NCBI RefSeq assembly: GCF_011250645.1
Contig: NZ_JAANNO010000001.1
Location: 642,658 to 706,657 of the forward strand
Origin: Motilibacter aurantiacus
GTDB taxonomy: Bacteria > Actinomycetota > Actinomycetes > Motilibacterales > Motilibacteraceae
Length of the DNA: 64,000 bases
Reading direction: 5' to 3'
A program made the position numbers and the translations under genes. Of the stretch, positions 1-64,000 are shown piece after piece; within the stretch, counting starts at the first letter, position 1; every line of letters begins with the position of its first letter. The notes under the pieces are model-generated. The model searched no databases. It was given only the letters and a program-made list of their open reading frames with translations, and had not been told where the DNA came from.

Positions 1-223
1 CGCTGGAGGCGCGGCTGCCGCGCGAGCTGGAGCGGGCGGTGGAGCGGCCCGAGACGCGGCGGGCGTTGCCGACGTACGGAGCGAGCGCGTCACGCAGCGC
101 CTGCGCGTTGTCCTCGTTGAGGTCGATCTCGTAGGTGACGCCGTCGAGCGCGAACGTGAGCGTCTCGTCGGCGGGGCCGCCGTCGAGGTCGTCCTCGAGC
201 GTGACGATGGTCTTCTGCGCCAT
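1..223 (-). CDS. lsr2: Lsr2-family nucleoid-associated protein (partial)
   Basis: N-terminal part of an H-NS-like, AT-rich-DNA-binding nucleoid protein that silences horizontally acquired genes in Actinobacteria. The visible 74 residues start MAQKTIVTLEDDLDG and continue through the beta-strand dimerisation domain (segment TYEIDLNEDNAQALRDAL) into the Arg/Ser-rich linker. The C-terminal DNA-binding domain lies beyond the left window edge. The ATG is preceded by a good ribosome binding site (GGAGAAAGG). It is the last visible gene of the leftward block. The family call is secure; the gene is cut only by the window. Confidence 0.93.
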   Translation of the reverse strand, partial: MAQKTIVTLEDDLDGGPADETLTFALDGVTYEIDLNEDNAQALRDALAPYVGNARRVSGRSTARSSSRGSRASS

Positions 224-262
224 TCGTGGTGCCTTTCTCCGCAGTACCCCCGCCGAGAACAA

Positions 263-293
263 TTTGTAGCACGGCGCGGTCGATCACGGCCAA
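263..293 (-). promoter_or_regulatory. Possible lsr2 promoter
   Basis: On the minus strand, TTGGCC (288-293) and TACAAA (263-268) are separated by 19 bases, about 40 bases before the lsr2 start. They lie in the only AT-rich patch of this GC-rich gap. The spacing is longer than the ideal 17, so the call is tentative. Confidence 0.3.
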
Positions 294-361
294 TCGAACC
301 ACATGGATTGGCCGCGTTCTCCCTCGAATGGGTGCGGCGCGCGCACGAATTCGGGCGGAGG

Positions 362-475
362 TCAGCTCCGGTCGCGATGCTTCCCGTCCGTCGCGCGGAA
401 CGCCGCACGCATGACGAGGATGAAGACGGTGGCCATCACGGCCATAGGGATGACACCTTCGAGGAAGCCGAGCAC
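362..475 (-). CDS. 37-aa single-span membrane peptide
   Basis: Short GTG-started frame coding for MLGFLEGVIPMAVMATVFIL followed by a basic, polar tail ending in KHRDRS. It has one hydrophobic segment of about 20 residues (roughly 4-23). A strong ribosome binding site (GGAGGAGGGAG) sits 8 bases before the GTG, which is the main reason to accept the gene. It lies between the GNAT gene and lsr2 on the same strand. I do not know its function; a small membrane peptide in this position seems familiar from other actinomycetes, but I cannot verify that. Confidence 0.6.
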   Translation of the reverse strand: MLGFLEGVIPMAVMATVFILVMRAAFRATDGKHRDRS

Positions 476-549
476 GCTTCATTCTCCCTCCTCCACCGGG
501 GGTCTGTCACCCGGGCCGCCCCCGATCAGGTGCGGCCGCCACCCCAGGC

Positions 550-1083
550 CTACAGGTGCAGGAGCATCCGGCTGTTGCCGAGGGTGTTGGGCTTCACCCG
601 GCCGAGGTCGAGGAACTCGGCCACACCCTCGTCGTAGGACTGCAGGAGCTGCTCGAAGACCTCGGGAGACACGGGCGTTCCCTCGATCTCGACGAAACCG
701 TGCCGGGTGAAGAAGTCGACCTCGAAGGTGAGGCAGAACACTCTGGCGACGCCCAGCTCGCGGGCGACCTCGATCAAGCGCCGCAGGACGGCCGAGCCCG
801 CCCCCGTGCCGCGCACGGACCGGTCCACGGCCAGCGTGCGCACCTCGGCGAGGTCCTCCCACAGCACGTGGAGCGCTCCGCAGCCGACAACTCGCCCGTC
901 GGCCTCCGCGACCCAGAACTCCTGGACGTCCTCGTACAACGTCACCGTCGCCTTGGACAGCAGGATTCGTTGGGCGGCGTAGAGGTCGACGAGCGCGCGA
1001 ATCGCCGGGACGTCGGTGGTGCGCGCACGACGCACGACCAGCGGACCGGTCGGGCCGCCCGCGTGGTCGGCGTCCCGGCTCAT
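550..1083 (-). CDS. GNAT N-acetyltransferase, ArgA (N-acetylglutamate synthase)-like
   Basis: Single-domain GNAT acetyltransferase of about 177 residues, resembling the short actinobacterial N-acetylglutamate synthases (Rv2747 type) that acetylate amino acids with acetyl-CoA in arginine synthesis. The acetyl-CoA loop is RSVRGTGAGSAVLRRL. The beta-strand signature AEVRTLAVD precedes it and FFTRHGFVEI follows it. The ATG at 1083 is chosen because a weak GGATGAG precedes it; a GTG at 1101 would add six residues. It lies 40 bp downstream of lysS in the same direction. The exact substrate is inferred from family resemblance only. Confidence 0.8.
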   Translation of the reverse strand: MSRDADHAGGPTGPLVVRRARTTDVPAIRALVDLYAAQRILLSKATVTLYEDVQEFWVAEADGRVVGCGALHVLWEDLAEVRTLAVDRSVRGTGAGSAVLRRLIEVARELGVARVFCLTFEVDFFTRHGFVEIEGTPVSPEVFEQLLQSYDEGVAEFLDLGRVKPNTLGNSRMLLHL

Positions 1084-1123
1084 CGACTCATCCGTTTGCA
1101 CGAGGCGCTATGGTCCCGATTGC

Positions 1124-2641
1124 TCACTCGGGGCGTACGAGCGGGAAGAGCACGGTCTCTCGGATGCCCTTTCCGGTGAGCATCATCAACAGCCGGTCGA
1201 CCCCCATGCCCATGCCCCCCGAGGGCGGCATGCCGTACTCCAGCGCACGCAGGAAGTCCTCGTCCAGGGCCATGGCCTCGGCGTCGCCGCCGGCGGCGAG
1301 AAGGGATTGCGCGGTCAGCCGCCGGCGCTGTTCGACCGGGTCGACGAGCTCGGAGTAGGCGGTCCCCAACTCGGCACCGAAAGCGACGAGATCCCAACGC
1401 TCCGCAACCCGCGGGTCCTCGCGGTGCGCGCGGGTGAGCGGCGACACGTCCGTGGGGAAATCCTTGTAGAAAGTCGGGAGCACGGTGTGCTCCTCCACGA
1501 GGCGCTCGTAGAGCTCCAGCACCACCTGGCCGCGGCCCCACTCCGGCGCGTGCGGGACCCCGGCCTTGTCGGCCAGCGCGCGCAGCTGCTGCTCGGACGT
1601 GTCGTTGGTGACCTCCTCGCCGAGCGCCTCGGAGATGGCCGCGTTGACCGTGGTCACCCGCCACTCGCCGCCGATGTCGTGCTCGGAGACCGTGCCGTCG
1701 AGCGCGGTGTGGGTCACGACGGTGCCGCCGAGGGCGTCCTGCGCGGCCGTGACCACCAGCTCGCGGGTGAGCCGGAGCATGGTGTCGTAGTCGCCGTAGG
1801 CCTCGTACGCCTCGAGCATGGTGAACTCGGGGTTGTGGGTCGAGTCCGCGCCCTCGTTGCGGAAGTTGCGGTTGATCTCGAAGACCTTCTCCACGCCGCC
1901 GACGACGAGCCGCTTGAGGTAGAGCTCGGGGGCGATGCGCAGGAAGAGGTCGAGGTCGTAGGCGTTGATGTGGGTGACGAAGGGGCGGGCGTTGGCTCCG
2001 CCGTGGACGACCTGCAGCATCGGCGTCTCGACCTCGACGAACCCGGTGCGGGTCAGGGTCGAGCGCAGGCTGCGCACGGCGTCGCTGCGGATCTGCAGCA
2101 TCCGCCGGGACTCGGGGTTGACGATCAGGTCGACGTAGCGCTGGCGCACCCGGGCCTCGGGGTCGGTCAGCCCCTTGTGCTTCTCCGGCAGCGGGCGCAG
2201 GGACTTCGACGTCATCGCCCAGGAGTCGGCGAGCACGGAGAGCTCCCCGCGCCGCGACGTGATGACCTCGCCCTCGACCCCGACGTGGTCGCCGAGGTCG
2301 ACGTCGGACTTCCACGCGTCCAGGCGCTCCTGCCCGACCGAGTCGAGGCTGAGCATCACCTGCATGTCGTCGGTGCCGTCGCGCAGCGTCGCGAAGCAGA
2401 GCTTGCCGGTGTTGCGGAAGAAGATCACGCGACCGGCCACGCCCACGCGCTCGCCGGTGTGCGTGTCGGGCGCGAGGCCGGGGTGCTTCGCGCGCAGCTC
2501 GGCGAAGCTCGTGGTGCGCGGGAAGCCGACCGGGTACGGGTCGGCCCCCTCCGCCCGCAGGCGCTCGAGCTTTTCCCGGCGTACCCGCTCCTGCTCGCTC
2601 AGACCGTCGGGCTGCAGGGCGTCGGGCTGCTCGTCACTCAC
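1124..2641 (-). CDS. lysS: Lysyl-tRNA synthetase, class II
   Basis: Charges tRNA-Lys with lysine in the cytoplasm. The 505-aa length is normal for bacterial class II LysS. An N-terminal OB-fold anticodon-binding domain (about residues 60-165, with [18 protein letters not shown]) is followed by the catalytic core, with motif 2 around [20 protein letters not shown] and motif 3 [16 protein letters not shown] near the C-terminus. It starts with GTG (MSDEQPDAL), and that start overlaps the stop of a 31-codon frame upstream. It belongs to the leftward operon after coaX. Confidence 0.96.
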
Positions 2642-2733
2642 CTGTCCAGGCTACCGAGCGGGCGGTCGGCCTTCCGCGCCTGCGCCGCGGTCCTCGGGAC
2701 GGGGGCTCGACGGGGGCTGAGGACGGTGATCAT
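2638..2733 (-). CDS. Possible 31-aa upstream frame coupled to lysS
   Basis: A short ATG frame, [20 protein letters not shown] continuing to PLGSLDR, fills most of the 132-bp coaX-lysS gap. Its TGA overlaps the lysS GTG in the GTGA arrangement used elsewhere in this operon. The peptide is basic and resembles no family I know. A weak GGTGG precedes the ATG. It could be a translated leader that couples lysS translation, or chance. Confidence 0.25.
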
Positions 2734-2773
2734 GACACCCACCGCGCACGAGCCCGCGGTCGAGCCGGGCGCG

Positions 2774-3565
2774 TCAGGCCGTGGGGTGGTTGCGCTCGAA
2801 CGCCAGCCGCAGCCCGTGCAGCGTGAGCCACGGCTCGTGCGCGTCGATCGAGGAGGACTCCTCGAGCACGAGAGGGGCCAGCCCGCCGGTGGCGATGACG
2901 GTGACGTCGTCGGGGTCGGACGCGAGCTCGCGGGCCATCCGGTCCACGATCCCGTCGACCTGGCCGGCGAAGCCGAAGATGATCCCGGACTGCAGCGCCT
3001 CGACCGTGTTGCGGCCGACGACGGAGCGCGGGCGCGCGAGCTCGACCCGCCGCAGCTGGGCACCGCGGGTGCCGAGGGCCTCCACGGAGATCTCGATGCC
3101 GGGGGCGATGGCACCGCCCACGTACTCCCCCCGGGACGTCACCGCGTCGAAGGTGGTCGCCGTGCCGAAGTCGACGACGATCGCGGGCCCGCCGTGCAGG
3201 TGGACGGCGGCAAGGGCGTTGAGGATGCGGTCGGAGCCGACTTCCTTGGGGTTGTCGGTCAGCACCGGGATCCCCGTCTTCACCCCCGGCTCGACGACGA
3301 GCGTCGGGACCGTCGAGTAGTAGCGCCGGCACAGGTCGCGCATCTCCAGCAGCTGCGCCGGGACGGTGGAGCAGACCGCGATGCCGGCGATGTCCTCGTC
3401 CGCGCCGAGGGCAGGGTGCTGGCGCAGCAGCGACTGGACGACGACGGCGAGCTCGTCCGCGGTACGCCCAGCGACGGTCGCGATGCGCCAGTGCTCGACG
3501 ACCTCCGCGCCGTCGAGCAGGCCGAGGACGGTGTGGGTGTTGCCCACGTCGATGGCGAGCAGCAC
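2774..3565 (-). CDS. coaX: Type III pantothenate kinase
   Basis: Phosphorylates pantothenate, the first committed step of CoA synthesis. The 263-aa protein has the N-terminal phosphate-binding motif AIDVGNTHTVLGLLDG of the ASKHA fold, the GSDRILNALAA segment and VVDFGTATTFDAV, all characteristic of CoaX. It lies 2 bp from the nadC stop in the same operon, which also holds panC and panD, so pantothenate is made and phosphorylated from one transcript. Confidence 0.95.
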   Translation of the reverse strand: MLLAIDVGNTHTVLGLLDGAEVVEHWRIATVAGRTADELAVVVQSLLRQHPALGADEDIAGIAVCSTVPAQLLEMRDLCRRYYSTVPTLVVEPGVKTGIPVLTDNPKEVGSDRILNALAAVHLHGGPAIVVDFGTATTFDAVTSRGEYVGGAIAPGIEISVEALGTRGAQLRRVELARPRSVVGRNTVEALQSGIIFGFAGQVDGIVDRMARELASDPDDVTVIATGGLAPLVLEESSSIDAHEPWLTLHGLRLAFERNHPTA

Positions 3566-3567
3566 GC

Positions 3568-4494
3568 TCAGGCCCCGCTTCCGTCGGCGCCCACGGCCCT
3601 GCGGCCGGGCTCGTCGAGCGGGCGCAGGTCGAGCCCGATGTCGAGCACCTGGACCGAGTGGGTGAGCGCCCCGACGGCGAGGAAGTCCACGCCGGTCGAC
3701 GCGACCTTGCGCGCCGTCCCGAGCGTGAGGCCGCCGCTCGCCTCCAGCCGCGCCCGGCCCCCGACGAGCTTGACCGCCCGGCGCAGGTCCGCCGTCGACA
3801 TGTTGTCCAGCAGGACGAGGTCCGCGCCCGCCTCGACGGCCAGCACGGCGTCCTCGACCGTGTCCGCCTCGACCTCGATGGGCAGGTCGGGGTGGGCCGC
3901 GCGGACCCGCTCGAAGGCGGCCACCACGCCGCCGGCGGCCACCACGTGGTTGTCCTTCACCATCGCGGCGTCCGACAGCGACATCCGGTGGTTCTGCCCG
4001 CCGCCGCAGCGGACGGCGTACTTCTCCAGCGCGCGCAGGCCCGGGGTGGTCTTGCGGGTGTCGCGGACGGCGGCGCCGGTGCCGCGGACGGCGTCGACCC
4101 AGATGGCGGTGAGGGTGGCGATGCCGGAGAGCCGGCCGAGCAGGTTCAGCGCCGTACGCTCCGCGGTGAGCAGGGTGCGCGTGCTGCCCGCGACGCTCGC
4201 GATCGCCGTGCCCTCGGCGACGACGGCGCCGTCGGGGACGATCGGGTGCACCACGGCGTCGCCGGCGAGCTCGAAGACGGCCGCGGCCACCGGGAGCCCG
4301 GCGACCACCCCGTCGGCGCGGGTCGCCAGGTCGCCGACGGACAGCGCGTCCTCCGGCACGGTCGAGACCGTCGTGACGTCGACGCCGCCGGCGAGGTCCT
4401 CGGCCAGGGCCCGGCGCACGAGGTCGACGACGGCCTCCGGGTCGAGCCCCGCGGTGACGAGCGCGTTCCAGGTCTCGTCGCGCAGCGCGCTCAT
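3568..4494 (-). CDS. nadC: Nicotinate-nucleotide pyrophosphorylase (quinolinate phosphoribosyltransferase)
   Basis: Converts quinolinate and PRPP to nicotinate mononucleotide in de novo NAD synthesis. The 308-aa length is normal. Visible motifs include DVTTVSTVPED, RTALNLLGRLSGIATLT, DTRKTTPGLRALEKYAVRCG, GGGQNHRMSLSDAAMVKDNH and VLLDNMS. The ATG overlaps the nadB stop by 4 bp (ATGA). No nadA (quinolinate synthase) gene is visible in the window. Confidence 0.96.
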   Translation of the reverse strand: MSALRDETWNALVTAGLDPEAVVDLVRRALAEDLAGGVDVTTVSTVPEDALSVGDLATRADGVVAGLPVAAAVFELAGDAVVHPIVPDGAVVAEGTAIASVAGSTRTLLTAERTALNLLGRLSGIATLTAIWVDAVRGTGAAVRDTRKTTPGLRALEKYAVRCGGGQNHRMSLSDAAMVKDNHVVAAGGVVAAFERVRAAHPDLPIEVEADTVEDAVLAVEAGADLVLLDNMSTADLRRAVKLVGGRARLEASGGLTLGTARKVASTGVDFLAVGALTHSVQVLDIGLDLRPLDEPGRRAVGADGSGA

Positions 4495-6149
4495 CGGGCG
4501 GCCCCGGCAGCGGCCTCGCCGGGGGCGCGCAGCGGCTCCGGGCGTACGTCCAGCCGGCCGTTCGCGAGTGTGGTCACGAGGTGCATCCTCCATGCCTCGT
4601 CGTCCCGGGCCGGGAAGTCCTCCCGCCAGTGGCTGCCCCTGGTCTCCTCCCGCCGCGCTGCGGCGGTGGCCAGCGCGGCGGAGACCGTGAGCAGGTTCGT
4701 GGCCTCCCAGCACTCGGTGCAGGGCTCGCCGCTGGCCGGCCCGGACAGCTCGTCGATCACCCCAAGGGTGGCCGAGAGGCTCGCCGCGGAGCGCAGCACC
4801 CCCGCCCCGTCGGACATCGCGCGCTGCAGCCGGGGGCGTACGCCCGCGTCGAGGACGCCGGCCGGCCGCGGGTCCGGCGCCGGGTCCGCGGGCTCGGGGA
4901 GCTCGCCGGCGAGCGTCTCCGCGATGCGGGCGGCGAACACCAGCCCCTCGAGCAGGGAGTTGGACGCGAGCCGGTTGGCGCCGTGGACCCCCGTGCAGGC
5001 GACCTCCCCGCAGGCGTACAGCCCGGGGACCGTGGTCCGGCCGCGCAGGTCGGTGCGCACGCCGCCAGAGGCGTAGTGGCAGGCCGGCACGACGGGGACG
5101 AGCTCGCGCACGGGGTCGATGCCGTGCTCCCGGCAGCTGGCGAGGATGGTCGGGAAGCGGCGCCGCCACTTCTCCTCGCCGAACCCGCGCCCGTCGAGCC
5201 AGACGTGCGGGGCGCCGGTCGCCTGCATGCGTCGCAGCACCGCCTTCGCGACCACGTCGCGCGGGGCCAGGTCGGCCAGCTCGTGCTCGCCCTGCATGAA
5301 GCGGTTCCCCGTGTCGTCGACGAGGAATGCGCCCTCGCCGCGCACCGCCTCGGAGACGAGTGGCTGCTGCCCGCCGTAGAGGTCCCCGAGCCAGAGGACC
5401 GTCGGATGGAACTGCACGAACTCCAGATCAGTGATCTCGGCCCCGGCGCGCAGCGCGAGCGCGACGCCGTCCCCGGTGGACACCGACGGGTTGGTGGTGG
5501 AGGCGTAGACCTGGCCCAGCCCGCCGGTCGCGAGCACCACGGCCCGGCCGAGGGCAGCGCCGACACCGTCACGGGCGCCCTGGCCGATGACGTGCAGGGT
5601 CACGCCGCAGGCACGCCCGTCCGCGGAGCGCAGCAGGTCGAGGACCAGCGCCTGCTCCACGATGTCGACCTCGGGGTCGGAGCGCAGCGCCTCCAGCAGG
5701 GCACGCTGGACCTCGAGGCCCGTGGCGTCGCCGCCCGCGTGGACGATCCGGTCGCGGTGGTGCCCGCCCTCCCTGGTGAAGACGAGGGCGCCCCTGGAGT
5801 CCCGGTCCAGGCGCGCTCCGGCGTCCACCAGCTCGCGCACCCGGGCCGGGCCTTCGGTCACGAGGACGCGCACGGCGTCCTCCTCGCACAGCCCCACGCC
5901 CGCGACGAGCGTGTCGCGCAGGTGCTCGTCCGGGCTGTCGTCCGGCCCGAGGGCCGCGGCGATGCCGCCCTGTGCCCACCGGGTGGACCCGGCGTCGAGC
6001 CAGGTCTTGGTCACGAGCAGCACGGACAGCCCGGCCCGGCGGGCGCCCAGCGCCGCGGTCAGCCCCGCGATCCCGCTGCCCACGACGACGACGTCCGCTC
6101 GTGTCGTCCAGCCGGGCGCCGCCGCCGCGAGCCGCTGCGGCAGCCTCAC
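4491..6149 (-). CDS. nadB: L-aspartate oxidase
   Basis: FAD enzyme that oxidises L-aspartate to iminoaspartate, the first step of bacterial NAD synthesis. The 552-aa protein has the dinucleotide-binding motif [14 protein letters not shown] near residue 22, the succinate-dehydrogenase-like [31 protein letters not shown] in the active-site region, and the late FAD motif [17 protein letters not shown]. Its start overlaps the panD stop by 4 bp and its stop overlaps nadC. Confidence 0.96.
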
Positions 6150-6559
6150 ACCGCCCCCGCGGGGCGCAGCTGTGCCGTGCCGGGGACCGGCTGCGCGGCG
6201 TCCCCGCCGACCTCCACGATCGCGTTGGCGTCGTCGACGTGCACGACCCGCGGCTGCAGGCGGCGCGCCTCAGCGTCGTCGACCACCGCGTAGGAGATGA
6301 GGATGACCAGGTCGCCCGGGTGGACGAGGTGCGCGGCGGCGCCGTTGATGCCGACGACGCCACTGCCCCGCTCGCCGGGGATGACGTACGTCTCGAGCCG
6401 GGCGCCGTTGGTCACGTCCACCACCGAGACCTGTTCCCCGGGCAGCAGGTCGGCGGCGTCGAGCAGGTCGGAGTCCACGGTGATCGAGCCGACGTAGTGC
6501 AGGTCCGCGTGCGTCACGGTCGCCCGATGGATCTTCGACTTCAACATCGTGCGAAGCAT
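6146..6559 (-). CDS. panD: Aspartate 1-decarboxylase proenzyme
   Basis: Makes beta-alanine from aspartate for pantothenate. The pyruvoyl enzyme is formed by self-cleavage between Gly24 and Ser25, seen here in [13 protein letters not shown]. The catalytic Lys is in the N-terminal [11 protein letters not shown], and the [10 protein letters not shown] segment is conserved. The 137-aa length is typical. It lies 3 bp after panC and overlaps nadB, so aspartate feeds both pathways from one operon. Confidence 0.96.
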
Positions 6560-6562
6560 GCT

Positions 6563-7423
6563 TCAGCCCTTAGTTTTCGGTAGATCGAGGTTCAGAGGAA
6601 CGTTGTCGATGAGGCGGGTCTTCCCGACCCGGGCGGCCACGAGCAGGCGCGCCTCGCCGGAGAGCGGCGCGGGCTCGAGCGCCGGGCCGCGCAGCTCCAG
6701 GTAGTCGACGACGGCGTCGGGCTCCGCCGCGAGGACGGCGCGGGCGGCGCCGAGCACCGCGTCGGAGCCGCTGCCGGCGGCGTCGGCGCCGGCCCGCAGC
6801 GCCGCGGACAGGGCCAGGGCCACGTCGCGCTCGCTCGCGTCGAGGTACTTGTTGCGGCTGGAGAGCGCGAGGCCGTCCGGCTCGCGCACGGTCGGGACGC
6901 CGACGACGTCGACGGCGAGGTTGACGTCGCGCACCATGCGACGGATGAGGACCAGCTGCTGGTAGTCCTTCTCCCCGAAGAACGCCACGTCCGGCGTGGT
7001 GAGGTGCAGCAGCTTCAGCACGACGGTCAGCACGCCGGAGAAGTGGCCGGGCCGGGCCGCGCCCTCCAGCTGCTCGCCCAGCGGGCCGGGAACGACCCGG
7101 ACCTGCGGCTCCTCCGGGTAGACCTCGTCGACGCCGGGGGCGAACGCGAGGTCGGCGCCGTGCTCGCCGAGCAGCGTGAGGTCGGCCTGCAGGGTCCGCG
7201 GGTAGCGGTCGAAGTCCTCCCCCGCCCCGAACTGCAGCGGGTTGACGAAGACCGTCGCCACCACGGTCCCGGGTGCCCCGACACGCTCGCGGGCAGCGCG
7301 GACGAGCGCGGCGTGCCCCGCGTGCAGCGCGCCCATGGTGAAGACGGCCGCGACCGGGCCGCCCCTCCCGGCCAGGGCCGAGCGCAGCTCCGCCCGCGTC
7401 GTCACGAGCTGCGGCGCGCTCAC
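6563..7423 (-). CDS. panC: Pantothenate synthetase
   Basis: Joins pantoate and beta-alanine with ATP. The 286-aa protein has the adenylation motif [13 protein letters not shown], the [19 protein letters not shown] segment, [16 protein letters not shown] and [11 protein letters not shown], all diagnostic of PanC. The start overlaps the stop of the DUF2520 gene by 4 bp. Confidence 0.96.
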
Positions 7424-8328
7424 GAGCGGCTCCCGGCAAGCACGTCGAGCAGCGCCTCCGCGCGCTCGGGGCTCAGCAGCCCCGCGGCGAGCGCCCGGTC
7501 GGCCTGCAGGCGGGCGAGGGCGACGTACGCCGCGGCCGCCTCGGGCGAGACCGCGGACAGCTCGCGCACGTGCGCGGCCACCGTCCCGGCGTCCCCGCGG
7601 GCCACCGGCCCGGTGAGCGCCGCGTCCCCGGAGCGCAGGGCGCCGTCGAGCGCGGCGCCGAGCAGGGGCGCGACGAAGCGGGCCGGGTGCTCGACACCGC
7701 AGCGGGCGAGCAGCTCGTTCGACTGGGCCACGAGCGTCACGATGCTGTTCGCGGCGCTGGCCAGCGCCGCGTGGTAGAGCGGGCGCGCCTCCTCGGCGAC
7801 CTCCTGCGGCTCCCCGCCCATCTCGACGACGAGCGCCTGGCCGATGGGCACCAGCGCGGCGGGCGCGGTGACCGCGAAGGAGCAGCCGGACAGCCTGGCG
7901 AGGTCGACACTGGTGCCGGTGAACGTCATGGCCGGGTGCAGCGCCAGCGGAAGCGCGCCGACGCGCGTCGCCGGCTCGAGGACCGCGACGCCGTGCCGGC
8001 CGCTGGGGTGGGCGATCAGCTGGCCGGGGCGGACGGCCCCCGTCGCGGCCAGGCCCTCGACCAACGCGGGGAGGTCGTCGTCGGGCACCGCGAGCAGGGC
8101 GAGGTCGACGTCGGCGACGACCTCGCGCGGGTCGCGCAGCGGCACCCCGGGCAGCAGCGCGTCCGCCCGGGTGCGGCTCGCCTCGGAGACACCGGAGGCG
8201 GCGGTCACCGAGTGCCCGGCGGCGCGGAGGGCGGCCCCGAGGACGGCTCCGACGCGGCCGGTGCCGACGACCCCGACGCGGAGCCGCGCCGGGCGCGCGC
8301 GGCCGGCGGACGGTTGAGACGAAGACAT
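7420..8328 (-). CDS. Rossmann-fold / DUF2520 oxidoreductase-like protein
   Basis: 302-aa protein with an N-terminal NAD(P)-binding motif ([20 protein letters not shown], about residues 18-37) and a helical C-terminal DUF2520 domain (HPAMTFTGT, then [16 protein letters not shown]). It resembles the Rv3603c-type genes usually found upstream of panC in Actinobacteria. It is the first gene of the leftward operon, and its start lies 67 bp from the divergent methyltransferase start. Context suggests a role near pantothenate synthesis; the reaction is not established from sequence. Confidence 0.85.
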
Positions 8329-8395
8329 GGGCGTTCCAGTCCGCGAGGGGTACCAGACGGCGTCAGCCTACTTCGACAGGCGGGATGATCATCTC

Positions 8396-9373
8396 GTGGC
8401 CGGGCCGCTCCCCTACCGAGCAGCGGTCCGGCACGCCCTCTACGGGCCCGCGGGCTTCTACCGCCGGCCCGAAGGCCCGGCCGGCCATTTCCGCACCTCG
8501 GTGCACGCCTCCCCGCTGCTGCTGGCCGAGGCGCTGGCTCGCCTGGCGCGGGCGGCCGGGCTGCGCCGCGTCGTCGACATCGGCGCCGGCCGCGGAGAGC
8601 TGCTCCTGGCCCTGGCCGAGGCCGACCCCGGCCTTGCCCTGCACGGGGTCGACGTGGCCCCTCGGCCCGACGGCCTGCCCGGGCAGGTCCGGTGGTCCTT
8701 CCGGCCGCCGCGCGGCGGGACGGCCCTGCTCCTCGGCCACGAATGGCTCGACGACGTCCCGGTCGACGTCGTGGAGCGGACGCCCGGTGGCGTCCGCACG
8801 GTGCTCGTCGACCCGCGGTCGGGCGCCGAGACGCCCGGGCCGCCACCCTCCCCGGCCGATCGGGCCTGGCTGCGCCGCTGGTGGCCGCTCCGGGAGGTCG
8901 GGGACCGGGCCGAGGTCGGCCGACCGCGCGACCGGGCCTGGGCCGCCGCGGTCGGGACGTTGCGCGGCGGGCTCGCGGTCGCGGTCGACTACGCGCACCT
9001 GCGGGTGGAGCGGGCCGCCGGCGCGTACGCCGCGGGCACGCTGCGGGGGCACCGCGACGGCCGGCTGGTGCCTCCCGTGCCCGACGGCTCGTGCGACGTG
9101 ACGGCCGCCGTGGCCATGGACGCGGTGGCGGCGGCGGGCCTGGCGGCCGGCGCCCGGGCGTACGTCCTCGCGACCCAGCGCGCGGTGCTCGGCCACCTGC
9201 TCCCCGAGCCGGTCGACGGTGGCTTCGCGGCGCTCGAGCGGCGCGCTCGCGTCGCCGAGCTGCGCGACCCCGACGGGCTCGGCGGCTTCTGCTGGCTGGT
9301 GCAGGCGGTGGGCGGCTTCGCCCTGCCCGGCCCTCTGGATGGCGTTCCGGGAGCTCGAGGCACAAATGTCTAG
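8396..9373 (+). CDS. SAM-dependent methyltransferase, MidA/NDUFAF7-like
   Basis: About 325-aa methyltransferase with the SAM motif [18 protein letters not shown] and the MidA-type segment [14 protein letters not shown]. Mitochondrial relatives methylate a complex I subunit, which is suggestive because an orphan NuoD-like gene lies at 20.1 kb. The GTG at 8396 gives [18 protein letters not shown], matching the usual family start. A GTG frame to 8327 is open but would overlap the divergent gene. A 16-bp near-palindrome centred on GATGATCATC lies just before the start. Confidence 0.8.
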
Positions 9374-9489
9374 AAGCAATTCCCGGTCGTAACGAACAGC
9401 ATTCCGCTTCATGCCCGGCCGCTGCGACCGATCGGAAAGCACAGCCTCTTTCTCGGTCCCTTCCGCCGCCGCACCGCCCCGGAGACCCC

Positions 9490-11085
9490 ATGTCCACGCG
9501 TACCCCCGCCGTCCGCGGCCTCCGCAGCCTCGGAGTCGCACCGAAGATCCTCGTCGCCGTCACGGTGGCGAGCCTCGCCGCGCTCCTCGTCGGGGTGCTC
9601 GGGCTGCGCGCCCTGGGCTCCACCGCGGACGACAGCCGCCAGATGTACGAGCAGGACGTCAGCGGCATCTCGCTCGCGCAGGAGATGCGCTTCCAGATGA
9701 TGACCGTGCGCTTCAACATGGTGAACCTCAACAACGCCAAGACCGAGGAGGACCGGGCGAAGTACACGCAGGGTCGCGACGCCGCGGCGCAGGCCCTGCG
9801 CGACACCGCGGAGGCCTACCTCGCGAAGGTCGACCCGAGCGAGCAGGAAAAGGCGCTCCTCACCGGTGCCCTCGCCAACGTCGACGCGTACTTCGACGTC
9901 GTGGAGCGGATCGGCCAGGGGACGGCCGAGGAGCAGGCGCAGGCGCTCGCCCAGATCCCGGCGATCACCGGCGGCATCGTGGGCAACCTCGACAAGCTGG
10001 CCCAGGCCAACCAGGACAAGGCCGGCGCGAGCGCGAAGAGCGCCGCCGACTCGTACTCCTCGACTCGGGCCACCCTCATCGTGGTCCTGCTGCTCGGCGT
10101 GGTGCTCGCGATGGGCGTCGGCGTCGTCATCGCGCGCTCGGTCACCGGCCCGCTCAGCCGGGTGCGCGAGGCGGCCACCCGGCTCGCCGAGGGCGACCTG
10201 ACCCAGCCGACGGGCGTCAGCCAGAGCGACGAGGTCGGCCAGACCGCCGCCGCCCTGGACTCCGCCCTGGAGTCGCTGCGCCGGGTGATGGGCGCTGTCG
10301 TCTCCTCCGCCGACGCCGTCGCCGCCGCGAGCAGCGACCTGTCGAGCTCCTCGGCCCGCATCGCCGCGTCCGCCGCGGAGACCAGCACCCAGTCCGGTGT
10401 CGTCTCCGCGACCGCGTCCGAGGTGTCGGGCAGCGTGCAGACCGTCGCCGCCGGCGCTGAGCAGATGGGCGCCTCGATCCGGGAGATCGCGCTCAACACC
10501 AACGAGGCCGCCCGCGTCGCGGGCGAGGCCGTCGGCGTCGCCGAGAGCACCACCCAGATGATCTCCAAGCTCGGCGCCTCGTCCGCCGAGATCGGCAACG
10601 TCATCAAGGTCATCACCTCCATCGCCGAGCAGACCAACCTGCTCGCCCTCAACGCCACCATCGAGGCCGCACGCGCCGGCGAGGCCGGCAAGGGCTTCGC
10701 CGTCGTGGCCGGAGAGGTCAAGGACCTCGCTCAGGAGACCGGGCGCGCCACCGAGGACATCCACAAGCGCGTCCAGGCGATCCAGGAGGACACGGCCAAC
10801 GCGGTCGAGGCCATCGGCGAGATCGCGGCGATCATCGCCCGCATCAACGACTTCCAGACCACCATCGCGTCCGCCGTCGAGGAGCAGACGGCGACCACCC
10901 ACGAGATGAGCCGGTCGGTCAGCGAGGCGGCGTCGGGCACGAGCGCCATCGCCCACAACATCACCGGCGTCTCCGCCGCGGCCGAGACGACCAACAGCGC
11001 GCTCGGCGCCTCGCAGGCGGCCGTGGCCGAGCTGGCGTCGATGGCCAGCGGCCTCAAGGCGGAGGTCGACCGCTTCACGTTCTGA
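9490..11085 (+). CDS. Methyl-accepting chemotaxis protein
   Basis: 531-aa chemoreceptor: a short cytoplasmic N-terminus, TM1 (about 20-42), an extracytoplasmic four-helix sensor region (about 43-190), TM2 (about 192-214), a HAMP domain ([20 protein letters not shown]) and a long cytoplasmic signalling hairpin. The conserved tip is [20 protein letters not shown]. It would control a CheA kinase and flagellar rotation, so the organism is probably motile. The start is preceded by GGAGACCCC. No che or fla genes are nearby, so it is an orphan receptor; its ligand is unknown. Confidence 0.93.
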
Positions 11086-11120
11086 GGCTCACTCGGGGGG
11101 GTGGAGCCCCCGGAGCCCGC

Positions 11121-11178
11121 TGATCATGGGCAGGTCAGCGCGACACGCCGAGGTGTGCCGCTGATCTGCCCATGATCA
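11121..11178. terminator. Long near-perfect hairpin between convergent genes
   Basis: Arms 11121-11140 and 11159-11178 are 20 bp each with one C/T difference that still pairs as G-U. The 18-base loop can pair further (ACAC/GTGT). It sits between the ends of the chemoreceptor gene and the P450 gene, where a bidirectional terminator is expected. It could also be a copy of a dispersed palindromic repeat. Confidence 0.6.
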
Positions 11179-11231
11179 CCGCCCCAGGGCCGGCCGCGGG
11201 AGGGTCAGCGCACCGCCCGGCCGAGGGGCGC

Positions 11232-12467
11232 TCAGCCCACCGTGACCGGCAGCGTCTCCAGGATGCGGATGATGTAGCCGCGGCCGAGCTCGGGCTCCGC
11301 GGCCAGCGCGAGGCGCGGGACGCGGCGTACGAGCTCGGCGAAGACCGTCTGCAGCTCGAGCCGGGCGAGCGGTGCGCCCAGGCAGAAGTGGATGCCGGCG
11401 CCGAAGCTGATGTGCGGGTTGGACGAGCGCCCGACGTCCAGCCGGTCCGGGTCCTCGAAGCGCTCCGGGTCCCGGTTGGCCGACCCGAACAGCAGCGCGA
11501 CCTGGCTGCCACGCGCGACGGGCACCCCGCCGACGTCCGCGTCCTCCAGCGCCCACCGCGAGAAGAGCTGCAGGGGCGTGTCGTAGCGCATGACCTCCTC
11601 GACCGCCGTCGGCACCAGGGAGAGGTCCGCACGCAGCCGCTCGAGCTGGTCGGGGTGGCGCAGCAGCGTCGCGACCCCGTTGACCGTGACCCCGACGGTC
11701 GCCTCGTGGCCGGCGTTGAGCAGCAGGACGCAGGTGCCGACGAGCTCGTCCTCGGTGAGCCGCTCCCCCTCGTCGACCACCTCGGTCAGCGCGGTGACCA
11801 GGTCGTCCTGCGGGCGGGCCCGCCGCTCGGCGGCGAGGGCGCGCAGGTACGCGGCGAACTCCTCGGCGGCCGAGACCGCGCGGGCCTCGTCGTCGGCGGT
11901 GGGGCGCAGCTCGTACATCCGGCACATGTCCTGTGACCAGGGGCGCAGCAGGTGGCGGTCCGCCTGCGGCACGCCGAGCAGGTCGGCGATCACGTCCACG
12001 GGCAACGGCTCGGCCACGAGCGGCTTGAGGTCGACGGGCGAGCCGTCGGCCCCGGCGGCGAGCAGGTCGTCCACGAGCCCGGTGGCGATCCGGTCGATCG
12101 ACGCGCGCATGCCCTCGACGCGCCGCGGGGTGAACGCCTTGGCGACCAGCCGGCGCAGCCGCGTGTGGTCCGGCGGCTCGGTGTCGAGCATGCCGTTGCG
12201 CACGACGTCCCAGAACGGGGCCAGGTGCAGTGGGTCCTCCGGGCGGCCCATCTCCGCGTGGGTGGCGACCTGGAGGTACGACCGCCCGAACCGCCGGTCG
12301 CGCAGCACGGCGTCCACGTCGGCGGCGCGGGCCACGACGTACTGGCCGGTGCGCGGTGACCACGAGACCGGTCCGAGCTTCCGCAGCTCGCCGTAGACGG
12401 GGTAGGGGTCGGAGACGAACGCCGGGGAGGCAGGGTCGAAGGCGTCGGGAACCAGCGGCGGAATCAT
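11232..12467 (-). CDS. Cytochrome P450
   Basis: Soluble bacterial P450 of 411 aa. It has the I-helix oxygen-activation motif LLNAGHEATV, the K-helix EEVMR (ExxR) and the haem-binding loop FGAGIHFCLGAPLARLE with ligand Cys362. The start MIPPLVPDAFDPASPAF is the usual N-terminus of this class. The substrate is unknown. No ferredoxin or reductase is adjacent. It lies 1.4 kb from a type III PKS gene, so it may tailor that product, but it is on the opposite strand and not in the operon. Confidence 0.93.
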   Translation of the reverse strand: MIPPLVPDAFDPASPAFVSDPYPVYGELRKLGPVSWSPRTGQYVVARAADVDAVLRDRRFGRSYLQVATHAEMGRPEDPLHLAPFWDVVRNGMLDTEPPDHTRLRRLVAKAFTPRRVEGMRASIDRIATGLVDDLLAAGADGSPVDLKPLVAEPLPVDVIADLLGVPQADRHLLRPWSQDMCRMYELRPTADDEARAVSAAEEFAAYLRALAAERRARPQDDLVTALTEVVDEGERLTEDELVGTCVLLLNAGHEATVGVTVNGVATLLRHPDQLERLRADLSLVPTAVEEVMRYDTPLQLFSRWALEDADVGGVPVARGSQVALLFGSANRDPERFEDPDRLDVGRSSNPHISFGAGIHFCLGAPLARLELQTVFAELVRRVPRLALAAEPELGRGYIIRILETLPVTVG

Positions 12468-12551
12468 GGTGCGGGCCAGAGTAGGGGGCGCTGACCTGGC
12501 CGTCCGGCGAATCGCGCGGCCGTCCCTGGTCAGATGCGCGACGATGAGGAC

Positions 12552-13181
12552 ATGTCTGTCCGAGTCGGCACGTCCTCGGCAGCGGGCGCCCTCGCCCTGC
12601 TGCTCGCCATCAGCGCCTGCTCCGGCGACGACGGCGAGGAGAGCACGCCGGCCGGGCCGTCCGCCACCTCCCCGGCACCGGTGGGCAGCACGGCTGCCGA
12701 GCCGGCGGTGCCGCCGCTGGCCGGGGGTACGCCCGGGGCGCCTGCGCCGGCGGCTCCGTCCGCGCCGGCCGCCGTCACCCCCTCGGCGCCGCGGTCGTCG
12801 GGCGCGCCGGGCGCGCCCGCGGCGCAGCCCAGCCCCGCGGGCACCTCGGCCGCCGGCTTCGGCGGCCTCGCCGCGGCCGACCAGCAGGTCGTCGCCCAGG
12901 CGCTGGCCCGCGGGCTGAAGGCCGGGCAGCCCGTGGCGGTCGAGCACCGCGCCCAGTTCTCCGACCAGCCGACCCTGGACAGCGTGTCCACCGAGCTGTC
13001 CGTCCTCGGGCTGACCGTCACCCCGCTGGCCAACATCCGCGAGGCCGACAGCTTCGAGCTCAGCGCCACGAGCTTCGGCACGCTCGACGAGACGTTCCTG
13101 AAGGGCGACCTGGCCGCCGTCCGCGAGGTGGTCGAGCGCAACGGCGGGACCTACACCGGGTGGGACGCCCAGCAGGCGTAG
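12552..13181 (+). CDS. Lipoprotein with C-terminal RraB-like domain
   Basis: About 209 aa. It has a signal peptide with lipobox LLAISAC, so it is probably anchored outside the membrane. A Pro/Ala/Gly-rich linker of about 80 residues follows, then a compact domain. The last 100 residues (AVEHRAQFSDQP, a central strand ending FELSATS, and the terminus RNGGTYTGWDAQQ) resemble RraB, whose proteins end in a G-G-x-Y-x-G-W motif and normally bind RNase E in the cytoplasm. An exported version would have another role. The ATG at 12552 is preferred over 12534 because it leads directly into the signal peptide. Confidence 0.65.
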   Translation: MSVRVGTSSAAGALALLLAISACSGDDGEESTPAGPSATSPAPVGSTAAEPAVPPLAGGTPGAPAPAAPSAPAAVTPSAPRSSGAPGAPAAQPSPAGTSAAGFGGLAAADQQVVAQALARGLKAGQPVAVEHRAQFSDQPTLDSVSTELSVLGLTVTPLANIREADSFELSATSFGTLDETFLKGDLAAVREVVERNGGTYTGWDAQQA

Positions 13182-13185
13182 CCGC

Positions 13186-13752
13186 TCACGGGCCCGGGGC
13201 GCGGCAGCGCACCCCGACGCCGACGGGCGACCGGAGGGTCTGGAGCTGCCCGAGCCCGGCGGCGGCCAGGGCGGCCTGCGTGGCGTCGAGGGCCCGGGCC
13301 GCCCCGGACGGCGCGGCCGCGTCGTACAACAGGCACAGCGTCCCGCCCGGCCGCAGCGCCGCCGCGAGCACCGCCACCTCCCGCTCCGCGCCCGACGTCC
13401 AGAAGACGTTGACGTTCACGGCGAAGGCGCGGTCCACGCTCCCCCGCTCCGGCTCCAGGTCGGCGAGCGCGCACTGCCGGACGGTGAGCCGCCCGGCCTC
13501 GACGTGCTCCCGGTTGCGCTGCGCGGCGCGAGCCACGGCGGTCGCGGAGCGGTCGATGGCCAGCAGGTGTCCGGTGGCCAGCCGGGCGCAGACCAGCCCG
13601 GCCGCGACGCCTGGGCCGCAGCCGGCCTCGAGCACCCGGTCGGCGGGCTGCGGGTCGAGGACCTCGACCGCCCAGCGCAGGCGGGCGGGGGGCTCGGCGG
13701 CGTGTGCGGCCACGAGCCGAGCGTAGGCGCCCCGTCCACCGGCGCCGCGCAT
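13186..13752 (-). CDS. Class I SAM-dependent methyltransferase
   Basis: Roughly 188-aa methyltransferase with the SAM motif VLEAGCGPGVAAGLVCARLA, the acidic strand LLAIDRSATAVARA, and PGGTLCLLYD as the post-motif strand. It is transcribed away from the type III PKS gene, 122 bp apart, so the two may share a regulatory region. The start is uncertain: the ATG at 13752 is used, and a GTG at 13713 is possible. The substrate is unknown. Confidence 0.7.
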   Translation of the reverse strand: MRGAGGRGAYARLVAAHAAEPPARLRWAVEVLDPQPADRVLEAGCGPGVAAGLVCARLATGHLLAIDRSATAVARAAQRNREHVEAGRLTVRQCALADLEPERGSVDRAFAVNVNVFWTSGAEREVAVLAAALRPGGTLCLLYDAAAPSGAARALDATQAALAAAGLGQLQTLRSPVGVGVRCRAPGP

Positions 13753-13874
13753 CGCGGCCGCGCGGCGCCGCCCGGCCCAGCCGGATGCGCCCCGTTCGTT
13801 CGCGTGCTCAACTAGGGCCTCGTGGGGCAGGACTACGAGATGAGCCGACGTACGACCTGCGCGGAGCACGCCGC

Positions 13875-14987
13875 GTGACGCTGCCCCGTGTCGCGATCCG
13901 CTCGATCGAGACCGCCGTGCCCCGCCCGATGCCGCAGCCGGTGCTCCGCGACCTCATGGCCGCCCAGCCCGGGCTCAGCCCGCTGGCGCGCCGGCTCGTG
14001 CGCACCGTCTACGACGCGTCGGCCATCGACACCCGGCACACCGTGATCGACGAGCTCGACGGCGTCACGCACGGGGCCCCGCTCTTCGTCGACCCCGGGC
14101 GGGCCCTGGTGCTCGCGCCGCCGACGGGCGCGCGCAACGCCGCGTACGCCCGGCTCTCCCGCGACCTGCTCGTGGAGGCGGGGCGGCGGGCACTCAAGGC
14201 GGCGGGGCTCGAGGCGTCCGACGTCAGCCACGTCGTGACCGTCTCGTGCACCGGCTTCTTCGCGCCCGGGCCGGACTACGTGCTCGTCCGCGAGCTGGGG
14301 CTGCGCCCGTCGACCCGGCGGCTGCACGTCGGCTTCATGGGGTGCTACGGCGTCTTTCCCGCGCTGCGTGCGGCGCGCTCGACGTGCGAGGCCGAGCCGG
14401 ACGCCGTCGTCCTCGTGGTCAGCGTCGAGCTGTGCACGCTGCACCTGCACGTCGCCGACGACCCGGACACCATCGTCTCCTCCTCGGTCTTCGCCGACGG
14501 GGCGGCCGCGGCGGTCGTCACGGCCCGGCCGGCGCCCGCGGGCGAGCCGATCCTCACGATCGACGCCCTCGAGACGGTGCTGACCGAGCAGGGCGAGCAG
14601 GACATGGCCTGGACCATCGGCGACCACGGCTTCGACATGGTGCTCAGCAGCTACGTGCCGCGCATCATCGAGGGCGACATCCACGCGGCGCTCGAGCCGC
14701 TGCTGGAGGGCCGGCCGGCCGCGCAGATCGAGCACTGGGCGGTCCACCCCGGAGGCCGCGCCATCCTCGACCGCGTGCAGGGGGCGCTCGGGCTCAGCGA
14801 CGAGCAGCTCGCGCCGTCGCGGGAGGTGCTGCGCGGCTACGGCAACATGTCGAGCGCGACCGTCCTCTTCATCCTGCGCGAGATCCTGTACGCCCCCCTG
14901 CCGCCGACGCCGGCCCGGGTGGCCGCCGTCGCTTTCGGGCCCGGGCTGACCGTGGAGACGGCGCTGCTCACGCGGGGAGCCGCCTGA
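13875..14987 (+). CDS. Type III polyketide synthase (chalcone/stilbene synthase family)
   Basis: 370-aa thiolase-fold enzyme that extends an acyl-CoA starter with malonyl-CoA and cyclises the product. The catalytic triad is recognisable as Cys157 in FMGCYGVFPALRAAR, His291 in HWAVHPGGRAILD and Asn324 in GYGNMSSATVLFIL. VSCTGFFAPGPDY is the conserved pre-active-site segment. The GTG start follows GCGGAG. Its stop overlaps the next gene (TGATG). It is the first gene of a four-gene operon. Starter and product cannot be read from sequence; a resorcinol, pyrone or quinone-type product is plausible. Confidence 0.95.
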   Translation: MTLPRVAIRSIETAVPRPMPQPVLRDLMAAQPGLSPLARRLVRTVYDASAIDTRHTVIDELDGVTHGAPLFVDPGRALVLAPPTGARNAAYARLSRDLLVEAGRRALKAAGLEASDVSHVVTVSCTGFFAPGPDYVLVRELGLRPSTRRLHVGFMGCYGVFPALRAARSTCEAEPDAVVLVVSVELCTLHLHVADDPDTIVSSSVFADGAAAAVVTARPAPAGEPILTIDALETVLTEQGEQDMAWTIGDHGFDMVLSSYVPRIIEGDIHAALEPLLEGRPAAQIEHWAVHPGGRAILDRVQGALGLSDEQLAPSREVLRGYGNMSSATVLFILREILYAPLPPTPARVAAVAFGPGLTVETALLTRGAA

Positions 14988-15676
14988 TGCCCGGCCTGGC
15001 GACGCGCGACACCGAGGCGCGCGAGCTGATGGACGACCCGGCCTGCGACCTCCGGCTGCTGCGGTCTACGTACGCGCAGTTCCGGCTGGTGAACCGGGCC
15101 GTGTCCGGATGGCGGCGGGTCTACGTCCGGCGGCTGCGTCCCCTGCTCTCGGCCGACCGGCCGACATCGCTGCTCGACATCGGCTTCGGCGGCGGCGACG
15201 TGCCGCGGGCGCTGGCGGGGTGGGCCAGGCGAGACGGGCTGCTGCTCGACGTCACCGCGATCGACCCCGACGAGCGGGCGTGCGCCTTCGCGGCCGCCAC
15301 CCCGTCGCCCGACGTGCTGTTCCTGCAGGCGACTTCCTCCGACCTGGTCGCCGCCGGGGAGCGGTTCGACCTCGTCGTCTCGAACCACCTGCTCCACCAC
15401 CTCGACGGCCCCGGGCTCGCCGGGCTGCTGGCCGACAGCGCCGCGCTCGCCCGCCGGCTCGTCGTGCACAACGACATCGAGCGCTCGCCCCTGGCGTACG
15501 CCGCCTGGTCGGCCGCCACCTTCCCGCTGCGCGGCCGCTCCTTCGTCCACGTCGACGGGCGGCTGTCGATCCGCCGCAGCTACCGCCGCTCGGAGCTCGC
15601 CGCACACGTCCCGGACGGCTGGAGCGTCGAGCGGCAGCGGCCGTACCGGCTCCTCCTGGTGCAGGAGAGAGCATGA
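14987..15676 (+). CDS. Class I SAM-dependent methyltransferase, PKS operon
   Basis: 229-aa methyltransferase with LLDIGFGGGDVPRALAGWAR as SAM motif I and VVSNHLLHHLDGPGLAGLL as the post-I region typical of UbiE/Coq5-like enzymes. It is translationally coupled to the type III PKS at its start and to the small membrane protein at its end (ATGA). Methyltransferases coupled to type III PKS genes usually methylate the polyketide, so that is the likely role here by inference. Confidence 0.85.
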   Translation: MPGLATRDTEARELMDDPACDLRLLRSTYAQFRLVNRAVSGWRRVYVRRLRPLLSADRPTSLLDIGFGGGDVPRALAGWARRDGLLLDVTAIDPDERACAFAAATPSPDVLFLQATSSDLVAAGERFDLVVSNHLLHHLDGPGLAGLLADSAALARRLVVHNDIERSPLAYAAWSAATFPLRGRSFVHVDGRLSIRRSYRRSELAAHVPDGWSVERQRPYRLLLVQERA

Positions 15677-15993
15677 ACGCCGATGCGCTCGTCCGTGTGG
15701 CGGCCGTGAGCTACGCGGCGAACTGCGCACTGGGCACCGCGGCCGCCTCGGGGGTCGACACCCGGCGGGTGCGCTGGCTGCACCACGCGCTCTTCGTCAC
15801 CACCGCCACGCTGACGGCCACCGCCGCCGGGGCCGGGCTGCTGCAGCGCCGCCCCGCGGCGTACGCCCTGCTGCCCGCCGCGGTCCCGCTCGCGCTCATT
15901 CCCCACCTCGGCACGCACGGGCCGCGGCATAGGGTCGTCGCGCTGTCGGCGGCGCCGTTCTACGTCGCCGCCCTCGGACTGAGCAGGAGGTAG
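15673..15993 (+). CDS. Small membrane protein, type III PKS operon
   Basis: 106-aa protein with three to four hydrophobic stretches: VRVAAVSYAANCALGTAAA, HHALFVTTATLTATAAGAGL, YALLPAAVPLALIP and VVALSAAPFYVAALGL. The ATG overlaps the upstream methyltransferase stop (ATGA), and the next gene starts 3 bp after its stop. I do not recognise a family. Its place in the operon suggests it keeps the pathway at the membrane or handles a lipophilic product. Confidence 0.7.
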   Translation: MNADALVRVAAVSYAANCALGTAAASGVDTRRVRWLHHALFVTTATLTATAAGAGLLQRRPAAYALLPAAVPLALIPHLGTHGPRHRVVALSAAPFYVAALGLSRR

Positions 15994-15996
15994 GGC

Positions 15997-16803
15997 GTGG
16001 AGCTGCTCGACGCCATCCGTCGACGGAGGACGACCAACGGCGCGATGCTGCCGGACCCGGTGTCCGAGGAGCACCAGCGCATCCTCATGGAGGTCGCCGG
16101 GCGCGCGCCGTCGCAGTTGAACAGCCAGCCGTGGCGGTTCGTGCTCGTGGAGGAGCGCGCCACCATCGACGCGATCGCCGACATCAGCGGCGAGAGCATG
16201 ACGACGGCCATGTCCAACGGCACGTTCTTCGAGCGCTACAAGCCGTACTTCCGCTTCAGCCGCGAGGAGATGGAGCGCCGGCGCGACGGGATGCTGTTCG
16301 ACAAGCTCCCCGCGCCGCTGCGCCCGTTCACCTCCCAGGTGTTCACCTCGCGGGGGCAGAGGCTGATGAACGCCATGCGGGTGCCGCAGACCCTCGGCAG
16401 CGAGAACCGCAAGCTCGTCGCCGGCTGCCCCCTGCTGATGGGCGTCATGCTCGACCGGTCGGAGTACCGCCCCGGCGAGCTGTCGTCGTTCTACTCGGTC
16501 TTCAGCATGGGCGCCGCGATGGAGAACATCTGGCTCACGACCGTCGAGCTCGGGATGGGCATCCAGTTCGTCTCGTTCCCGATGGAGGTGCCCGGCCAGT
16601 GGGACCGGATCGTCGACCTCCTCCGCGTGCCCGACGACCTCGAGCTCATGGCGGTCTACCGGCTGGGCTACCTCCCGCCGGAGCAGCGCCGACCGGCGAT
16701 CGACTGGACCAGCTCGCAGCGGAAGCTGGTCTCGCAGTACGTGTTCCGGGAGACCTGCGCGACGCCGCAGACCGGGTGGGACGAGCCGCTGGGCCGGGAG
16801 TAG
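15997..16803 (+). CDS. Nitroreductase-family flavoprotein
   Basis: 268-aa FMN-dependent oxidoreductase. The N-terminus [15 protein letters not shown] and the segment [19 protein letters not shown] are typical of the nitroreductase fold, as is the later [19 protein letters not shown]. The strong site AGGAGG precedes the GTG, overlapping the end of the membrane protein gene. As the last operon gene it may reduce or oxidise the polyketide, for example quinol/quinone interconversion; this is inference from context. Confidence 0.88.
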
Positions 16804-16849
16804 CCCGCCGCGGCACCTGCCGTTCACGTCCGCCGGACACACTGCCCGG

Positions 16850-18100
16850 GTGAGCTCTGCAGCCGCCGCACCGGAGGGGCCCGCGCTCCGGCGCGAGCTC
16901 GGGGTCGCCGACGCCGTCCTCGTCGGGCTCGGCGCGATGCTGGGCGCCGGCGTCTTCGCCGCCTTCGCCCCCGCCGCCGGGGCGGCCGGGACAGGGCTGC
17001 TGCTCGCACTGGCCGTCGCGGCCGTCGTCGCCTACTGCAATGCCACGTCGACGGCCGCGCTCGCCGCGGCCCACCCGCAGGCGGGCGGCGCGTACCTCTA
17101 CGGCCGGCGGCAGCTCGGCCCGGTGTGGGGGTACGTCGCCGGCTGGGGCTTCGTCGTCGGCAAGACCGCCAGCTGCGCGGCCATGGCGCTCACCGCCGGG
17201 GCGTACGCCTGGCCGGGGCACCCGCGCCTCGCGGCCGTCGTCGCCGCCGGGGCGCTGACCGCCGTCAACTACCGGGGGATCACGCGGACGGCCGCTCTCA
17301 ACCGGGCCCTGGTCACGGTCACGCTGGGGTCGCTGGCCCTGGTCGTCGCCGGCTGCCTGGCCGGCGGCGCGACGGACGCGGCCAACCTGCGGCTGCAGGG
17401 CTTCGACGGCTACGGGGTGCTGCAGGCCGCCGGGCTGCTCTTCTTCGCCTTCGCGGGCTACGCGCGCATCGCCACGCTCGGCGAGGAGGTGCGCGACCCC
17501 GCCCGGACGATCCCGCGCGCCGTGCCCGTCGCCCTCGGCGTCGTCGTCGTGGTCTACGCCCTCGTCGGGGTCAGCGTCCTGCTCGTGCTCGGCGCGGGCG
17601 GCGTCGCCACGTCCGCCGCGCCGCTGCGCGACGCGGTGGCCGCCGGCAGCCTCGACGGGCTCTCACCCCTGGTCCGCGTCGGGGCCGTCACGGCCGCGCT
17701 CGGGGTCCTGCTCAGCGCCATGGCGGGCGTCGGCCGCACCACGCTGGCGATGGCCCGGGACCGTGAGCTGCCGCCGGCCCTCGCGGCCGTGCACCCGCGC
17801 TTCGGCGTGCCGCACCGGGCCGAGCTCGCTCTCGGGGCGGTGGTCGTCGCGATCGTCTGCGTCGCCGACATCCGCGGGGCGATCGGCTTCTCCGGGCTCG
17901 GCGTCCTCGTCTACTACGCGGTCGCCAACGCCGGCGCGTGGACGCTGCCGGCGCGTACCGCCCTGCGGCGCCCGGTCGCAGCGGTCGGGCTCACGGGTTG
18001 CCTGGTGCTGGCCGCCACCCTGCCCTGGGCGAGCGTCGTGGCCGGGGTCGCCGTCCTGGCGCTCGGCCTGCTGCTGCGGGCTGCTGCCCGCGCCCGGTGA
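16850..18100 (+). CDS. APC-family amino acid/polyamine permease
   Basis: 416-aa transporter with about 12 hydrophobic segments. TM1 carries the unwound Gly motif VLVGLGAMLGAGVFAAFAP, and the TM6-like region is LLFFAFAGYARIATLGEEVR followed by DPARTIPRA, both characteristic of APC permeases. It lies 46 bp after the nitroreductase gene on the same strand and may be read from the same transcript. The substrate is unknown. Confidence 0.9.
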   Translation: MSSAAAAPEGPALRRELGVADAVLVGLGAMLGAGVFAAFAPAAGAAGTGLLLALAVAAVVAYCNATSTAALAAAHPQAGGAYLYGRRQLGPVWGYVAGWGFVVGKTASCAAMALTAGAYAWPGHPRLAAVVAAGALTAVNYRGITRTAALNRALVTVTLGSLALVVAGCLAGGATDAANLRLQGFDGYGVLQAAGLLFFAFAGYARIATLGEEVRDPARTIPRAVPVALGVVVVVYALVGVSVLLVLGAGGVATSAAPLRDAVAAGSLDGLSPLVRVGAVTAALGVLLSAMAGVGRTTLAMARDRELPPALAAVHPRFGVPHRAELALGAVVVAIVCVADIRGAIGFSGLGVLVYYAVANAGAWTLPARTALRRPVAAVGLTGCLVLAATLPWASVVAGVAVLALGLLLRAAARAR

Positions 18101-18150
18101 CCCCAGCTCCTCGACCGTCGCCGTGGCGCGAGCTCGAGGACAGCCGTCGA

Positions 18151-18171
18151 CCGCCGCGTGTCGTGCGGCGG
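18151..18171. terminator. Short GC hairpin between convergent genes
   Basis: CCGCCGC (18151-18157) and GCGGCGG (18165-18171) with a 7-base loop, between the ends of the APC and PH-domain genes. It has no U-run, as is usual in actinobacteria. Confidence 0.35.
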
Positions 18172-18186
18172 CCTTGCTCGCGGGCG

Positions 18187-19539
18187 TCAGCCCTCGGGCC
18201 GCTCCGCCCACCGCTCCGGCACGGCCCGCCGGCGGGCCGCCCGTGCCAGCTCCACCTCGCGGGCCAGCAGCTCGCGCGCCTCGACCGCGTCGCGGTGGTC
18301 GGCGTACGGGCGGATGCCGGGCGGCAGGTCGATGTGGAGGGAGGCGAGGCCGAGCCGGCGCTGCACCGGGCCCTGCGTCACCCGGACCGACTGCGCCTTG
18401 GCGTGCGGCACGACGTCGAGCTCGCGGCGGAGGACGCCGCGCGTCGACACGAACACCTTGTCGTCGGCGCCGACCGCCAGGCCCCTCCACGCGACCGGGT
18501 CGATCGAGCGCGCGCGGCGCGGCACGCCGGCCAGGGGCACCGCCTCCGGGCCGGGGTGCGGCCCCACCTCGGCCTGGAGCACCAGCCGGACCAGGTCGTA
18601 CGCCTCCGCCCGCGGCGCGACCGGCAGCAGCGCGCTGCTCTCCGACGCCGCCTCCTTGCCGTAGCCGGCCACGGACACCTCCACCCGCACCCACCCGCGC
18701 GCCCGCCACAGCAGCGGCGAGACGATGCGCAGCGCCTGCACCCGGCCCGGTGGAACGGTCTGGGCGCGCGTCTCCAGCAGCCCGCGCCGCAGCCGAAGCC
18801 CGTCCGGCGAACCGGCAATCGTGAAATCGAACTCGCTGATCAGCCGTTGTGCCATCCCGCCGCCGAGGGGGATCAGGACGGGCAGGATCGCGAAGGCGAA
18901 GCTCGGCTCGCCTGTCATGGCCACGCCGACCAGCAGCGCCACCGCGAGCACGCCCGACACGATGGTGGGCATCGACAGCAGCACGGAGCCGAGAAGCCGC
19001 CCCGGGGGGACCTTGTGCAGCACGACCTCCGGGGCCTCCGGGGCGTCCTCCCCCTCCGCGGCACGGACCCCGGCAGCGCGGGCGAGCAGCTCGGCGCGCA
19101 GCCGCACGGCCGCGTCCTCGGACAGGTAGGCGAGGCCACCCTCGCTCGCCTTGCCCCCCACGACCTCCAGCCGCAGCTCCGCCAGCCCCAGCACCCGGCC
19201 CAGCAGCGGGCGTACGACGTCGACGGCCTGCAGCCGGTCGAGCCGCACGCGCCGCGACCGCCGGAAGAGCGCGCCGCTCTCGATGAGCAGCTCCTCCCCG
19301 TCGAAGCCGAACCGGGTGAACAGCCACGCCACCCAGCCGTAGACGAGGGCGAGCGGCACGACGGCGGCGAGCGCGACGAGCATCGGCAGCGGCGAGCCGC
19401 CCCGCCCGTCGGCCGCCTGCTGGCCGAGGATCGCCACGATCACCGCGAGCGCCTTCCAGCCCCGGACGAACGGCGTCAGCGGGTGGAGGCGGCGCAGCTC
19501 GACGGCCCGGCCGGTGCCGGCCGCGACGGGCTCGCTCAC
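18187..19539 (-). CDS. PH-domain (bPH2/DUF304) membrane protein, YdbT-like
   Basis: 450-aa protein with paired N-terminal membrane spans (about 25-65), a further hydrophobic pair near residues 185-235, and repeated bacterial PH domains, for example RRVRLDRLQAVDVVRPLLGR and LRRELDVVPHAKAQSVRVTQ. It is the YdbT-like partner of the smaller YdbS-like protein just upstream; the two overlap as GTGA. Such pairs are widespread but their function is poorly defined, possibly in envelope homeostasis. Confidence 0.85.
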   Translation of the reverse strand: MSEPVAAGTGRAVELRRLHPLTPFVRGWKALAVIVAILGQQAADGRGGSPLPMLVALAAVVPLALVYGWVAWLFTRFGFDGEELLIESGALFRRSRRVRLDRLQAVDVVRPLLGRVLGLAELRLEVVGGKASEGGLAYLSEDAAVRLRAELLARAAGVRAAEGEDAPEAPEVVLHKVPPGRLLGSVLLSMPTIVSGVLAVALLVGVAMTGEPSFAFAILPVLIPLGGGMAQRLISEFDFTIAGSPDGLRLRRGLLETRAQTVPPGRVQALRIVSPLLWRARGWVRVEVSVAGYGKEAASESSALLPVAPRAEAYDLVRLVLQAEVGPHPGPEAVPLAGVPRRARSIDPVAWRGLAVGADDKVFVSTRGVLRRELDVVPHAKAQSVRVTQGPVQRRLGLASLHIDLPPGIRPYADHRDAVEARELLAREVELARAARRRAVPERWAERPEG

Positions 19540-20036
19540 AGGCCCGCCGCGCGGGCCTCGCCACGGGCGGCCAGCCGGTCGCGCAACCGGGCGGCCTCGG
19601 CCGGGGTCAGCCCCGGGATGGACGCGTCGGTCGTGGCCGAGGCGGTGTGCAGCTGGACCCGAGCGACCCCCGCGGCCCGGTCGAGCGGGCCGGCCGTGAC
19701 GTCCACGAACTGCATCCGGCCGTACGGCACCACCACGAGCCTGCGGAAGAGCACGCCGTTGCGCAGCAGCAGGTCGTCGTCCCGCTCCGCGTAGCCCCAC
19801 GCCGCCACCTGGCGGCCGACGACGACCCAGGCCCACGCCAGCAGCGCGGCCCCGACGACGACCGGGACCGCCGCCCACCCCGGCGCGGCCACCAGGGCCA
19901 GCAGCACCGCGGAGCCCAGGGCCGGGACGCCGATCAGCGCCGCCGCCAGCCCGCGGCGCACGGTCGCCAGCCGCGGCGACACCGGGTGCCACGGGGTGCC
20001 GGGCGGGTCGAAGGCGTCAGCACCCGTCGTGTCCAC
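19536..20036 (-). CDS. PH-domain (bPH2/DUF304) membrane protein, YdbS-like
   Basis: 166-aa protein: a cytoplasmic start ending WHPVSPRLATVRRG, two hydrophobic segments (about 30-75), then one bacterial PH domain with LLRNGVLFRRLVVVPYGRMQ and FVDVTAGPLDRAAGVARVQL. The GTG at 20036 is chosen because it gives the short N-terminus usual for the family; an alternative is 20081. Its start is 53 bp from the divergent NuoD-like gene. Confidence 0.83.
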   Translation of the reverse strand: MDTTGADAFDPPGTPWHPVSPRLATVRRGLAAALIGVPALGSAVLLALVAAPGWAAVPVVVGAALLAWAWVVVGRQVAAWGYAERDDDLLLRNGVLFRRLVVVPYGRMQFVDVTAGPLDRAAGVARVQLHTASATTDASIPGLTPAEAARLRDRLAARGEARAAGL

Positions 20037-20089
20037 GCTGGGGAGCCTAGGTGCTCGCCCCCCGGCGCCCGGTGACACCATTGCCGCCC

Positions 20090-21274
20090 GTGCCCGAACT
20101 CGTCGTCGGCGTCGGCCTGACGTCTGCCGCAGCCCCGGGAGCCGCCGTCGAGGGCGGCCACCCCTCGCGGGCCGACCTCGTCCTGCCGATCGGCCAGCAC
20201 CACCCGTCCGCCCACGGCGCGTTCCGGCTGCGGCTGCAGGTCGAGGACGAGGTCGTCGTGGCGGCCGAGCCGGTCGTCGGCTACATGCACCGCGGGGCCG
20301 AGAAGCTCTTCGAGGTGCGCGACTACCGCCAGGTCATCGTCCTGGCCAACCGGCACGACTGGCTCTCGGCGTTCGCCAACGAGCTCGGCGTCGTGCTGGC
20401 CGTGGAGCGGATGCTCGGGCTCGACCCGCCCGAGCGCGCGGTCTGGGTACGCACCCTGCTCGCCGAGCTCAACCGGGTGCTCGCCGCGCTGATGTTCCTC
20501 GCGTCCCCGCCGGACCCGGCGCGTGCCGACGCCGCGACGACGACGTACCCGGACATCCTCGCGCTGCGCGAGACCCTCCAGGCCGTGCTGGAGGAGGTGT
20601 CCGGCGGCCGCGTGCACTTCATGTTCAACCGGGTCGGCGGGCTGAAGGAGGACCTGCCGGACGGCTGGACGGGCCGGGCCCGCGCGGCCGTGGCGCACGT
20701 GCGGTCCCAGTGGCCGGCGGTCGAGGCCGTGTCGGTCGGGGACGAGCGGTTCCGGGACCGGCTGCGCGGGGTGGGCGTGCTGACCCGAACGGACGCGCTG
20801 GCGTACGGCGCGAGCGGCCCGGTCGCGCACGCGAGCGGGGTCGCGGCCGATCTGCGCCGCGACGCGCCCTACCTGGCGTACGGGGAGCTCGACGTCCCCG
20901 CCGTGACCCGGGCCGAGGGCGACAGCCTGGCGCGGTTCGAGGTGCTGGCCGAGCAGGCGCGGGTCGCGCTCGACCTGGCCGACGCCTGCCTGGACCGGCT
21001 CGCGGCGTTGCCGCCGGGCCCGGTGGACGTCCGGCTGCCGAAGGTGCTGACCGTCCCGGAGGGGTCGGCGTACGCCGTGACGGAGAACCCGCTCGGGCTC
21101 AACGGCTACTACCTGGTGAGCCGCGGCGAGAAGGTGCCGTGGCGGCTGAAGCTGCGTAGCGCGTCGTTCGGCAACGTGCAGGCGCTGGAGGCGCTGCTGC
21201 CCGGGTGCCGGGTGCAGGACCTGGTGCCGGTGCTCTGCTCGCTGTTCTTCGTCACCGGCGACATGGACCGGTGA
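20090..21274 (+). CDS. Orphan NADH-quinone oxidoreductase subunit D-like protein (NuoD2)
   Basis: 394-aa homologue of the 49-kDa/NuoD subunit of respiratory complex I. The quinone-site loop appears as [20 protein letters not shown], followed by [20 protein letters not shown] and [20 protein letters not shown]. No other nuo genes are near, so it is a stand-alone paralogue. I recall a lone NuoD2 in Streptomyces near PH-domain and MidA-like genes, matching this context. Whether it joins a complex is unknown. Confidence 0.88.
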
Positions 21275-21295
21275 GCGCAGCTCAGCCCGCGGGTG

Positions 21296-21814
21296 TCAGG
21301 CGGCGCGGGTGCGGCCGTTGACCCGCCGCAGCGGGATGACGATGGGCAGCGGGCCGGAGTGCGTGCCGGCCGTCCCCGACGCCGGGTAGGCCAGCGCGTG
21401 CGACGCGACCGCCGCGGCGTCGCGGGCCGCCTGCGCGGCGACGACCTCCGCCTGGGCCTGCAGCAGCTGCGCCTTCACCGCGCCGAGCCGGGACCTGGTG
21501 CCCGAGAGCTCCGCGCGCAGGGCCTGCAGCTCGCCGGTCAGGGCCTCGACCTGGCTGCGCAGCGCGGCGGCCTCGACGGCCAGCTCCGGGGCGGCAGCGG
21601 CGGGCTGCGGCACGGCGTGGAGCTCCGGCTGCGGCGCGACAACGCCGGGCGCGGGGGCCGGAGCGGCCTGCGCGAGCGCGGGGGCGGCGGGCGCGGCCGT
21701 CACCGCCGGGCGGGCAGCGCGCTGGGCCGGCACCGCGCGTCGCCCGGTGAGGAGCGCCGAGAGCCGCGAGACGAGACGGGCGAAGCGCGAGGGGCGGCGA
21801 TGCCGGGCAGACAT
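21296..21814 (-). CDS. Hypothetical protein with central coiled coil
   Basis: 172-aa protein with a basic N-terminus (MSARHRRPSRFARLVSRLSA), an Ala/Pro-rich linker, then heptad-like helices (about 80-140: ELAVEAAALRSQVEALTGEL, LRAELSGTRSRLGAVKAQLL) and a short C-terminal tail LPIVIPLRRVNGRTRAA. No family is recognised. It converges closely on the NuoD-like gene (22 bp between stops). Coding is supported by frame length and the coherent heptads, but no ribosome binding site is seen. Confidence 0.55.
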   Translation of the reverse strand: MSARHRRPSRFARLVSRLSALLTGRRAVPAQRAARPAVTAAPAAPALAQAAPAPAPGVVAPQPELHAVPQPAAAAPELAVEAAALRSQVEALTGELQALRAELSGTRSRLGAVKAQLLQAQAEVVAAQAARDAAAVASHALAYPASGTAGTHSGPLPIVIPLRRVNGRTRAA

Positions 21815-21930
21815 GGGGCCAAGGATACGGGCACCGGCGTGTCCAGCCGACGCGCGGCGCGCGGGCGACCCGTTCGGCTGACGGGCCGCCCGGCACCGGA
21901 ACGGTGCGCAGACGCCCGCCGGCGCGCTGA

Positions 21931-21947
21931 CCGGGCGGGTCGCCCGG
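21931..21947. terminator. Small hairpin downstream of the substrate-binding-protein gene
   Basis: CCGGGCG and CGCCCGG around a 3-base loop, 54 bp beyond the minus-strand stop of the binding-protein gene. The 186-bp gap (21815-22000) shows nothing else clear. Confidence 0.3.
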
Positions 21948-22000
21948 GACCAGCGCGCTCGACGGGGTGCGCGGGAGCGGGACGAGCCGCCCCGGGGCGC

Positions 22001-23041
22001 TCAGCCCGCGCTGAGCGCGCCGTCGGAGCTGAAGACGAGGCCCAGCGAGGCGCGGCCCTGCTTGAGCGCGGCCTGGGTCAGCGGGCCGCCGGCGTCGAGC
22101 GGGGTGAACGACTCGAAGCTCAGGCCGTACGTCTCCTCCAGCCCGGGCTGGCAGAACGGGCGCTCCGGGCACTCGGGCGGCCCGGCGAGGACCAGCCCGG
22201 AGCCGCACGCGGCCGCCAGCTCCGAGAGCGTCGAGACCGAGTGCTCGTCGGCGAAGGCCTTGGTGACCGCGAACGCGTTCTGGTCGGCGGCCTCGGAGGC
22301 CTCGCCGAACGCCAGCCCGGCCGACTCGCCCAGCCTCGTCAGCGCCGTGACCGTCGCGTCGAGGTCGCTGCTGGCCTGGGCCGGGGCGTTCGCGCCGTTC
22401 TCCTGCTTGTTGAGGAACTCGGTCAGCGTCCCGACGTACTCCGGGACGACCTGGACCTGGCCCTTGGTCAGCGCCGGCAGGTAGACCTCGCGGTTGCCGA
22501 TCGTGCGGGTCGAGGCGTCGAAGCCGGCCGCGTCCAGCGTGAGCGCGTAGATCTCGGCGATCGTCTGGTTCTCGGCGAAGTTCGCCGCGCCGACGACCAC
22601 CTTGCCCGACCCGCCGGACAGCCCCTGCGCGAGGCCCTTCTCGGCGACGTAGTCCTCGGCGACGTTCGGGGACGTCTCGCGGTCGACGACCACTCGCCGG
22701 TTGAGCGCCACCAGGTCGTCGGTGGTCAACACGGCCGAGACCTTGTCCAGCGCGGTGACGAGCGGCTCCGTCGCCGACTTGGCGGTGATCGCCGGGATGA
22801 TGTTGTCGACCGTCTGCAGCTTCTGGTCGTCGTCGAGCACGACCAGCTCGTCCCCGGCCACCGGCTCGCACGAGCCCGTGCCCGCCGCGGGCGCGCTCCC
22901 CGTCGCGCTGGCCGCCGGCGCCGCCGCCCCCTCGTCCGAGGAGGAGCCCTCCTCGCCGCACGCCGCGAGGGCGGTCACGGCGACCGCCACCAACGCCACG
23001 CGGAAGGCCTTGCCCCGCCCGCCCTGAATGGTCCTGCGCAC
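22001..23041 (-). CDS. Quaternary-amine (glycine betaine/choline-type) ABC substrate-binding lipoprotein
   Basis: 346-aa OpuAC/OsmF-like binding protein. The lipobox is TALAAC, followed by a low-complexity linker. The mature protein has two lobes, with VVVGAANFAENQTIAEIYAL, VYLPALTKGQVQVVPEYVGT and the C-terminal ALKQGRASLGLVFSSDGAL. The GTG at 23041 is preferred because AGGAG lies 6 bases before it. It is the last gene of the minus-strand transporter group, separated by 129 bp from the permease gene, so it may have its own promoter. Confidence 0.88.
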   Translation of the reverse strand: MRRTIQGGRGKAFRVALVAVAVTALAACGEEGSSSDEGAAAPAASATGSAPAAGTGSCEPVAGDELVVLDDDQKLQTVDNIIPAITAKSATEPLVTALDKVSAVLTTDDLVALNRRVVVDRETSPNVAEDYVAEKGLAQGLSGGSGKVVVGAANFAENQTIAEIYALTLDAAGFDASTRTIGNREVYLPALTKGQVQVVPEYVGTLTEFLNKQENGANAPAQASSDLDATVTALTRLGESAGLAFGEASEAADQNAFAVTKAFADEHSVSTLSELAAACGSGLVLAGPPECPERPFCQPGLEETYGLSFESFTPLDAGGPLTQAALKQGRASLGLVFSSDGALSAG

Positions 23042-23170
23042 CACGTGCTCCTCGCGTCGGTCGCGCCGCCCCTCTGCTCGAGGCGGCGATGGGGGCCACG
23101 CGGCTCCCACCGCGACCCACCCCACATGACGGGCGCAGCTGACGCAAGGCGGCTTTCTATTCCGCTCGCA

Positions 23171-23887
23171 TCACGGACGCGCGGGGACGGGATCGGACAG
23201 CTCCACCGGCCGAGGACGGCGGGCCGCGAGCGACCGGCCGGGCGTGACGGCCCACTGGGCCGCGGCCAGCAGCCCCTCCGCGGCCAGCGCCAGTGCCGCG
23301 ACGAGGAGCGCGACGGCGAGCGTCTGCCCGTAGTCCTGCGTGCTGAAGCCGGACCGGATCAGCCGCCCCAGGCCGCCGCCTCCGACGTACGCCGCCAGCG
23401 GCGCCGTCGCGAGGACCTGCACCACCGCGGTCCGGATGCCGGCCATGAGCAGCGGCAGCGCCAGCGGGAGCTCGACGCGGAGCAGCGTCTGCAGCCCGGA
23501 CAGCCCCATGCCGCGAGCGGCCTCCACGACGTCGCGGTCGACGCCCCGCACGCCGACGTAGGCGTTCGCGAGCATCGGCGGCGCCGCGAACAGCGCCAGG
23601 GCGTAGATCGTGGGGGCGTTGCCGAGGTCGCCGGTCGCGACGACCAGGATCGTCAGCGCCGCCAGCGTCGGCACGGCCCGGGACGCGTTGGTCAGCGCGA
23701 CGGTCAGCGTGCCGCCGCGCCCGGCGTGGCCGAGCCAGACACCGAGCGGCAGGGCGAGCACCGCGCCGAGCAGGACGGCCAGCCCGGTGATCTCCAGGTG
23801 CTCGACCAACCGGGCCGTGACCCCGTCGGGCCCCTTCCAGTTGAGCGGGTCGTTGAGCCAGGTGAAGGCGTCGGACAGGTAGCTCAT
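23171..23887 (-). CDS. ABC permease, OpuCB/OpuCD-like
   Basis: 238-aa inner-membrane permease with about six spans. It has the OpuC-type EAA loop VVEAARGMGLSGLQTLLRVE followed by LPLALPLLMAGIRTAVVQVL. The ATG overlaps the partner permease stop (ATGA). Together with the next gene it forms a heterodimeric channel for compatible solutes. Confidence 0.9.
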   Translation of the reverse strand: MSYLSDAFTWLNDPLNWKGPDGVTARLVEHLEITGLAVLLGAVLALPLGVWLGHAGRGGTLTVALTNASRAVPTLAALTILVVATGDLGNAPTIYALALFAAPPMLANAYVGVRGVDRDVVEAARGMGLSGLQTLLRVELPLALPLLMAGIRTAVVQVLATAPLAAYVGGGGLGRLIRSGFSTQDYGQTLAVALLVAALALAAEGLLAAAQWAVTPGRSLAARRPRPVELSDPVPARP

Positions 23888-24561
23888 GCCGCAGCCCTCC
23901 CCCGCGCCCAGGGCACGAGCAGGCGGGTCGCGAGCTGCAGCAGCAGGTCGAGCAGCAGCGCGAGCAGCACGCAGAGCGCGGTGGCGGTGAAGATCTGCGC
24001 CTTGTAGAAGTTGTTGTCGAAGCCGCTGACGATCAGCCCGCCCAGCGCGCCGTAGCCGACGACCACGCCGACCGTGACCAGCGCGACGGTGGAGACCGTC
24101 GCCAGCCGGATGCCGGTCATCACCGCGGGCAGCGCTATCGGCAGCTCGACCACCAGCAGCATGCGCACCGGGCCGTACCCCATGCCGCGGGCCGCCTCGC
24201 GGACCTCGTCGGGCACGCCGTCGAGGCCGGCGAGCACGTTGCGCACGAGCAGCAGCAGGGCGTACATCACCAGCCCGATGAGCACGGTGCGGGCGCCGAT
24301 GCCGGTCCAGGGCGCCAGCAGCGAGAACAGCGCGAGCGAGGGGATCGTGTAGAGCACGCCCGCGGTGCCGATCACCGGCCCGCGCAGCCACCGCCAGCGC
24401 CGCGCGACGACCGCCAGCGGCAGCGCGATCAGCGTCCCGATCACGACCGTCGTCAGCGTCAGCGTGACGTGCTGCTCGAGAGCGGTCAGGATGGTGTCGC
24501 GGTTGTCGCGGACGTACCCCCAGTCCACCCAAGGGTTCTGGGCAGCGGAGGAGAGGGCCAC
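23884..24561 (-). CDS. ABC permease, OpuCB/OpuCD-like
   Basis: 225-aa permease paralogue of the preceding gene, with EAA loop EVREAARGMGYGPVRMLLVV and then ELPIALPAVMTGIRLATVST. The GTG start lies only 23 bp from the ATG of the divergent ATPase gene. An open-frame GTG with no recognisable ribosome binding site suggests a leaderless or very short leader transcript. Confidence 0.9.
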   Translation of the reverse strand: MALSSAAQNPWVDWGYVRDNRDTILTALEQHVTLTLTTVVIGTLIALPLAVVARRWRWLRGPVIGTAGVLYTIPSLALFSLLAPWTGIGARTVLIGLVMYALLLLVRNVLAGLDGVPDEVREAARGMGYGPVRMLLVVELPIALPAVMTGIRLATVSTVALVTVGVVVGYGALGGLIVSGFDNNFYKAQIFTATALCVLLALLLDLLLQLATRLLVPWARGRAAA

Positions 24562-24584
24562 GGATGGACGCTACCGGGGATTCG

Positions 24585-25745
24585 ATGATCAGTCTCGACG
24601 GCGTGGGCAAGCGCTACGCCGACGGCACGGTGGCCGTGCAGAGCCTCGACCTGGACGTGCGGGCCGGAGAGCTCGTCGCCCTCGTCGGCCCGTCCGGGTG
24701 CGGCAAGACGACGACGTTGAAGATGATCAACCGGCTCATCGAGCCGACCAGCGGGCGGATCCTGCTCGACGGCGAGGACGTGACGAGCGCCGACCCGGTC
24801 GCGCTGCGGCGGCGGATCGGCTACGTGATCCAGCAGGTCGGGCTCTTCCCGCACAAGACGATCCTGGACAACACCGCCACCGTCCCCCGGCTGCTCGGAT
24901 GGGACCGCAAGCGCGCCCGCGCCCGTGCCGCCGAGCTGCTCGAGCTGGTGGGGCTGGACCCGAAGCTGTACGCCAACCGCTACCCCGCCCAGCTGTCCGG
25001 CGGGCAGCGCCAGCGCGTCGGGGTGGCCCGGGCGCTCGCGGCGGACCCGCCGGTGCTCCTCATGGACGAGCCGTTCGGCGCGGTCGACCCGGTGGTCCGC
25101 GACCGGCTGCAGGCCGAGTTCCTCCGGCTGCAGGAGGAGGTCCGCAAGACGATCGTGCTCGTCACCCACGACCTGGACGAGGCGGTCCGGATGGCCGACC
25201 GCATCTGCGTGCTGAGCCAGGGCGGGCACGTGGAGCAGTACGACACCCCGTCCAACGTCCTGGGCTCGCCGGCCACCGGCTTCACCGCGGAGTTCGTCGG
25301 CGCCGACCGCGGGCTCAAGCGGCTGTCGGTCACCCCCATCGCGGACGGCGACCTCGAGCAGCCCCCCGTGGTCCGCACCTCCGCGCCGGTCGGCGAGGCC
25401 GCGCAGGTGCTGCGCCGGGAAGGGGCGGCGTGGGCCGTCTGCCTGGACGACGCCGGGGCGCTGCGCGGCTGGATCGGGGTGGCGGACACCGTGCGGGGGT
25501 CGGGCACGGTCGCCGACGTCTGCCACCGGATGGAGGCGTGGGTGCCGGCGCGCGCCTCGCTCAAGCAGGCGTTCCAGGAGATGCTCCAGTACGACGCGGG
25601 CTGGGTCGCGGTGCTCGACGGCGAGCGGTACGTCGGCGTGCTCACCCCGCGCACGCTGCACGAGGCGCTCCGGCGCAGCGTCGAGGCGCAGGTCGCGGGC
25701 GTACGCCTCGAGGACGCCGCGGTCGACGTCGTCCCCAGCGCCTGA
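24585..25745 (+). CDS. ABC transporter ATPase with CBS domain, OpuCA/ProV-like
   Basis: 386-aa ATPase: Walker A GPSGCGKTTTLKMINRLIEP, Q-loop VIQQVGLFPHKTI, signature LSGGQRQRVGVARAL, Walker B VLLMDEPFGAVDP and H-loop VTHDLDEA. The C-terminal 110 residues form a degenerate CBS-like domain (GAALRGWIGV-type strand, later WVAVLDGERYVGVLTPRTL), which in relatives senses osmotic or ionic state. The ATG at 24585 follows GGGGA; 24564 would add seven residues. It faces its two permease genes, an unusual split of the operon. Confidence 0.9.
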   Translation: MISLDGVGKRYADGTVAVQSLDLDVRAGELVALVGPSGCGKTTTLKMINRLIEPTSGRILLDGEDVTSADPVALRRRIGYVIQQVGLFPHKTILDNTATVPRLLGWDRKRARARAAELLELVGLDPKLYANRYPAQLSGGQRQRVGVARALAADPPVLLMDEPFGAVDPVVRDRLQAEFLRLQEEVRKTIVLVTHDLDEAVRMADRICVLSQGGHVEQYDTPSNVLGSPATGFTAEFVGADRGLKRLSVTPIADGDLEQPPVVRTSAPVGEAAQVLRREGAAWAVCLDDAGALRGWIGVADTVRGSGTVADVCHRMEAWVPARASLKQAFQEMLQYDAGWVAVLDGERYVGVLTPRTLHEALRRSVEAQVAGVRLEDAAVDVVPSA

Positions 25746-25817
25746 CGCTTCGCGCTCCGGCCCGGTGGGCAGGGAGGGGCGGGCGCGGCGAGCGCGGCGC
25801 CGGAAAGGGGCCGTCCG

Positions 25818-26567
25818 ATGCCGTTGGAGCTGCAGGCCGGGCTGTGGGGGCTCGTCGGCGGCCTCGCCCTGGTGCTGGGCGCGCTCGTCGCCTGGTTCGT
25901 GCGCGTCCCCCAGCGCGTCGTCGCCGCGATCATGGCCTTCGGCGCCGGCGTGCTCATCTCGGCGCTCGCCTTCGAGCTGGTCGACGAGGCCGAGCGCACC
26001 GGCGGGCTGGGCCCGACCATCGGCGGCTTCCTCGGCGGCGCTGTCGTCTACTCGCTGGCCAACGTGCTGCTGGCCCGGCAGGGGGCCCGGCACCGCAAGC
26101 GCTCGCAGGACCAGCAGCCCTCGGAGGAGGAGGACTCCGGCAGCGGCGCGGCGATCGCGGTCGGGGCACTGTTGGACGGCATCCCCGAGTCCGTCGTCCT
26201 CGGCCTGTCGCTGCTCGGCGGCGGCGGGGTCGGGGTCGGGGTCCTCGCGGCGGTCTTCATCTCCAACGTGCCGGAGGGGCTCTCCAGCGCCGCCGGCATG
26301 AAGCGGGCGGGGCGCAGCCCGGCGTACGTGTTCGGGGTGTGGGGCGGCATCGCGCTCGCGAGCGGGCTGGCCGCGCTGATCGGCGCGCTCGTCCTGCAGG
26401 GCGCCTCGGACGCGACGGTCGCCGCGATCACCGCGGTCGCCGCGGGGGCGATCCTCGCCATGCTGGCCGACACCATGATCCCCGAGGCGTTCGAGAAGGC
26501 GGGCCTCTTCACCGGGCTCATCACCACGCTCGGCTTCCTCACCGCGTTCGCCGTCGACCGCGCCTGA
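25818..26567 (+). CDS. ZIP-family metal transporter
   Basis: 249-aa integral membrane protein with about eight spans. Metal-site helices contain ALLDGIPESVVLGLSLLGG and VFISNVPEGLSSAAG, the NxxE/PE(G/S) motifs of ZIP carriers, which import Zn, Fe or Mn. A variable cytoplasmic loop between TM3 and TM4 is rich in Gln, Glu and Ser instead of His. The ribosome binding site GGAAAGGGG lies before the ATG. Confidence 0.88.
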   Translation: MPLELQAGLWGLVGGLALVLGALVAWFVRVPQRVVAAIMAFGAGVLISALAFELVDEAERTGGLGPTIGGFLGGAVVYSLANVLLARQGARHRKRSQDQQPSEEEDSGSGAAIAVGALLDGIPESVVLGLSLLGGGGVGVGVLAAVFISNVPEGLSSAAGMKRAGRSPAYVFGVWGGIALASGLAALIGALVLQGASDATVAAITAVAAGAILAMLADTMIPEAFEKAGLFTGLITTLGFLTAFAVDRA

Positions 26568-26618
26568 CGCCGCCGCAAGCCGCTGTCACATTCCCGCCGC
26601 CGGCGGTGCTTCAGGAGC

Positions 26619-27248
26619 ATGGAACTGATACGGCACGGAGGAGCGGCCGCGGCCGTGGCCGTGGCGGCCGCAGCGGCGGTGCGCGCGGACACGCCCACCG
26701 CGGTCCAGCCCGAACGGAGGGGGCGCGAGGTGGCGGGAACGGCCGGCGGGCCGGTGCGCGCCGACCTGGAGGACGTCTTCCGGCGCGACTACCAGCGGGT
26801 GGTCGGCGTCGCCGCGCGCGTGCTGGGCGACCGGCACCAGGCCGAGGACGTCGCCCAGGAGGTCTTCCTGTCCTTCAGCCGCTCGTCCGTTCCGGCCGCC
26901 GAGGCGCGCGGCTGGCTCTCGGTCGCCGCGGCCCACACCGCGCTCAACCTCATCCGCTCGGGGCGGCGCCGGGCGTCCCGGGAGGAGACCGCGGCCGCGG
27001 CCGAGGAGGCCGTCGTGCCCGACGTCGCGCAGGCCGTGGTGACGCTCGAGGAGCGCCGCCGCGTACGCGCGGCCCTCGCCCGGCTGCCGCGAAAGTCCGC
27101 GATCGCCCTCGTGCTGCGGCACAGCGGCCTGAGCTACACCGACGTCGCCACGGCGTTGGACATGTCCCCCGGCAGCGTCGGCACCACCGTGCGACGCGCC
27201 GAATCCGCCCTGCGCAAGGAGCTGGACCGTCATGCGTCACCCCACTGA
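26619..27248 (+). CDS. ECF-type sigma factor
   Basis: Region 2 is visible as YQRVVGVAARVLGDRHQAED and VAQEVFLSFSRS; region 4 as LPRKSAIALVLRHSGLSYTD followed by MSPGSVGTTVRRAESALRKE. The first 37 residues are low-complexity and Ala-rich, so translation may start at the GTG at 26730, which has a good site (GGAGGGGG). Its end overlaps the anti-sigma gene by 17 bp. The target promoters are unknown; the operon context suggests envelope or antimicrobial stress. Confidence 0.85.
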   Translation: MELIRHGGAAAAVAVAAAAAVRADTPTAVQPERRGREVAGTAGGPVRADLEDVFRRDYQRVVGVAARVLGDRHQAEDVAQEVFLSFSRSSVPAAEARGWLSVAAAHTALNLIRSGRRRASREETAAAAEEAVVPDVAQAVVTLEERRRVRAALARLPRKSAIALVLRHSGLSYTDVATALDMSPGSVGTTVRRAESALRKELDRHASPH

Positions 27249-28308
27249 GAGCGCGCTGCGCCGGCTGCTCGACGAGCCCGCCGGCGTGGCGGACGCCGAC
27301 CGCCGCCACGTGCTCGACTGCACCCGGTGCCTGGGCCAGGTGGCCGAGCAGCGCCGGGACGCCGAGCGCGTCGGGGCCGCGCTCGAGACCCCCGCCCCCG
27401 TCGACGTGAAGGCCGGCTGGCAGCGGCTGGCCGCGGCCGCCGCGGCACCGGCGTCCCCCGCCCCGGCCCGGTCGCGGCCCACGCGCCCCCGCGCGCTGCT
27501 CCGCCGGCCCGCCGCGGCCGCGCTCGGCGTGGCCGTCGTGCTGGCCGGGGCCGGCACCGCGGCCGCCAACGACTGGCTGACCGTCTTCCGGACCGAGAAG
27601 GTCGCCCCCGTCGGCTTCGCCTCGGCCGACCTCGTCGCGCTGCCGGACCTGGAGGCGTACGGCGACATCACCGACGTCTCCGAGCCGCGGCTCAGCAGCG
27701 TCGACGACGCGTCCGCCGCCGCGGCGGCGAGCGGGCTCGACGTGCCGCGGGTCGGCGACCTGCCCCGCGGTGTCACGGGCGAGCCGGACTACCAGGTCGG
27801 CTCCCGGGCGAGCGCGACGTTCACGTTCTCCGCCGAGCAGGCCGCGCAGGCGGCCGCCGCCACCGGCGAGCAGCTGCCCCCGGTTCCGCCCGGGCTCGAC
27901 GGCGCGTCGGTCCGGATGACCGCCGGCCCGGGCGTGGCCGAGGTGTGGGAGTCCTCGAGCGGCCTGCCCGCCCTCGTCGTGGCCCGGGCCGTGGCCCCGA
28001 GCGCGGACTCCTCCGGGGTGGCGTTCGCCCCGGTGCGCGACTACCTGCTCTCCCTGCCGGGGCTGCCGGTCGAGGTCGCCGCGCAGCTGCGGACCTTCAC
28101 CGCGGACGGGTCGACGCTGCCGCTGCCGGTGCCGACGGACCAGGTGTCGATGCGCTCGGCGCAGGTCGACGGGGCCGAGGCGACCGTGCTGACCACCCGC
28201 GACACGGCGTTCTCGGCCGTCGTGTGGGTGTCGGACGGCCTCGTCACGGTCGTCGCCGGCTCCCCGGACGAGGACGAGCTGCTCACCGTCGCCCGGGAGC
28301 TCGGGTGA
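27232..28308 (+). CDS. Membrane anti-sigma factor-like protein
   Basis: 358 aa: an N-terminal cytoplasmic domain with a zinc-binding pattern HVLDCTRCL (HxxxCxxC), one membrane span (AAALGVAVVLAGAGTAAA, about 97-114), and a 240-residue extracytoplasmic domain rich in beta strands. It overlaps the sigma gene and the ABC ATPase gene (GTGA), which is the standard arrangement for a sigma/anti-sigma pair. The signal it senses is not apparent. Confidence 0.78.
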   Translation: MRHPTESALRRLLDEPAGVADADRRHVLDCTRCLGQVAEQRRDAERVGAALETPAPVDVKAGWQRLAAAAAAPASPAPARSRPTRPRALLRRPAAAALGVAVVLAGAGTAAANDWLTVFRTEKVAPVGFASADLVALPDLEAYGDITDVSEPRLSSVDDASAAAAASGLDVPRVGDLPRGVTGEPDYQVGSRASATFTFSAEQAAQAAAATGEQLPPVPPGLDGASVRMTAGPGVAEVWESSSGLPALVVARAVAPSADSSGVAFAPVRDYLLSLPGLPVEVAAQLRTFTADGSTLPLPVPTDQVSMRSAQVDGAEATVLTTRDTAFSAVVWVSDGLVTVVAGSPDEDELLTVARELG

Positions 28309-29300
28309 CGGCAGGGCTCGAGGCTCCGGGCGAGGACCGGGCGCTGGGCGCGGAGGCACGGCTGGTCTCCGGCCTGCCCGCCGCGCCCGCGGCGTGGTGC
28401 TCGGGCCTGCGCAAGCGGTACGGCAAGCGGCAGGCCGTGGCCGACGTGTCCCTCGAGGTGGGGCGCGGCGAGATCGTCGGCCTGCTCGGGCCGAACGGCG
28501 CCGGCAAGACCTCGGTGATCAAGATGCTGCTCGGCCTGGTCCATCCCGACGGCGGCGAGGTCATGCTGCTCGGCCGGCCGGCCGGGGACCCCGCCGCCCG
28601 GGCGCGGGTCGGCTACCTGCCCGAGCTCTTCCGCTACCAGCCGTGGCTGAGCGCGGCCGAGGTGCTGGCGCTGCACGTCCGGCTCTCGGGCGCGGACGTG
28701 CCGGTGCCCGAGCAGCGCGAGCGGCTCGCGCTCGTCGGGCTCGCCGAGCGGTCCGGGGACCGGGTCGGCGGCTTCTCCAAGGGGATGCAGCAGCGGCTCG
28801 GGCTGGCGGTGGCGCTGGTGGCCCGGCCCGAGTTCGTCGTCCTCGACGAGCCGACCAGCGCGCTGGACCCGCTCGGCCGGGCGGACGTACGCGACATCGT
28901 GCTCGACCTGCGGGCCAACGGCGTGGCGGTGCTGCTCAACTCCCACCTCATCGGCGAGGTCGAGCGGGTCTGTGACCGCGTCGTCATCCTCGACCGGGGC
29001 CGCGTCGCGACCTCGGGGACGCTGACCGAGCTCCTCGGGCAGCGCGAGCTGCGGCTGCAGCTCACGGGGCTGACACCCGCGGCCGAGGCCCTGCTCGCCG
29101 CCGCCGGCGTGCTCGAGCGCGCGGGCGAGTGGGTCACGGTCGCGCTGCCGGCCGACGACGACGGAAGCGCGGTTCCGGCGTTGGTCGCCGGTCTGGTCGC
29201 CCGGGGAGTCGCGGTGCACGCGGTCGAGCCGGCGCGGATCACGCTGGAGGAGCGGCTGCTCGGCATCCTCCGCTCGTCCTCGGACGGAGGTGCCCGATGA
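28305..29300 (+). CDS. ABC exporter ATP-binding protein
   Basis: 331-aa ATPase with a 35-residue N-terminal extension, Walker A LLGPNGAGKTSVIKMLLGLV, signature FSKGMQQRLGLAVALV, Walker B EFVVLDEPTSALDP and H-loop LLNSHLIGEVERV. It belongs to the CcmA/NatA-like drug or lipid exporter group. It is the third gene of the sigma operon and pairs with the following permease (overlap ATGA). Confidence 0.92.
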   Translation: MTAGLEAPGEDRALGAEARLVSGLPAAPAAWCSGLRKRYGKRQAVADVSLEVGRGEIVGLLGPNGAGKTSVIKMLLGLVHPDGGEVMLLGRPAGDPAARARVGYLPELFRYQPWLSAAEVLALHVRLSGADVPVPEQRERLALVGLAERSGDRVGGFSKGMQQRLGLAVALVARPEFVVLDEPTSALDPLGRADVRDIVLDLRANGVAVLLNSHLIGEVERVCDRVVILDRGRVATSGTLTELLGQRELRLQLTGLTPAAEALLAAAGVLERAGEWVTVALPADDDGSAVPALVAGLVARGVAVHAVEPARITLEERLLGILRSSSDGGAR

Positions 29301-30157
29301 GCACGCTGCGGGTCGTGGGGACCATTGCGGCGCTGACGCTGCGCGAGGCGGCCCGCCGCCGCGTGCTGCTGGCCCTCGGGGTGATGACCGTCCTGCTCCT
29401 CGCACTGAGCGCCTGGGGCTTCTCCCGGGTGGCGGCCGAGTCCGGCGACAGCACCCTGACCAGCGGTGAGGCGCGCCTGACCGCGTCCATACTCATCAAC
29501 CTGGTGATGTTCGGCTTCAGCCTCATCGCCGCGCTCGGGACGGCGTTCCTCGCCGGGCCCACGCTGTCCGGCGAGACGGAGTCGGGCATCGCCCTGTCGG
29601 TGCTGGCCCGGCCCATCCGGCGCTCGGCGCTGCTGCTGGGCAAGTGGCTGGGGCTGGTGGCCTTCGGCTGCGGGTTCGTCGTCGTGGCCGGGCTCGCCCA
29701 GTGCGTGGTCGTCCACCTCACGGTGGACTACTGGCCCCCCGACCCGGCCACCGCGCTGGCCCTGCTGGGCGGGCAGACCGTCGTGCTGCTCACCCTCGCC
29801 CTGCTGCTGTCGACGGCCATCTCCCCCATGGCGTCCGGGGTGGTCGCCGTCGGGCTCTTCGGCACGACCTGGATCGCCGGTGTGGTCGGCGGCATCGGCG
29901 GCTCCCTCGACAACGAGGCGGTCGAGCGGGTCGGCTCCGTGTCGCGCATGCTGCTGCCCACCGACGGCCTCTGGCGCGGGGCCATGCACGGCTTCCAGGA
30001 CCCGTCCGCGCTGGTGCAGTTCGGCGGCGCCGACTCCGAGGCCTTCCCGTTCCTCAGCGTCGCGCCGTTGACCCTCTCCTACCTGGCGTGGGCGGTCGTC
30101 TGGGTCGTCATGGTGTGGGCACTCGCCGCCGTGGTCTTCGAGCGCAAGGACCTGTAG
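29297..30157 (+). CDS. ABC-2 type permease
   Basis: 286-aa protein with six predicted spans in the ABC-2 pattern: first span ALGVMTVLLLALSAWGFS, then LINLVMFGFSLIAALGTAFL, and a last hydrophobic stretch before the terminal ERKDL. The segment ETESGIALSVLARPIRRSAL is the usual cytoplasmic loop after TM2. With the preceding ATPase it should form an exporter under control of the sigma factor. Confidence 0.9.
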   Translation: MSTLRVVGTIAALTLREAARRRVLLALGVMTVLLLALSAWGFSRVAAESGDSTLTSGEARLTASILINLVMFGFSLIAALGTAFLAGPTLSGETESGIALSVLARPIRRSALLLGKWLGLVAFGCGFVVVAGLAQCVVVHLTVDYWPPDPATALALLGGQTVVLLTLALLLSTAISPMASGVVAVGLFGTTWIAGVVGGIGGSLDNEAVERVGSVSRMLLPTDGLWRGAMHGFQDPSALVQFGGADSEAFPFLSVAPLTLSYLAWAVVWVVMVWALAAVVFERKDL

Positions 30158-30199
30158 CGGTCACCCCGCGGCTCGCTCCCGTCGCGCCAGCCCCGCTCC

Positions 30200-30223
30200 C
30201 CCTGCCCGAGGAGCGAGGCAGGG
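30200..30223 (+). terminator. Hairpin after the sigma/ABC operon
   Basis: CCCTGCC and GGCAGGG with a 10-base loop, 43 bp after the permease stop. It is the only clear structure in the 181-bp gap before the YCII gene. Confidence 0.4.
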
Positions 30224-30338
30224 CCGGCGGGAGCAACGGACGAGGACTTCTCCGGCGCGGATGTCGAGAACGCCGGCCCTGCTCCGTCCCCGGGGCACAG
30301 CGGCCAGGATGGGCCGCACCGGCGCGAGGAGACCGACC

Positions 30339-30743
30339 ATGAAGTACCTGCTGCTCAAGCACTACCGGGGAGCCCCCGCTCCGGTGAACGACGTGCCGAT
30401 GGACAGGTGGGCGCCGCACGAGGTCACGGCTCACGTCCGCTTCATGCAGGAGTTCGCGGCGCGGCTCGTGGAGACCGGCGAGTTCGTCGATGCGCAGGCG
30501 CTCGCTCCCGAGGGCACCTGGGTCCGGTACGACGGGGACGGCCGCCCGCCCGTCACCGACGGCCCGTTCGCGGAGACCAAGGACCTGGTCGCCGGCTGAA
30601 TGGCGATCGACGTCGACAGTCACGAGCGTGCGCTGGAGCTGGCCGCGGAGCTCTCGGCCGCGCCCGGGGCCGGCGGCCGCCCGATCCACGAGTGGCTCGA
30701 GCTGCGCCCCTTCCTCACCGAGCCCCCCACCGTCACCGAGTGA
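30339..30743 (+). pseudogene. YCII/DGPF-domain protein interrupted by an in-frame TGA
   Basis: The frame starts MKYLLLKHYRGAPAPVNDVP after AGGAG and reads through the family signature TDGPFAETKDLVAG, then meets TGA at 30597-30599. The same frame continues without shift as MAIDVDSHERALELAAELSA to PIHEWLELRPF and stops at 30741. Intact relatives have Trp at the interrupted place (GWMAIDVDS), so one G-to-A change (TGG to TGA) explains it. An ATG directly follows the stop (TGAATG), so a 47-aa second piece could be reinitiated. The gene overlaps its ECF sigma partner (GTGA). Confidence 0.8.
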
Positions 30744-31912
30744 GCCTCCCGGGGGACGAGGCCCTGCTGCGCAGCCTGACCCCGGGCGTGCTGGGGGCCC
30801 TCGTCCGCCGCGGCGCCGACTTCGCCGCGGCCGAGGACGCCGTGCAGGAGGCGCTGGTGGAGGCGGTACGCAGCTGGCCGGCCGGCCCGCCGCGCGACCC
30901 GAAGGGCTGGCTCGTCACCGTGGCGTGGCGCCGCCTCCTCGACATGAGCCGCTCGGACGCCGCCCGGCGGCGGCGCGAGGAGCTCGCCGACGAGGAGCCG
31001 GCGCCCGGCCCGGCGCCCGACGTGGACGACACGCTGCAGCTCTACTTCCTCTGCGCGCACCCGTCATTGACCCCGTCGTCCGCGGTCGCACTGACGCTGC
31101 GGGCGGTGGGCGGGTTGACCACGCGCCAGATCGCGGCAGCGTACCTCGTGCCGGAGGCGACGATGGCGCAGCGCATCAGCCGGGCCAAGCGCACCGTCGC
31201 CGACGTCCGGCTCGACCGGCCCGGCGACGTGGCCACGGTGCTGCGCGTGCTCTACCTCGTGTTCAACGAGGGCTACTCCGGCGACCTCGACCTCGCGGCG
31301 GAGGCCATCCGGCTCACCCGCCAGCTCGCGGCCGGGGTCGAGCACCCCGAGGTGGCCGGGCTGCTCGCCCTGATGCTGCTGCACCACGCCCGGCGCGACG
31401 CCCGGACCGCTCCCGACGGCAGCCTCGTGCCGCTCGCGGCGCAGGACCGCACCCGGTGGGACACCACGCTGATCGCCGAGGGCGTCGCCGTCCTGCAGGC
31501 GGCGCTCGCCCGCGACCGGCTGGGCGAGTTCCAGGCCCAGGCGGCGATCGCCGCGCTGCACGCCGACGCCCCCACTGCCGAGGAGACCGACTGGGTGCAG
31601 ATCGTGGAGTGGTACGACGAGCTCGCGCGCCTGACCGACAGCCCGGTCGTCCGGCTCAACCGCGCGGTGGCCGTCGGGCAGGCCGACGGCGCACCGGCCG
31701 GGTTGCGGGCGCTCGCGCAGGTGAGCCCGACGGTGCCGCGCCACGATGCGGTGGCGGCCCATCTGCACGAGCGCGCCGGCGACCTGCAGGTGGCAGCGGA
31801 GCTCTACGTCCAAGCCGCCCGACAAGCCTCCAACTCCCGGGAGAGGGACCATCTGCTGCGGCAGGCCGCGCGGTTGAACTCGCGCGGAACCGCCCGGCGC
31901 GAACAAGGGTGA
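30740..31912 (+). CDS. ECF42-type RNA polymerase sigma factor with C-terminal TPR-like domain
   Basis: 390 aa: sigma region 2 (RRGADFAAAEDAVQEALVEA, DPKGWLVTVAWRRLLDM), region 4 (GGLTTRQIAAAYLVPEATMA) and then a 200-residue helical extension (VLYLVFNEGYSGDLDLAAEA, LLALMLLHHARRDAR, YDELARLTDSPVVRLNRAVA). That extension defines the ECF42 group, which is typically encoded beside DGPF/YCII proteins, as here, and is not controlled by classical anti-sigma factors. The GTG start overlaps the YCII stop. Confidence 0.93.
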   Translation: MSLPGDEALLRSLTPGVLGALVRRGADFAAAEDAVQEALVEAVRSWPAGPPRDPKGWLVTVAWRRLLDMSRSDAARRRREELADEEPAPGPAPDVDDTLQLYFLCAHPSLTPSSAVALTLRAVGGLTTRQIAAAYLVPEATMAQRISRAKRTVADVRLDRPGDVATVLRVLYLVFNEGYSGDLDLAAEAIRLTRQLAAGVEHPEVAGLLALMLLHHARRDARTAPDGSLVPLAAQDRTRWDTTLIAEGVAVLQAALARDRLGEFQAQAAIAALHADAPTAEETDWVQIVEWYDELARLTDSPVVRLNRAVAVGQADGAPAGLRALAQVSPTVPRHDAVAAHLHERAGDLQVAAELYVQAARQASNSRERDHLLRQAARLNSRGTARREQG

Positions 31913-32010
31913 GCGCCGCCCTCCCCGTCCGGGTGGGACCGAGGGACAGGGGAGTGAGATCGTCACGGGGGCCTTCACAGTGCCCGAACCGGCTCACCAG
32001 GGAGACGAAG

Positions 32011-32736
32011 ATGTCGGATCGACCGGACCGCGCACGCAACCGACGGGCCGTCCTGGCTCTTGCCCCCGCAGTGCTCCTCGGCGCTCTCGTCCCGTCGCCC
32101 GCGAGCGCGGCCGCCCCGGCGCTGACCACCCAGCTGCTGACCGCGGCAGACCTGCCCGGCTTCACGGTCGCGGTGAAGCCCCAGCGCGAGGGCCTCGACG
32201 ACTTCACGGAGGCCGGGCCGTGCGCCCTCGACGTGCCTGCGAGGTCGGTGGCGGCCTCCACCGTCCTGGACACGTCGACGACGTCGAAGGACAAGCGGCG
32301 GACGACGAGCCTGTCGGTCACCGAGACCGCACTGCGGATGCCGTCCGCGGAGGCGGCCGCCGCGGTCTTCGAGCAGATGCGTCGGGTACTGCCCGACTGC
32401 CTGCGGGCCGTGCCCGGCGACGAGGACGACGCCGAGGCCGCCCGCATGTCGGTGCGCGTCGGGGCGGCGCGCGCCGTCGAGGGCAGCTCCGCCGGCTTCC
32501 GGGTCGATGCCCACCTCAGCTCCACCGTCAGAGAGGACGGGACGCGTTTCACGTCCCGGCAGGCGCTCCGGCAGACCTACTACCTGGCCGGCACCACGAT
32601 CGTCTCGCTCACGACGAGCCGCAGCGTGTCGGTGGTCCGCGAGAAGTCCATCTCGATCTCGGGCACCCTCGGCCCGGTCGTGAAGCGGGTGGCCGGGCAG
32701 GCCGCGGAGGCCGCCGTCGCGAAGGTCGCGGGGTGA
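32011..32736 (+). CDS. Secreted protein of unknown function
   Basis: 241 aa with a signal peptide carrying twin arginines (RNRRAVLALAPAVLLGALVP) and a likely cleavage after SPASA. The mature domain (TTQLLTAADLPGFTVAVKPQ, two Cys near DCLRAVPG and GPCALDVPAR) resembles extracellular sensor-like domains seen in actinobacterial secreted proteins, but I cannot assign a family. A ribosome binding site GGGAG precedes the ATG. Confidence 0.75.
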   Translation: MSDRPDRARNRRAVLALAPAVLLGALVPSPASAAAPALTTQLLTAADLPGFTVAVKPQREGLDDFTEAGPCALDVPARSVAASTVLDTSTTSKDKRRTTSLSVTETALRMPSAEAAAAVFEQMRRVLPDCLRAVPGDEDDAEAARMSVRVGAARAVEGSSAGFRVDAHLSSTVREDGTRFTSRQALRQTYYLAGTTIVSLTTSRSVSVVREKSISISGTLGPVVKRVAGQAAEAAVAKVAG

Positions 32737-32809
32737 GGGCGTGGGAGGACCGCCGGCCGCCGCCGTCCGCTGACCCCCACGGAAGCGACGGCACCGAGGG
32801 AGGGCCGGG

Positions 32810-33385
32810 ATGGCAGACGTACTCCTGTTCCACCACGCTCAAGGGCTGACCGCCGGCGTCCAGGCGCTCGCCGGAAGGGCCCGCGCGGCCGGTCACACGG
32901 TGCACGTGCCGGACCTCTACGACGGGCGCACCTTCGACGACCTCGGGCCCGGAGTGCGCTACGCGCAGCAGGTCGGCTTCGACACGGTGCTCGAGCGAGG
33001 GCGCGCTGCGGCCGACGGGCTGCCGGACGGCCTGGTGTACGTCGGCCTCTCGCTCGGCGTGCTGCCGGCCCAACTGCTCGCGCAGACCCGCCCGGGCGCG
33101 CGCGGCGCGGTCCTGGTGGCGTCGTGCGTGCCCCCGGCCGAGCTCGCGAGCGCGTGGCCCGACGACGTCCCGGTCCAGGTGCACGGGATGGACGCCGACC
33201 CGGTCTTCGTCGACGAGGGGGACCTGGACGCGGCGCGCGCTCTCGTCGCCACCGCTTCCCAGGGCGAGCTGTTCCTGTATCCCGGCGAGGCCCACCTGTT
33301 CGTGGACGAGAGCCTTCCCGCGTACGCCCCGCAGGAGGCCGCGCTGTTCCTCGAGCGCCTGCTCTCGTTCCTCGCCGGACGCTGA
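32810..33385 (+). CDS. Dienelactone hydrolase-family protein
   Basis: 191-aa alpha/beta hydrolase. The nucleophile elbow is VGLSLGVLPAQ, with Ser where classical dienelactone hydrolases have Cys. Asp is in HGMDADPVFVDEGDL and His in LYPGEAHLFVDE, completing a triad. The starting strand VLLFHHAQGLTAGVQALAGR is typical of the family. The substrate is unknown. Confidence 0.85.
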   Translation: MADVLLFHHAQGLTAGVQALAGRARAAGHTVHVPDLYDGRTFDDLGPGVRYAQQVGFDTVLERGRAAADGLPDGLVYVGLSLGVLPAQLLAQTRPGARGAVLVASCVPPAELASAWPDDVPVQVHGMDADPVFVDEGDLDAARALVATASQGELFLYPGEAHLFVDESLPAYAPQEAALFLERLLSFLAGR

Positions 33386-33454
33386 GGCCGACAGCGGGCA
33401 GGCGCGCTCGGCGGCGCCCTTCCCGCGCCGCCGCTGCGGGGCCAGGATGCAGCC

Positions 33455-33625
33455 ATGACGGCGTGGCGGCTGGTGTCCGGAATGGCCTGGCTCGTGCTGG
33501 GCGCCCTCGCGATCGCCTACCGGCAGCACGCCTTCGTCCGGGCGCGCATCGCGGCGCTCGGCGGGGTCGCGCTCGTGGCCATCGGCCTCGCCTCGATCGC
33601 CATCGGCATCGCCGGGACGAGCTGA
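33455..33625 (+). CDS. 56-aa two-span membrane protein
   Basis: Short frame MTAWRLVSGMAWLVLGALAI followed by YRQHAFVRARIAALGGVALV and a second hydrophobic segment to GIAGTS. There are two clear hydrophobic helices with a basic loop. AGGA lies 7 bases before the ATG. It sits between the hydrolase and WYL regulator genes on the same strand. Function unknown. Confidence 0.65.
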   Translation: MTAWRLVSGMAWLVLGALAIAYRQHAFVRARIAALGGVALVAIGLASIAIGIAGTS

Positions 33626-33690
33626 CCCTGCGGAGGGCCGGTCTGTGGCAGGGTCCGCCCGGGCCGGCGCCGGGGGCGGCACGATGGCTC

Positions 33691-34656
33691 ATGCGCTCCG
33701 AACGCCTCGTTGCCCTGCTCTTCACGCTGCAGAGCCGGCGGTCGGCCACCGTCCCGGAGCTGGCGGCCCAGATGGAGGTGTCCGAGCGGACCGTCCACCG
33801 GGACATCGCGGCGCTGCGGGACTGGGGCGTCCCGCTGTGGACCGAGCCCGGCCGGGGCGGCGGCGTCCGGTTGGTCGACGGCTGGCGCTCGCGGCTCGAC
33901 GGGCTCACCACCCGGGAAGCGGTCGCCCTGCTCACGCTGGGCGCGCCCCGGGCGCTGGCCGGCCTCGGCCTCGGCACCGCAGCCTCCGCGGCGCACGCGA
34001 AGGTCGCCGCCACCCTGCCCGGTGCGGTGCGCGAACAGGCCCAGCAGCTGGCCGAGCGGTTCCACCTCGACGCCCCCGGCTGGTTCCGCCGGGAGGACGA
34101 GAGCGACGAGCTCGCCACGCTGACGAGCGCGGTCTGGTCCGAGCGCCGGGTACGCGCTCGTTACGGCAGCGGGGACGGGCAGGTGGATCGCGTGCTGAGC
34201 CCGCTCGGGCTCGTCCTCAAGGCCGGGACGTGGTACCTCGTCGCCCTGCGCGGCCCCGACGTCCGGACGTACCGGGTCGGCCGCTTCACGGCGGTCGAGG
34301 CGCTCGACGAGCGTTTCGAGCGCCCGGCCGGGTTCGACCTCGCGGCCTGGTGGGCCGAGTCGTCCGCGGAGTTCGAGCGCACGCTCCAGCGGGTGGCCGT
34401 GCGGGCCCGGCTCAGCCCGCGCGGGCTCCGGGCGCTCCCCCGTGTGCTGGACGCCGACGTCGCCCGGGCCGGCCTGGCGGCCGCCGGCCCGCCGGGGCTG
34501 GACGGCTGGGCCGAGGTCGAGCTCCGGCTCGAGGAGCCGGCCGTCGCGGCCGGGCAGCTGCTGGCGCTCGGCGACGACGTCGAGGTCCTCGGCCCACCCG
34601 AGGTGCGGTCTGCCTTCGTGGAGCTGCTGGAGGCGATGCTCGCCCGTCACCGGTAG
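33691..34656 (+). CDS. WYL-domain transcriptional regulator (DeoR/HTH_11 type)
   Basis: 321 aa with an N-terminal winged helix (RLVALLFTLQSRRSATVPEL, MEVSERTVHRDIAALRDWGV), a connecting helical part, and a WYL domain (VLSPLGLVLKAGTWYLVALR, then VRTYRVGRFTAVEAL) that binds nucleic acid or ligand. Such proteins often control neighbouring or DNA-damage-related genes. The last 10 bp overlap the end of the opposing SDR gene. Confidence 0.9.
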   Translation: MRSERLVALLFTLQSRRSATVPELAAQMEVSERTVHRDIAALRDWGVPLWTEPGRGGGVRLVDGWRSRLDGLTTREAVALLTLGAPRALAGLGLGTAASAAHAKVAATLPGAVREQAQQLAERFHLDAPGWFRREDESDELATLTSAVWSERRVRARYGSGDGQVDRVLSPLGLVLKAGTWYLVALRGPDVRTYRVGRFTAVEALDERFERPAGFDLAAWWAESSAEFERTLQRVAVRARLSPRGLRALPRVLDADVARAGLAAAGPPGLDGWAEVELRLEEPAVAAGQLLALGDDVEVLGPPEVRSAFVELLEAMLARHR

Positions 34657-35564
34657 CCGGTCGTGTCCGCCGGCTTGCCTGCGTCCTGGACCTCGACGAC
34701 GAAGCGCCAGCCGTCCGGGCGGCTCCCGTCGAGGTCGTCGACGTCGTACGCGGTGGCCAGGTCGAAGCTGGACAGCGTCCGGCCGGAGAAGCGTGCGTGC
34801 TCCGGGTCGGCGGCGAGCGCGGCCACGCCACGGGCGACGAAGGCGGGCGTCTCCGAGATCGCGAAGTAGGGCTGCTCCTCCAACGCGTCGCGCCAGTTCT
34901 CCTCGCGCACCCCGAAGGTGTCGAGCATCGCCTCCGACCGCAGCCATCCCGGGGTCACCGCGACGGCGGTCACGGCGTACGGCTCCAGCTCGGCCGCCTC
35001 CCCGACGGCCAGCAGGTGCGCCGCAGCCTTCGCCACGTAGAACGCGAGCGAGGTCCCCTTGCGGTAGCGGGCGTTGTAGTCGGCCGTGCCGTCCGTCAGC
35101 TCGACCACGAGGCCGCCCCGCCGGCGGATCACGAGCGGCAGCAGGTGGTGAGCGGTGATGACGTGCGCGTCCAGGCCCAGGTGCAGCATGCGCAGGCTCG
35201 CGTCGAGCGGGTGCTCCCAGACCGGCTTGCCCCAGGCGAGGTGCACGTCCCCGCCCCACAGCCCGTCGACGAGCACGTCGACGCGCCCGTGCTCGCGGTC
35301 GAGCCGCTCGGCCAGCTCCCGCACCTGCTCCGGCACGAGGTGGTCGACGCGGACCGCGACCCCCCTGCCCCCGGCGTCGTCCACGAGCTGCGCGGTCTGC
35401 TCGATGGTCTCCGGGCGATCGACCTCCGACCGCTCGGCGCCGGACGACCTGCCGGTGACGTACACCGTGGCCCCGGCCCGTCCGAGCTCCACCGCGATGG
35501 CCCGGCCGGCGCCCCGGGCGCCGCCCGCGACGACCGCGACCCTGTCCTTCAGCGTCTGTGTCAT
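34647..35564 (-). CDS. Short-chain dehydrogenase/reductase
   Basis: 305-aa SDR with NAD(P) motif VAVVAGGARGAGRAIAVELG and the segment VTPGWLRSEAML. In the active-site helix, SLAFYVAKAAAHLLA, the residue four before the Lys is Phe and the Tyr is only three before it, so the usual Tyr-x-x-x-Lys spacing is one short. It may be an alternative active-site arrangement or a one-codon deletion. The start MTQTLKDRVAVVAGG is chosen over a longer frame. It lies 91 bp after the PAP2 gene. Confidence 0.85.
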   Translation of the reverse strand: MTQTLKDRVAVVAGGARGAGRAIAVELGRAGATVYVTGRSSGAERSEVDRPETIEQTAQLVDDAGGRGVAVRVDHLVPEQVRELAERLDREHGRVDVLVDGLWGGDVHLAWGKPVWEHPLDASLRMLHLGLDAHVITAHHLLPLVIRRRGGLVVELTDGTADYNARYRKGTSLAFYVAKAAAHLLAVGEAAELEPYAVTAVAVTPGWLRSEAMLDTFGVREENWRDALEEQPYFAISETPAFVARGVAALAADPEHARFSGRTLSSFDLATAYDVDDLDGSRPDGWRFVVEVQDAGKPADTTGYR

Positions 35565-35655
35565 GGGTCGAGGGTCCCGGCCAACCCTGACAAGCGACGT
35601 CAAGGTTGATCCACGGGCCCGACCACTGCACGAGCGCGGGGACGTCCCCCAGGGG

Positions 35656-36483
35656 TCAGGCAGCAGGCCCGGCAGGCCTCGGCCGAGGTGCGGCGAGCGG
35701 TGCCGTGCGGCGCACCAGGGCGGCCCACGCCACGAGGATCAGCGCGGCGCCGGCGACGGCGTCGAGCACCCAGTGGTTGGCCGTGACCACGACGACGAGC
35801 GCGGTCGTCGCCGGGTACGCCAGAGCGAGCGCCCGCAGCCACGGCCGCGGCGCCAGGTGGGCGAGGACCAGGCCGCACCAGAGCGCCCACCCCACGTGCA
35901 TCGACGGCATCGCCGCCAGCTGGTTGACCGTCTGCGACGCCCCGCGCACCCCTCCGCCGTGGCCCGCCCACCAACCGACGTCGGAGGTCGCCAGCAGGAC
36001 GTCCGTGTAGCCCGCGACGAGCCGCGGCGGCGCCGTCGGGTAGGCCAGGTAGCCGACGAGCGCCACCGCGGTGGGCACGACCAGCGCTGCACGCAGCCGG
36101 CGGTACTCCCCCGGCCGCCGCCACCACAGCAGCACGAGGACAGCGGGCGTGACGGTGTAGTGCAGGGCGGCGTACCAGTAGGAGGCCGCCACCTCGAGCC
36201 ACCGGTGCCCGGCGACCGCGGAATTGAGCGTGGCCTCGACGTGCAGGCCGAGCGCCCGCTCGACGTCGAGCAGCTCGCCTGCGTGCCGGAGGGCGACGCC
36301 CAGGTCGTCGGTCGCCGCGAGCCGGATGACGTCGTAGGCCAGCAGCATGCCGAGCAGCAGCAGCGCCTCCTGCCACCAGGTGGGGCGCGGGCGGTCCAGC
36401 CACCGCCGGACGGCACCGGCCCCGGCGTCCGCACTGACCGGTGCGGACGGGGCGGCCCGCAGGTCGGGCGCTGGCATGGTCAT
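35656..36483 (-). CDS. PAP2-superfamily membrane phosphatase
   Basis: About 275 aa with six hydrophobic segments. It carries the PAP2_3-type motifs AAMPSMHVGWALWCGLVLAH and VVTANHWVLDAVAGAALI, whose His residues form the phosphatase centre; it resembles inositolphosphoceramide synthase-like lipid enzymes. GAGGAG precedes the paired ATGs at 36483 and 36477. It follows the MMPL gene by 37 bp and is probably co-transcribed with it. Confidence 0.88.
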   Translation of the reverse strand: MTMPAPDLRAAPSAPVSADAGAGAVRRWLDRPRPTWWQEALLLLGMLLAYDVIRLAATDDLGVALRHAGELLDVERALGLHVEATLNSAVAGHRWLEVAASYWYAALHYTVTPAVLVLLWWRRPGEYRRLRAALVVPTAVALVGYLAYPTAPPRLVAGYTDVLLATSDVGWWAGHGGGVRGASQTVNQLAAMPSMHVGWALWCGLVLAHLAPRPWLRALALAYPATTALVVVVTANHWVLDAVAGAALILVAWAALVRRTAPLAAPRPRPAGPAA

Positions 36484-36520
36484 GACTCTCCTCATCGGCA
36501 CGCAGCGGCGGCGCTGCAGG

Positions 36521-38704
36521 TCAGGCGCCGACGAGCTCCCGATCGGGGCGGTCGGCCAGCTGCCGGGTGAGCTTCGCGCCCTCCACGTCGACGTTCGGCA
36601 GGACGCGGTCGAGCCCGCGCGGCAGCCACCAGGCCTTGTCCCCGAGCAGCGACAGCACCGCCGGCACGATGGTCATCCGCACGACGAAGGCGTCGATCGC
36701 CACACCGGCGGCGAACGCGAAGCCGAGCGACTTGATGATCGCGTCGTCGGCCAGGATGAAGCCGAAGAACACCGAGATCATGATGAGCGCGGCGGCGGTC
36801 ACGACACGCGAGCCGTTCCGCATGCCCGCGACGACCGCGTCGTCCGGCCGGGCGCCGTGGGCGTACGCCTCGTGCATGCCCGCGACGAGGAAGACCTCGT
36901 AGTCCATCGCCAGGCCGAACAGGATGCCGATGAGCAGGATCGGCATCAGGCTGACGATCGGCCCGGTCGTCTCGATGCCGAACAGCCCCGCCAGCCAGCC
37001 CCACTGGAAGACCGCCACGACGGCACCGAACGTCGCGGCCACGCTGAGCAGGAAGCCGAGCGTCGCCTTGAGCGGCACGAGGATGCTGCGGAAGACCAGC
37101 ATCAGCAGCAGGAAGGCGAGCCCGACGACGACCGCGAGGTACGGGACCAGGGCGTCGTTGAGCTTCTGCGAGACGTCGATGTTGAGCGCGGTCGTGCCGG
37201 TGACCATCAGCTCGGCGTCGGCCGAGCCCGTGAGCGCGGCCGCCCGGTCGCGGATGTCCTGCACCAGGCCCTGCGTGGCCTCCGAGCTCGGCCCGCTGCC
37301 GGGGACCAGCGTCATCAGCGCGGTGTCGTCGGCCTGGTTGCCCGCCGGGTCGGTGACCGCGACGACGTCCTCGAGCTGGGCGAGCCCGGCCTTCGCCTGC
37401 TGGGCGGCGGCGACGGCCTGCCCGGCGGGCGCCTCGACGACGAGGACCAGCGGCCCGTTGAACCCGGCGCCGAAGCCCTGGCTGAGCTGGTCGTACGCCT
37501 TGCGCTGCGTGCTCTCGGGCGCCGCCGTGCTGTCGTCCGGCAGGGCCATCCGCAGGTCGGTGACCGGCAGCGCGACCACGGCGAGCCCGGCGACCGCCAG
37601 CCCGAGGACGGGGACCCGGGCCTTGACGACGGCGCGGCCCCACCTCTCGCCGAACGGCACGTGCCCGGACTCGTGCTTGGCGCGCGCCCGCTTCGGCAGC
37701 ACCCTGCCGCCGGCGAAGCCCAGCACGGCGGGGAGCAGGGTCAGGGCGATGACCACGGCGACCGCGACGGTCGCGGCAGCCGCGAGCCCCATGGCGGTGA
37801 GGAACGGGATGCCCACGACGAAGAGCGCGCCGAGGGCGATGACCACCGTGAGGCCGGCGAAGACGACGGCCGACCCGGCGGTGCCGACGGCTCGCCCGGC
37901 CGCCTCCTCGCCGTCGACGCCCCTGGCGAGCTCGGATCGGTAGCGGGTCAGGATGAAGAGCGCGTAGTCGATGCCGACGGCGAGGCCGAGCATGAGCGCG
38001 AGGGCCGAGGTCGAGGAGCTCAGGTCGAAGAAGCCGGTCGCGACCTGCACCCCGGCGAGGCCGAGGCCGACGCCGAGGATGGCGGTGAGGAGGGGCAGGC
38101 CGGCCGCGACCAGGGACCCGAACGTGATCGCGAGGACGACGGCCGCGACCAGGACGCCCATCACCTCGGTGGCGCCGCTGTGCGACGTCTCCTGCGTGGC
38201 GTCACCGCCGTACTCGACCTCGAGGCCAGCGGCCTTCGCGGCGTCACCGGCCGCGAAGAGCGCGTCCTTGGCCTCGTGCGTCACGTCACCCGCGCCGACC
38301 GAGAAGGTCACGGTCGCGTACGCCGTCCGCCCGTCCTGCGACACCGTGCCCCCGGCGAAGGGGTCGGTCACCGCGGCCACCTGCGGGGCCTCCTGCAGCT
38401 GCGCCACCGCGGCTCCGATCGCCGTCTTGGGGCCGGCGGCGTCCAGGCCCTGTGCGCCGGCCTCCGGGGTGGCAGTGAAGACGACGCGTGCCGTGGCGAC
38501 GTCGCCGGACGAGCCGAGCTTGTCCTCGATGACCTCGAGCGCCCGGCTCGACTCGGTCCCCGGGATCGAGAAGGCGTTCGAGGTGGGGCCGGACAGCGTC
38601 GCCGCACCGAGGCCGCCGGCCAGCAGCAGCGCCAGCCACAGCGCGGCGACCAGCCGGCGGCGACGGAAGGCGAGCCTGCCGAGCCGGTAGAGGTACGTGG
38701 CCAT
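36521..38704 (-). CDS. MMPL-family RND-type exporter
   Basis: 727-aa transporter with 12 spans in two repeats: TM1, a large extracytoplasmic domain, five spans, then the same again. Landmarks are FLTAMGLAAAATVAVAVVIA, LMLGLAVGIDYALFILTRYR and the second-half IGILFGLAMDYEVFLVAGMH. The Asp-Tyr pairs (GIDYALF, AMDYEVF) form the proton relay. It exports lipids or hydrophobic compounds. It is divergent from a TetR regulator across an array of palindromes, so it is probably repressed by it. No signal for a specific substrate is visible. Confidence 0.94.
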   Translation of the reverse strand: MATYLYRLGRLAFRRRRLVAALWLALLLAGGLGAATLSGPTSNAFSIPGTESSRALEVIEDKLGSSGDVATARVVFTATPEAGAQGLDAAGPKTAIGAAVAQLQEAPQVAAVTDPFAGGTVSQDGRTAYATVTFSVGAGDVTHEAKDALFAAGDAAKAAGLEVEYGGDATQETSHSGATEVMGVLVAAVVLAITFGSLVAAGLPLLTAILGVGLGLAGVQVATGFFDLSSSTSALALMLGLAVGIDYALFILTRYRSELARGVDGEEAAGRAVGTAGSAVVFAGLTVVIALGALFVVGIPFLTAMGLAAAATVAVAVVIALTLLPAVLGFAGGRVLPKRARAKHESGHVPFGERWGRAVVKARVPVLGLAVAGLAVVALPVTDLRMALPDDSTAAPESTQRKAYDQLSQGFGAGFNGPLVLVVEAPAGQAVAAAQQAKAGLAQLEDVVAVTDPAGNQADDTALMTLVPGSGPSSEATQGLVQDIRDRAAALTGSADAELMVTGTTALNIDVSQKLNDALVPYLAVVVGLAFLLLMLVFRSILVPLKATLGFLLSVAATFGAVVAVFQWGWLAGLFGIETTGPIVSLMPILLIGILFGLAMDYEVFLVAGMHEAYAHGARPDDAVVAGMRNGSRVVTAAALIMISVFFGFILADDAIIKSLGFAFAAGVAIDAFVVRMTIVPAVLSLLGDKAWWLPRGLDRVLPNVDVEGAKLTRQLADRPDRELVGA

Positions 38705-38779
38705 GTCTGTGCTCCTGAGCTTCCTGGGGTCCGGCGGTGCGTTCTTGCCGCCCGCGCCGTGGCGGAACCAGCTCCACTG

Positions 38780-38874
38780 CTAGTCGATCGGCAAGCAGAA
38801 CGTACATCTGAACCTAGCCGGTCGACTAGTTGTTCCTAGCCGAACGGCCAGAGTGACGCTTGCCACTCGGCAAA
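38780..38874. promoter_or_regulatory. Array of four palindromic operator candidates between MMPL and TetR genes
   Basis: Four related 16-bp imperfect palindromes: CTAGTCGATCGGCAAG (38780-38795), CTAGCCGGTCGACTAG (38814-38829), CTAGCCGAACGGCCAG (38836-38851) and CTTGCCACTCGGCAAA (38859-38874). They share the half-site form CTnGyC...GrCnAG. The last three start at intervals of 22 and 23 bp, about two helical turns. They fill the 202-bp divergent region and are the likely binding sites of the adjacent TetR protein. Confidence 0.7.
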
Positions 38875-38906
38875 CAGGAACCTCCGGCGGTGACTAGCCT
38901 GGGGAC

Positions 38907-39539
38907 ATGACGGGGACGGCGGGTGCCTCGCGGGGCGCGCGCACGGGCGACCGGCGCCTCGGACGCGCGGGCGTCGACGAGACGGCCCTGCGGCTCTTCG
39001 CCGAGCACGGCGTGGCCGGCACGTCCCTGCAGATGATCGCCGACGCGATGGGCGTCACGAAGGCCGCCGTCTACTACCACTACAAGACCAAGGACGACCT
39101 CGTCCTCGGCGTGCTGGCCCCGGTCTTCGCCGAGGTCCGGCGGGTCGTGGAGCGCGCGCAGACCCAGCGCAGCCGGTCCGCGCGCGTGGACACGCTGGTG
39201 ACCGGGCTGATCGGGATCGTCGTGGAGCAGGGGCCGCGCTACGGCGTCTTCAACGGCGACCTCTACGTCGCCGAGCTGGCGAGCAAGGACCCGTGGCTGC
39301 AGTCGGCCGGCCCCCTGGTCACCGAGCTGTTGCTCGGCCCCGACCCGGACACCGCGGGGCTGGTCACGGCCTCCATGTTCTTCGCCTCGCTCACCGGGCC
39401 GCTGCGGGACCCGGTGCTCAGCGGCCTGCCGCCCGAGCAGCTGCGCGCCGCGATGCTGGACGGCGCGCACCGGCTGCTGCGCATCCCACGGCGGCCGGCC
39501 GGCCGCCCGCCCGGGGCGGACCCCGGCGAGTCAGCCTGA
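38907..39539 (+). CDS. TetR/AcrR-family transcriptional regulator
   Basis: 210 aa. The N-terminal helix-turn-helix is clear: ALRLFAEHGVAGTSLQMIAD, then MGVTKAAVYYHYKTKDDLVL. The C-terminal ligand domain is typical in length, with a Pro/Gly-rich tail. It is divergent from the MMPL exporter with four palindromes between, so it probably represses both genes until a ligand binds. The ATG follows TGGGGA. Confidence 0.92.
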   Translation: MTGTAGASRGARTGDRRLGRAGVDETALRLFAEHGVAGTSLQMIADAMGVTKAAVYYHYKTKDDLVLGVLAPVFAEVRRVVERAQTQRSRSARVDTLVTGLIGIVVEQGPRYGVFNGDLYVAELASKDPWLQSAGPLVTELLLGPDPDTAGLVTASMFFASLTGPLRDPVLSGLPPEQLRAAMLDGAHRLLRIPRRPAGRPPGADPGESA

Positions 39540-39600
39540 GCGGTTGCCACGCGCAACGGGTAGGACGGCGGGCGAACCCGTCGCACACCCTGGAGGCGCA

Positions 39601-40428
39601 GTGCAGACCGCGAGGACCTGGCTCATCACCGGCACGTCGCGCGGCTTCGGCCGCGAGTGGGCGGAGGCCGCCCTGCGGCGCGGGGACCGCGTCGTCGCGA
39701 CCGCTCGCGACACCGGCTCGCTGCAGGGCCTGCAGGAGGCGTACGGCGACGCGGTGCTCGCCCTACCGCTCGACGTCACCGACCGGACGGCGGCGTTCGC
39801 GACGGTCGACCGCGCGTTCGAGCACTTCGGCCGGGTCGACGTCGTCGTGAACAACGCGGGCTACGGGCAGTTCGGCATGATCGAGGAGCTGTCCGAGGCC
39901 GAGCTGCGCGACCAGATCGAGACCAACGTGTTCGGCGCGCTGTGGGTGACGCAGGCGGCGCTGCCCCACCTGCGCGCGCAGGGCGGCGGCCACATCCTGC
40001 AGGTCTCCAGCATCGGCGGCATCTCCGCGTTCCCGAACATCGGCGCGTACCACGCCTCCAAGTGGGCGCTCGAGGGCTTCAGCCAGGCCCTGGCCCAGGA
40101 GGTCGCGGACTTCGGCATCCGGGTGACGCTCATCGAGCCCGGCGGCTTCAGCACCGACTGGGGCGGCTCGTCGGCGCGGCACGCGACACCCCTGCCGGCG
40201 TACGACGAGTTCCGGGAGAAGGCCGCGGAGCAGCGGCGGCGCCGGACGTCCGCCGCGGGCGACCCGACCGCGTCCGCGGCTGCCGTCCTCAGGCTGGTCG
40301 ACGCCGAGAACCCCCCGCTGCGGGTCTTCCTCGGCACGGCACCGCTGGGCATCGCCACGGCGGACTACGAGCAGCGCCTGGCCACCTGGCGCGAGTGGGC
40401 GTGGCTGTCCGAGCAGGCGCAGGGCTGA
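39601..40428 (+). CDS. Short-chain dehydrogenase/reductase
   Basis: 275-aa classical SDR: NAD(P) motif WLITGTSRGFGREWAEAAL, VVVNNAGYGQFGMIEELS, catalytic Ser in LQVSSIGGISAF and Tyr-x-x-x-Lys as AYHASKWALEGFSQALA. The GTG start follows GGAGG at a good distance. It lies 61 bp after the TetR gene on the same strand and could be under the same control. The substrate is unknown. Confidence 0.9.
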   Translation: MQTARTWLITGTSRGFGREWAEAALRRGDRVVATARDTGSLQGLQEAYGDAVLALPLDVTDRTAAFATVDRAFEHFGRVDVVVNNAGYGQFGMIEELSEAELRDQIETNVFGALWVTQAALPHLRAQGGGHILQVSSIGGISAFPNIGAYHASKWALEGFSQALAQEVADFGIRVTLIEPGGFSTDWGGSSARHATPLPAYDEFREKAAEQRRRRTSAAGDPTASAAAVLRLVDAENPPLRVFLGTAPLGIATADYEQRLATWREWAWLSEQAQG

Positions 40429-40590
40429 CCGCCCGGCCCCCACGAGGGGCACGGCCGAGGCCCGCGCCGAGCACGTCGCCCGGCGCCTGACGGAGCGAGG
40501 GCGCCCCGAGTCCGGACAGGTGTCGGATGCAGCAGGGTGGACGCGACGGAAGTATGCGCAGAAAGCGCGCCGCTTCCCGAGAGGAACCCG

Positions 40591-42867
40591 ATGATCCGAA
40601 GAGTCGCCGCCCTCGGCGCGGCCGTGCTGGCCGCCGCGCTGCTGCCCACCGTCGCCCAGGAGACCGCCACCGCCGCCGTCGGCGAGCCCAGGGTCGTCCC
40701 GCTGCAGGTCACCGGCGACGCCGCCGACCGCTTCTCCATGGTCGTCATGGGGGACGGCTACACGGAGGCCGAGCTCCCGGAGTTCCGCGCGGACGTCGAA
40801 AAGCACCTCAACGTGCTGTGGAGCATCGAGCCCTTCCGCAGCTACCGCAACTACGTCAACGTCTACCTGGTCGAGGTCCCGTCGGCGGACTCCGGCGTCG
40901 ACTGCGACCCGGACCTCACCTCGCCGCGCAGGGACACCGCCCTGGGGATGGGCTTCTGGGGCGGCTGCAACCCGAGCAGCGTCCAGCGGCTGCTGACGGT
41001 GAACAACACCCTCGCCCGCCAGTACGCCACCCTGGCGACCCCGGACTACGACCAGATCCTCGCGATCGCCAACAGCGACACCTACGGCGGTGCGGGAGGC
41101 GCGTACGCCACGGCATCGGGCGGCAACGCACTCTCCGCGCTCATCACCCCGCACGAGCTCGGCCACTCACTCGGTGGCCTGCAGGACGAGTACACCTACT
41201 ACGGACGAGGTGTCCCGGGCGGACGCTACACCGGCGGTGAGCCCAGCTCCATCCATCACACCCTGCTGACGGAGGAGCAGATGCTGGCGCAGCAGCGCAA
41301 GTGGTGGCGCTGGCTCGGCGAGCCCAGCGAGTCCGGCGGGGTGATCGGGCGCTACGAGGGCGGCCAGTACTTCGACAGCGGCATCTGGCGCCCCAGCAAG
41401 CACTCGATGATGATCTCGCTGGGCTACTACTTCGACCAGGTCTCCCGCGAGCGCATGACGCAGCGCATCTCCCAGCGCGTCAACCTCATCGAGGACTCGA
41501 CGCCGACCTCCGCGCCCGTCGGGCGCACCGACGTGCTGTGGGTCGAGACCGCACACCCCGTCCACCACGACCTCGATGTGACGTGGTCCGTCGATGGAAC
41601 TGTGATTCCCGATACGCAGAACAGCCGTGACCTGGACCTCGAGACGCTCGCGCTCGCACCCGGCTCGCGGGTCACGGCGACGGTCGTGGACCCGACGGCC
41701 TTCGTGCGCGACCCGGCCGTGCGCGCGACGATGACCGCGACCCGGGCCTGGACCGTGGGCGAGGCGACGTCGCCCCCCGGCACGACGCCGCTGCGGTTCA
41801 CGTCGTGGACCCGGACGGAGCGGCCTCTGGGGGCGCAGGACGTCGTCCACGCGGAGACCACGCACCCGGTGGGCTCGGTCCCGACGGTCACCTGGCGGCT
41901 CGACGGCACCGTCGTCCCGAGCCCGACGAAGGCGCGCAGCTTCGACCTCGGGGCCCGGGCGATCTCCCCCGGCAGGCACACCCTCACCGCCACCGTCGGG
42001 GCAGAGACCCTCACGTGGACGGTCGACTCCGCGCCCCCGACCGTCGGCTACGAGGTCTCCGCGCCGCTCACGACCTTCACCGCAGCGGACGGCACCGCGC
42101 ACCACGTCTTCAACGAGCAGTTCACGATGGCCCTGCGGCCCACGGACGACGTGGAGGGCTACGTCGTCGGCGAGTTCCGCCGGGACGGGGACGGCTGGCA
42201 CCACTACTACGGCTGGCCGGACTCCCCGGAGGGGACGCCGTACCACTTCACCCCGCGCGGCACCAACATCGCCGGCCTGGTCTACGGGAGCCTCAGCCCG
42301 GAGGGCCTCTCCCCCCAGCCGTGGGAGGAGCGCACGCCGGGCTACGGCACGCACCTTCTGGAGTACCGCGGCATCGACGCCGCGGGGAACATCGGCGGAC
42401 AGGGCGCTTTCAACGTCTCCGTGCTCCCCTCGACCCCGGCGTGCACGTCGACGGTCACCGGGCGGGTCAGCACTCCACTGAACGTCACTTCTGGTGTCCT
42501 CTGCCTCCGGGGCGCCCGCGTCAGCGGGCCGGTGACGGTCGGCGCGGGCGCGTCGCTGATCGCCGACGGAGCCGAGATCCGCGGGCCGGTGACCGCCTCC
42601 GGAGCGGGCACGGTCCAGCTGACCGAGACGCTCGTGAGCGGCTCCGTCACGGTCGACGGCGCCACCGGGGGTGTGTCCCTGCTGGGCGCCGAGGTGCGCG
42701 GCGCGGTCACGCTCACCGGCAACAACGGCACGGCCTTCGCGCCGGTCGTGGCCGGTACGACGGTGAAGGCGCAGCTGCAGTGCGCCTCCAACGCGGTCGC
42801 CCCCGTCGACCTCGGGGTCGCCAACACCGTGAACAGCCGGCGCACGGGGCAGTGCGCCTCCCTGTAG
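40591..42867 (+). CDS. Secreted M64-family zinc metallopeptidase
   Basis: 758 aa with a signal peptide (RRVAALGAAVLAAALLP). The peptidase domain (about 30-310) has the zinc motif THELGHSLGGLQDEY-like segment PHELGHSLGGLQDEY (HExxH) and FSMVVMGDGYTEAELPEF near the start, as in IgA peptidase M64 proteins. Two tandem Ig-like repeats follow (HPVHHDLDVTWSVDGTVIPD and HPVGSVPTVTWRLDGTVVPS), then a repetitive C-terminal region (VSGPVTVGAGASLIADGAEI). GAGAGG precedes the ATG. Confidence 0.88.
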   Translation: MIRRVAALGAAVLAAALLPTVAQETATAAVGEPRVVPLQVTGDAADRFSMVVMGDGYTEAELPEFRADVEKHLNVLWSIEPFRSYRNYVNVYLVEVPSADSGVDCDPDLTSPRRDTALGMGFWGGCNPSSVQRLLTVNNTLARQYATLATPDYDQILAIANSDTYGGAGGAYATASGGNALSALITPHELGHSLGGLQDEYTYYGRGVPGGRYTGGEPSSIHHTLLTEEQMLAQQRKWWRWLGEPSESGGVIGRYEGGQYFDSGIWRPSKHSMMISLGYYFDQVSRERMTQRISQRVNLIEDSTPTSAPVGRTDVLWVETAHPVHHDLDVTWSVDGTVIPDTQNSRDLDLETLALAPGSRVTATVVDPTAFVRDPAVRATMTATRAWTVGEATSPPGTTPLRFTSWTRTERPLGAQDVVHAETTHPVGSVPTVTWRLDGTVVPSPTKARSFDLGARAISPGRHTLTATVGAETLTWTVDSAPPTVGYEVSAPLTTFTAADGTAHHVFNEQFTMALRPTDDVEGYVVGEFRRDGDGWHHYYGWPDSPEGTPYHFTPRGTNIAGLVYGSLSPEGLSPQPWEERTPGYGTHLLEYRGIDAAGNIGGQGAFNVSVLPSTPACTSTVTGRVSTPLNVTSGVLCLRGARVSGPVTVGAGASLIADGAEIRGPVTASGAGTVQLTETLVSGSVTVDGATGGVSLLGAEVRGAVTLTGNNGTAFAPVVAGTTVKAQLQCASNAVAPVDLGVANTVNSRRTGQCASL

Positions 42868-42887
42868 CTGACCGCCGCAACCGGCCC

Positions 42888-42922
42888 GGACCGGGCGTCT
42901 CAGGGCATGAGACGCCCGGTCC
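42888..42922 (+). terminator. Strong hairpin after the M64 gene
   Basis: Perfect 15-bp arms (42888-42902 and 42908-42922) around a 5-base loop, 21 bp after the M64 stop. This is an intrinsic-type terminator that separates the M64 gene from the leader peptide and M14 gene. Confidence 0.8.
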
Positions 42923-42964
42923 GCGCCGTTGACGGGGTGACAGGTCGTCCGAAAGGCTGCAGCC

Positions 42965-43042
42965 ATGTCCGGCACCTGGCTCACGTCCCGCGGTCACATC
43001 GACCTGCTGCTCGTCGCCAGCGCCGCCTGTCGGGCCTGCTGA
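42965..43042 (+). CDS. Putative cysteine-type leader peptide
   Basis: 25-codon frame MSGTWLTSRGHIDLLLVASA continuing ACRAC before TGA. GAAAGG lies 8 bases before the ATG. The core R-x-H-I-D-L-L-x-x-A-x-A-x-C matches the small actinobacterial leader peptides that usually precede sulfur-metabolism genes and are thought to sense cysteine by ribosome stalling. Here it precedes a secreted M14 peptidase gene by 160 bp. The two Cys codons at the extreme end support an attenuation role. Confidence 0.65.
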   Translation: MSGTWLTSRGHIDLLLVASAACRAC

Positions 43043-43045
43043 CGC

Positions 43046-43088
43046 GCCTGCCGCCTCGCAGGCACCGGCCCATCCCGCCGCGGGCCGG
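43046..43088 (+). promoter_or_regulatory. Hairpins between leader peptide and M14 gene
   Basis: GCCTGC/GCAGGC (43046-43051, 43058-43063) and CCGGCCC/GGGCCGG (43065-43071, 43082-43088) form two short stems directly after the leader stop. They could act as an attenuator or ribosome-access switch. A run of nine C (43108-43116) follows. Confidence 0.35.
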
Positions 43089-43202
43089 CCGCGGCCGTAC
43101 GCCCTGACCCCCCCCCGGCCGGCCGCCCTCCACTCCCACGCCCCGCTTCCGCGTCGGAGCGTTCCCGCACGTCACCCACTCCTGAAGGAGAGCTCTGCCC
43201 TC

Positions 43203-45665
43203 ATGCGTCGACCCCACCCCAGGACCGCGCTCGCCGTCCTGACGACCACGCCGCTGCTGGCGGCCCTCGTCGCGGTCCCGTCGGCCGTCCCGGCCTCGGC
43301 GACCGCGCTGCCCGAGGTGCCGAGCCGCACGATCGGCTACGACGAGATCCAGGCCTACCCGCGGGAGAACGTCCTGCCGGTGTGGCCGGTCGACGCCGAC
43401 GACGCGTCGATCGCGATCGGCGTCGTGCCGTACCACGAGATCGCGCCGCGGCTGAACGCCCTGCAGGCCGCCGGCGACCGGGTGTCGGCCGGCGTCGTCG
43501 GCAAGTCCTCCTCCGGCTACGACATCTACGCCGTCACGGTCACCTGGCCGGAGACCGCCGCCGAGGCGCGACAGCAGGAGCGGTGGAAGCGCGAGATCGA
43601 GAACGAGCCGGCCCAGGCGCAGGACGACGCGCGGCTCAAGGCCGGCTACAAGACGCCGCTCTTCGTCAACGCCAACATCCACGGCAACGAGTGGGAGGGC
43701 ACGGACGCCGCGCTGCGCGTCATCGAGGAGTTCGCCACGAGCAACGACCCCGAGACCGTCACGCTGCTCAAGCGCAACCGCCTCGTCTTCAACGTCACCG
43801 CCAACCCCGACGGACGAGTCCTCGGGACGCGCGCCAACGCGGCGGGCTACGACCTCAACCGCGACCTGACCATCGTGTCGCAGCCCGAGACCGTCGTGAT
43901 CCGCGACCTCACGATCCAGACCCAGCCGGTCATCGCGCTGGACCTGCACGGCTACGTGTCGCCGACGCTGCTGCACCCGAGCACCCCGCCGCACAACGTC
44001 AACGACGAGTACGACCTCTACATCAAGCACGCGCTGCCGAACGCCCTCGGCATCGAGGCCGGCCTCAAGGCCCTCGGCTACCCGGAGACGCAGAGCGCGC
44101 GCATCCCCTTCCGCGACGACGCGCCCGGCGTGTGGGACGACTTCCCGCCGATCTACGTCCCCTCGTTCTCCATGCTGCAGAGCAGCATCCCCTACACGAT
44201 CGAGGCCCCGCTCAACCCGCGCGGCAACCTGACCCCGGCGGAGCGGGTGCGCCGGTCGGGCATCAACACCGACGTCCACGAGGTCGCGATCCGCGAGTCG
44301 CTCGACTACATCCAGGAGCACCGCGACGAGGTCCTCTTCGACCAGGCCGAGGTGTTCCGCCGCGGCTGGGCAGGGGAGCCGCAGCGTGACCTGCCCGACG
44401 GCTACGTGCCCGGCTGGGGACCGGAGGACAACTACCACACGACGTTCCCGCGCTCTTACGTCATCCCCGTCGGCCGGGGGCAGCGCTCCGACACCGCCGC
44501 CGCCCGGCTCGTCGACCTGATCGTCGGCAGCGACGGCCGCGTCACGCAGGCCACCCAGCCCTTCGAGGCCAACGGCAGGAGCTACGAGGCCGGGTCGTAC
44601 GTCATCGACCTGCACCAGCCGAAGCGCGGCCTGGTGAACTCCCTGCTCGAGCCCGGCGCCGACATCACCGACCGCGTCGACGACCTCTACGCCGGCCCGG
44701 CCGCGTGGAGCCAGGCGCTCACCTGGGGCGCGACGGTCGACACGCTGTGGGACGAGCTGCCCGGCGTCCCGACCAGGCGCACGTACGACGGCGTGGCCAA
44801 GGGCGGCCTGCCCGCCGGCACCCCGGACCTGCGCCTCGACATCCAGGACGGCGCCGACCTGCTCGCGGTCAACTCCCTGCTCGACCAGGGTGTCGACGTC
44901 TACCGCCTCGCCGACGGCTCGGTCGTCGTCCCGCACAGCGGCACCAACCGTCGGCTCGCGGCCGTCGAGACCCGCACCAACAAGGTGACGTTCACCGCCG
45001 CCCCCGCGGGCTGGACGGGCACGAAGCTCGACGAGGTCGTCGTCGGCTACCTCGGTACCGTCGAGGAGCGCGACACGCTGCTGGACAACGGCTTCGAGGC
45101 CCGCGCCCTGACCGCGAGCAACCTGGCCACGGCCTTGGCCGCGGACATCGACGTGCTGCTCGTCAACAGCAACGTCAACATCGGCGGCCTGAGCGCGCCC
45201 AACCGCGCAGCTCTCGACGCCTTCCTCGCCCGCGGCGGCGGTGTCGTCGGGCTCGGCACCCAGGGTGCGACGTTCACGAACGCCACGTCGCTGCTCGACG
45301 TGACCGCCACCGCCGGCGCGAGCCTGGCCAGCGGTGTCGTCAACGTGGTGAACAGCAACGGCCCGGTGGCCTCCGGCGCCGCCGCGACCTCCTGGGTCTT
45401 CCAGCCGGTCTGGTACACCGACGTCCCGGCGACCGCGACGGTCGAGCAGTCGTACGCCGCCGACCCGCTGCTCTCGGGCTGGTGGGCCTCGACCAGCGCC
45501 ACCAACGGCCAGGCCGCTGCCGCCGACCAGGCCAGCATCGTCAGCGCGGTGAGCGCCGGCGGCAACGGCGTCGTGCTGATCGGCACCGACCCGACCGTCC
45601 GCCTGCACGCCAAGGGGCTGCACTCGCAGCTCGGCCGCGCCATCCTCTTCGCCGCGGAGCGCTGA
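43203..45665 (+). CDS. Secreted M14-family zinc carboxypeptidase
   Basis: 820 aa with a signal peptide ending near VPASA. The peptidase domain (about 70-400) has zinc ligands in NANIHGNEWEGTDAALRVIE (HxxE) and ALDLHGYVSPTLL, the YDLNRDL substrate segment, and catalytic Glu in PYTIEAPLNPRGN. The second half contains further beta-rich domains of unknown role. It starts after AAGGAGAG. The gene is preceded by a leader peptide and probably degrades extracellular peptides or envelope components. Confidence 0.92.
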   Translation: MRRPHPRTALAVLTTTPLLAALVAVPSAVPASATALPEVPSRTIGYDEIQAYPRENVLPVWPVDADDASIAIGVVPYHEIAPRLNALQAAGDRVSAGVVGKSSSGYDIYAVTVTWPETAAEARQQERWKREIENEPAQAQDDARLKAGYKTPLFVNANIHGNEWEGTDAALRVIEEFATSNDPETVTLLKRNRLVFNVTANPDGRVLGTRANAAGYDLNRDLTIVSQPETVVIRDLTIQTQPVIALDLHGYVSPTLLHPSTPPHNVNDEYDLYIKHALPNALGIEAGLKALGYPETQSARIPFRDDAPGVWDDFPPIYVPSFSMLQSSIPYTIEAPLNPRGNLTPAERVRRSGINTDVHEVAIRESLDYIQEHRDEVLFDQAEVFRRGWAGEPQRDLPDGYVPGWGPEDNYHTTFPRSYVIPVGRGQRSDTAAARLVDLIVGSDGRVTQATQPFEANGRSYEAGSYVIDLHQPKRGLVNSLLEPGADITDRVDDLYAGPAAWSQALTWGATVDTLWDELPGVPTRRTYDGVAKGGLPAGTPDLRLDIQDGADLLAVNSLLDQGVDVYRLADGSVVVPHSGTNRRLAAVETRTNKVTFTAAPAGWTGTKLDEVVVGYLGTVEERDTLLDNGFEARALTASNLATALAADIDVLLVNSNVNIGGLSAPNRAALDAFLARGGGVVGLGTQGATFTNATSLLDVTATAGASLASGVVNVVNSNGPVASGAAATSWVFQPVWYTDVPATATVEQSYAADPLLSGWWASTSATNGQAAAADQASIVSAVSAGGNGVVLIGTDPTVRLHAKGLHSQLGRAILFAAER

Positions 45666-45690
45666 GCCGCTCCTCCTGACGACCGCTGAG

Positions 45691-45721
45691 CGGGCCGGGC
45701 ACGCGACGCGTGCCCGGCCCG
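45691..45721 (+). terminator. Strong hairpin after the M14 gene
   Basis: Perfect 14-bp arms (45691-45704 and 45708-45721) around a 3-base loop, 25 bp beyond the M14 stop. It is a clear intrinsic-type terminator. Confidence 0.8.
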
Positions 45722-45854
45722 TGGCGTCTCCTGACGCGTCTTCCCCCGGCCGTCGGCCGGCTCCCACGTCGCGATCGCCACACGCCGCGGCCGGGGTAGA
45801 CGCCACCGGGGCGGGCACGGTCCTCGCACAGGACGTCGTCGGAAGGAGACCCCC

Positions 45855-46910
45855 GTGCGTGCGTTGCGCCTCATGGCGTGGAAGTCCGAGCCGGAGCTGG
45901 TCGAGGTCCCCGACCCGGCCCCGGGCCCCGGCCAGGTGGTCGTCCGAGTGGGTGGCGCCGGCGCCTGCCACTCCGACCTGCACCTCATGCACGACTTCGA
46001 GGCGGGAACGGTCCCGTGGAGCCCGCCCTTCACCCTCGGCCACGAGAACGCCGGCTGGGTGCAGGCCGTCGGGGACGGCGTGACGGGAGTGCGGGTCGGC
46101 CAGCCGGTCGCGGTCTACGGCCCGTGGGGCTGCGGCACCTGCGCGCGCTGCCGGATGGGCATGGAGACGCTCTGCGAGAACGCCCTCCAGTCCCCCGCGC
46201 CCGGCGGTGGCGGCGGGCTCGGTGTCGACGGCGGCATGGCCGACCTGATGCTCGTCCCCGACGCCCGCCACCTGGTGCCGCTGCCCGAGGGGCTCGAGCC
46301 GGCCACCGCCGCACCTCTCACCGACGCCGGGCTCACGCCCTATCACGCCGTGCGCCGGTCCTGGCCCAAGCTCCCTCCGGGCAGCTTCGCCGTCGTCATC
46401 GGAGTCGGCGGGCTGGGCCACGTGGCGGTGCAGATCCTCAAGGCCACCACGGCCACGACCGTCATCGCGGTCGACCGGCGGCCGGAGGCGCTCGAGCTCG
46501 CCCGGCGGCACGGCGCGGACCACGCGGTGGCCTCCGACGCCGACGCCGCGCGGACGATCCGCGAGCTCACCCGCGGGCTCGGCGCCGACGTCGTGCTCGA
46601 CTGCGTCGGCGTCGACGCGACCCTCGCCCTCGGCGCCCAGGTCGCGCGTCCCCTCGGCGACCTCACGATCGTCGGCATCGGCGGCGGCAGCCTGCCGGTC
46701 TCGTTCTTCGGCGTGCCGTACGAGGTCAGCATCCAGACGATCTACTGGGGCTCGCGCTCCGAGCTCGTCGAGGTGCTCGACCTCGGCGCCCGCGGGCTGC
46801 TCCGGCCGCAGGTCACGAGGTACTCGCTCGACGAGGCGGCCGAGGCGTACCGCAAGCTCGCGGCGGGCGAGGTCGCAGGGCGCGCGGTCGTGACCCCGAA
46901 CGCGTCCTGA
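45855..46910 (+). CDS. Zinc-dependent alcohol dehydrogenase
   Basis: 351-aa MDR-family enzyme. Catalytic zinc ligands are Cys in GACHSDLH and the GHEN motif of FTLGHENAGWV; the structural zinc lobe is CGTCARCRMGMETLC. The Rossmann motif is VIGVGGLGHVAVQILKA. The GTG start follows GGAAGGAG. The substrate is not clear; the extended FFGVPYEVSIQTIYWGSRSE segment resembles aryl or branched-chain alcohol dehydrogenases (Adh group). Confidence 0.92.
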   Translation: MRALRLMAWKSEPELVEVPDPAPGPGQVVVRVGGAGACHSDLHLMHDFEAGTVPWSPPFTLGHENAGWVQAVGDGVTGVRVGQPVAVYGPWGCGTCARCRMGMETLCENALQSPAPGGGGGLGVDGGMADLMLVPDARHLVPLPEGLEPATAAPLTDAGLTPYHAVRRSWPKLPPGSFAVVIGVGGLGHVAVQILKATTATTVIAVDRRPEALELARRHGADHAVASDADAARTIRELTRGLGADVVLDCVGVDATLALGAQVARPLGDLTIVGIGGGSLPVSFFGVPYEVSIQTIYWGSRSELVEVLDLGARGLLRPQVTRYSLDEAAEAYRKLAAGEVAGRAVVTPNAS

Positions 46911-47015
46911 CCGCCTTCCCGCCGTGCGGTGCCCCGAGGCCGTGGCGGCCACCGCGGCGCACCTGGCCCGGCTGCAGGAGCAGTCGGGCCACCCGGCCGC
47001 CTGACCTGTCGGCAT

Positions 47016-47090
47016 CCGGGAGCCCGCCTCCCCACCGCACGGGCTCCCGGGTGCGCGCCCGCCGCCGCTGCTCGGGGCGACGGCGGGCGC
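47016..47090. terminator. Two tandem hairpins between convergent genes
   Basis: Perfect 11-bp arms at 47016-47026 and 47040-47050, then perfect 10-bp arms at 47055-47064 and 47081-47090. They lie between the ends of the alcohol dehydrogenase and methyltransferase genes and probably terminate both. The rest of this 250-bp gap holds no convincing gene. Confidence 0.65.
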
Positions 47091-47160
47091 GCTGTCGGTA
47101 TTCGGAGCCGGCGCTGGCGGGGATGCCCGCTGAGCGCCGTCCCTGCCCCCCGGTCGACGG

Positions 47161-47867
47161 CTACGGCCGGACGGCGCGGACGAGGTACTGCATCTGCAGC
47201 TCGTGGTGGTCCGCCACCCCGTGCGCCGAGTCCAGCGCGTAGATGGCCTCCAGCGGGGTCACGGTGACGTCCTCGAAGCCGGCCTGCTTGACGAGCAGGG
47301 CCGTGTCCTCGATGGAGCGCGAGGTGGCGAGCCGCAGCGCGGCAGCGACGGTCTCGTCGTAGAGCAGGGTGAACTCCGGGGTGCCCTCGTCCAGCCCGTC
47401 GGGGAACCACGTGGCGTCCACGACCGCGAGCACGCCGCCGGGCCGCAGGACGCGCTTCCAGTTGGCGAGCGCGGTCATCGGCTCGCGCAGGGTCCACATC
47501 ACGTACCGGTTCGTGATCGCGTCGAAGCTCTCGTCCGGGTACGCCGGGGCGACGGCGTCCCCGAGCTCGATCCGGGGCGGGCTCGCCATGCGCCCGGCGT
47601 GCGCCCGCGCGACCTCGACCATGCCCTCGGCGAGGTCGGTCCCGACGACCCGGTGGCCCAGCTCGGCCAGCAGCGTCGACACGTAGCCGCTGCCGGTGCC
47701 GAGGTCGAGCACGTCCGCGGGGGCCGCCGGCAGCGCCGCGCAGAACGCCTCGGCCCAGGCCTTCCGGTCGGCCTCGTAGCGCTCGGGGCGCAGCTGATAG
47801 GCGTCGTAGGGGACGCTCCGCCCGCTCCAGTAGGCGTTGAGGTTGTCCTGGACGTGCGAAGCGCTGG

Positions 47868-47871
<4 letters not shown>
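47161..47871 (-). CDS. Class I SAM-dependent methyltransferase, transporter operon
   Basis: 236-aa methyltransferase with SAM motif VLDLGTGSGYVSTLLAELGH, acidic strand VVGTDLAEGMVEVARAHAG and VLRPGGVLAVVDATWFPDG. It is the last gene of a five-gene operon whose middle encodes a FecCD-type ABC transporter, and its start overlaps the ATPase stop. A second methyltransferase opens the same operon. Substrate unknown; methylation of an imported or produced metal chelator is a reasonable inference. Confidence 0.88.
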
Positions 47872-48655
<784 letters not shown>

Positions 48656-48659
<4 letters not shown>

Positions 48660-49690
48660 GAGGCGCTGCCGAAGCGGTCGACGATCGCCCGCAGCCCGTC
48701 GAGCGCCAGCGGCGACGGCGGCTCGGTGAAGTTGAACAGCTGCGTCATGACGTTGCCGTCCCGGACCGCGGCGAGGTTGCCGGCACCCGGCAGGTCGGTG
48801 ACCGCCTTCTCGACGGCGGCCGGGTCGCCCTCGGAGTAGAGCAGGACCAGGACGTCGGGGTCCCGGCCGATGAGCTCCTCGAGCGTGACCTCGAAGACGC
48901 GCTCGTCGGTGTCGGCGAAGACGTTCTCGAAGCCGGCCGCCTCCAGCTGCGGGTGGGCCATGCTGCGCGTCCCGTAGGCGTACGTCGTGCCGCCGCCGAC
49001 CGTCGGGTACAGCACCGCGGCCGTGCGACGCTCCCCTGCCGGGGTCTGCGAGGTCGCCTGCTCGACCTCCGCGCGGAAGGCGTCGGCCTTCTGCCGGGCG
49101 ACGTCCTCGACGCCGAACACCTTGCCGTAAACCAGGAACTGCTCCTCCACGGACGCGAAGGAGGGGTCGGTGGGCGGCTCGGGGCAGAGCGCGGGCTCCT
49201 CGAGCAGCGGGATGCCGACGGCGGCGAGCGTCTCCCGGCTGAGGTTGTCGACCGACCCCATGACCAGGTCGGGCTCGAGGTCGAGGACCGCCTCCTTGGA
49301 GATCTGCAGGTGTCCGCTGCCGTCGATCTTGTCCGTGAGCAGCGGGACGTCCTCCAGCTCCGCCCACGTGGCGTCGTCGTAGTAGTCGCGGGCGAACGCG
49401 CCGGCGCGGGAGATGACCTTGCTCATGACGCCGAGCTCGTGCAGGTAGGGCACCGGCGAGCTCTTGAGCAGCACGACTCGCTCCGGCGCCTTCTCGAACG
49501 TGACCTCCTCGCCGCAGTTCTCGACCGTGAGCGGGAACGACCCGCTGCCGGCCGGGCTCCCCGCCGCCGAAGCGGGCGCGGCGGCAGGGGCGGCTGCCTC
49601 GTCGCCCGAGCCGCACGCGCTCAGCGTGAGGGCACCGGCGGCCAGGACGGCGGCCACCGCACGGTAGCGCCGGGAGCGGCTGATGCTCAT
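48656..49690 (-). CDS. ABC substrate-binding lipoprotein, FecB/TroA-like
   Basis: 344-aa metal-chelate binding protein. The lipobox is LTLSAC, followed by an Ala-rich linker and the paired helical-backbone lobes (VENCGEEVTFEKAPERVVLL, DLEPDLVMGSVDNLSRETLA, YAYGTRSMAHPQLEAAGFEN). Such proteins bind iron-siderophore complexes, haem or cobalamin. The exact ligand is not readable; no cobalamin riboswitch is seen, so a siderophore or other chelate is favoured. Confidence 0.9.
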
Positions 49691-49736
49691 CGTTCTCCTT
49701 CAGGTGTTCGCGTTCGTGCGACGTCAGGTGCAGGGC

Positions 49737-50843
49737 TCACACGCCCGGCGTGTGCAGCCGGCGCACGAGGATCAGGAGGAAGGGCGCGCCCACGAGGGCG
49801 GTGACGATGCCGATGGGGAGCTCCTGCGGCTGCAGCACGACGCGTGCGGCGATGTCGGCCCAGACGAGGAAGATCGCGCCCAGCAGTGCCGCGACCGGCA
49901 GGGCGCGGGCGTGCGCGGCGCCGATGATGCGGCGGGCGAAGTGCGGGACGACCAGCCCGACGAAGCCGATGCTTCCCGAGGCGGCGACGAGCACGCCGAC
50001 GCACAGCGAGACCAGCAGCAGCAGCCGGGTGCGGAAGGCCGCCGGCGAGACGCCGAGCGACAGAGCGGTGTCGTCGCCGATAGCGAGCGCGTCCAGCCGC
50101 CGTCCCCACACCGTCAGCAGCCCCACGGTCAGCAGGACCACCGCCGCCACGACGGCGAGGGGGCCGTTCCAGGTCGCGAGCCCGAGCGAGCCGAGCAGCC
50201 AGAAGAGGACCGACCGCGCCCCCTCCGCAGAGTCGGACGCGAAGATCAGGAAGCTGGTGAGCGCATAGAGCGCGTAGCCGACGGCGACGCCGGCCAGCAG
50301 CAGGCGCACCGAGGTCACCCGGCCGGACGTGCGGGCCACCAGGAAGACCAGCGCGGACGCGGCGAGGGCCCCCAGGAAGGCGCTGCCCTGCAGGGCGTAC
50401 TCGCCGAGGCCGGCGCCGAAGCCGAACAGGATCGCGCCGGCAGCACCGCTCGACGCCCCGGAGTTCACCCCGAGCAGGTACGGGTCGGCGAGCATGTTGC
50501 GCACCATCGCCTGCATCGCCGCGCCGCAGACCGCCAGCCCCGCGCCGACCAGCGCACCGAGCAGCACGCGGGGGAAGCGGACCTGCCAGACGATCGCGTC
50601 CTGCGACAGGGACCAGGTGCGCTCGCCGGGCAGCCCGAGCAGGTGGTGGCCGACGATCGAGGCCACCGTGCCCGGGCCGATGGCCACCGCCCCCGCGCCG
50701 ACCCCGACGACCAGCGTGAGGACGAGCAGCGCGGTCAGGCCGGCCAGCCAGGCGACGAACCGGCGGCGCAGCCGGCGCAGCCCCAGGACGTCGCCGCCCG
50801 CGGCCACGCTCGCCGCCGCGGACGGCTCGGCGGCGAGGCTCAC
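49737..50843 (-). CDS. FecCD-family ABC permease
   Basis: 368-aa membrane protein with about ten spans. FecCD landmarks include VRFPRVLLGALVGAGLAVCG, MQAMVRNMLADPYLLGVNSG and SIGFVGLVVPHFARRIIGAA. The GTG start at 50843 overlaps the upstream methyltransferase stop. It forms the homodimeric channel of a metal-chelate importer with the adjacent ATPase. Confidence 0.94.
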   Translation of the reverse strand: MSLAAEPSAAASVAAGGDVLGLRRLRRRFVAWLAGLTALLVLTLVVGVGAGAVAIGPGTVASIVGHHLLGLPGERTWSLSQDAIVWQVRFPRVLLGALVGAGLAVCGAAMQAMVRNMLADPYLLGVNSGASSGAAGAILFGFGAGLGEYALQGSAFLGALAASALVFLVARTSGRVTSVRLLLAGVAVGYALYALTSFLIFASDSAEGARSVLFWLLGSLGLATWNGPLAVVAAVVLLTVGLLTVWGRRLDALAIGDDTALSLGVSPAAFRTRLLLLVSLCVGVLVAASGSIGFVGLVVPHFARRIIGAAHARALPVAALLGAIFLVWADIAARVVLQPQELPIGIVTALVGAPFLLILVRRLHTPGV

Positions 50844-51652
50844 GAGGACTTGACCGCCACCAGCACCCGGTCCGAGTACCACTGCCACACCGTGTCGACC
50901 TCGGCGAAGCCGGCGTCGAGCAGGGCCGCGCGGTGCAGGGCGTACGACGTCGAGCCCTCGGGGCGGGCGACGTAGCGGCTCCGGGCGGCCTCGCGGCGCG
51001 CCTCGCGCTCCCGCGCTGCGGCCGCGAGCTCGGGACGGGCGAGCGCCTGCTCCCACCAGCCGTCCCAGTCCCCCGCGCCGCCCTCCACGAACGACTCGGC
51101 GTAGTCCGCCGCGTAGGCCTCGTCGGAGACCCGGGTGAGCGTCCCGGCGGCGGGGGCGTACGGCATCCCGTCGCCGTTGAGCAGGACGCCACCGGGCCGC
51201 AGCAGTCCGTGAGCGGCGGCATAGACCGCGTGCAGCGAGCCGGGGTCAAGCCAGTGCAGGGCCGTGGTGGAGACGACCGCGTCGAACCCGATGACGGGCA
51301 GCGAGCCGGCCCACCCCGGCTCGCGCAGGTCAGCGTCGACGAAGCGCAGCCGCTCCCCCCACACCGGGCCGTACGCTTCGGCGCCGATCGCGAGCAGCAC
51401 CGGGTCGGCGTCCACCGCGACGCAGGCGGCCCCGGGCAGCGCCCGCAGCAGCCGGTCGGAGGTGGAGCCCGGACCGGCGCCGAGGTCGAGGACACGGGCC
51501 TGTGGCCCCGCGAGCCGCGCGACGACGTCGGCCATCACGGAGAAGCGCTCCTCGCGCCGGGGCAGGAAGCCCTGCTGCTGCTCGTCCCAGCTGCGCAGCA
51601 GCTCTGCGCTCCAGTCGGCCGCTGTGCCCTGCACGGCCGTCGCCCCGCTCAC
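50840..51652 (-). CDS. Class I SAM-dependent methyltransferase, trans-aconitate-methyltransferase-like
   Basis: 270-aa enzyme with VLDLGAGPGSTSDRLLRALP as SAM motif I, ACVAVDADPVLLAIGAEAYG, and FDAVVSTTALHWLDPGSLHA, the latter typical of Tam-like methyltransferases. The GTG start follows GAGGGAG at 5 bases. It is the first gene of the metal-chelate transporter operon and overlaps the permease gene by 4 bp. Its substrate may be a carboxylate-containing metallophore, by analogy only. Confidence 0.87.
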   Translation of the reverse strand: MSGATAVQGTAADWSAELLRSWDEQQQGFLPRREERFSVMADVVARLAGPQARVLDLGAGPGSTSDRLLRALPGAACVAVDADPVLLAIGAEAYGPVWGERLRFVDADLREPGWAGSLPVIGFDAVVSTTALHWLDPGSLHAVYAAAHGLLRPGGVLLNGDGMPYAPAAGTLTRVSDEAYAADYAESFVEGGAGDWDGWWEQALARPELAAAAREREARREAARSRYVARPEGSTSYALHRAALLDAGFAEVDTVWQWYSDRVLVAVKSS

Positions 51653-51756
51653 GTCGTCTCCCTCGCCTCGCCTGCAGTCCGAAGCCCGGGGCGCCAAGAG
51701 CTCTCCGGGCGACAGGCCGCCCCGGGTCCGGCACCCACCATGCCCTTACGTGCCCT

Positions 51757-51787
51757 CTTGATGCAACTGCGAGCTACTTGCAACAAG
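51757..51787. promoter_or_regulatory. 31-bp inverted repeat upstream of transporter operon
   Basis: Arms CTTGATGCAA (51757-51766) and TTGCAACAAG (51778-51787) match at nine of ten positions around an 11-base spacer, 105 bp before the first gene of the methyltransferase-ABC operon. It looks like an operator for a metal-responsive or other dimeric regulator. Confidence 0.5.
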
Positions 51788-51931
51788 GTGAACAGCGAGC
51801 GAAACCCGCGGCCGCGCCGGCCACATGCGACGGAGTCGGGCAAGAGCTGCTTCGGAGGGGCGAGCGGGGCAGCCGGGGCATCGCCGACGGAGGCGTGCCC
51901 ACCGGCTGCGCCCGGCTCGGGCGAGCGGCAG

Positions 51932-51960
51932 TTGATACCCCTGGGGGGTAGGGGTACAGT
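51932..51960 (+). promoter_or_regulatory. csoR promoter with CsoR-like operator in spacer
   Basis: TTGATA (51932-51937) and TACAGT (51955-51960) are separated by exactly 17 bases. The spacer contains TACCCC (51936-51941) and GGGGTA (51945-51950), a TACCCC-n3-GGGGTA palindrome like known CsoR sites, followed by a second GGGGTA. Binding of CsoR would block polymerase until copper displaces it. Confidence 0.75.
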
Positions 51961-51999
51961 GGCGGTATGAGGCCCAGCCGACGGGACGAGGAGCACGAG

Positions 52000-52302
52000 A
52001 TGACGACAGCGGCCCACGCCACGCCCGGCTACTCCGAGGACAAGGAAGCGCACCTCAAGCGACTGCGCCGCATCGAGGGGCAGGTCCGCGGGCTGCAGCG
52101 CCAGGTGGAGAACGACACCTACTGCATCGACGTCCTGACGCAGGTCTCGGCTGCGACCCGCGCGCTGGAGTCGTTCGCGCTGTCCCTGCTCGAGGAGCAC
52201 CTGCACCACTGCGTCGCCGCGGCGCTGCAGAACGGGGGCGACGAGGCGGACGCGAAGGTCAAGGAGGCGTCCGCCGCCATCGCCCGCCTCGTCAAGTCCT
52301 GA
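52000..52302 (+). CDS. csoR: Copper-sensing transcriptional repressor CsoR
   Basis: 100-aa helical DUF156 repressor that releases DNA when it binds Cu(I). The copper ligands are Cys42 (DTYCIDVL), His67 and Cys71 (LEEHLHHCVAAAL), the standard C-H-C set. The helix RLRRIEGQVRGLQRQVEND is characteristic. The ATG at 52000 has a perfect site (AGGAG, 6 bases away); an in-frame ATG at 51967 lies in the promoter region and is not used. It heads the copper operon. Confidence 0.95.
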   Translation: MTTAAHATPGYSEDKEAHLKRLRRIEGQVRGLQRQVENDTYCIDVLTQVSAATRALESFALSLLEEHLHHCVAAALQNGGDEADAKVKEASAAIARLVKS

Positions 52303-52353
52303 CCCGGCGACACGCACGTCCCGCCACCCGAGCACCGACCAGAGGAGCAGCAC

Positions 52354-52578
52354 ATGACCACCACCACCTACACCGTCACCGGGATGACCTGCGGCCACTG
52401 CGTGGGCGCGGTGACCGAGGAGATCAGCCGGCTGCGGGGGGTCACCGACGTCGCCGTCGACCTCAACCCCGGGGGCGCCTCGGTCGTCACCGTCACCTCG
52501 TCCGCCCCCCTGGACGAGCCGGCGGTCCGCGAGGCGGTCGACGAGGCCGGCTACGAGCTCACGGGAGCTGCACAGTGA
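52354..52578 (+). CDS. copZ: Copper chaperone, heavy-metal-associated domain (CopZ-like)
   Basis: 74-aa single HMA domain with the metal motif [11 protein letters not shown] (CxxC) and the ferredoxin-like fold. It carries Cu(I) to the CopA ATPase in the cytoplasm. AGAGGAG precedes the ATG. The stop overlaps the next gene (GTGA), and csoR lies 51 bp upstream. Confidence 0.93.
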
Positions 52579-53159
52579 CCCCGCCCCGCCGGGAGCTGCC
52601 GCTGGGCGCTCGCCTCGGCGGCTTCGCGGCGGTGCTCGCGCTCGCCTTCGCCGGCGCGTACGGCGCCGGCACGGTGCTCGAGGACGGCGAGGCGGCAGCC
52701 GGGGCCACGCCGTCGTCCGACCCCAGCCCCGCGCACGGCCACGGCGGCGCACCCGGCACCGGCAGCACCTCCGGCGGGTACGCCCTGTCCCTGCCCAAGG
52801 GGTCGGTGCCGGCCGGGGCCACGGTCCCCCTCCAGTTCTCCGTCATCGGGCCCGACGGCACACCGGTGTCCGCCTTCGAGCTGCACGACGGCGCGGCGCT
52901 GCGCGTGCTCGTGCTCACCGACGACCTCGCCGACCCGCAGCGCCTCGAGCCGGTCCAGGGCGCCGGCGGCGGCTGGACCGCGCTGGTCGAGCTCGCGGAC
53001 GCCGGGACGTACCGGCTCGTCGCCGACTTCGTCCCGGCCGAGGGGCCGTCGGCCGGGGCCCGCCAGACCGTGGGGGCCGACCTCGAGGCGCTCGCAGGCC
53101 CGGCGCCCGCCGCCCTGGGCCGGGCATCGACGACCGAGCGACCCCAGGAGACACCGTGA
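52575..53159 (+). CDS. Membrane-anchored exported protein of the copper operon
   Basis: 194 aa with an N-terminal membrane anchor ([20 protein letters not shown]), a His/Gly/Ser-rich linker ([19 protein letters not shown]) and an outside beta-rich domain. It sits between copZ and copA with GTGA overlaps on both sides, so it is certainly part of the operon. I recall a related protein at this place in other actinomycetes with an HVHP motif in its domain; here the corresponding stretch reads [16 protein letters not shown] and has no His, so its copper role may differ. Function unknown. Confidence 0.75.
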
Positions 53160-55420
53160 CCGACACCCAGGTCGCCCGCGAGCAGAGCGTCGAGCTGCTC
53201 ATCGGCGGCATGACCTGCGCCTCGTGCGCGAGCCGGATCGAGAAGAAGCTCAACCGGATGGACGGCGTCACCGCCTCGGTCAACTACGCCACGGAGAAGG
53301 CCAAGGTCACGTACGCCGAGGGGGTGCGCCCCGAGGACCTCGTCGCCACCGTGGAGAAGACCGGCTACACGGCCGAGCTGCCACCGCCACCGAGGAGCTC
53401 CGAGGCCGCAGCGGCCGCAGCGGCCGCCGCCGCCGCCGAGCCGGAGGCCGTTGACCTGCTCCGGCGCCGACTGGTGGCCACGGCGGCGCTCAGCCTCCCG
53501 GTCCTGCTGCTGTCGATGGTGCCCGCGCTGCAGTTCGACAACTGGCAGTGGGCCGCCCTGACCCTCGCGGCACCGGTCGCGGCCTGGGGGGCGTGGCCCT
53601 TCCACCGCGCGGCCTGGGTCAACCTCCGCCACGGCGCCGCCACCATGGACACCCTGATCTCCGTCGGCGTGCTGGCCGCTCTCGGCTGGTCGCTCTACGC
53701 CCTCTTCCTCGGCGACGCCGGTGCTCCCGGGATGCGGATGCCGTTCGACCTGTGGCCGGGCGGCGAGCACCGCGGGGACGAGATCTACCTCGAGGTCGCC
53801 TCGGTCGTCACCGTCTTCATCCTCGCCGGCCGCTACTTCGAAGCTCGCGCGAAGCGTCGTTCCGGGGACGCGCTTCGCGCTCTGCTCGAGCTCGGGGCCA
53901 AGGACGTCGCGGTGCTGCGCGACGGGGTGGAGCTGCGGGCCCCGATCGACCAGCTGTCGACGGGCGACGAGTTCATCGTGCGCCCCGGCGAGAAGCTCGC
54001 GACCGACGGGGTCGTGGTGGAGGGCACGTCGGCCGTCGACGCCTCGATGCTGACCGGCGAGCCGGTACCGGTCGAGGTCGGCCCCGGCGACGCGGTCGTC
54101 GGCGGCACCGTGAACGCGGGCGGCCGGCTCCTCGTACGCGCCACCCGGGTCGGCGCCGACACGCAGCTGGCGCGGATGGCCCGCCTGGTCGAGGAGGCGC
54201 AGAACGGCAAGGCCCAGGCCCAGCGGCTCGCGGACCGGGTGTCGGGCGTGTTCGTCCCGGTCGTCATCACCCTCGCGCTGGCCACGCTGGGGTTCTGGCT
54301 CGGCAGGGGCGAGGGGGCCGAGGCCGCCTTCACGGCGGCCGTCGCGGTGCTCATCATCGCCTGCCCGTGCGCCCTCGGGCTGGCCACGCCGACCGCGCTC
54401 CTGGTCGGCACCGGGCGCGGGGCCCAGCTCGGGATCCTCATCAAGGGCCCGGAGATGCTCGAGTCCACGCGCCGGGTCGACACCGTCGTGCTCGACAAGA
54501 CCGGGACGGTCACCGAGGGCCGGATGGCCCTCGTCGAGGTCCTTCCGGTCGCCGGTCAGGATGCGGGCGAACTGCTCGCGGTGGCGGGCGCGCTCGAGGA
54601 CTCCTCGGAGCACCCCGTCGGCCGGGCGATCGCGGGCGCCGCCAGAGAGCGAGCCGACGCGTTGTCCGCCGTGACCGGGTTCGCGAGCAGCGAGGGCCTG
54701 GGCGTGGCCGGCCTCGTGGAGGGGCGCTCGGTCGTGGTGGGCCGTCGGTCCTGGCTGGCGGAGGAGTGGTCCCAGCACGCGCCCGAGGGCCTCGCCCGGG
54801 CGGCCGACGCCGCCGCCGCGGAGGGGCGTACGACGGTCTGGGTCGGCTGGGACGGCGCCGTGCGCGGCGCGCTGGTCGTCGCGGACACCGTCAAGCCGAC
54901 GTCCGCCGAGGCGGTCCGGCGCCTGCGGGAGCTCGGGCTGCGGCCGGTGCTGCTGACCGGGGACAACGAGCCGGCCGCGCGTGCGGTGGCCGCGCAGGTC
55001 GGGATCGCCGCGGACGACGTCGTCGCGCAGGTGCTCCCGGCCGGCAAGGTCGATGTCGTACGCCGGCTGCAGGGCGAGGGCAAGGTCGTCGCCATGGTCG
55101 GTGACGGGGTCAACGACGCCGCCGCCCTCGCCGCCGCCGACCTCGGCCTGGCGATGGGCACCGGCACCGATGTCGCGATCGAGGCCTCCGACGTCACCCT
55201 CGTCCGCGGCGACCTCACGGCCGCCGCCGACGCGATCCGGCTGGCGCGCCGGACGCTCGGCACCATCAAGGGCAACCTCTTCTGGGCGTTCGGCTACAAC
55301 GTCGCCGCGCTCCCGCTCGCTGCGGCCGGCCTGCTCAACCCGTTGCTGGCCGGCGCCGCCATGGCGCTCAGCTCGGTGTTCGTGGTGTCGAACAGCCTGC
55401 GGCTGCGCAGGTTCCGCTGA
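53156..55420 (+). CDS. copA: Copper-exporting P1B-type ATPase CopA
   Basis: 754 aa. One N-terminal HMA domain (GMTCASCAS, Cys21 and Cys24) is joined by an Ala-rich linker to eight membrane spans. The translocation motif CPC is at 403-405 ([15 protein letters not shown]), the phosphorylation site DKTGTVTEG is at Asp447, [11 protein letters not shown] contains the HP motif and [20 protein letters not shown] is the hinge. It expels Cu(I) at the cost of ATP. It ends the csoR-copZ operon. Confidence 0.96.
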
Positions 55421-55459
55421 CCGGGCCGGCAGCCGGCCGGCGGTGCTGACCTCCGCCGC

Positions 55460-55507
55460 GCCAGGGGCACTTCCGCGGTGGCAGGACACCGCGGAAGTGC
55501 CCCTGGC
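55460..55507. terminator. Perfect 21-bp hairpin between convergent copper operons
   Basis: Arms 55460-55480 and 55487-55507 are exact complements around a 6-base loop. It lies between the copA stop and the DyP peroxidase stop and probably terminates both transcripts. Confidence 0.7.
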
Positions 55508-55530
55508 ATCGCGAAGGTCGCGCCCCGCGC

Positions 55531-56784
55531 TCAGAACATCGTCTCGCCGATGAAGCCCCCGTCCGCGCACCCCGGCGGGATGGCGAAGACGGCGGACCCG
55601 ATGGGGATCGTCCACTCGTTGAGCAGGTCCAGCTCGGCCAGGCGCCGCTGCATGGGCACGAACTGGTGGTCCGGGTCGCGCTGGAACGAGGTGAAGATCA
55701 GCCCGTGCTGCGACACCGAGCCCGGCTCGACCAGTGCGTCGCCGGGCATGAGGTCGTAGTTGTAGCCGCGGCGGAAGATGCGCTGGCTGGTGTCGTCCAT
55801 GCGGGCTCGGCGGATGTGGGCGTACTCCGCGATGCGGGGGAAGCCGATCGTGGTCTTCGCCTCGAAGTCGGGCTCGTCGTGCTCGGTACCCCCCGTGAGC
55901 GGCGCACCGGTACGCAGGGTGCGCCCCACCGCCTCCTCCCGGCCGCTCCGGTCGAGCCGGTCCCACTTGTCCATCTCGAGCGCGATGCGGCGGACCACCA
56001 GGCTGGTGCCGCCGGCCATCCACTCCGGCTCGCCGCGGTTCCACACGAGGTCGGCGAAGTCGGCCGTGCCCGGGACCGGGTTGGTCGTGCCGTCGACCTG
56101 CCCGAGCAGGTTGCGCATCGTGGTGCCCGGCATCTGCGAGGCGTGCGCCCGCCGGAAGCCGGTCTGCACCCACGTGACCTTCGCGAAGCTGCGCGCGTCC
56201 TTGAGCAGCATGCGCTGGGTGTGGCTCAGCGTGACCGGGTCGTCGGTCGCGATCTGCAGCAGCAGGTCGCCGCCGTTCCACCGCTCCTCCAACCGGTCGA
56301 CGCCGAAGGGCGGCAGCGGCCGCAGCCAGGCCGGGGCGCCGCCCCTGGGACGGGCGCGCTCGACCAGGCGCGGCCCGAAGCCGAAGGTCACCGTCAGGCC
56401 GGCCGGGACCACGGCGAGCTCTGGCTCGGAGTCGGCGAGCGGGGAGAACCCCTGGGTCGCGCGGTGGGCGTCGTCGGTGAGGATGCGCAGCAGCCGCTGC
56501 AGGCCGTCCCGATCGACGTCGTCGTCGAGGGTGAGCGAGACCAGCGACTGGTGCGCCTGCGGTTTCATCTCCACGCCGGCCTGGTGCTCGCCGTGGAACG
56601 GCACCACGCGCCGTCCGTTCGCCGCGGGGTCCGCCGGGGCCGGAGGCTCCCCGATCGCGGCCCGGGCGTAGCTGCCGCCCACGGACACCGCCGCGCCGAC
56701 GCCCGCGGCGGCGCCGCCGAGGAGGACCTGTCGTCGGCTCAGCCCGCTCCGCGGCTGCTCTTCCCCGCCGTCAGCTCGTGCCAC
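55531..56784 (-). CDS. Tat-exported DyP-type haem peroxidase, EfeB/DtpA-like
   Basis: 417 aa with a twin-arginine signal (LSRRQVLLGGAAAGVG), so it is exported folded. The DyP signature LGQVDGTTNPVPG (GxxDG) and the haem-His region (IAEYAHIRRARMDDTSQ, RRGYNYD) are present. The gene follows the PCuAC gene by 6 bp in a copper-linked operon, which resembles actinobacterial DtpA-type peroxidases involved in copper-dependent processes; an EfeB role in iron release from haem is the alternative. Confidence 0.9.
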   Translation of the reverse strand: MARADGGEEQPRSGLSRRQVLLGGAAAGVGAAVSVGGSYARAAIGEPPAPADPAANGRRVVPFHGEHQAGVEMKPQAHQSLVSLTLDDDVDRDGLQRLLRILTDDAHRATQGFSPLADSEPELAVVPAGLTVTFGFGPRLVERARPRGGAPAWLRPLPPFGVDRLEERWNGGDLLLQIATDDPVTLSHTQRMLLKDARSFAKVTWVQTGFRRAHASQMPGTTMRNLLGQVDGTTNPVPGTADFADLVWNRGEPEWMAGGTSLVVRRIALEMDKWDRLDRSGREEAVGRTLRTGAPLTGGTEHDEPDFEAKTTIGFPRIAEYAHIRRARMDDTSQRIFRRGYNYDLMPGDALVEPGSVSQHGLIFTSFQRDPDHQFVPMQRRLAELDLLNEWTIPIGSAVFAIPPGCADGGFIGETMF

Positions 56785-56790
56785 GGGCGG

Positions 56791-57408
56791 TCAGGACTCC
56801 GCGTCCATGTCCATCGGGGCGCCCGACGTCGCCGCAGTGGGCGCCGGTGTGGAGGGCCCGCCCCCCATCTCCATCTCGCCGCCGGGCACGTAGCGCTCGT
56901 TGGCGCCCTGGTAGTCCTTGACCGGCACGGTGAAGGTGTAGTCGCTGCCGTTGGACAGCGTCAGGGTGAACTCGACCTCGTCCCCGGCCTGCAGGGCGCC
57001 GTTGAGGCTCATCAGCATGAGGTGGCTCGCCCCCGGCTGCAGGGCGTAGGTCGAGTGCGCCGGGATGACGAACCCGCCGGCCTTCTCCTGCATCATCATC
57101 TGGCCGTCGGCGCCCTCGACGGTCTCGTGCAGCTCGATCTCCGGGGACACGTCAGAAGTCGCGGCGGTCACGGTGACCTGCTCGTCGCTGTCGTTGCGGA
57201 GCACACCGAACCCGGCCGACATCCCGCTCTCGGCCGCCTTGACCCAGCCGTCCGACATCACCAGCGGGCTCGTCGCCGCGGCGTCCACGGCCCCCGTCGC
57301 GGCTGCGGCCACTCCGCCGCTCGTGCCGGAGTCCGAGGACCCGCAGCCGGTCGCGAGGACGAGCGGGAGGGCGAGCAGCAGGGCGGTCGTGCGGCGACGC
57401 ACGTTCAT
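56791..57408 (-). CDS. Periplasmic copper chaperone PCu(A)C lipoprotein
   Basis: 205 aa with a lipobox-like LVLATGC. The copper motif is read as ELHETVEGADGQMMMQ and PAHSTYALQPGASHLMLM, the H-x10-M-x21-H-x-M arrangement of PCuAC proteins, which deliver Cu(I) to oxidases outside the membrane. The C-terminus has an additional Met/Pro-rich tail (GGEMEMGGGPSTPAP). It is flanked by CopC and DyP genes in one operon. Confidence 0.9.
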   Translation of the reverse strand: MNVRRRTTALLLALPLVLATGCGSSDSGTSGGVAAAATGAVDAAATSPLVMSDGWVKAAESGMSAGFGVLRNDSDEQVTVTAATSDVSPEIELHETVEGADGQMMMQEKAGGFVIPAHSTYALQPGASHLMLMSLNGALQAGDEVEFTLTLSNGSDYTFTVPVKDYQGANERYVPGGEMEMGGGPSTPAPTAATSGAPMDMDAES

Positions 57409-57419
57409 GAACGGGCTCC

Positions 57420-58034
57420 TCAGGAGGCTGACGACGAGGCCCGGCCGTCGGCCGGGCGGCGGGAACGGGAGCGGGCGGCCGCGCCGAGGGCGGCGGCGAC
57501 CAGCAGTCCGGCGAGCGCGCCGAGCAGGCCGTTGCGCAGCAGCCAGGAGCTCGCCGGGCCGGAGCCCGCCGCGACGGGCGCCGCGTCGACGAAGGCGACG
57601 GCGTCGTCCGCGGACTCCTCGACCGGCTCGTCACCTGACGCGACGACGGCCACCCTGGCCCCGCCCACGACCTCGCCGACGGCGAAGTCGAACGACTCGC
57701 TCAACGGTGAGCCGTCCTCGGACACGACCCGCCACCGGGCCTGGTACCACCCGTCGCCCATGCCGGGGTCGAGCCGCTGGGTGACGACCGAGCCGCGCAC
57801 CACCGGCTCCCCGGCCGCCCAGTCACGGCCCGCGGGGTCCACGACCATCACCGTGGCCCCGACCTGCAGGGGCGTGCCGCCGAACCGGAGCGTGACGGCG
57901 TCCGGCGCGGCGACGAGGCGGGCGTCGCGCTCGGGGCTCTGCGCGACGACCTTGTCGTGCGCCGCGGCCGGCCCCGCGAGAGCCGGCAGGGCCGCGAGGA
58001 CGAGGACGACGAGCAGCAGGCGCCTGACGTGCAC
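57420..58034 (-). CDS. CopC-domain copper-binding protein with C-terminal membrane anchor
   Basis: 204 aa: a signal peptide ending AGPAAA, mature start HDKVVAQSPERDARLVAAPD with an N-terminal His, an immunoglobulin-like CopC fold, and a C-terminal span (LLGALAGLLVAAALGAAA). Relatives have a DGH motif as second copper ligand; here the segment is VVSEDGSPLSESFDFAV, with Ser in place of His. The GTG start follows GGAGG at 6 bases. It begins the PCuAC-DyP operon. Confidence 0.87.
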   Translation of the reverse strand: MHVRRLLLVVLVLAALPALAGPAAAHDKVVAQSPERDARLVAAPDAVTLRFGGTPLQVGATVMVVDPAGRDWAAGEPVVRGSVVTQRLDPGMGDGWYQARWRVVSEDGSPLSESFDFAVGEVVGGARVAVVASGDEPVEESADDAVAFVDAAPVAAGSGPASSWLLRNGLLGALAGLLVAAALGAAARSRSRRPADGRASSSAS

Positions 58035-58153
58035 GTCCCACCTCCGCTCGACTCCCGCGTGCATGTGCACTGCCCCGGTAGTCGGCCGGCGCGGCCCGGA
58101 AGTTCCCGGGTGTGACGCGCACGACCCGGTGGCCGGTCAGCGGCCGGCGCGGC

Positions 58154-58654
58154 TCACTGCGCGCCCGACGCCGCCCGGTCGTGCTCCTCGGGCAGCCGCA
58201 GCACCCGCTCGAGCAGCAGGCCGGCGACGACGACCAGGCCGGAGGCGACGGCGGCGAAGGCGGCGTCCCAGAGCCTGCGCCCGAACATGTCCGCATCCGG
58301 CACGAGGAACACCGCGTAGCCCGCGTAGCCACCGGTCAGCACGGCCCCGACGTGCGACGAGGCCTTCGCCAGGCCCACCAGCCGGGCGGCGGCGAGCGGG
58401 TCGACGGGGCGGGCGTGCGGCGCCCCGGCGAGGCGCCGGCGCCAGGCCAGCGCCGACACCCCGAGCCCGAGCGCCACCAGCAGCAGGCCGACGGGGAGCG
58501 TCCACGGCACCTCGAGCCACTGCTTCGCCAGCAGGTCGGTGCCGCGCGCGTCGAGCACCTGGAGCAGGGTCCAGGCCGCTGCGGCGCACACCAGCACGGC
58601 GGCCACGATCCACGCGATCGACGTCGGGCGGATGCTCGGGCGGGGGTCGCTCAC
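58154..58654 (-). CDS. DUF3180-family membrane protein
   Basis: 166 aa with four hydrophobic segments (AWIVAAVLVCAAAAWTLLQV, LPVGLLLVALGLGVSALAW, VGAVLTGGYAGYAVFLVP, AAVASGLVVVAGLLLERVLR). DUF3180 proteins are encoded after folK in many actinomycetes, as here. The start overlaps the folB-folK stop (GTGA). Function unknown. Confidence 0.85.
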   Translation of the reverse strand: MSDPRPSIRPTSIAWIVAAVLVCAAAAWTLLQVLDARGTDLLAKQWLEVPWTLPVGLLLVALGLGVSALAWRRRLAGAPHARPVDPLAAARLVGLAKASSHVGAVLTGGYAGYAVFLVPDADMFGRRLWDAAFAAVASGLVVVAGLLLERVLRLPEEHDRAASGAQ

Positions 58655-59529
58655 GGCAGCACCAGCGCCAGGTCGTCGCGGCGGCGTACGCCCGCCCGCT
58701 CCTCGTCGGCGAGTGCGTGCAGCAGCGCGGACACCGGCCCGTGCCCGGGCAGCTGTGCGGAGGGGTCCGCGGCCGCCCACGGCGCGAGCACGAACGCGCG
58801 CTCGGCCGCCCGCGGGTGCGGCAGCGTCAGCTCGGGGCGGTCGGACACGACACCCTCGACGGAGACGATGTCGACGTCGAGAGTGCGCGCCCCCCACCGC
58901 TCGGAACGCTCCCGGCCGAACGCCGCCTCCACGCGCTGCGCCTGGGCGAGCAGCGCGTCGGGGGCGAGCGAGGTGTCGGCGAGCACGACGGCGTTGAGGT
59001 AGTCCGGCTGCGGCCCGGTGCCCGGGAGCACCAGCGCCACGGTCTCGTAGACGGGGCTGACCGCCCGGAGCACCGTCCCGGGCAGCGCGGCCAGGGCGTA
59101 CGCCGCCCCCTGCAGCGCGGCCCGCCGGTCCCCGAGGTTCGCTCCGAGCGCCACGACGGCGCGGCGGACGCGGGACCGCTCGACGCGCACGACCACGTCG
59201 TCGAAGGGCAGCGGGATCGGCGCGGCCGGCTTGTGCACGGCGACCTGCACCCGCTCGACCAGCGGCCGGGCCAGGCACTCGGCGGCGATCCGCTCGGCGA
59301 CGGTCTCGATGAGAGCCGCGGGCTCGCCCGCGACGACGGCGGCGGCGTCCTGCGCGACCTCGCCGTAGTTCACGGTCCGGGTGAGGTCGTCGCCGGCGGC
59401 AGCGGCGTGCAGGTCGAGGTGGAGCGTGACGTCCACGACGAACTCCTGGCCCAGCGTGCGCTCGGCGTCGAACACGCCGTGCCGGCCGAAGGCCCGCAGC
59501 CCGCGCAGCTCGATCCGGTCAGCCGGCAT
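58651..59529 (-). CDS. folBK: Bifunctional dihydroneopterin aldolase / HPPK (FolB-FolK)
   Basis: 292-aa fusion. Residues 1-120 are dihydroneopterin aldolase (RIELRGLRAFGRHGVFDAER, then NYGEVAQDAAAVV and VHKPAAPIPLPFDDVVVRVE). Residues 123-292 are 6-hydroxymethyl-7,8-dihydropterin pyrophosphokinase (VVALGANLGDRRAALQGAAY, RWGARTLDVDIV, LPHPRAAERAFVLAPWA). It catalyses two consecutive folate steps. The junction is continuous, with no stop. Confidence 0.93.
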   Translation of the reverse strand: MPADRIELRGLRAFGRHGVFDAERTLGQEFVVDVTLHLDLHAAAAGDDLTRTVNYGEVAQDAAAVVAGEPAALIETVAERIAAECLARPLVERVQVAVHKPAAPIPLPFDDVVVRVERSRVRRAVVALGANLGDRRAALQGAAYALAALPGTVLRAVSPVYETVALVLPGTGPQPDYLNAVVLADTSLAPDALLAQAQRVEAAFGRERSERWGARTLDVDIVSVEGVVSDRPELTLPHPRAAERAFVLAPWAAADPSAQLPGHGPVSALLHALADEERAGVRRRDDLALVLP

Positions 59530-60019
59530 CGGGCCTGCCCCGGCCGCCCGTCGGGTCGTCCTCGTCGTCCAGGGTCGTCTCGTCGTCCGGCGCGTCGTCG
59601 TCCTCCTCGGTGGCGAGGATCGGGGACGAGTGGTGGACCTGGATGCGCCAGCCGCCGGCCGTGCGGCGCAGCACCTTGGTCGACACGGCCTGCGCGCCGA
59701 CGAAGCCGTCGCCCTCGTCGTCGCCGGTCAGCATGCTCTCCGCGCAGGTGACCACCGCGGTGTCACCGTGCACGCGGACCTCGAGGTCGGTGAGGAAGAA
59801 CTGGACGTACGGGGTTCCCGCCATCACCACCGCCCAGGAGCGCAGCACGGCGCTGCGGCCGCGGACCGCAGGCCAGCCGGGATGGATGCAGACCGTCTCG
59901 TCCCCGGCGCTGCCGTCCAGCCACAGCGCGCCCATCAGGTCGAGGTCGCCGTGCTCCACGGCGGTGTAGAGCGAGCGGACCGTGCGCTCGACCGCGCGCA
60001 CGTCGGCTTCGGCGCTCAC
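59519..60019 (-). CDS. NTF2-like (SnoaL-type) protein
   Basis: 166 aa. An alpha+beta NTF2 fold (VRSLYTAVEHGDLDLMGALW, VCIHPGWPAVRGRSAVLRSW, DTAVVTCAESMLTGDD, WRIQVHHSSPILATEEDDD) is followed by a very acidic C-terminal tail (DDETTLDDEDD). It overlaps folP and folB-folK in the folate operon. Such a gene in this position occurs in other actinomycetes; its role in folate synthesis is undefined. Confidence 0.85.
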   Translation of the reverse strand: MSAEADVRAVERTVRSLYTAVEHGDLDLMGALWLDGSAGDETVCIHPGWPAVRGRSAVLRSWAVVMAGTPYVQFFLTDLEVRVHGDTAVVTCAESMLTGDDEGDGFVGAQAVSTKVLRRTAGGWRIQVHHSSPILATEEDDDAPDDETTLDDEDDPTGGRGRPDAG

Positions 60020-60915
60020 GCGCGCCCCTTCCCGGCCGCCTGCACCGCGCGGGCCACGGCGACGGCCGCCCGGTTGGCGCGGGCCTCGTGGACGCGTACG
60101 CACCAGGCCCCCGCCGCCGCGGCGAGGGCCGTCACGGCGACCGTGGCGTCCGACCGCTCGGCGACCGGAGCCGGTGCCTGGTCGTCGCCGCTGAGCAGCG
60201 TGCCGAGGAACCGTTTGCGCGACGCCCCCACGAGCACCGGGAGGCCGAGCGCCGCGAGGGCGGGCAGCCCGGCCAGCAGCCGCCAGTTGTGCTCCGCGTT
60301 CTTGGCGAAGCCGAGGCCGGGGTCGACCACGAGCTGCTCGGGGAGCAGGCCGAGGTCGAGGGCGGCGTCGACGCGCGCCCGCAGCTCCGCGACGACCTCG
60401 CCGACGACGTCGTCGTAGACCGCCCGCGACTGCATCGACGTGCTGTGCCCGCGCCAGTGCATGACGACGTACGGGGCCCGGGCGTCGCGCGCCACCTTGG
60501 CCAGCTCGGGGTCGGCCAGCCCACCGGACACGTCGTTGACCAGGCAGGCGCCGGCGTCCAGTGCGGCGGCCGCCGTCGAGGCTCGCATCGTGTCCACGCT
60601 GACCGGCACGCCCTGGGCGGTGAGCGCGCGCACGACCGGCAGCACGCGGCGATGCTCCTCGTCCTCGGGGACCCGCTGCGCGCCCGGGCGGGTCGACTCC
60701 CCGCCGACGTCGACCAGGTCGGCGCCGTCGGCGACCAGCTCGAGGCCGTGGGCGACCGCCGCCCCGGCGTCCATCCAGCGGCCGCCGTCACTGAAGGAGT
60801 CGGGGGTCACGTTGAGGACGCCCATGACCAGGCACCGGTCGACGTGCAGCGACTCCGGCAGCCCGGCCGGCCGGGCGCGCAGCGCAGCGTGCGGGCGCGA
60901 GGGGGCCACGGTCAT
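60016..60915 (-). CDS. folP: Dihydropteroate synthase
   Basis: 299-aa TIM-barrel enzyme joining hydroxymethyl-dihydropterin pyrophosphate and p-aminobenzoate; it is the sulfonamide target. Landmarks are [73 protein letters not shown] and [13 protein letters not shown]. The ATG overlaps the folE stop (ATGA). Confidence 0.96.
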
Positions 60916-61457
60916 CTGCCGAGGATGAGGCTCATCGCCTCGGCCCGCGTCGCGGGGTCCCGCAGCTGCCCCCGGACCGCGCTCGTCACGGTCTTCGACC
61001 CAGGCTTGCGCACCCCGCGGGTGGTCATGCAGGTGTGCTCGGCCTCCATGACCACGATCACGCCCCGCGGCTCCAGCACGCGCAGCAGGGCGTCCGCGAC
61101 CTGGGTCGTGAGCCGCTCCTGCACCTGCAGCCGCCGCGCGTAGACCTCGACGAGCCGGGCGAGCTTCGACAGCCCGGTGATGCGGCCGTTCTCGGCCGGG
61201 ATGTAGCCGACGTGGGCCGTCCCCCAGAACGGGAGCATGTGGTGCTCGCACGCGCTGGTGAACGCGATGTCCTTGACCAGCACCATCTCGTCGTGGCCCA
61301 GGTCGAAGGTCGTGGTGAGGACGTCCTCGGGCTGCTGCCAGAGCCCCGCGAAGAGCTCGCGGTACGCCCGGGCGACCCGGGCGGGCGTCTCGCGGATGCC
61401 GTCGCGGTCCGGGTCCTCACCGAGGGCCAGCAGGATCTCGCGGACCGCGCGGCGCAC
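60912..61457 (-). CDS. folE: GTP cyclohydrolase I
   Basis: Converts GTP to dihydroneopterin triphosphate. The zinc and catalytic residues are seen in [20 protein letters not shown] (Cys, His) and [40 protein letters not shown] is the substrate-pocket N-terminal helix. The GTG at 61457 is the only standard start, but the frame stays open back to the ftsH stop and its upstream residues (YDEER) look like the usual first helix, so an unusual upstream start codon (for example CTG near 61625) is possible. Confidence 0.9.
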
Positions 61458-61631
61458 GCGCTCCTCGTCGTACGCCGGGCGGTCCGCGGTGCCGGTCCAC
61501 GACCGGTCGTCCGAGACGAGGCTCCCGAGGACCGAGCCGTCGAGGTCACGGTCACTGCCGTTCGCGCCGAGTGCGGCGGCAGCCCGCGCCGGGTCGGCGC
61601 GGGCTGCGTAGTCGTCGCTGGTCAGGGCAGA

Positions 61632-63638
61632 TCAGCCTTCCGACGGCAGTGGCGAGTCCGGGACGTCCGTCGGCCCGGTGATCCCCATGGACTTCTCGAG
61701 CCCGTTGGAGGAGCCGTTGGCCAGCTCCTTGCGCGTCAGGACGGGGCCGGCGCCGGGGCGGAACTTCGGCGAGCCGGTCCAGGCCGGCCGAGCCGGACGA
61801 CGGCGGACGTTCGCGAAGATCTCCGCGATCTGCTCCTTGTTGAGCGTCTCCTTCTCCATGAGCTCGAGAACGAGGTTGTCGAGGATGTCGCGGTTGTCGA
61901 CCAGGATCGTCCAGGCCTCCTCGTGCGCCGCCTCGATGAGGCCGCGCACCTCGGTGTCGACGACCGAGGCGACCTCCTCGGAGTAGTCGCGCTGGTGGCC
62001 CATGTCGCGGCCGAGGAACGGCTCGCCGCTGGTCTGGCCGAGCTTGATCGCCCCGATGCGCTGGGTCATGCCGTACTGCGTGACCATCGCCCGGGCGACG
62101 CCGGTCGCCTTCTCGATGTCGTTCGACGCGCCCGTGGTCGGGTCGGCGAAGACGAGCTCCTCGGCGGCGCGCCCGCCCAGCATGTAGGCCAGCTGGTCGA
62201 GCATCTCGTTGCGCGTCGTGGAGTACTTGTCGTCGTCCGGCAGCACCATCGTGTAGCCGAGGGCGCGGCCGCGCGGCAGGATCGTGACCTTGTGCACCGG
62301 GTCGGTGTTGTTCAGCGCCGCGGCGACCAGGGCGTGACCGCCCTCGTGGTACGCGGTGAGCTTCTTCTCCTTGTCGCCCATGAGCCGCGTCTTCTTCTGC
62401 GGCCCGGCCACGACGCGGTCGATCGCCTCGTCCATCGACGGGGGGTCGATGAGCTTGCGGTCGGCGCGGGCGGTGAGCAGAGCCGCCTCGTTGAGCACGT
62501 TGGCCAGGTCGGCGCCGGTGAAGCCGGGCGTGCGCCGGGCCACCGCCATGAGGTCGACGGAGGGGTCGATCGGCTTGCCCTTGGCGTGCACCTGCAGGAT
62601 CTTGAACCGGCCCTGCAGGTCCGGGCTCTCGACCGCGATCTGCCGGTCGAAGCGGCCCGGGCGCAGCAGCGCCGGGTCGAGGATGTCCGGCCGGTTGGTG
62701 GCGGCGATGAGGATCACGCCGCCCTTGACGTCGAAGCCGTCCATCTCGACGAGCAGCTGGTTGAGCGTCTGCTCGCGCTCGTCGTGGCCGCCGCCGAGGC
62801 CCGCGCCGCGGTGCCGGCCGACGGCGTCGATCTCGTCGATGAAGACGATGGCCGGCGCGTTGGCCTTGGCCTGCTCGAACAGGTCGCGGACCCGGGAGGC
62901 GCCGACACCGACGAACATCTCGACGAAGTCCGAGCCGGAGATCGAGTAGAACGGCACGCCGGCCTCGCCGGCCACCGCGCGGGCGAGCAGCGTCTTGCCG
63001 GTGCCGGGCGGGCCGTACAGCAGGACGCCCTTGGGGATCTTCGCCCCGATCGCCTGGAACTTGGCCGGGCTCTCGAGGAACTCCTTGATCTCGTGGAGCT
63101 CCTCGACGGCCTCGTCGGCGCCGGCGACGTCGGCGAAGGTCGTCTTCGGCGTGTCCTTGCTGACCACCTTGGCCTTGGACTTGCCGAAGTTCATGACCCG
63201 CGAGCCGCCGCCCTGCATCGAGTTCATGAAGAACAGGAACACGATGAAGATCAGCAGGATCGGGACGACGGTCAACAACAGGCTGACGAACCAGTTCTGC
63301 CGTGCGACGTCCTCGTCGAAGCCCTGCGGGGGGACGTTGGCGAGCAGCTTGTTGACGATCTGCTGCTGCGTGCCGTCGACGAAGGTGGCGTAGACCTTCT
63401 CCGCGTCCGGCGCGCTGTCGATGCGGAAGCCGTCCTTGAGCGTCAGCTCGATGCGCTGGCTGCCGTCGACGACCTTGGCCGACTCGACCTGGCCGGCGTC
63501 GATCGCCGCGATGGCGTCCGACGTGTCGACCGCCTTCGCGCCGCTCGAGGAGCGCACCGTCGTGGTGATCAGGACGGCCGCGAGGATGGCAAGGAGCACC
63601 CAGAACACGGGGCCGCGGAAGAAGCGTTTGAGGTCCAT
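61632..63638 (-). CDS. ftsH: ATP-dependent zinc metalloprotease FtsH
   Basis: 668-aa membrane AAA+ protease that degrades membrane and regulatory proteins. Two N-terminal spans ([17 protein letters not shown] and [18 protein letters not shown]) flank a small outside domain. The AAA domain has Walker A GPPGTGKT near residue 209 and the second region of homology [20 protein letters not shown]. The zinc site is [11 protein letters not shown] (HEGGH, His431). The ATG at 63638 gives the family start [16 protein letters not shown]. It leads the folate operon. Confidence 0.96.
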
Positions 63639-63819
63639 CGAACCGGGGCGGGTCGCCCCGTCCCTCCTCGAGTAGCAAACGGTCTGCCAGGAACGGTACA
63701 CCGGGGTACGAGCAGTCGCAGAAAGCTCGCGCTCCACCACACTCCGGAGCACTCTGCCGGTGTCCCACTCGTGCAGCTATCCGGGGCCAACGCCTTCCCG
63801 CACGCGGCCGTTCCCACCA

Positions 63820-63840
63820 CCCGCGGCGCTACGCCGTGGG
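63820..63840 (-). terminator. Hairpin downstream of hpt
   Basis: CCCGCGGCG (63820-63828) and CGCCGTGGG (63832-63840) pair with one G-U around a 3-base loop, about 50 bp after the hpt stop. The surrounding 252-bp hpt-ftsH gap otherwise shows no clear promoter or gene. Confidence 0.4.
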
Positions 63841-63890
63841 CGTACCGCCCTCCCGCTCCGCTGCCGGTCGCGCAACGGGGTGGGAGACGG

Positions 63891-64000
63891 TCAGGAGTAG
63901 ACCGCGGGCGCGAGCAGCCCGACGAACGGCAGGTTGCGGTAGCGCTCGGCGTAGTCCAGCCCGTAGCCCACGACGAACTCGTCCGGGATGTCGAAGCCGA
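63891..64000 (-). CDS. hpt: Hypoxanthine phosphoribosyltransferase (C-terminal fragment)
   Basis: Only the last 36 codons are inside the window: [20 protein letters not shown], then [14 protein letters not shown] before the stop. The segment [18 protein letters not shown] is the conserved C-terminal flexible loop of bacterial HPRT, which salvages hypoxanthine and guanine. hpt directly upstream of ftsH is common in Actinobacteria. Confidence 0.9.

What the first reader, a model, noticed from the sequence alone, without database searches (positions are those of the whole stretch)
42965..43202. Cysteine-type leader peptide in front of a secreted carboxypeptidase gene
A 25-codon frame with the HIDLL...A.AC core of actinobacterial cysteine leader peptides, ending in Cys-Arg-Ala-Cys, precedes an M14 peptidase and not a sulfur-assimilation gene. 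Two hairpins follow its stop. This would tie extracellular peptide degradation to cysteine supply: scavenging cysteine from proteins.
Basis: partly seen in the sequence, partly recalled or inferred. Interest (0 to 1): 0.6.

Follow-up and report, generated by a model that had tools for sequence, protein, structure and literature searches.

The report
Cysteine leader before sulfur-free secreted peptidase
A tiny upstream reading frame of the kind that senses cysteine shortage sits in front of a secreted peptidase that itself contains almost no sulfur, which suggests that some soil actinobacteria digest outside proteins to get sulfur when cysteine runs out.

Summary
Window 42965-43042 (a Motilibacter species) encodes MSGTWLTSRGHIDLLLVASAACRAC, 160 nt before a secreted M14 carboxypeptidase gene. 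The leader recurs in register, behind a conserved promoter, before M14 orthologs in Motilibacter deserti, Micromonosporaceae and Jiangella (20 loci). Near-identical leaders precede SsuC-like permeases, and family members precede sulfurtransferase, sulfite-reductase-type, cysteine-dioxygenase and luciferase-like monooxygenase genes. The "two hairpins" are not conserved and the 5' region does not fold better than shuffles, so no attenuator structure is shown.

M14 orthologs without the leader (Actinoplanes) carry the palindrome CCTAYN7RTAGG, which lies in promoters of organosulfur genes; one Jiangella has both devices. The M14 subfamily is nearly free of sulfur amino acids (0.13% Cys+Met, against 1.3% in its next relatives; the window protein has 0 Cys and 1 Met in 790 residues).

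Best reading: cysteine starvation stalls ribosomes at the leader's single conserved UGU codon (TGT in 62 of 62 leaders) and switches on a sulfur-sparing secreted peptidase. Sulfur-regulon membership is well supported. Cysteine response, stall mechanism and substrate are inferred. The leader type is known; this target is new as far as I could find.

The parts
42887..42923 (.). 16-bp perfect hairpin (loop GGGCA, no T-run) between the end of the M64 peptidase gene and the leader promoter; probably separates the two transcription units
   Evidence: Sequence read directly; not called by the terminator scan because no T-run follows
42929..42958 (+). Putative promoter: -35 TTGACG (42929-42934), 18-nt spacer, weak -10 AAGGCT (42953-42958), ending 6 nt before the leader ATG, so a leaderless transcript is likely
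   Evidence: TTGACA/G with 17-18 nt spacing and a -10-like hexamer (GAAGAT in most) 6-7 nt before the leader start is kept in 20 loci; the consensus scan finds no site in the window itself
42965..43042 (+). Leader peptide ORF, 25 codons, MSGTWLTSRGHIDLLLVASAACRAC
   Evidence: family survey
43028..43030 (+). Conserved Cys codon TGT (leader codon 22), proposed ribosome stall point
   Evidence: TGT in 20 of 20 M14 leaders and 62 of 62 leaders of the family, against 3 TGT: 112 TGC in genes called in the window
43043..43202 (+). 160-nt spacer between leader stop and M14 start, with Shine-Dalgarno GAAGGAG; start-to-start distance in relatives 188-202 nt, in the window 238 nt
   Evidence: no significant fold
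43203..45665 (+). Secreted M14 carboxypeptidase, 820 aa, N-terminal signal-like sequence, zinc site H160/E163/H249 and catalytic-type E334 kept in 30 of 30 orthologs; 0 Cys and 1 Met after residue 30

Best explanation
The 25-codon frame is a genuine member of the actinobacterial cysteine leader family and controls the M14 gene behind it in cis. When charged tRNA-Cys is plentiful the ribosome finishes the leader and M14 expression stays low; when cysteine is short the ribosome stalls at the single conserved UGU codon, probably helped by the conserved nascent peptide HIDLL.VASAA, and the downstream gene is expressed. The product is a secreted, sulfur-free zinc carboxypeptidase that trims extracellular peptides so that cysteine- or methionine-bearing fragments can be taken up. 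Shown: the conserved leader, the shared leader family with sulfur genes, the alternative operator in leaderless lineages, the sulfur-poor enzyme, the intact catalytic residues. Inferred: direction of the response, stalling, the coupling step (translational or Rho-dependent), and the substrate.
For: Leader conserved in register before M14 orthologs in Motilibacter (2 species), Micromonosporaceae (16 loci) and Jiangella (2); none before the other 8 M14 genes of the same genome. Conserved promoter and start-to-start spacing. Same leader family before mercaptopyruvate sulfurtransferase-like genes, NIR/SIR reductase, cysteine dioxygenase, luciferase-like monooxygenase, flavin reductases, YeiH-like and peptide-type ABC binding proteins; nearest leaders precede SsuC-like permeases and OmpR-type regulators. 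Operator CCTAYN7RTAGG before M14 in three Actinoplanes and, with the leader, in Jiangella; 25 of 26 sites intergenic against 4 of 16 for a control palindrome, next to SsuD/DszA-type monooxygenases, FMN reductases, cysteine dioxygenase, SBP56, glutamate-cysteine ligase-like. Sulfur depletion: leader-bearing M14 0.13% Cys+Met, next relatives 1.32%, ranges not overlapping; window protein P about 3e-6 at the window's mean composition. Precedent: cysteine-responsive uORF attenuators in M. smegmatis, cited in PMC9031893 and PMC13236596.
Against: No expression data. No conserved terminator or SD-sequestering structure in the window; simulated stalling raised SD accessibility only in part of the orthologs (p=0.18). 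Motilibacter leaders have Leu where nearly all others have Arg, and score below the curated cut-off. Only one conserved Cys codon, few for classical attenuation. The M14 substrate is unknown. Sulfur depletion is also seen in subfamily members without a detected leader, so it tracks the enzyme rather than the leader.
Confidence: 0.75

Rival explanations
1. Arrest-peptide version: the conserved residues act inside the exit tunnel, and a small sulfur metabolite or low charged tRNA-Cys sets the stall, rather than simple slow decoding of one Cys codon.
For: Only one Cys is constant, while RGHIDLL.VASAA is conserved over residues far from it, with core pN/pS 0.16; the conserved Cys is always TGT.
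Against: RNA-level constraint on the same bases cannot be separated from peptide constraint; several synonymous positions are also invariant. No arrest assay exists.
Confidence: 0.35
2. Translational attenuation by RNA pairing: the leader's Ala-Cys-Arg codons (CCUGUCG) pair with the M14 Shine-Dalgarno region (CGACAGG) when the leader is fully translated, and a stalled ribosome frees it.
For: 98.4% of cells paired over 18 sequences, sliding the partner destroys the pairing; CGACAGGAG is kept in Micromonosporaceae while most of the spacer drifts.
Against: No compensatory change in this helix; one pair broken in Jiangella; the complement is absent in Motilibacter, including the window; the stall simulation is not significant overall.
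Confidence: 0.25
3. The leader was carried in with an ssu-type promoter and is only a relic; M14 is expressed constitutively from the promoter.
For: The leader is nearly identical to leaders of SsuC-like permease genes; the Motilibacter copy has an unusual Leu for Arg.
Against: Purifying selection on the core and fixed spacing over three families; replacement by a sulfur-regulon operator in Actinoplanes.
Confidence: 0.1
4. The M14 enzyme does not scavenge amino acids but processes a specific sulfur-containing or cell-wall peptide under sulfur stress.
For: M14 families include cell-wall and amidase activities; the best NCBIfam hit, far below its cut-off, is murein tripeptide amidase MpaA.
Against: No specific substrate evidence; the signal-like N-terminus and complete zinc site fit a general secreted carboxypeptidase.
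Confidence: 0.25

Closest known systems
NCBIfam NF042934 'cis_reg_atten' putative leader peptides of Actinobacteria
   Same: Same core (H-[VI]-D-L ... [SA]-x-x-C near the stop), same length class, upstream position; M14 leaders of relatives score above the curated cut-off
   Different: The window copy is below the cut-off (19.7 against 27 bits), probably because of Leu in place of the usual Arg; the target is a secreted peptidase
Cysteine-responsive leaderless uORF attenuators of mycobacteria (Canestrari et al. 2020, cited in PMC9094748, PMC9031893 and PMC13236596; Ms4527A family NF042936)
   Same: Short, apparently leaderless Cys-containing uORF ahead of a sulfur-related gene, including cysA2-type sulfurtransferases (PMC4633059)
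   Different: Those have runs of Cys codons; here a single conserved Cys codon, always TGT, and a conserved peptide; the target class is not among those named in the papers read
Cysteine leader peptides of Seliverstov et al. 2005 (PMC1262725)
   Same: Leader ORF before cys operons in Mycobacterium, Propionibacterium, Bifidobacterium, without obvious terminators, Rho suggested
   Different: Targets there are cysteine biosynthesis operons; leaders have runs of Cys codons near the stop
Sulfur-sparing response (for example sulfur-poor MetE in Rhodococcus, PMC8557817)
   Same: Proteins made in sulfur starvation avoid Cys and Met
   Different: Here a secreted peptidase of over 800 residues with almost none, under a cysteine leader

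Membership tests
Actinobacterial cysteine leader peptides (NF042934) | Core sequence match to the family model above its curated cut-off | tested here: not met
   Window copy 19.7 bits against 27; orthologous M14 leaders 27.7-33.5 bits, above it
Actinobacterial cysteine leader peptides (NF042934) | Short ORF with a Cys codon close to the stop, upstream on the same strand as the controlled gene | tested here: met
   25 codons, TGT at codon 22, 160 nt before M14; spacing kept in relatives
Actinobacterial cysteine leader peptides (NF042934) | Purifying selection on the encoded peptide | tested here: met
   pN/pS 0.16 in codons 9-22 over the M14 leaders
Actinobacterial cysteine leader peptides (NF042934) | Target in sulfur or cysteine metabolism | tested here: inconclusive
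   M14 is not a known sulfur enzyme; sulfur-poor composition and the alternative operator suggest regulon membership
Mycobacterial polycysteine leaderless attenuators | Run of consecutive Cys codons | tested here: not met
   One conserved Cys codon; the second Cys of the window copy is absent in M. deserti
Mycobacterial polycysteine leaderless attenuators | Leaderless transcript | tested here: inconclusive
   Conserved promoter ends 6-7 nt before the start codon; no transcript data
Mycobacterial polycysteine leaderless attenuators | Downstream expression responds to cysteine | not testable with these tools
   Needs reporter assays
Classical terminator/antiterminator attenuator | Intrinsic terminator with competing hairpin after the leader | tested here: not met
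   No terminator found, folding z=0.15
M14 metallocarboxypeptidase | HxxE + H zinc ligands and catalytic Glu | tested here: met
   PF00246 E=5.7e-19; H160, E163, H249, E334 in 30 of 30 orthologs

The most novel reading that the evidence does not exclude
A cysteine-sensing leader whose single obligatory UGU codon and nascent peptide together form a cysteine-dependent ribosome arrest switch, controlling a purpose-built sulfur-free exo-peptidase; in some lineages the same gene has exchanged this RNA switch for a protein-bound sulfur-starvation operator, revealing an actinobacterial protein-scavenging branch of the sulfur regulon.
Probability: 0.4. Interest if true: 0.75.

Novelty: new member of a known kind. 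Interest (0 to 1): 0.6.

Why it matters
Bacterial sulfur starvation is usually described through sulfate, sulfonates and sulfate esters. This locus points to secreted protein digestion as a regulated sulfur source, made by an enzyme that itself costs almost no sulfur. It gives a testable case of one gene under either an RNA leader or a protein operator in different lineages, and the invariant TGT codon of the leader family is a clue to how one cysteine codon can be sensed.

Tried and rejected
Intrinsic terminator or structured attenuator in the window: none. Rfam: no match in the window. The second Cys as sensor: not conserved. Leader in front of the other M14 genes of the genome: none. Leader in the wider M14 relatives at about 48% identity: none by pattern search. 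The CCTAYN7RTAGG site in the window itself: absent even with 2 mismatches. Whole-genome count of that site: not above its reversed-pattern control, so only its position, not its number, is evidence. Stall simulation: inconclusive. Canestrari et al. 2020 could not be read in the held library, so details of that work rest on papers that cite it.

Full report
What is there. Window 42965-43042 (+) holds a 25-codon ATG frame, MSGTWLTSRGHIDLLLVASAACRAC, ending 160 nt before an 820-aa ORF (43203-45665) that matches Peptidase_M14 at E=5.7e-19. The frame matches NCBIfam NF042934 'putative leader peptide' at E=4.8e-4 but below the curated cut-off. A perfect 16-bp hairpin (42887-42923) separates it from the upstream M64 peptidase gene, and a TTGACG box stands at 42929-42934. 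The genome is a Motilibacter: the M14 protein is 93% identical to that of M. deserti.

More than chance. In M. deserti the frame is kept in front of the M14 start. Of 80 named M14 loci, 18 in Micromonospora and relatives, Plantactinospora and Jiangella carry a leader in the same register, for example VRSVHLTKRGHIDLLRVASAACRRSI. In all 20 leaders the start codon, the length to the Cys codon and the residues LT.RGHIDL...ASAAC are fixed (position 8 varies); core codons 9-22 give pN/pS 0.16. TTGACA/G with 17-18 nt spacing and a -10-like hexamer ends 6-7 nt before the leader start, which suggests leaderless transcripts. Start-to-start distances in relatives are 188-202 nt; in the window 238 nt. The other eight M14 genes of the genome have no such frame, nor do the 48%-identity relatives. 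In the M14 tree the leader-bearing loci are spread over several branches, with Asanoa, Actinoplanes and Solirubrobacter branches lacking it.

What the leader family does elsewhere. In seven related genomes the family model finds leaders before 3-mercaptopyruvate sulfurtransferase-like genes, a nitrite/sulfite reductase, cysteine dioxygenase, flavin reductases, a luciferase-like monooxygenase, YeiH-like and SDF-type transporters and peptide-type ABC binding proteins. A search of 247 genomes of the class finds near-identical leaders (LTTRGHIDLLRVASAACRRGC) before ABC permeases that look like SsuC, and before OmpR-type DNA-binding proteins; the SsuC assignment is by eye and by PF00528. The M14 leader therefore belongs to a sulfur-linked family and is closest to the sulfonate-uptake type.

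One conserved codon. The conserved Cys is TGT in 20 of 20 M14 leaders and in 62 of 62 leaders of all targets, although genes called in the window use 3 TGT against 112 TGC. Other Cys codons in the same leaders are often TGC, as in the window (TGT CGG GCC TGC). The family is related by descent, so 62 is not 62 independent events, but the targets are varied.

A second, independent link to sulfur. In Actinoplanes, M14 orthologs lack the leader but carry the exact palindrome CCTAYN7RTAGG 50-130 bp upstream. Two Asanoa species have CTATC-N5-GATAG between promoter and start, a weaker match. In Jiangella endophytica the strict site lies about 100 bp before the leader, and J. aurantiaca has a one-mismatch site at the same place. 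Sites in the Jiangella, Actinoplanes and Asanoa genomes lie next to luciferase-like (SsuD/DszA-type) monooxygenases, an acyl-CoA-dehydrogenase-like flavoenzyme, FMN and flavin reductases, cysteine dioxygenase, SBP56, a YeiH-like exporter, a glutamate-cysteine ligase-like protein and sulfonate-type binding proteins. Of 26 sites, 25 are intergenic by a crude gene caller against 4 of 16 for a control palindrome. The count per genome is not above its control, and a few sites have no evident sulfur gene, so the evidence is positional. The protein that binds this site was not identified.

A sulfur-free enzyme. After residue 30 the leader-bearing M14 proteins average 0.13% Cys+Met and same-subfamily members without a leader 0.17%, against 1.32% in the 48% relatives, ranges not overlapping (Mann-Whitney p=3.7e-10; the sequences are related, so this overstates independence). 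The window protein has 0 Cys and 1 Met in 790 residues; at the window's mean of 1.94% this has probability about 3e-6. Two operator-linked flavoenzymes of Jiangella have none at all. Sparing of sulfur amino acids in proteins made during sulfur starvation is an established idea (PMC8557817 describes sulfur-poor MetE). The zinc ligands H160, E163, H249 and E334 are kept in 30 of 30 orthologs, so the enzyme is probably active.

How it may work. Cysteine-containing leaderless uORFs that attenuate downstream genes in a cysteine-dependent way are reported for M. smegmatis (Canestrari et al. 2020, cited in PMC9031893 and PMC13236596; earlier proposals in PMC4633059 and PMC1262725). By analogy, M14 should be low with ample cysteine and rise when ribosomes stall at the UGU codon. 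The coupling step is open. The window has no terminator and no unusual folding. In Micromonosporaceae the Ala-Cys-Arg codons CCUGUCG are complementary to the Shine-Dalgarno CGACAGG, and a hairpin with two compensating pairs lies between them, but Motilibacter lacks the complement and a stall simulation was not significant overall (p=0.18). Rho-dependent control, suggested for mycobacterial leaders in PMC1262725, cannot be tested here.

Weak points. There is no expression or enzyme data. Both Motilibacter leaders have Leu where the family has Arg. The named SsuC and organosulfur functions rest on family models and sequence look, not tests. Cysteine scavenging is the simplest reading of a secreted peptidase in a sulfur regulon, but a narrower substrate is possible.

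Verdict. The leader is real and of a known kind; its target, a secreted and nearly sulfur-free carboxypeptidase, was not found described in the papers searched, a search limited to the held open library.

Noticed in passing
window 43028-43030; loci L001-L005, L023-L048, L108, L111-L133, L150, L180-L205: The conserved Cys of the leader family is TGT in 62 of 62 leaders although TGC is strongly preferred; usually in the context [CG]TGTC. Cause unknown (rare-codon sensing or RNA constraint).
   Followed up: partly
L134-L159 (Jiangella, Actinoplanes, Asanoa genomes): Palindrome CCTAYN7RTAGG in promoters of organosulfur genes, often together with a Cys leader; its binding protein was not identified.
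   Followed up: partly
L037, L038, L042 against L023-L048: The same M14 gene is under a Cys leader in some lineages and under the palindrome in others; Jiangella (L152) has both.
   Followed up: yes
L043, L045, L049, roughly the last 150 bp before the M14 start: Solirubrobacter M14 orthologs have a short hairpin followed by TTTCTC right after the putative start site (AGGGCG..CGCCCTTTCTC), possibly another leader type.
   Followed up: no
L150, 1734 and 2293: In Jiangella two divergent identical leaders (VELTIRRVVDYMRVASTRCR) each follow a CCTAYN7RTAGG site; one adjoining flavoenzyme gene encodes no Cys or Met.
   Followed up: no
window 40537-42867: M64-family secreted peptidase directly upstream of the leader, no leader of its own, ordinary Cys and Met content.
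   Followed up: partly
L003, L122, L126: Cys leaders precede a sodium:dicarboxylate-type symporter in Motilibacter and Jiangella, which may be a cystine or sulfur-compound importer.
   Followed up: no
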